Assembly (NCBI GenBank): GCA_002690755.1
Contig: NZFT01000103.1
Span: forward strand, 1-15,668
Length of the DNA: 15,668 bases
Origin: Phycisphaerae bacterium
GTDB lineage: Bacteria; Planctomycetota; Phycisphaerae; Phycisphaerales; SM1A02
Reading direction: 5' to 3'
How positions within the stretch are numbered: position 1 is the first letter of the stretch; each line of letters opens with the position of its first letter. The position numbers and the translations under genes are program-made. The notes under the pieces are model-generated. The model ran no database searches. It saw nothing but the letters and a program-made list of their open reading frames with translations, and was not told where the DNA came from. This document shows, one piece after another, positions 1-15,668 of this stretch.

Positions 1-2
1 CC

Positions 3-476
3 GACGATGCGGTCCGACTCATTCGACACAGCGGATGCGCGGGGGTGATGATCGCCCGGGCCGCGATTCGCGCCCCCTGGCTCTTCCGTCAGGCGGATGC
101 CGCGATCCGACTCGCGGGGCTCGGGGATGCATCCTCCGACGTCAACGACCGGCATCGATGGGAGGCGGCGCGGGCCGAACCGACCCTGCACGAGAAGATC
201 TTGACGATCCGTCGTCACATCGATCTCTGCGCCAACCATCTCGATGTTCGCGGCGCTGCGGAGCTGATGCGGCAGCGGATCTCCTGGTACGGGAAGTCGA
301 TGGGCCACGTGAAGTCGCTGAAGGAGTCGATCCGGACCGCGGCCGACCTGGAATCGATGCAGGCCGCGGTGGACGAGTGGATCGAGTGGGCGGCTTCGGA
401 CCCGGAGGCCTCGACGACGCCGATGGCGTCACGCGGTGCGGGGCCACGGCGTGATCTGGATCCGTCGGTGTCCTGA
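3..476 (+). CDS. tRNA-dihydrouridine synthase, C-terminal part (5' end outside the window)
   Basis: The frame is open from the left edge and gives about 157 residues before TGA at 474-476. The beginning reads GVMIARAAIRAPWLF, matching the end of the FMN-binding TIM barrel of Dus enzymes (usual form G-V-M-I-G-R-A/G-A-x-x-N-P-W-L-F). The tail is helical with a KILTIRRHIDL stretch, RGAAELMRQRISWYGKSMGH and a KESIRTAADLE segment, like the C-terminal helical RNA-binding domain of DusB-type proteins. These enzymes reduce specific uridines of tRNA to dihydrouridine in the cytoplasm using FMN and NADPH. The visible part holds neither the catalytic cysteine nor most FMN contacts, so the subfamily cannot be named. 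An internal GTG at 45 could be mistaken for the start, but the homology runs upstream of it. The last 25 or so residues look low-complexity and unconserved. Confidence 0.85.
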   Translation, partial: DDAVRLIRHSGCAGVMIARAAIRAPWLFRQADAAIRLAGLGDASSDVNDRHRWEAARAEPTLHEKILTIRRHIDLCANHLDVRGAAELMRQRISWYGKSMGHVKSLKESIRTAADLESMQAAVDEWIEWAASDPEASTTPMASRGAGPRRDLDPSVS

Positions 477-533
477 TTTCGATCCGAATCCGCGGTTCGG
501 TGGGGGATGCTCGATTCGCGCGGGCATTTGCCG

Positions 534-539
534 TATCGT
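534..539 (+). promoter_or_regulatory. possible -10 element (TATCGT) for the thioredoxin-like gene
   Basis: TATCGT lies in the 104-base gap between the Dus gene and the thioredoxin-like gene and would give a leader of about 35 bases. At 17-base spacing the -35 position (511-516, TCGATT) matches the sigma-70 consensus poorly, so this is only a weak candidate. The gene also has a plausible Shine-Dalgarno, GGAG at 568-571, nine bases before ATG. Confidence 0.25.
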
Positions 540-580
540 GAGTCGGAACGCAGCATCAACCTCGAACGGAGTCCATCCCG

Positions 581-1216
581 ATGTCAACCGTCCTCGCCAG
601 CATCACGCTCGCCATCTCATCGCTCTGCATCGCCTCCCAGGACGGCGCCGCGAAGCCGACACTGTCTCCGCCGCCCGCGAAGGCGCCGACCGCCGCCGAT
701 TCGAAGACCGCGGACGCCGGCGCTCACGCGAGGATCATGAGCATGTTCGGCGACAAGCTCGAGACCAAGGACGGAACCCTCGTGAACACGAAGGACGTCA
801 TCGCCGGAAAGAAATTCGTCCTCTTGTACTTCACGGCGAGCTGGTGTCCTCCCTGCCGCAAGTTCACGCCCGCCCTGGTGAAGTTCGCGAAGGCGAACCC
901 CGACGCCAAGGACTTCGCGATCGTGGTCGTGACGTCGGATCGAAACGCGTCGGCGCATCAGGGATACATGAAGAAGTACGACATGCCGTTCTACGCGGTC
1001 CCGTACGGCGCGCCCGGGCTTCGCAAGATCAAGCAGACCTACGGTGGCAGCGGTATTCCGAATCTCGTCGTGCTCGGTGAGGACGACGTGGCCATGAAGG
1101 GGTCCTACGAGACCGACGGGAAGTACACCCCGAAGAACCGGCAGAGCTACGTCGGGCCTCAGAAGGTCCTTGCGGCGTTCCCCAAGATGCGGACCAAGGC
1201 CGGTCCCAAGAGCTGA
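581..1216 (+). CDS. secreted thioredoxin-like protein, nucleoredoxin/tryparedoxin type
   Basis: A 211-residue protein. Residues 1-20 (MSTVLASITLAISSLCIASQ) look like a Sec signal peptide, and a Pro/Ala-rich linker runs to about residue 47. The thioredoxin fold follows with FTASWCPPCRKFTP at 84-97. The redox cysteines are C89 and C92 and the cis-proline is in GGSGIPNLVV (P160). The F-T-A-S-W-C-P-P-C-R-x-F-T-P signature is that of the Thioredoxin_8 (nucleoredoxin/tryparedoxin) family rather than classical TrxA or CcmG. It probably acts as a thiol-disulfide oxidoreductase outside the cytoplasm. The native substrate is unknown. The ATG at 581 is supported by GGAG nine bases upstream and by the signal peptide beginning there. 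It is followed by a bidirectional terminator and then a convergent gene, so it is likely the last gene of its transcript. Confidence 0.88.
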   Translation: MSTVLASITLAISSLCIASQDGAAKPTLSPPPAKAPTAADSKTADAGAHARIMSMFGDKLETKDGTLVNTKDVIAGKKFVLLYFTASWCPPCRKFTPALVKFAKANPDAKDFAIVVVTSDRNASAHQGYMKKYDMPFYAVPYGAPGLRKIKQTYGGSGIPNLVVLGEDDVAMKGSYETDGKYTPKNRQSYVGPQKVLAAFPKMRTKAGPKS

Positions 1217-1238
1217 CCCGTTCCATGTTCGACCATCG

Positions 1239-1270
1239 AAGACGCCCCCGGAACATTCCGGGGGCGTCTT
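1239..1270. terminator. bidirectional hairpin terminator between convergent genes
   Basis: AAGACGCCCCCGGAA (1239-1253) pairs perfectly with TTCCGGGGGCGTCTT (1256-1270), a 15-base inverted repeat with only two bases between the arms. The real loop would be slightly larger. It sits 22 bases after the thioredoxin-like stop and 39 bases beyond the hydrolase stop on the other strand. Both sides begin AAGA and end TCTT, so it can serve both convergent transcripts, although the T tracts are short. Confidence 0.85.
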
Positions 1271-1309
1271 GCATTTCGGCCTGAATCGAAAGCGGGCATC
1301 GACTCGGAT

Positions 1310-3835
1310 TCACTCGTCCTTCGGCGTCTCGCGGACCGCGTGATCGTCGCCGAGCGACCAGTCGTGGTCGAAGAACGCGGCGGCCCGGACGCCTTGCAGT
1401 CCCGCGGTCTTCGGTTCGATCGACTCCGGCCCGAAGACCACGAGATCGGGATAGTGCACGCCGCTCTGGAAGATCGGAATCCGCTCGGTCAGCCGCATGC
1501 CGGCGATCCCTGTTCCCGCGACGACGCCGACCGAGACGGTCGCCCAGTCGGGCCGAGGGCGGATCGCGAGCACCGCGAGATCGTCCCCCGTCACTTCGAG
1601 CCCTTCGAAGCGAATTCCCGTGCGATCGATCTCGAGCGGATCGTCCGCGAGCAACTGCGACCATGCGGCATTGGTCTTCTGGTTTCCGTAGAGGATCACG
1701 TTCCGCCGGGGATGCTGCTCACGGTCGAAGTCGACGTCCAGAATCATGTCGAGCACGCCGTTTCCACGGTAGAGAAACGCCTCGGCATCGTGGATGGCCT
1801 TCGCGAGCGTGACTCGGTCCTCCTCCTCGTCTCCCATGGTGCCGACCACGAGGATCGGCTGATGACGGAACACGTCCTTGAACGAACCGTTCCGTTCCGG
1901 CCGCTTCGCCCGCGGGTTGATGACGCCGCGGCGCCGCCAGCCGTCGGGGGTCCGGTCGTAGAACGCGGGCGCACCGCGGCCGTTGAGGAGATCCAGTTTC
2001 GCGTCCGGGCCGACCTGTTCGCCGTCGATCATCACCGTCCAGGCGGGCGCGCGGTCGTCGAGATCGAGCTCGAGGCGGGCCACGTTCTCCGTGAAGATTT
2101 CGATGCGGCCCTCTTCGTCATTCCGCGTTCCCCGCACCCGGGACGGCGCGTTCGCGCGTTGCTGCTGGGCGATTCGGAACCAGTCGCCTCCGGCGTTGAT
2201 GCCCGGCGAGACGGTGGTGAATCGAAACCGATTCCGATCCCGATCGATCGAGCGGTCCTCAAGGAACCGGATCAGTGGCGGCCAGTCGACGCAGCGATTT
2301 CCCCACCAGTGTCCGGCGCCCGGCTCCTCGTGATAGGCGAAGTCGGGATGGGACTCGGCGAGGGACCGTCGCATGGTCCGGGCCTGATCGACGGGGACGT
2401 TGTCGTCGGCGTCACCGTGAAGGACGTAGATCCCGAGTTCGTCGAGGTTGTCCCGGAGCAGGAGGGTGTCGCTCGGATTGGCCGCCCGCGCCATGATCGA
2501 CTCGATCGAATGCGGATCGTCGTCCCCTTCGATCCGGTCTGCGCCGTAGGTGTGGAACGCGATCCAGCCGGCACTCGGCGCGGCCGCCGCGAAACGGTCG
2601 GGGAAGTGGGCCGCGGCCTGCCAGGTTCCGTGCCCACCCATGGAGTGTCCGGTGACCCACTGGCGATCTGGATCGGTGCCCAGCGTCCGTCGGGCGTGGT
2701 CGAGCACTTCCATCGCGTCGAGCCGGCCCCAGTCCTCCCAGTCGAAACCGAACTTGCGTCGGTTGGTCGGCGCCACGACGTGCGCGAAGTCCTTCGGGGC
2801 GTACGCGGCGGCCTGGCGACGGGCGTCGACGCCGGCACCGTGAAGGGTGAGGATGAGCCCGGGACCGCCCGAAGGATCGCCTTCGCGAGGCACCGTGGAG
2901 CTCGGGACCAGTCCGTAGAACTGGACGGAGTCGTCGATCTCGCTCCGGAAGGTCACTCGCCGGGGGGCCGACGGTTCGACGGCCTTGACGTCGAGGGTGC
3001 GGACGTCGACCGGTTCGACGGAACCGGGATCCACGATCTCCACGCGGAAGGTCGCGACGCCCGGAGTCTCCACGGCCGCCGACACGAGCCGGATCGGGAC
3101 CTTCCGGACCGATCCCGGGGGGATCGCGGGCATCGCGCTGGTCGCCGTTTCGCCGCCCGGGCCGGTCACGAGGATGGATCGATCGGGCATCCACTTCGAT
3201 CCGAGGTTCCCGATCACCACGCCGGCGTACGTATCGAGGGGGACGCCGACCACCGCATTCGGGACCGTATCGTCCGCGCCGGTGAAGAAGAAGGTCTTCG
3301 CGACGCCGGCTTCGGTCCGCGGCACGTCCACCAGTCGCGCCTTCACGCGGCCCCGTCCGACCTTGAAGAGGAACTCGTTCTCGCCCGCCTCGAGCATCAC
3401 CGGGAGCCGCAGCGAACCGTTGGCGTAGGGATCACCCGGTCGCGGTGCGCCGTTGACGTAGACCATGGAGTGGCCACGGGCTTCGAGAATCGCGGGACCC
3501 GCCACGTCGCGGTCGACGGTGACCAGCGCGTAGCCCCCGCGAAGCGCGTCATCGGTGAGCCAGCCGCCCTCGCCCGCGGAGGCGGACTGCCAGATCCGCG
3601 GAATCCGTCCGACTAGAACCGCGTCGCCGCCCTCCGGCGTTGCCCAGGATCCATCCACGATGGCCGCCTCGATCGCGTCGGTGTGGACTGGTGATCGACC
3701 ACCCTTCCCGACGGGTTCGATGACGAGGAAGTCCTCGAAATCGGCGATGACCGGCGGCGGATCCGCAAGCGTGGCCCGGTCGGCGAGCACGTGGAGGCAC
3801 GGGATGAGCAGGACGATGGCGAGGGTGCGTGACAT
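1310..3835 (-). CDS. large secreted alpha/beta hydrolase (prolyl-oligopeptidase/esterase type)
   Basis: An 841-residue protein. Residues 1-24 form a Sec signal peptide (MSRTLAIVLLIPCLHVLADR, then ATLA before DPPP). Residues about 30-300 look like beta-rich domains of unknown role, including a segment resembling a carbohydrate-binding or jelly-roll module (LEARGHSMVYVNGAPRPGDP). The catalytic domain spans about 300-530: LILTLHGAG for the oxyanion loop, the nucleophile S398 in GHSMGG, D477 in HGDADDNVP and H509 in GAGHWWG. A C-terminal region of about 300 residues (with NVILYGNQKTNAAW at 712-725) is of a kind often attached to planctomycete hydrolases. The substrate is unknown; peptidase or carbohydrate/acyl esterase are both possible. 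It lies 62 bases after eboF on the same strand. An alternative ATG at 3901 overlaps the eboF stop (ATGA) and would add 22 Arg-rich residues. I prefer 3835 because it gives a normal signal peptide. Confidence 0.85.
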   Translation of the reverse strand: MSRTLAIVLLIPCLHVLADRATLADPPPVIADFEDFLVIEPVGKGGRSPVHTDAIEAAIVDGSWATPEGGDAVLVGRIPRIWQSASAGEGGWLTDDALRGGYALVTVDRDVAGPAILEARGHSMVYVNGAPRPGDPYANGSLRLPVMLEAGENEFLFKVGRGRVKARLVDVPRTEAGVAKTFFFTGADDTVPNAVVGVPLDTYAGVVIGNLGSKWMPDRSILVTGPGGETATSAMPAIPPGSVRKVPIRLVSAAVETPGVATFRVEIVDPGSVEPVDVRTLDVKAVEPSAPRRVTFRSEIDDSVQFYGLVPSSTVPREGDPSGGPGLILTLHGAGVDARRQAAAYAPKDFAHVVAPTNRRKFGFDWEDWGRLDAMEVLDHARRTLGTDPDRQWVTGHSMGGHGTWQAAAHFPDRFAAAAPSAGWIAFHTYGADRIEGDDDPHSIESIMARAANPSDTLLLRDNLDELGIYVLHGDADDNVPVDQARTMRRSLAESHPDFAYHEEPGAGHWWGNRCVDWPPLIRFLEDRSIDRDRNRFRFTTVSPGINAGGDWFRIAQQQRANAPSRVRGTRNDEEGRIEIFTENVARLELDLDDRAPAWTVMIDGEQVGPDAKLDLLNGRGAPAFYDRTPDGWRRRGVINPRAKRPERNGSFKDVFRHQPILVVGTMGDEEEDRVTLAKAIHDAEAFLYRGNGVLDMILDVDFDREQHPRRNVILYGNQKTNAAWSQLLADDPLEIDRTGIRFEGLEVTGDDLAVLAIRPRPDWATVSVGVVAGTGIAGMRLTERIPIFQSGVHYPDLVVFGPESIEPKTAGLQGVRAAAFFDHDWSLGDDHAVRETPKDE

Positions 3836-3844
3836 GATGCCCCG

Positions 3845-3850
3845 AGGGTA
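3845..3850 (-). promoter_or_regulatory. possible -10 element (TACCCT) just before the hydrolase start
   Basis: Read on the minus strand, GGCTACCCTCGGGGCATC precedes the ATG at 3835, with nine bases between TACCCT and ATG. It resembles the elements in front of mgtE and the 111-residue gene (GG-N-TA-N-N-CTC). The match to TATAAT is poor, so this is the weakest member of the group. Confidence 0.25.
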
Positions 3851-3897
3851 GCCGCTTCCTCGGGAGAGGCGCCGGTCCGAACGACCAGCGAGCTTGC

Positions 3898-5292
3898 TCA
3901 TCCGAACATGGTCCCGAGGGCGAGATCGCGAACCGCGGTGCAGGGAACGCGCCCATCCGCCTCGTCGTCGAGGTTCGCCGCGGCGTCGGCGACGAGGACG
4001 CCGTCCCAGCCGAGGCCCTGGTCGATGCGACCATGGGAGCCGCGGACCAGCGTGGGATCGGTCGCGATCACGTCGAGCAGCGTCCGGAAGCCGAGCTTTC
4101 TTCGGATGAGCCGTGAACCGATCGCGAGCTTCGGGAATCGGATCGCTGGATCGACGAAGAGTTCGCGGGGGTCGTAGCCCGGCTTGCGGTGAATGTCGAC
4201 GGTGCGCTGGAAGTCGGGCATCTTCGCGTCGTCGTGCCACCAGTCGTGCGTGAACCAGCGATCGCGGTCGGACACCAGGACCAGGTCGCCGGCCCGGGGA
4301 TGATCGAGTCCGGCGGCGGCGCGGGCTTCGCCCTCCAGGACTTCGGCGACCCCGGGCGTGGAGGCAAGCAGTCGGGCGATCTCGTCCCGGCGGGCGAGTC
4401 CGCCCCGGCCGAGTCGGACGTGGGCGACCTGGTGATCCGCCACCGCGAAGGCGTCCGACGTGCCGGGGTCGACCATCTCGCGGCCCTCTTCCTCCCGCCA
4501 GTAGAGGAGTCCGGCGTCCCGCAGGATCCGGTTCGGGGCCACCGCGTCGGTGACCGGAACGATCCCGTACTCGCTCACCAGGATCGGTTCGACGCCGCGA
4601 CTCGTGAAGTGCTCGAGCAGCCGGGCGACTTCGTGGTCGAGTTCGCGGAGATGCTGCGGGATCTCGGGATGGTCGGGTCCCAGCTTCTGGAGTCCGTAGT
4701 CGAGGTGGGGGAGGTAGACCAGCGCGATCGTGGGCGTGGTGTCGCGCTCGACCTTGATCGCCGCGTCCGCGATCCACCGGGTGCTGCTGATGTCGGCCGC
4801 GGGTCCCCAGAAGCGAAAGAGCGGGAACGGGCCGAGGGCCCGCGTCAGTCGGTCGCGGAGATCGGCGGGCTCGGTCAGGCAGTCCGGGATCTTGCGTCCG
4901 TCAGCCTTGTAGATCGGCCGCGGCGTGACGACCGTGTCGCAACTGGTGTGCATCGCGTACCACCAGCAGATGTTAGCGCAGGTGACGTCGGGATCACGAC
5001 GTCGCGCGGTGTCCCAGAGACGTGCGGCCTGGACCAGTCCGTCGGACTGCTTCCAGAGCGCGACTTCGCCGGATTCGGGATCCATCCAGCCGTTGCCGAC
5101 GATGCCGTGCTCGGCGGGGCCGACGCCGGTGAGCATCGAGGTCTGGACGCTGGTGGTGACCGCGGGCAGGGTCGGGCGCATCGTCCGAACGCCGCCCTTC
5201 TCGCGGGCGAAGGACGCGATGGCCGGGGTGTGCGGACCGATCAGCGCGGGGGAGAGACCGACCAGATCGATGAGGGCGATGCGACGGGGCAT
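3898..5292 (-). CDS. eboF: EboF-like type I phosphodiesterase / nucleotide pyrophosphatase family protein
   Basis: A 464-residue protein with no signal peptide. It belongs to the alkaline-phosphatase superfamily (type I phosphodiesterase/nucleotide pyrophosphatase branch). The N-terminus has D9 in ALIDLVGLSP. The segment MRPTLPAVTTSVQTSMLTG aligns without gaps to the NPP nucleophile region and places T46 as nucleophile, followed by GPAEHGIVGN. D198 sits in YLPHLDYGLQKLGP and a final GSHG carries the last histidine. Unusually, the histidine expected four residues after D198 is Q202, and the canonical SDHG is SEYG (240-243). In ebo clusters the phosphodiesterase-like gene is called eboF, and its substrate is not established. 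It starts 33 bases after the second EboC-like gene and lacks a Shine-Dalgarno, but has a -10-like element six bases before its ATG. Activity could be altered or lost. Confidence 0.85.
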   Translation of the reverse strand: MPRRIALIDLVGLSPALIGPHTPAIASFAREKGGVRTMRPTLPAVTTSVQTSMLTGVGPAEHGIVGNGWMDPESGEVALWKQSDGLVQAARLWDTARRRDPDVTCANICWWYAMHTSCDTVVTPRPIYKADGRKIPDCLTEPADLRDRLTRALGPFPLFRFWGPAADISSTRWIADAAIKVERDTTPTIALVYLPHLDYGLQKLGPDHPEIPQHLRELDHEVARLLEHFTSRGVEPILVSEYGIVPVTDAVAPNRILRDAGLLYWREEEGREMVDPGTSDAFAVADHQVAHVRLGRGGLARRDEIARLLASTPGVAEVLEGEARAAAGLDHPRAGDLVLVSDRDRWFTHDWWHDDAKMPDFQRTVDIHRKPGYDPRELFVDPAIRFPKLAIGSRLIRRKLGFRTLLDVIATDPTLVRGSHGRIDQGLGWDGVLVADAAANLDDEADGRVPCTAVRDLALGTMFG

Positions 5293-5298
5293 GTGTGA

Positions 5299-5304
5299 AT
5301 CGTA
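5299..5304 (-). promoter_or_regulatory. possible -10 element (TACGAT) giving a leaderless eboF transcript
   Basis: The minus strand reads GAGTACGATTCACACATG, so TACGAT ends six bases before the eboF ATG. No Shine-Dalgarno is visible in the 33-base gap. The spacing is identical to that in front of mgtE and the 111-residue gene. No convincing -35 was found, and in this position the element would overlap the end of the preceding operon transcript. Confidence 0.35.
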
Positions 5305-5325
5305 CTCGTCCCCGGTTCGGGACGA

Positions 5326-6363
5326 TCACCCGGGCGAGGAGGTCGGAATTCGCCGGTTCCACCAGCGATCGGTGACGAACATCGCCGTGATGCACAGGAA
5401 GGCGCCGCCGAGCGCGATGCCGCCGAAACGAACTTCGGTGAGTGCCATCAGCCCTGCATCAAAGAGGGCCATCACCGCGATCGACCGAGCCAAGTACCGT
5501 TGGAGCCGATCGGGAAGGTCGGCGAGATCTCGAATCGCACGACGAAGCATGATTGCAAGGGCAATGCACGTGAAGACCGACACGACGATCGCGTAGATGG
5601 CCTGACCGCGGTCGAGCCCGGCGGGTGGCGTCGGGAGCAGCAGGCCGACGAGGCCGCTGCAACCGAGGAAGGGGATCAAAAGCACGTAGGCGACGCGTTG
5701 CGGCATGCCTCGATAGCGTCCCTGCGTGACCCTGACGGGTTCCGCTCGGAATTCGGCTCCACACGGCGAACCGCATTCGGGGCAGGTCGACTGGTCTTCG
5801 AGCACCTGGTGTCGGCATTCGGGACAGGTCGGGGAGGTCGGGTCGAACCGGCCCCACGCCACGAAGCCGGCGCTCACCAGGTGGATGTGGATCACCGTGA
5901 GGAGAAGACAGGCGATGAGGAACTCGGCGCCGCCGGTGCCGAGAAGCGCGTCGAGCGGTTGCGGGATGGCCGCCGCGAAGCCGAGGGCGTAGATCGTGGT
6001 TCGTCGGGTCGCGAATGCGAGAATGGCCGCGAGGCCGCGGCGGCCTCGCAGATCGTCGAGGATCATGATGACCGCGAAGATCATCGCGACGACGCCGCAC
6101 TCGGGACGGATCAGCCACGCGACCACGGTGCCGGCGCCGATCAGCAGGAATCCGCGACCTGAGACGAAGGATGGGTCCTCCGTTCCGACCCGGGGCGTGC
6201 GGACGTCGCCGAGATGGAGAAGGGTCGCGGCCGAGAGCACCAGCAGCGTCGCGACCCAGTCGATGAAACCCTGGATTCCCGACGCGAGCAGAACGCCCGT
6301 GAGCACGTTCGCCCAGGTGATGGGAAGACTTGCGACCGGACTGGGATCGAACCGTGGGCCCAT
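5326..6363 (-). CDS. second EboC-like membrane protein, degenerate UbiA paralogue with zinc ribbon
   Basis: A 345-residue polytopic membrane protein. It is clearly homologous to the eboC product encoded just upstream: SLPITWANVLTGVLLASG matches SNLPTVWTNVLVGVVLSIA near the N-terminus, and RSIAVMALFDAGLMA matches RSIAVLTLFDACIMA near the C-terminus. A four-cysteine zinc ribbon, CPEC-x10-CPEC (C180, C183, C194, C197), sits in the loop between the two membrane halves, with the same spacing as in EboC. The UbiA signature NDxxDxxxD is missing: the equivalent region reads LLHLGDVRTPRVGTEDPSF. It is therefore unlikely to be a prenyltransferase by itself and may be a partner or scaffold of EboC. TATGAT ends seven bases before the ATG at 6363, which I take as the start. 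The ATG at 6375 is an alternative that adds four residues. The gap to eboC is about 33 bases. Confidence 0.75.
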   Translation of the reverse strand: MGPRFDPSPVASLPITWANVLTGVLLASGIQGFIDWVATLLVLSAATLLHLGDVRTPRVGTEDPSFVSGRGFLLIGAGTVVAWLIRPECGVVAMIFAVIMILDDLRGRRGLAAILAFATRRTTIYALGFAAAIPQPLDALLGTGGAEFLIACLLLTVIHIHLVSAGFVAWGRFDPTSPTCPECRHQVLEDQSTCPECGSPCGAEFRAEPVRVTQGRYRGMPQRVAYVLLIPFLGCSGLVGLLLPTPPAGLDRGQAIYAIVVSVFTCIALAIMLRRAIRDLADLPDRLQRYLARSIAVMALFDAGLMALTEVRFGGIALGGAFLCITAMFVTDRWWNRRIPTSSPG

Positions 6364-6370
6364 GGCTCCG

Positions 6371-6376
6371 ATCATA
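6371..6376 (-). promoter_or_regulatory. possible -10 element (TATGAT) before the second EboC-like gene
   Basis: TATGAT on the minus strand matches five of six bases of the sigma-70 -10 consensus and ends seven bases before the ATG at 6363. It overlaps the alternative ATG at 6375, so transcription from it would exclude that start. No good -35 was recognised; it would lie within the 3' end of eboC. Confidence 0.35.
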
Positions 6377-6396
6377 CGGATCCGGGCCTTGTTCCC

Positions 6397-7464
6397 TCAG
6401 GTCCCCGCGATCCGTCGATGGGACCATCGAACCAGGGAGAAACAGGCGATGGCGACGAGGACCCCGATGCCGGCGACGAACCGGGCGTCGGCGGTCGGGC
6501 TCGCGGCCCAGAAGAACGCCATGATGCAGGCATCGAAGAGGGTGAGCACCGCGATGGACCTCAGTACGAAACGACCGACCGCTTCCGGATACCGGGCGAG
6601 GTGCCGAGTCGAGTTCACGAGGTAGGCACCGATTCCGATGCTTCCGATGATGACCGTCGACAGGAACAGGCCTCCGTTTCGCGGCGGTCCCAGCATCAGG
6701 GTGAGGATGAGCAACAAGCCGAACGGCGCGAGCAGGATCAGGGTGGCGGTTCCGTACCAACCCCTTCGTTTCCCGAGCCGTTCGGTGGTGATCGCCACGA
6801 TGCTGTCGGCGTCGCAGGCGGTTCCGCACTCCGTGCAGATGTCGGAATTCTCGGCGATCGGATATCCGCATCGGGGGCATTTCCACCGCGATGACGACGT
6901 CACCTCGTCGCGGGCCACCATGCTGAACGCGGCGACGTGGATCGCGGCGACGCCGCCGATGATCACCGCAATCAGCAGGCCGTCGTCGGCGGGAACGCCG
7001 CGGGGCTCGTTGAGGCACGCCATGCCGAGGATGTAGAGGCCGGCTCGACAGCCGCCCATCAGGAGGACGCTCCACGCCGTACGGGCGTGCAGCGCGTCGT
7101 AGGCGAGCAGCATCAACCCGATGGCCGTGGCCACGCTTCCTGCGATGATGCCATGCATCCAAGGAAGCCCCACGCCGATCCCGAGCAGGACCGTTCCGAA
7201 CGCGATCGCGGCGCCGCGGCTGATCCGTCCCGAAGGGATCGGTCTTCCGGGTCGCTCGCGCCGGTCGATCTCGACGTCGAAGACGTCGTTGAAGACCATG
7301 CCGGCGAGATAGAGACAGGAGCCGGCGGCGATCGCGACGAACACGGCGACGAGACTTGGATCCGAGGGTCGAGCGATCGCGATCGAGAGCACGACGCCCA
7401 CGAGAACGTTGGTCCAGACGGTGGGCAGGTTCGAGATGCGAAGAACCTCGAGCCAGGCCCTCAT
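6397..7464 (-). CDS. eboC: EboC, UbiA-family prenyltransferase with inserted zinc ribbon
   Basis: A 355-residue integral membrane protein. The UbiA signature is intact: N59-D60-x-x-D63-x-x-x-D67 followed by RPGRPIPSGR, which binds the magnesium-diphosphate of a prenyl donor. Hydrophobic segments lie around 14-32, 38-57, 82-102, 106-122, 130-150 and 161-180, and again from about 236 to 345. Between the two groups a loop holds C196, C199, C210 and C213 in CPRC-x10-CTEC form, a classic zinc ribbon not known to me from UbiA enzymes, which are usually about 290-300 residues. UbiA enzymes transfer isoprenyl chains to an acceptor inside the membrane; the acceptor in ebo pathways is unknown. The ATG at 7464 overlaps the eboE stop by four bases (ATGA), so translation is coupled. 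The GXXCPxCG style of ribbon is common in planctomycete proteins. Confidence 0.88.
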   Translation of the reverse strand: MRAWLEVLRISNLPTVWTNVLVGVVLSIAIARPSDPSLVAVFVAIAAGSCLYLAGMVFNDVFDVEIDRRERPGRPIPSGRISRGAAIAFGTVLLGIGVGLPWMHGIIAGSVATAIGLMLLAYDALHARTAWSVLLMGGCRAGLYILGMACLNEPRGVPADDGLLIAVIIGGVAAIHVAAFSMVARDEVTSSSRWKCPRCGYPIAENSDICTECGTACDADSIVAITTERLGKRRGWYGTATLILLAPFGLLLILTLMLGPPRNGGLFLSTVIIGSIGIGAYLVNSTRHLARYPEAVGRFVLRSIAVLTLFDACIMAFFWAASPTADARFVAGIGVLVAIACFSLVRWSHRRIAGT

Positions 7465-8684
7465 CGCGCGTCTTTCCCGTGAACGGATCGGACCAGATCG
7501 CGAAGCCAGCGCAGTTCCTCGGCGATGCCGCTGGCGAGCCCCTCGTCGCCCGCGTACAGGCAGTTGGGCAGGACCTCCCACGCGTAGGTTTCGACCTCGA
7601 TGGTGGGCAGCGGTCCATCGCCCGGAAACGATGCGAGGCATCGTTCGATCTCGGGCCGCGTGCTCGACCAGCCGTTCATGCCCTGCGTGAAGATGGGCAC
7701 GTGGAAGTGGGTTCGCCAGGTACCGGCGGCGACTCGATCCTCGGCTCGATTCGAGATCGCGCTTCCGAGGTCCTCGAAGAATTCCACGTCGCGTGAAGTC
7801 TCGTCACCGGATCGGATCGTCGTCTGGTGGAGATAACGAGGCTCGATGAAGTCGCGGTAGGCGGCGAGGGTCCGGTCCCGTTCGTCGTCGTCCTCGATCG
7901 CGTCGAAGTCGATCTCGATCGCGGAGGAGACCTGGATCTTGCCGATCTCGATCTCGTGTTCGCGGTAGTTCCGCAGCGCCGCGGTCTGCGGCTCGAACAT
8001 CACCGCGGCGTGGCAGACGTCGTGGCACACCCGGAGGTACCGACGGTGGTCGACGTCGTCCGACGGTCGGAACGCGGTTTCGAAGAGGTCGACGACGTCG
8101 CGGCTGGTGTCGAGCACGCAACCGGGCTCGGGCTCGAGGTCGAGATGGATGCAGGTGCCGGTCCGGTCCTCGATCGCGCGGAGTCCCTTCGCGGCTTCGA
8201 CGAGTTGCGCGGCGGCCATGCCCAACGAGCACCCGCATCCCTCGTTGGTGAATGCGGTGCGCCACCCGATGGGCAGCGTCGAGATCGACGCCTCGGCGAC
8301 GTCGTCGGGGAGCAGGTCGACGAGCAGTTCGGCGAGGTCCAGCGTGTAGGCGAGCCGCCGCGGATCGGCCCAGTGGGGTTCGTAGACCGCGTGCTTCACC
8401 ACGTCGGCGTGGAAGTCACCGAAAGGGAATCCGTTGAAGGTCACGATTCGGAGACCGCGGTCGAGCAGGCGATTCCGGAAGTCCTTCGCGCCGCCCGACC
8501 CGCGGAGTTCGCGGGCGGCCGAGGCGGAAAGCCAGAGTCCGAGTCCGAGCGGGGCGTCGGGGTGCTCGTCGCCGGCGACCAGCTCACGGATCCGCGGGGC
8601 GAACCGATCGAGATTCGCCTCGGTCTCCGCGAGGTCGCGGCCCGCGTGCACGTTGGTGCAGTAGGTCGGAAGCCAGTCGGTCAT
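7461..8684 (-). CDS. eboE: EboE, metabolite traffic protein (sugar-phosphate-isomerase-like TIM barrel)
   Basis: A 407-residue protein without signal peptide. Features typical of EboE are YCTNVHAGRDL at 8-18, FNGFPFGDFH at 83-92, the metal-site strand HLDLEPEPGC at 180-189 (E184), VCHDVCHAAVMFE at 219-231, IGKIQVSSA at 247-255, THFHVPIF at 325-332 and EVETYAWEVLP at 363-373. The fold is that of xylose-isomerase-like TIM barrels, with a likely metal site from E184, D222 or H225, H328 and E363 (residue roles inferred from fold, not shown). EboE is needed, together with the other ebo genes, for export of the scytonemin monomer in Nostoc; its reaction is unknown. ATG at 8684 overlaps the eboB stop by four bases (ATGA) and its own stop overlaps eboC in the same way. 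Confidence 0.9.
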   Translation of the reverse strand: MTDWLPTYCTNVHAGRDLAETEANLDRFAPRIRELVAGDEHPDAPLGLGLWLSASAARELRGSGGAKDFRNRLLDRGLRIVTFNGFPFGDFHADVVKHAVYEPHWADPRRLAYTLDLAELLVDLLPDDVAEASISTLPIGWRTAFTNEGCGCSLGMAAAQLVEAAKGLRAIEDRTGTCIHLDLEPEPGCVLDTSRDVVDLFETAFRPSDDVDHRRYLRVCHDVCHAAVMFEPQTAALRNYREHEIEIGKIQVSSAIEIDFDAIEDDDERDRTLAAYRDFIEPRYLHQTTIRSGDETSRDVEFFEDLGSAISNRAEDRVAAGTWRTHFHVPIFTQGMNGWSSTRPEIERCLASFPGDGPLPTIEVETYAWEVLPNCLYAGDEGLASGIAEELRWLRDLVRSVHGKDAR

Positions 8685-9496
8685 CGGGTCGGTTGGACCT
8701 CGATCTTGAAACGTCCGGTCTGGGAGAGGAACTCCAGCGGATTGTCGAAGGAGACCTTTCGGATCGTCGCCTCGAGATGCCCGCGACGTCGCATCTCGTC
8801 GCGACACTTCGGGACCGCCAGCGGGTCGCTCGGACCCCAGTCGCCGGCGGAGTTGATCCAGAGGCGGTCCGTGCCGTGCATCTCGAAGATGTCGGCGGCC
8901 CGCTGCGGGGTGCACTTGGTGTCGGGATAGAGGGTCATGCCCGCCCAGAACCCGCGGTCGAGGACCTCCTTGACCGTGTGTTCCTCGACGTGGTCGATGA
9001 GCACCCGGTTCGGATCGATCACGCCGTGATTCTTGATGGCGTCCATGATCAGACGGGTGCCTTTGCGCTTGTCCTCGAGGTGCGGAGTGTGGACGAGCAC
9101 CATCTGGTTGTGATCCGCGGCCAGCTGGAGATGGGCCTCGAGGATCTCGAGTTCGTTCCGGCTGTTCTTGTTCAGCCCGATCTCCCCGATTCCGAGGACG
9201 TTCTCACGTTCGAGGAACTCGGGGATGATGTCGATCACCTCTCGGGCGAAGACCGGATCCTCCGCCTCCTTGGGGTTGATGCACAGCCAGGTGTGGTGCG
9301 CGATGCCGTACTGGGCGGCACGCTGCGGCTCGGTGTCCGTGAGCACCGAGAAGTAGTCGTGGAAGCCCTTCGGGCTCGAGCGGTCGTAGCCCGCCCAGAA
9401 CGCGGGCTCGGTGATCGCGACGCAGCCGGCGAGCGCCATGCGCTGGTAGTCGTCGGTGGTGCGACTCACCATGTGGACGTGCGGATCGATGTACAT
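8681..9496 (-). CDS. eboB: EboB, TatD-like metal-dependent hydrolase
   Basis: A 271-residue amidohydrolase-superfamily protein of the TatD branch. The metal ligands are in canonical order: D4-P-H6-V-H8 at the N-terminus, E105 in GIGEIGLN, H136 in LVHTPH, H169 in LIDHVEEHT, and D219 in NSAGDWGPSD. The length is normal for TatD proteins. No signal peptide is seen, so it should act in the cytoplasm. TatD enzymes are nucleases or related hydrolases, but the ebo version is placed among small-molecule genes and probably acts on a pathway intermediate. The ATG at 9496 shares one base with the stop of the preceding gene (TGATG), and its stop overlaps eboE, so it is part of a tightly coupled unit. Confidence 0.9.
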   Translation of the reverse strand: MYIDPHVHMVSRTTDDYQRMALAGCVAITEPAFWAGYDRSSPKGFHDYFSVLTDTEPQRAAQYGIAHHTWLCINPKEAEDPVFAREVIDIIPEFLERENVLGIGEIGLNKNSRNELEILEAHLQLAADHNQMVLVHTPHLEDKRKGTRLIMDAIKNHGVIDPNRVLIDHVEEHTVKEVLDRGFWAGMTLYPDTKCTPQRAADIFEMHGTDRLWINSAGDWGPSDPLAVPKCRDEMRRRGHLEATIRKVSFDNPLEFLSQTGRFKIEVQPTR

Positions 9497-9831
9497 CAGC
9501 CTCGTCCTCCCTGGCTCGCTTCATCGGGACGGAACCCTTCCCAGGCGCCGGACGCGCCCTTTCCCGGGGCGACGTCGATCGGCTGATCCGTGGTGTCGCT
9601 CAACAGGGCGAGGATCCGTCCGGTCCGGCCGGGCTCCCCGTCCAGCATCAGCTCGATCGCGGCGCGGAGGCCGGTCAGTCGGAAGTCCTCGGTCGCATCG
9701 TCGCCCGGGGTCGCCCGGTCGACCCGGTCGAAAAACGCCGCGACGTCGAGGACCTTCGCCCGGTGTTCGAGAAAGTAGCGGTCGACGACTTCGCGCCGAT
9801 TCAACGGGAGTGGCGGGGGGCTGGTTGACAT
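9496..9831 (-). CDS. unrecognised 111-residue protein at the head of the coupled ebo genes
   Basis: A small soluble, charged protein. Residues about 11-75 are predicted helical (REVVDRYFLEHRAKVLDVAAFFDRVDR, split here for length as RREVVDRYFLEHRAK then VLDVAAFFDRVDRA; later LRAAIELMLDGEP). The C-terminal 30 residues are Gly/Pro/Asp-rich. I do not recognise a family. It occupies the position before eboB where eboA could be expected, but EboA proteins are about twice as long, so I do not assign that name. It is coupled to eboB by a TGATG junction, which argues that it is a real and co-expressed gene. ATG at 9831 lacks a Shine-Dalgarno, but TAGACT ends six bases before it. A role as an accessory or adaptor protein is a guess from size and context. 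Confidence 0.75.
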   Translation of the reverse strand: MSTSPPPLPLNRREVVDRYFLEHRAKVLDVAAFFDRVDRATPGDDATEDFRLTGLRAAIELMLDGEPGRTGRILALLSDTTDQPIDVAPGKGASGAWEGFRPDEASQGGRG

Positions 9832-9837
9832 GTCCAG

Positions 9838-9843
9838 AGTCTA
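9838..9843 (-). promoter_or_regulatory. possible -10 element (TAGACT) giving a leaderless transcript of the ebo core
   Basis: The minus strand reads GGCTAGACTCTGGACATG, with TAGACT ending six bases before the ATG at 9831. It closely resembles GGGTACACTCGCGGCATG in front of mgtE. It lies in the only sizeable gap (143 bases) inside the cluster, so it would be a second promoter driving the 111-residue gene and everything downstream, independent of eboD. Confidence 0.45.
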
Positions 9844-9850
9844 GCCGCGA

Positions 9851-9878
9851 ACGGCGCAACCGCCGTCGGGAGACGGCG
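9851..9878 (-). repeat. overlapping inverted repeats (alternative hairpins or operator) upstream of the ebo core
   Basis: Three complementary segments share one arm: ACGGCG (9851-9856), CGCCGTC (9861-9867) and GACGGCG (9872-9878). The centre can pair with either side: six base pairs around CAAC, or seven around GGGA. On a read-through eboD transcript these would be mutually exclusive hairpins. At the DNA level they lie directly upstream of the TAGACT element, where an operator could be. No T tract follows, so a simple terminator is unlikely. Confidence 0.45.
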
Positions 9879-9974
9879 TGGTCGGCCATGATCCGACGTC
9901 GAAGATCGGGAGGAATCCACTCGGAACGGCGACCGCGGCCGGAAGCCCCGGTCCGCCGTCGCCACCACGGGGAT

Positions 9975-11138
9975 TCAAGCCGGGGCGTTCGACTCGAGGT
10001 GGGCGATCGAACGACGCAGGCGGTCGAGGTCCATCTCGTGGACGTCCACGCCGTGCCCGATGCCCTCGAGCAGGGTGACCGTGAGCCGGCCGCCGAGGTG
10101 CTCGCGGAACTCTTCGAGGCCCTCGATCAGCCCGGTATCCAGAAGCAGGGGGTCGAAGACGGGCAGGCCGAGCCGCACCGTCGTGTCCACGATGCGGTCG
10201 AGTGATCCACGGTCGAGGCGTCCGTCGACATGGGAGTAGGCGGCGTCGAGGCAGACGCCGATCGCGACCGCCTCCCCGTGGGAGCGTTCGAAATCGCTCA
10301 TCGACTCGAGTCGGTGGGCCGACCAGTGACCGAAATCGAGGGGCCGGGCCTCGCGCCGTTCGAAGGGATCGCCGCTGTTCGCGATGTGTCGGAGGTGAAG
10401 CTCCGCGCACCGATGGATCACGGGGCGGGAGACGTCCAGATCGCGTTCACGGATTCCATCCGCCGCGTCTTCGATTTCGCCGAAGAACGCCGCGTCCTGC
10501 AGGCAGGCGATCTTGACCGCTTCGCTGAAGCCCTCGGACCAGCGCCGGTCGCCGAGGGTCTCCAGCATTCGTTCGTCGCAGATCACCGCCACGGGCACGT
10601 CGAAGGCGCCGACGAAGTTCTTCTTTCCGAATCGATTCACGCCGTTCTTCACGCCGATCGCGGCGTCGAGCTGGCCCAGCACGGTGGTCGGGAACCGGAT
10701 CAGGCGGACGCCGCGGTGTGCGGTGCTGCTCGCGAAGCCCACTGCGTCGATGACCGCGCCTCCGCCGAAGACCGCGACGTACGACCGTCGGTCGATGCGG
10801 TGTCGTTCGATCGCGTCGAGCATGCGGTCGATCACGGCGGGATCGTTCTTCGCGGCCTCGCCGCCCGGCACTTCGAGGATCTCGCGGACGTCGGGGAGAT
10901 GCGGCCGGTCGAATCGCCCGCGGATCGCATCGTGGATGCCGGGGGTCTTCGCCGCGAGGCCGGCGTCCACCGCGACGATCATGCCGGCCCGGGGTTCATC
11001 CGTCGGAGCGTCCGCGAAGATCCGGTCGATGGTCGGGTTGTCGATGGCCAGCACGTCTCGATCGAAGATCAGCCGATGCGTGAAGCGCACGTCGAAGTCG
11101 TCGTTGATTTCGGTGGCCGTGATGTTCTTTGGAGACAT
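9975..11138 (-). CDS. eboD: EboD, sugar-phosphate cyclase (3-dehydroquinate-synthase-like)
   Basis: A 387-residue cytoplasmic enzyme of the 3-dehydroquinate-synthase superfamily. It shows GGGAVIDAVGFASS (NAD-binding, 125-138), RFPTTVLGQLDAAIG, GVKNGVN at 162-168, GKKNFVGAFDVP, and the metal ligands E206 (SEGFSEAVKI), H271 (DFGHWSAH) and H287 (SHGEAVAIG). True AroB has GGKTGVN in place of GVKNGVN. The GVKN form and the GHWSAH motif fit the EboD/sugar-phosphate-cyclase branch, whose members can cyclise other sugar phosphates such as sedoheptulose 7-phosphate. The substrate here is unknown. The ATG at 11138 has no strong Shine-Dalgarno; a GTG twelve bases upstream is an alternative. Its stop is followed by a 143-base gap before the rest of the cluster. 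It is separated from the upstream protease by a strong terminator. Confidence 0.88.
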   Translation of the reverse strand: MSPKNITATEINDDFDVRFTHRLIFDRDVLAIDNPTIDRIFADAPTDEPRAGMIVAVDAGLAAKTPGIHDAIRGRFDRPHLPDVREILEVPGGEAAKNDPAVIDRMLDAIERHRIDRRSYVAVFGGGAVIDAVGFASSTAHRGVRLIRFPTTVLGQLDAAIGVKNGVNRFGKKNFVGAFDVPVAVICDERMLETLGDRRWSEGFSEAVKIACLQDAAFFGEIEDAADGIRERDLDVSRPVIHRCAELHLRHIANSGDPFERREARPLDFGHWSAHRLESMSDFERSHGEAVAIGVCLDAAYSHVDGRLDRGSLDRIVDTTVRLGLPVFDPLLLDTGLIEGLEEFREHLGGRLTVTLLEGIGHGVDVHEMDLDRLRRSIAHLESNAPA

Positions 11139-11194
11139 GGAGATGATCACTCGTCGTTCGGGCGGGCCGGGCCTTGCCGTGCGGCGGACCCGAC

Positions 11195-11200
11195 AGCATA
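11195..11200 (-). promoter_or_regulatory. possible -10 element (TATGCT) upstream of eboD
   Basis: TATGCT on the minus strand is followed by a leader of about 50 bases to the eboD ATG and lies just beyond the terminator of the protease gene. The expected -35 position (ending about 17 bases upstream) does not resemble TTGACA. It is the best -10-like sequence in the 228-base gap. Confidence 0.3.
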
Positions 11201-11256
11201 GGTTCGACTCGATCAGGAAGGGACTGTTCCGGAAAGGAGGAGTGGATCCCAGGGCC

Positions 11257-11328
11257 AAAATAAAAAGGGGGACCACGGCGGAGGGGCGCCCACCGTGGTC
11301 CCGGTGTCCCACACCACGTTGGTGCGGG
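11257..11328 (-). terminator. tandem-hairpin intrinsic terminator of the DegP-like gene
   Basis: Read on the minus strand, a first hairpin (arms 11320-11328 and 11308-11316, one U-G wobble that would be a mismatch on the other strand) is followed by a second with a perfect ten-base stem (GGGACCACGG at 11269-11278 with CCGTGGTCCC at 11293-11302). The tract TTTTTATTTT (11266 down to 11257) follows. This is a textbook rho-independent terminator 38 bases past the protease stop, directed at minus-strand transcription. Confidence 0.9.
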
Positions 11329-11366
11329 AGGTCGGATCGTTGCTGGTCCGGGTTTTCGGACGCCGG

Positions 11367-12890
11367 TCAGTCGCCCGTCCTGACGATGACGAACCGGGTC
11401 ATTCCCGACCGTTCGACGAGGAATCGAATCCGCTTCGCCGGTCCGGCCGCCTCCAAAGCGGCCCGGAAGGACTGGAGCGAGGTCACGGAAGCCCCATCGA
11501 TCTGGAGGATCGCATCGCCGGGTTCGATCCCCGCGGCCGCCGCCGGACCGTCCGCCTGCACGCCTCGGACGAACAATCCGTCACGAGTGGTCAGCGAAGC
11601 CTCCTCGCGGGACGCGTCGTCGAGCGGTGCGAGTTCGAGGCCCAGCCGAGGTCCGGCGTTCGCGGCGGGCGTGGTGGCGGCGGGCCGCCCCCCTTCGCCG
11701 GGACGGGTCCCGAGTCGAGCCACCCGGCTCAGCGCGTCACCGTCTCGAAGGAACTCGATGGTGACTTCGGTGTCGGGCGCGAAGTCCGCGATGCGTCGGG
11801 CGAGACCTGCGGGGGTGTCGGTTCGAAGTCCGTCGATGTCGAGGATGATGTCGCCGGGACGGAGCCCCGCATCGGACGCGGGCGTCCCCTCCACCACGCC
11901 GGCGACCAGGACACCGGTCCGGGCGTCGTGCCCGAACGTCGCGGCGAGCTCGGGATCCAGCGGCTGGATGTTCACCCCGAGCCATCCCCGCTGGACGGTC
12001 CCGTCATCGACCAGGTCGTTGACGATCCGGCCGACCATGCGACTCGGGATCGCGAATCCGATGCCGTCGTTGCCGCCGGTGGCGCTCGAGATCGCGGTGT
12101 TGATCCCCACGACCTCGCCGTGGATGTTCGCGAGCGGTCCACCCGAATTGCCGGGATTGATCGCGGCATCGGTCTGGATGTAGTTCTCGAAGCGTGCGAG
12201 GCCGACGCCTTCCCGTCCGAGTGCGCTCACGATTCCCGCGGTGACCGTCTGACTCAGTCCGAATGGACTGCCCAGTGCGACGACCCAGTCGCCCACCTGG
12301 GACTCGTCGCTGTCGCCGAAGTTCGCGGCCACGAGATCCGAAGCCTCGATGCGAAGAACCGCGAGGTCGGTGGCGGGATCCGCGCCGATGATCGTGCCCG
12401 TCGTCTCTCGACCGTCGTGGAGCACGACACGGACTTCGTCCGCGCCGGCGATCACGTGGTTGTTGGTGACCACGAGTCCGTCGGTGCTGGCGATCACGCC
12501 GGTGCCCTGACCCATGCGGTCGGGACCACCGCGTTCGTTCAAGGGTGGTGCGGGACGGTTCGGGGGCAGAAGATCCCGGAACTGCTCGGGAATCCGGTCG
12601 CCACCCGCTCGCGGCGCCGCGCCGCCTCGATTCGCGTACGGGGGATGATCGATCGAGATGATCTGGACCACGCTGGGACGAAGAGTGGTCGCCACGTGGC
12701 GGAACGCCTTGGAAAGCGTCATCGGTGCCGCGAGGTCGGCGCCGGCACGCGTTCCGGGATCGGTGAAGGTGATGGTGTCGGCCGCCAGAAGGGTCGGCGC
12801 CGCCGCGAGCCCCGCGAGCGCGGCGAGGACGAGCAGTCCTCCACGCTTCGGGGTGCGGTACGCCTCGCCGTGGGTTCTGGAATCGTGCAT
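11367..12890 (-). CDS. htrA: DegP/HtrA-family periplasmic serine protease with two PDZ domains
   Basis: A 507-residue protein. The N-terminus has a basic segment and a hydrophobic stretch at 18-36 (LLVLAALAGLAAAPTLLA), a Sec signal peptide or anchor. The trypsin-like domain covers about 55-295 with H145 (VTNNHVI), D175 (ATDLAVLR) and S249 (NPGNSGGPL). A Pro/Gly/Arg-rich insert at about 82-128 precedes the GTGVI strand, in the place of the regulatory LA loop. PDZ1 is about 302-395 (RGWLGVNIQPLDPE) and PDZ2 about 413-503. The protein should degrade or refold damaged proteins in the periplasm. The ATG at 12890 is supported by AGGAG eight bases upstream; an in-frame ATG at 12938 would give a longer N-region and is less likely. 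The 238 bases upstream hold no gene and presumably the promoter. Confidence 0.93.
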   Translation of the reverse strand: MHDSRTHGEAYRTPKRGGLLVLAALAGLAAAPTLLAADTITFTDPGTRAGADLAAPMTLSKAFRHVATTLRPSVVQIISIDHPPYANRGGAAPRAGGDRIPEQFRDLLPPNRPAPPLNERGGPDRMGQGTGVIASTDGLVVTNNHVIAGADEVRVVLHDGRETTGTIIGADPATDLAVLRIEASDLVAANFGDSDESQVGDWVVALGSPFGLSQTVTAGIVSALGREGVGLARFENYIQTDAAINPGNSGGPLANIHGEVVGINTAISSATGGNDGIGFAIPSRMVGRIVNDLVDDGTVQRGWLGVNIQPLDPELAATFGHDARTGVLVAGVVEGTPASDAGLRPGDIILDIDGLRTDTPAGLARRIADFAPDTEVTIEFLRDGDALSRVARLGTRPGEGGRPAATTPAANAGPRLGLELAPLDDASREEASLTTRDGLFVRGVQADGPAAAAGIEPGDAILQIDGASVTSLQSFRAALEAAGPAKRIRFLVERSGMTRFVIVRTGD

Positions 12891-12898
12891 TGATCTGA

Positions 12899-12903
12899 CT
12901 CCT
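12899..12903 (-). promoter_or_regulatory. Shine-Dalgarno (AGGAG) of the DegP-like gene
   Basis: On the minus strand AGGAG is followed by eight bases and the ATG at 12890. It is one of the few good ribosome binding sites in this window and decides the start in favour of 12890 over 12938. Confidence 0.8.
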
Positions 12904-13128
12904 GTTCGGGAGAGGCTGGGGGACGCGGAGTGCGCCACGATGGCGCGTGCCGGGATCGGCTTCGATCACGGTACCGCGAGATGGTTTGCGATCGGCGCGG
13001 TCGGTGAGGGCCGACGTGAAACTTCCGTTCGCATGGGGTCTACGCCCCCCGGCGATCCCGGTTCGGCGGTCCGTCGCCGGCGTGCGGATTTTCCGGGGGC
13101 ACCGGCGTTTAAAGACGGCGGGCGGTGT

Positions 13129-13965
13129 TCAGCGTCGGTCGGCCGTCGAATGGCGATCGAGCAGGATGGCCGCGGCGACCGCCACGTTGAGGGAATCCAC
13201 GCCCGGAGCCATGGCGATCCGGACGAGGCGGTCGCAGGCTTTCGTGGCGACGGGTCCGAGTCCGTCGAACTCGCTGCCCATCAGCACGGCGACCCGATCG
13301 CGCGGGCCGGTCGCCGCGACGTCGTCGGTCGCCGGGGTCCCTTCGATGCTCGCGCCGATCCGACACAGTCCGTGCGCCGCCCCCAGTCGGTCGAGATCCG
13401 TCGACCAGTCGGTGCTTCGCGCGAACGGGATCCGCAGCGCGTGCCCGATCGAGACTCGAAGGGACTTGCGATACAGCGGATCGTGACAGTCGGGACTGAG
13501 CAGCACCCCGTCGACGCCGAACGCGGCGGCCACTCGAAAGAGCATGCCGATGTTGTCGATGTTGCGAATCGATTCGCAGACGAGGATCGTGGCCGTTCGA
13601 TCCGGCGGGGGGACGATCTCGTCGATGGTCCGGTCGTCGAGCCCGGCGCGGTCCCCGCTGGCGAGGATGCCCCGGTGGATCGGAAAGCCCGCGGTCGATT
13701 CCATCAGGTCTCGCGGCACGACGATCGCCTCCAGATCGGGATCGCCCCGGTCCGCGAGCACCTTCTCGAGCCAGCCCCGCTTGTTCTCGGCCACCAGGAT
13801 TCGACGAATGGTCCCGGGCCGATCAAGCATGGCCTCGACCACCAGGGGTTGTTCGCCGATGAACACGCCGGGTCGACCGTCCGGACCACGGCCGTCCCGG
13901 GACATGACGTCTCGGAAGTCCTCCAGTCGGGAGTCATCGGCGCGATCGACGGTCGTGATGGGCAT
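13129..13965 (-). CDS. SpoU/TrmH-family RNA 2'-O-ribose methyltransferase
   Basis: A 278-residue cytoplasmic protein. The N-terminal part (about 1-110) contains VFIGEQPLVVEAML and resembles the RNA-binding substrate domain found before SpoU domains. The SpoU domain carries motif 1, NIDNIGMLFRVAAAFG (135-150, with catalytic R144), motif 2, VLMGSEFDGLG (227-237, E232), and motif 3, IAMAPGVDSLNVAVA (250-264), which together form the knotted SAM-binding site. The exact RNA target (tRNA or 23S rRNA) cannot be read from the sequence. The ATG at 13965 has no clear Shine-Dalgarno. The gene is divergent from mgtE with 80 bases between the two starts, and it runs toward the protease gene 238 bases away. 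Confidence 0.9.
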   Translation of the reverse strand: MPITTVDRADDSRLEDFRDVMSRDGRGPDGRPGVFIGEQPLVVEAMLDRPGTIRRILVAENKRGWLEKVLADRGDPDLEAIVVPRDLMESTAGFPIHRGILASGDRAGLDDRTIDEIVPPPDRTATILVCESIRNIDNIGMLFRVAAAFGVDGVLLSPDCHDPLYRKSLRVSIGHALRIPFARSTDWSTDLDRLGAAHGLCRIGASIEGTPATDDVAATGPRDRVAVLMGSEFDGLGPVATKACDRLVRIAMAPGVDSLNVAVAAAILLDRHSTADRR

Positions 13966-13999
13966 TCGTGGAGGGTCGTCGGTTCCAGGCGCTTTGGCA

Positions 14000-14019
14000 A
14001 GGTCCGTCGGCAGGTCCGT
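14000..14019 (+). repeat. direct repeat AGGTCCGT in the SpoU-mgtE divergent promoter region
   Basis: AGGTCCGT occurs at 14000-14007 and again at 14012-14019, a 12-base period, in the 80-base space between the divergent genes. The second copy covers the position where the -35 box of the mgtE promoter would fall, so it could be a regulator site. It is short and could be chance. Confidence 0.3.
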
Positions 14020-14033
14020 TCGTTCGCGCGGGG

Positions 14034-14039
14034 TACACT
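14034..14039 (+). promoter_or_regulatory. -10 element (TACACT) for a leaderless mgtE transcript
   Basis: GGGTACACTCGCGGCATG places TACACT six bases before the mgtE ATG, so transcription would begin at or within a base or two of the start codon. There is no Shine-Dalgarno in front of the ATG. The expected -35 region has no good TTGACA match. Confidence 0.5.
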
Positions 14040-14045
14040 CGCGGC

Positions 14046-15515
14046 ATGACCGACGCCCGTGAATCCGATCCCGACGCGAAGGATCCGCTTTCGGCGGGCA
14101 CTTCCGCTGCTCGCCGCTCGACGGTGATCGAAAATCCGGCGGAGGCGAGTCCCGAGGACCACCGGGTTCGTCGGTTGCTTCAGCACACCATCGACCTGCC
14201 GGTGCTGGCGTCGGCGGTGCAGGCGCAGGATCCGGCGGACGCGGCCGACACGCTCGAGACCCTCGTCGACGGCGAAGCCGCCGACGTGCTCGAGGAGATG
14301 GAGATCAAGAACGCCGCGGAGGCGCTCTCGCACATGGTGGGGCCGCTCGCGGTGAGCGTGCTGGAGGATCTCGTCCGGGACGATCCCGGTTACGCCGCGG
14401 CGCTGATCGAGGCGATGCCGACCGACGATGCGGCGGACCTGCTGCAACTGTCTCCGGATCCGGTCGGTGAAGCGATTCTGCCCCGGATGTCCGATGCGGG
14501 TCGCGTGGTGCTCCGGCATCTCCTCGCCTACGAGGAGGCGTCGGCGGGCGGGCTGATGACGCCCGACGTCCTCAAGATCCGGGAGGAGATGACGGTCACC
14601 GAGGCGGTGCGGGCGATCCGCGAGGCGGAGGCGGAGGAGGAGACGCACTACGTCTTCGTGGTCGACGACGAGAACCGACTCGTCGGCATCGTGAGCCTGC
14701 GGAGCCTGGTCATCGCGGGGCCGACGGAACGGATCGCCGACCTCTGCGATCGCGAGGTCGCGGCGATTCCCCCGGACGTCGATCGGGACACCGTCTCGAT
14801 GGAATTCGAGAAGTACGGATATCTGGTGTTGCCGGTGATCGATGCGGAGCGGCGGCTTCTGGGCGTGGTCACGGTCGACGACGTGCTGGAGTCGATCCGG
14901 GCCGAGGGAACCGAGGACGCGCAGTTGATGGTGGGTGCGGGTCGCGAGGAGATGGTCTTCTCCTCGACCGGCGCGAAGTTGAAGAGCCGCATTCCCTGGT
15001 TGGTCGTGAACCTGGTGACCAGCTCCATCGGCGCCCTGGTGGTCCTCCAGTTCGAGGGGCTGATCGCGGAGATCGCGGTCCTCGCGGTGTTGATGCCGGT
15101 GATCGCGAATCAGTCCGGAAACGCGGGACAGCAGTCCCTCGCGGTGACGCTGCGGGGCATCGTCCTCGATCAGGTGAACGAGCGGATCGCGATGCGACTG
15201 CTCCTGCGCGAATCGGCGGTGGGTGCGATCAACGGCATGATCGCCGGCGTGCTGGTCGGGAGTTTCGTCGCGGCGATCTCGTTGTTCAGCGGGAGCGACA
15301 CCTGGCGACTCGGCGTGGTCATCGCGATCTCGATGACCTGCTCGCTGACCGTCGGCACCTTCACAGGCACCGCGTTGCCGCTTCTGATGCGTCGCCTCGG
15401 CGCCGACCCCGCGACCGCGAGCACGATCTTCCTGACCATGGTCACCGACTCGATCAGCTTCCTCATCTTTCTCGGCGCCGCCGCCTCGCTGTCGGGCTGG
15501 CTGGGACTGGGATGA
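14046..15515 (+). CDS. mgtE: MgtE magnesium channel/transporter
   Basis: A 489-residue membrane protein with the full MgtE architecture. The N-terminal superhelical domain is about 40-165. A tandem CBS pair follows at about 170-292, beginning after EEASAGGLMTPD, and forms the cytoplasmic Mg2+ sensor. Five transmembrane helices span about 317-488. Signature elements are PVIANQSGNAGQQS (351-364), DPATAS (454-459) and D468 in MVTDSISFLIFLG, the likely pore magnesium-binding aspartate. MgtE takes up Mg2+ and closes when the CBS domain binds intracellular Mg2+. The first 38 residues are a variable acidic tail. I chose ATG 14046 because the -10 element lies just upstream; an upstream in-frame GTG at 13968 would run through the promoter and give a non-conserved Arg-rich extension. 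No Mg2+ riboswitch leader is present. Confidence 0.95.
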   Translation: MTDARESDPDAKDPLSAGTSAARRSTVIENPAEASPEDHRVRRLLQHTIDLPVLASAVQAQDPADAADTLETLVDGEAADVLEEMEIKNAAEALSHMVGPLAVSVLEDLVRDDPGYAAALIEAMPTDDAADLLQLSPDPVGEAILPRMSDAGRVVLRHLLAYEEASAGGLMTPDVLKIREEMTVTEAVRAIREAEAEEETHYVFVVDDENRLVGIVSLRSLVIAGPTERIADLCDREVAAIPPDVDRDTVSMEFEKYGYLVLPVIDAERRLLGVVTVDDVLESIRAEGTEDAQLMVGAGREEMVFSSTGAKLKSRIPWLVVNLVTSSIGALVVLQFEGLIAEIAVLAVLMPVIANQSGNAGQQSLAVTLRGIVLDQVNERIAMRLLLRESAVGAINGMIAGVLVGSFVAAISLFSGSDTWRLGVVIAISMTCSLTVGTFTGTALPLLMRRLGADPATASTIFLTMVTDSISFLIFLGAAASLSGWLGLG

Positions 15516-15522
15516 GATTCCG

Positions 15523-15536
15523 GGGCGGGTCCGCCC
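15523..15536 (+). terminator. weak GC hairpin after mgtE
   Basis: GGGCGG (15523-15528) and CCGCCC (15531-15536) form an inverted repeat eight bases after the mgtE stop, without a T tract. A second inverted repeat, GCGTGA (15570-15575) with TCACGC (15593-15598), follows. Either could help end transcription, but neither is a clear intrinsic terminator. Confidence 0.3.
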
Positions 15537-15632
15537 TGTCGTTGAAACCTGAAATCACCGCGAATGAAAGCGTGACGCGAGCCGAGAACGGTTCACGCCA
15601 CGCGTCGTTCCTTCCGGATGGGAGGCGTGCGC

Positions 15633-15668
15633 TCAACCCTCCGCGTAGGACTCCATGCCTTCACAGGA
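15633..15668 (-). CDS. possible C-terminal tail of a minus-strand gene cut by the right edge
   Basis: Read on the minus strand, the last bases encode SCEGMESYAEG followed by TGA (15635-15633). The codons are GC-rich at third positions like the neighbouring genes. Eleven codons are too few to identify a family, and the frame could be open by chance. If real, the gene converges on mgtE with 117 bases between stops. Confidence 0.3.
   Translation of the reverse strand, partial: SCEGMESYAEG

Follow-up and report, generated by a model that had tools for sequence, protein, structure and literature searches.

An eboG-type ebo operon with a tandem, motif-less EboC paralogue in a genus of Phycisphaerales-type planctomycetes

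Known ebo operons and the planctomycete locus

An ebo operon of the eboA type is known from cyanobacteria and Bacteroidetes; in Nostoc it serves scytonemin export, as reported in PMC6282210. Ebo operons without eboA, but with a short gene named eboG, were described for Deinococcus in 2016 in the study that named this variant (PMC5133447). For the three Planctomycetes examined, the same survey described ebo genes without clustering. The locus analysed here shares homologues of EboB, EboC, EboD, EboE and EboF with the eboA-type operon. It differs in gene order and has EboG, whereas EboA was not found. The eboG-type operon on two Deinococcus plasmids (NZ_CP140100 and NZ_CP097151) comprises the same six components, with identities to the window proteins of 58–60% for EboB, 53–54% for EboF and 35–40% for EboG. 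Deinococcus has a single EboC without a zinc ribbon, whereas the planctomycete has a zinc-ribbon EboC1 and an added EboC2. Compared with the UbiA-297/EboC prenyltransferases as described in PMC9235831, EboC1 has the superfamily and the first Asp-rich motif in common and differs by its zinc ribbon, while EboC2 is without the motif.

The window, the whole stretch of DNA that was analysed, covers the first 15,668 bases of a contig of 39,255 bases (C101). The bin has a size of 3.47 Mb, a completeness of 88.8% and a contamination of 5.9%. The initial annotation had recognised a planctomycete-like genome, which was borne out. Seven open reading frames on the minus strand run from 11138 to 3898 and encode EboD, a protein of 111 aa, EboB, EboE, EboC1, EboC2 and EboF. 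A reading-frame check placed the ATG of EboD at 11138 and the stop of EboF at 3898, in agreement with the span first proposed for the cluster.

EboD (387 aa, 9975..11138) is a sugar-phosphate cyclase or 3-dehydroquinate-synthase-like protein with 455.2 bits to NCBIfam PRK06203 (cut-off 333) and a Pfam DHQ_synthase match. A separate aroB-like protein on contig C12 (290 bits to the aroB model, cut-off 305) makes a shikimate role for EboD less likely. EboB (271 aa, 8681..9496) is a TatD-like metal-dependent hydrolase (Pfam TatD_DNase, 38.1 bits, cut-off 27), EboE (407 aa, 7461..8684) a xylose-isomerase-like TIM barrel (NCBIfam TIM_EboE equivalog, 401.8 bits, cut-off 250) and EboF (464 aa, 3898..5292) a type I phosphodiesterase/nucleotide pyrophosphatase (Pfam PF01663, Phosphodiest, 188 bits, cut-off 23). 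EboC1 (355 aa, 6397..7464) reached 80.1 bits to Pfam UbiA (cut-off 34.2). It stayed below the cut-off of 250 of the NCBIfam EboC model with 137 bits, as did the Deinococcus EboC with 96 bits. The five ebo components EboB to EboF are encoded together on one strand as initially claimed, with EboE and EboD above NCBIfam cut-offs and EboB, EboC1 and EboF above Pfam cut-offs. The suggested comparison with family profiles thus succeeded for EboE and EboD and in part for EboC1, which is assigned by the UbiA domain and a partial EboC match. Gene identities and gene order are direct readings of the DNA.

Stops and starts overlap at several junctions, also as first noted. A TGATG joins the small gene and EboB. 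ATGA overlaps connect EboB with EboE, EboE with EboC1, and EboF with a non-ebo alpha/beta hydrolase on the minus strand (1310..3901; Pfam Peptidase_S9, 52.8 bits, cut-off 22.6). Gaps of about 140 bases separate EboD from the small gene, 21 bases EboC1 from EboC2 and 33 bases EboC2 from EboF. The hydrolase is a possible operon member; it also follows EboF in some relatives, among them G001, G006, G013, G020 and G033. Contig C79 carries eboF once more. This was considered as a second cluster and rejected: the contig is a strain variant with 99.92% identity over window positions 1–5276, where it ends.

No scytonemin genes were recognised within the window, as stated in the initial annotation. Elsewhere in the genome, a ScyD/ScyE-family protein on another contig scored above the cut-off; this family is broad and was also matched in 5 of 14 control genomes, in two of them above the cut-off.

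EboG and the gene order in relatives

The protein of 111 aa (9496..9831, minus strand) matched no Pfam or NCBIfam model. Its profile matched the small proteins of two Deinococcus ebo clusters and one Gemmatirosa ebo cluster with a probability of 99.8% (E 1.3e-29). The Deinococcus counterparts, 35–40% identical, are annotated as 'hypothetical protein', have 108 or 112 aa and occupy the same place in the operon. An identity as EboA or a piece of EboA was rejected. The probability against an EboA profile, built from two sequences of Roseivivax and Streptomyces, was 0.1%, and an EboA model that gives 153 bits on the Roseivivax EboA matched none of 61 genomes and no control genome. The name EboG is used because the Deinococcus operons were reported in PMC5133447 without eboA and with a short eboG, and the small proteins match. 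By operon and taxon, we take the small protein for the published EboG, which here takes the place of EboA. An EboG-like short protein is thus clustered with the other ebo genes while EboA is absent: the cluster, called complete-looking at first, is complete as an eboG-type operon and has no EboA. EboB is 58–61% identical to EboB of the Deinococcus and Gemmatirosa plasmids and 44% and 48% identical to EboB of the EboA-bearing Roseivivax and Streptomyces clusters, values that would fit the eboG-type assignment. With high confidence, the gene content and order assign the cluster to the known eboA-less, eboG-type ebo operon with the Deinococcus gene order D-G-B-E-C-F.

The predicted structure of EboG has three main helices (mean pLDDT 80.4) and a tail of low confidence. 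A fold search gave only three matches, with E values of 7 or worse. A search at E ≤ 0.001 yielded 4,699 homologues; the 120 listed are all without a Pfam domain. An evenly spread set of 149 genomes from the phylum contained the small protein in 20 cases, its own genome included.

Conservation was followed in 61 genomes, the own genome and 60 relatives. EboG and EboB occurred in exactly the same 47 genomes, EboF in 47 and EboE in 43. In 46 of the 47, the two genes share contig and strand, with the small gene directly upstream of EboB and no more than 137 bases between the match ends; the sole exception is G022, where the two genes are apart. This shared distribution and adjacency exclude a chance pairing. 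The 'extra small protein' of the initial annotation is hence a real gene, but not an extra one: it is the conserved partner adjoining EboB.

The order EboD, small gene, EboB, EboE, EboC and EboF on one strand of one locus was found in 29 of the 47 EboB-bearing genomes, counting one genome (G005) with EboF truncated at the end of its contig. The remaining 18 have the order interrupted by contig ends, or their genes are apart or rearranged. The gene-order comparison proposed at the outset therefore found the neighbours conserved together. The same six-gene order is present on the two Deinococcus plasmids and in two genomes from genus g50 that are not among the 61. The module can come apart, as in family f5 of the order: EboB and EboG remain together there, but EboE was found in only two of six genomes and the other genes are scattered. 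As the 2016 survey (PMC5133447) saw no clustering in its three Planctomycetes, clustered ebo genes in planctomycetes add to prior knowledge.

Some relatives have other insertions in the operon. G008 encodes a DHA2-type efflux transporter. In six genomes of genus g57, EboC and EboF lie about 1 kb apart. These gaps were considered as a second EboC elsewhere in the family, which was rejected, as they are occupied by a protein of 267–308 aa. Neither of two tested copies of this protein had a Pfam match, and the one compared with EboC2 was not similar to it. A further gap, of 715 bases, is present in G163.

EboC1, EboC2 and the zinc ribbon

EboC1 has a UbiA domain and an intact Asp-rich motif NDxxDxxxD (NDVFDVEIDRRERPGRPIPSGRI; NDVFDVEID at 7264..7290, minus strand, derived from the reading frame), as expected of a UbiA prenyltransferase. 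After helix 6, directly behind ARDEV, it carries CPRCGYPIAENSDICTECG, the pattern of a two-knuckle zinc ribbon (CPRC...CTEC, 6826..6879, minus strand). The site is presumably the loop after helix 6 in the UbiA topology. Zinc binding of the EboC1 and EboC2 ribbons is predicted from the Cys motifs alone, with Pfam Zn_Ribbon_1 scores of 23.8 and 22 bits slightly below the gathering cut-off of 25.

The pattern is present in the same EboC loop of 29 out of 105 other genomes of the family (5/25 and 24/80; one of the 105 is a fragment, and of the 126 genomes of the family in which EboC was matched, 18 did not enter the count). Ten EboC from elsewhere in the order, each from a genome of another family and one of them a fragment, were without it, and so were six EboC of plasmids of other phyla. 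Among the listed EboC1 homologues in the protein database, where searches scored only the candidates with most shared words, 56 of 119 have the ribbon. Species of genus g57 differ in this respect, some with the ribbon and some without. Given this variation among relatives, gain or loss of the ribbon must have happened repeatedly, and the ribbon is not essential to EboC. The first EboC tree needed six changes of the ribbon state, two of which are forced by well supported branches. The terms UbiA, zinc ribbon and prenyltransferase occur together in PMC12419801.

EboC2 (349 aa, 5326..6375, minus strand) is a degenerate tandem paralogue of EboC. Its predicted structure has the UbiA fold with moderate confidence (pLDDT 70.6, pTM 0.70), although a search with Foldseek alone was without matches at E ≤ 0.001. 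Solved UbiA enzymes (7bpu, 6m31 and 4od4, including an archaeal DGGGP synthase) share 8–12% identity with EboC2 in alignments; EboC2 differs by the absence of the catalytic motif. The zinc ribbon of EboC2 (CPEC...CPEC, 5773..5826, minus strand) is kept, and its four Cys are invariant in alignment A7. Arg125 and other positions are invariant across EboC1 and EboC2 in the same alignment. The motif NDxxDxxxD is absent from the window copy and from all 22 homologues found, and the RPIPSGR stretch behind it is missing from the EboC2 copies aligned. Two EboC-like proteins are present as initially noted and EboC2 is distinctive, but with the catalytic motif lost it is not shown to be a second prenyltransferase.

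EboC2 was found in six of the eight genomes of its own genus and only in this genus; species genomes were scanned with two peptide patterns, which reach close relatives only, and the protein searches scored just the candidates with most words in common. Copies are present in five other bins, one of them cut by a contig end, and in 22 protein clusters. One metagenome protein, P0023, looks like an EboC2–EboC1 fusion.

EboC2 is under purifying selection. With the exception of G007, pairs within the genus have dN/dS values of 0.20–0.30 (NG86) and 0.13–0.17 (YN00), within the range of EboC1 pairs; YN00 gave no value for several pairs and NG86 none for some EboG pairs. The G007 copy is 49–50% identical to the others and under weaker constraint (dN/dS 0.39–0.50, NG86). 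EboC2 forms a single clade with a support of 100/100, and its stem measures 2.19 changes per site (1.64 in the first EboC tree): a burst of change was followed by constraint. The long stem places EboC2 only loosely relative to the EboC1 of its own genus and the EboC of g50, and the duplication of EboC may predate the g1/g50 split.

One genome of the genus has lost EboC2. In EboB, EboE and EboF, little separates G006 from G007 (dS 0.37–0.41). In contrast, the G006 EboC1 is only 49–52% identical to all others (dS 1.14–1.44) and looks replaced by a divergent copy. The EboC2 pseudogene next to it is a remnant that is interrupted by a stop and a frame change and shortened by a large deletion; its pieces are closest to the G007 EboC2 (67% identity over 45 and 57% over 37 residues). 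Decay of EboC2 where EboC1 looks replaced is what a partnership of the two proteins would predict, although it is a single event.

A putative partnership of EboC1 and EboC2

The preferred reading, to which we give a probability of about 0.55, is an eboG-type ebo operon of Phycisphaerales-type planctomycetes that was elaborated in one genus, with EboC2 as a non-catalytic partner of EboC1. EboD would convert a sugar phosphate into a cyclic polyol. EboE and EboB may modify or process this product, and EboC1 would prenylate it at the membrane to a lipid-linked compound. EboF could act on a phosphate-bearing intermediate, and EboG may be a small adaptor coupled to EboB. The lipid-linked compound may be used in making a metabolite or in moving it to the periplasm; a lipid-linked or cyclitol-like product, as initially proposed, is plausible. 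EboC2 would have lost catalysis and would pair with EboC1, perhaps via the zinc ribbons. As a non-catalytic subunit, it may dock soluble Ebo proteins or shape the substrate pocket. Tandem position, co-retention and the single loss event in G006 point to this partnership. That EboC2 is non-catalytic and functional is held with moderate confidence; confidence in its exact task as a partner is low. Tentatively, EboC1 and EboC2 may form a two-subunit UbiA-type prenyltransferase with one dead subunit and zinc ribbons after helix 6 in both.

For the operon as a whole, a finished secreted metabolite, made without export or carrier roles, is conceivable but doubtful. All parts except EboG and EboC2 are enzyme-like, and the Pseudomonas edb cluster was thought to produce a nematode repellent (as cited in PMC6282210). 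However, every Nostoc ebo mutant described in PMC6282210 produces the scytonemin monomer and retains it in the cytoplasm, which favours a helper role. The same block in metabolite movement to the periplasm fits a separate membrane role of EboC2, for instance as a carrier or flippase part for a lipid-linked product, without binding to EboC1. The long stem followed by shorter branches suggests a new function, and the insertions in G008 and the six g57 genomes indicate that relatives add other proteins to the operon. Such a role is rather unlikely: EboC2 retains the predicted UbiA fold, the zinc ribbon and the place directly behind EboC1, and a fully independent function does not predict its decay beside a seemingly replaced EboC1.

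It is improbable that EboC2 is still an enzyme, with an altered chemistry independent of the Asp-rich motif. Arg125 and the other positions shared with EboC1 would agree with this, but NDxxDxxxD is gone from all 22 homologues and the RPIPSGR stretch from the copies aligned, and PMC9235831 describes the Asp-rich motif as binding Mg and pyrophosphate in enzymes of this group. A decaying gene or an artefact of metagenome-bin assembly was already disfavoured and is very improbable. The contamination of the bin, the near-duplicate contig inside it, the decayed copy in one genome and the fused protein P0023 could be read in this way. Against this stand the copies in other bins and protein clusters, a dN/dS well below 1 and the invariant Cys.

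The kind of operon and the eboG variant were already known; on the sequences compared, the new element would be the elaboration by EboC2 in one genus. The ebo operon is widespread, and the many planctomycete eboG-type clusters with one gene order represent a conserved version of it and show EboG, with its 4,699 homologues, to be a core component rather than a passenger. If the two-subunit reading of EboC1 and EboC2 is true, this ebo step would be carried out by a hetero-oligomeric membrane enzyme and not by a single chain. Through the EboC1/EboC2 pair and the natural loss in a close relative, the cooperation of EboC with the soluble Ebo proteins becomes accessible. Nature would also provide a test of whether such enzymes use inactive subunits, in the form of a conserved UbiA protein that lacks the motif and is encoded next to an intact one.

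Source genome and an apparent joined EboC protein

Contig C79 of the source genome is 99.92% identical to positions 1-5276 of the window and terminates within eboF. It is a strain-variant contig, and the bin of this genome is redundant. The genome also encodes one ScyD/ScyE-family protein (contig C46, 16116-17045; 146.5 bits against a cut-off of 80), located on a different contig from the ebo cluster. A metagenome protein of 270 aa, P0023, looks like the beginning of EboC2 fused to the end of EboC1. It would have originated either by recombination or by an assembly error.

Genes flanking EboF

The gene after EboF (window 1310-3901) encodes a large alpha/beta hydrolase, and the two genes overlap by ATGA. 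Some relatives also have this hydrolase downstream of EboF. On the other side of EboF, six genomes of g57, a genus of the same family, have a protein of 267-308 aa separating EboC from EboF (loci L183, L190, L199, L206, L211 and L236). By eye, its N-terminus resembles a lipoprotein signal; a Pfam search with two of these proteins gave no match for either. In further g57 loci, ORFs resembling this protein are situated behind EboC.

Insertions between EboB and EboE and the product

The relative G008 encodes a DHA2-type efflux transporter and a class-I glutamine amidotransferase-like protein between EboB and EboE (L113, 5903-8254). The transporter matched the profile TIGR00711 with 261.8 bits (cut-off 230.2). 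The pair would fit a role in metabolite export. In the relative G033, a methyltransferase-like frame is inserted at the same junction (L084, 6339-8228). L110, L115 and L120 also have EboB-EboE gaps and were counted among the other insertions there.

Plasmid clusters with EboB-like genes in Streptomyces (L143, 2390-3544) and Halobaculum (L144, 4493-5692) encode an inositol-3-phosphate synthase, and neither has an annotated EboD. This gene content hints that the shared product is a cyclitol.
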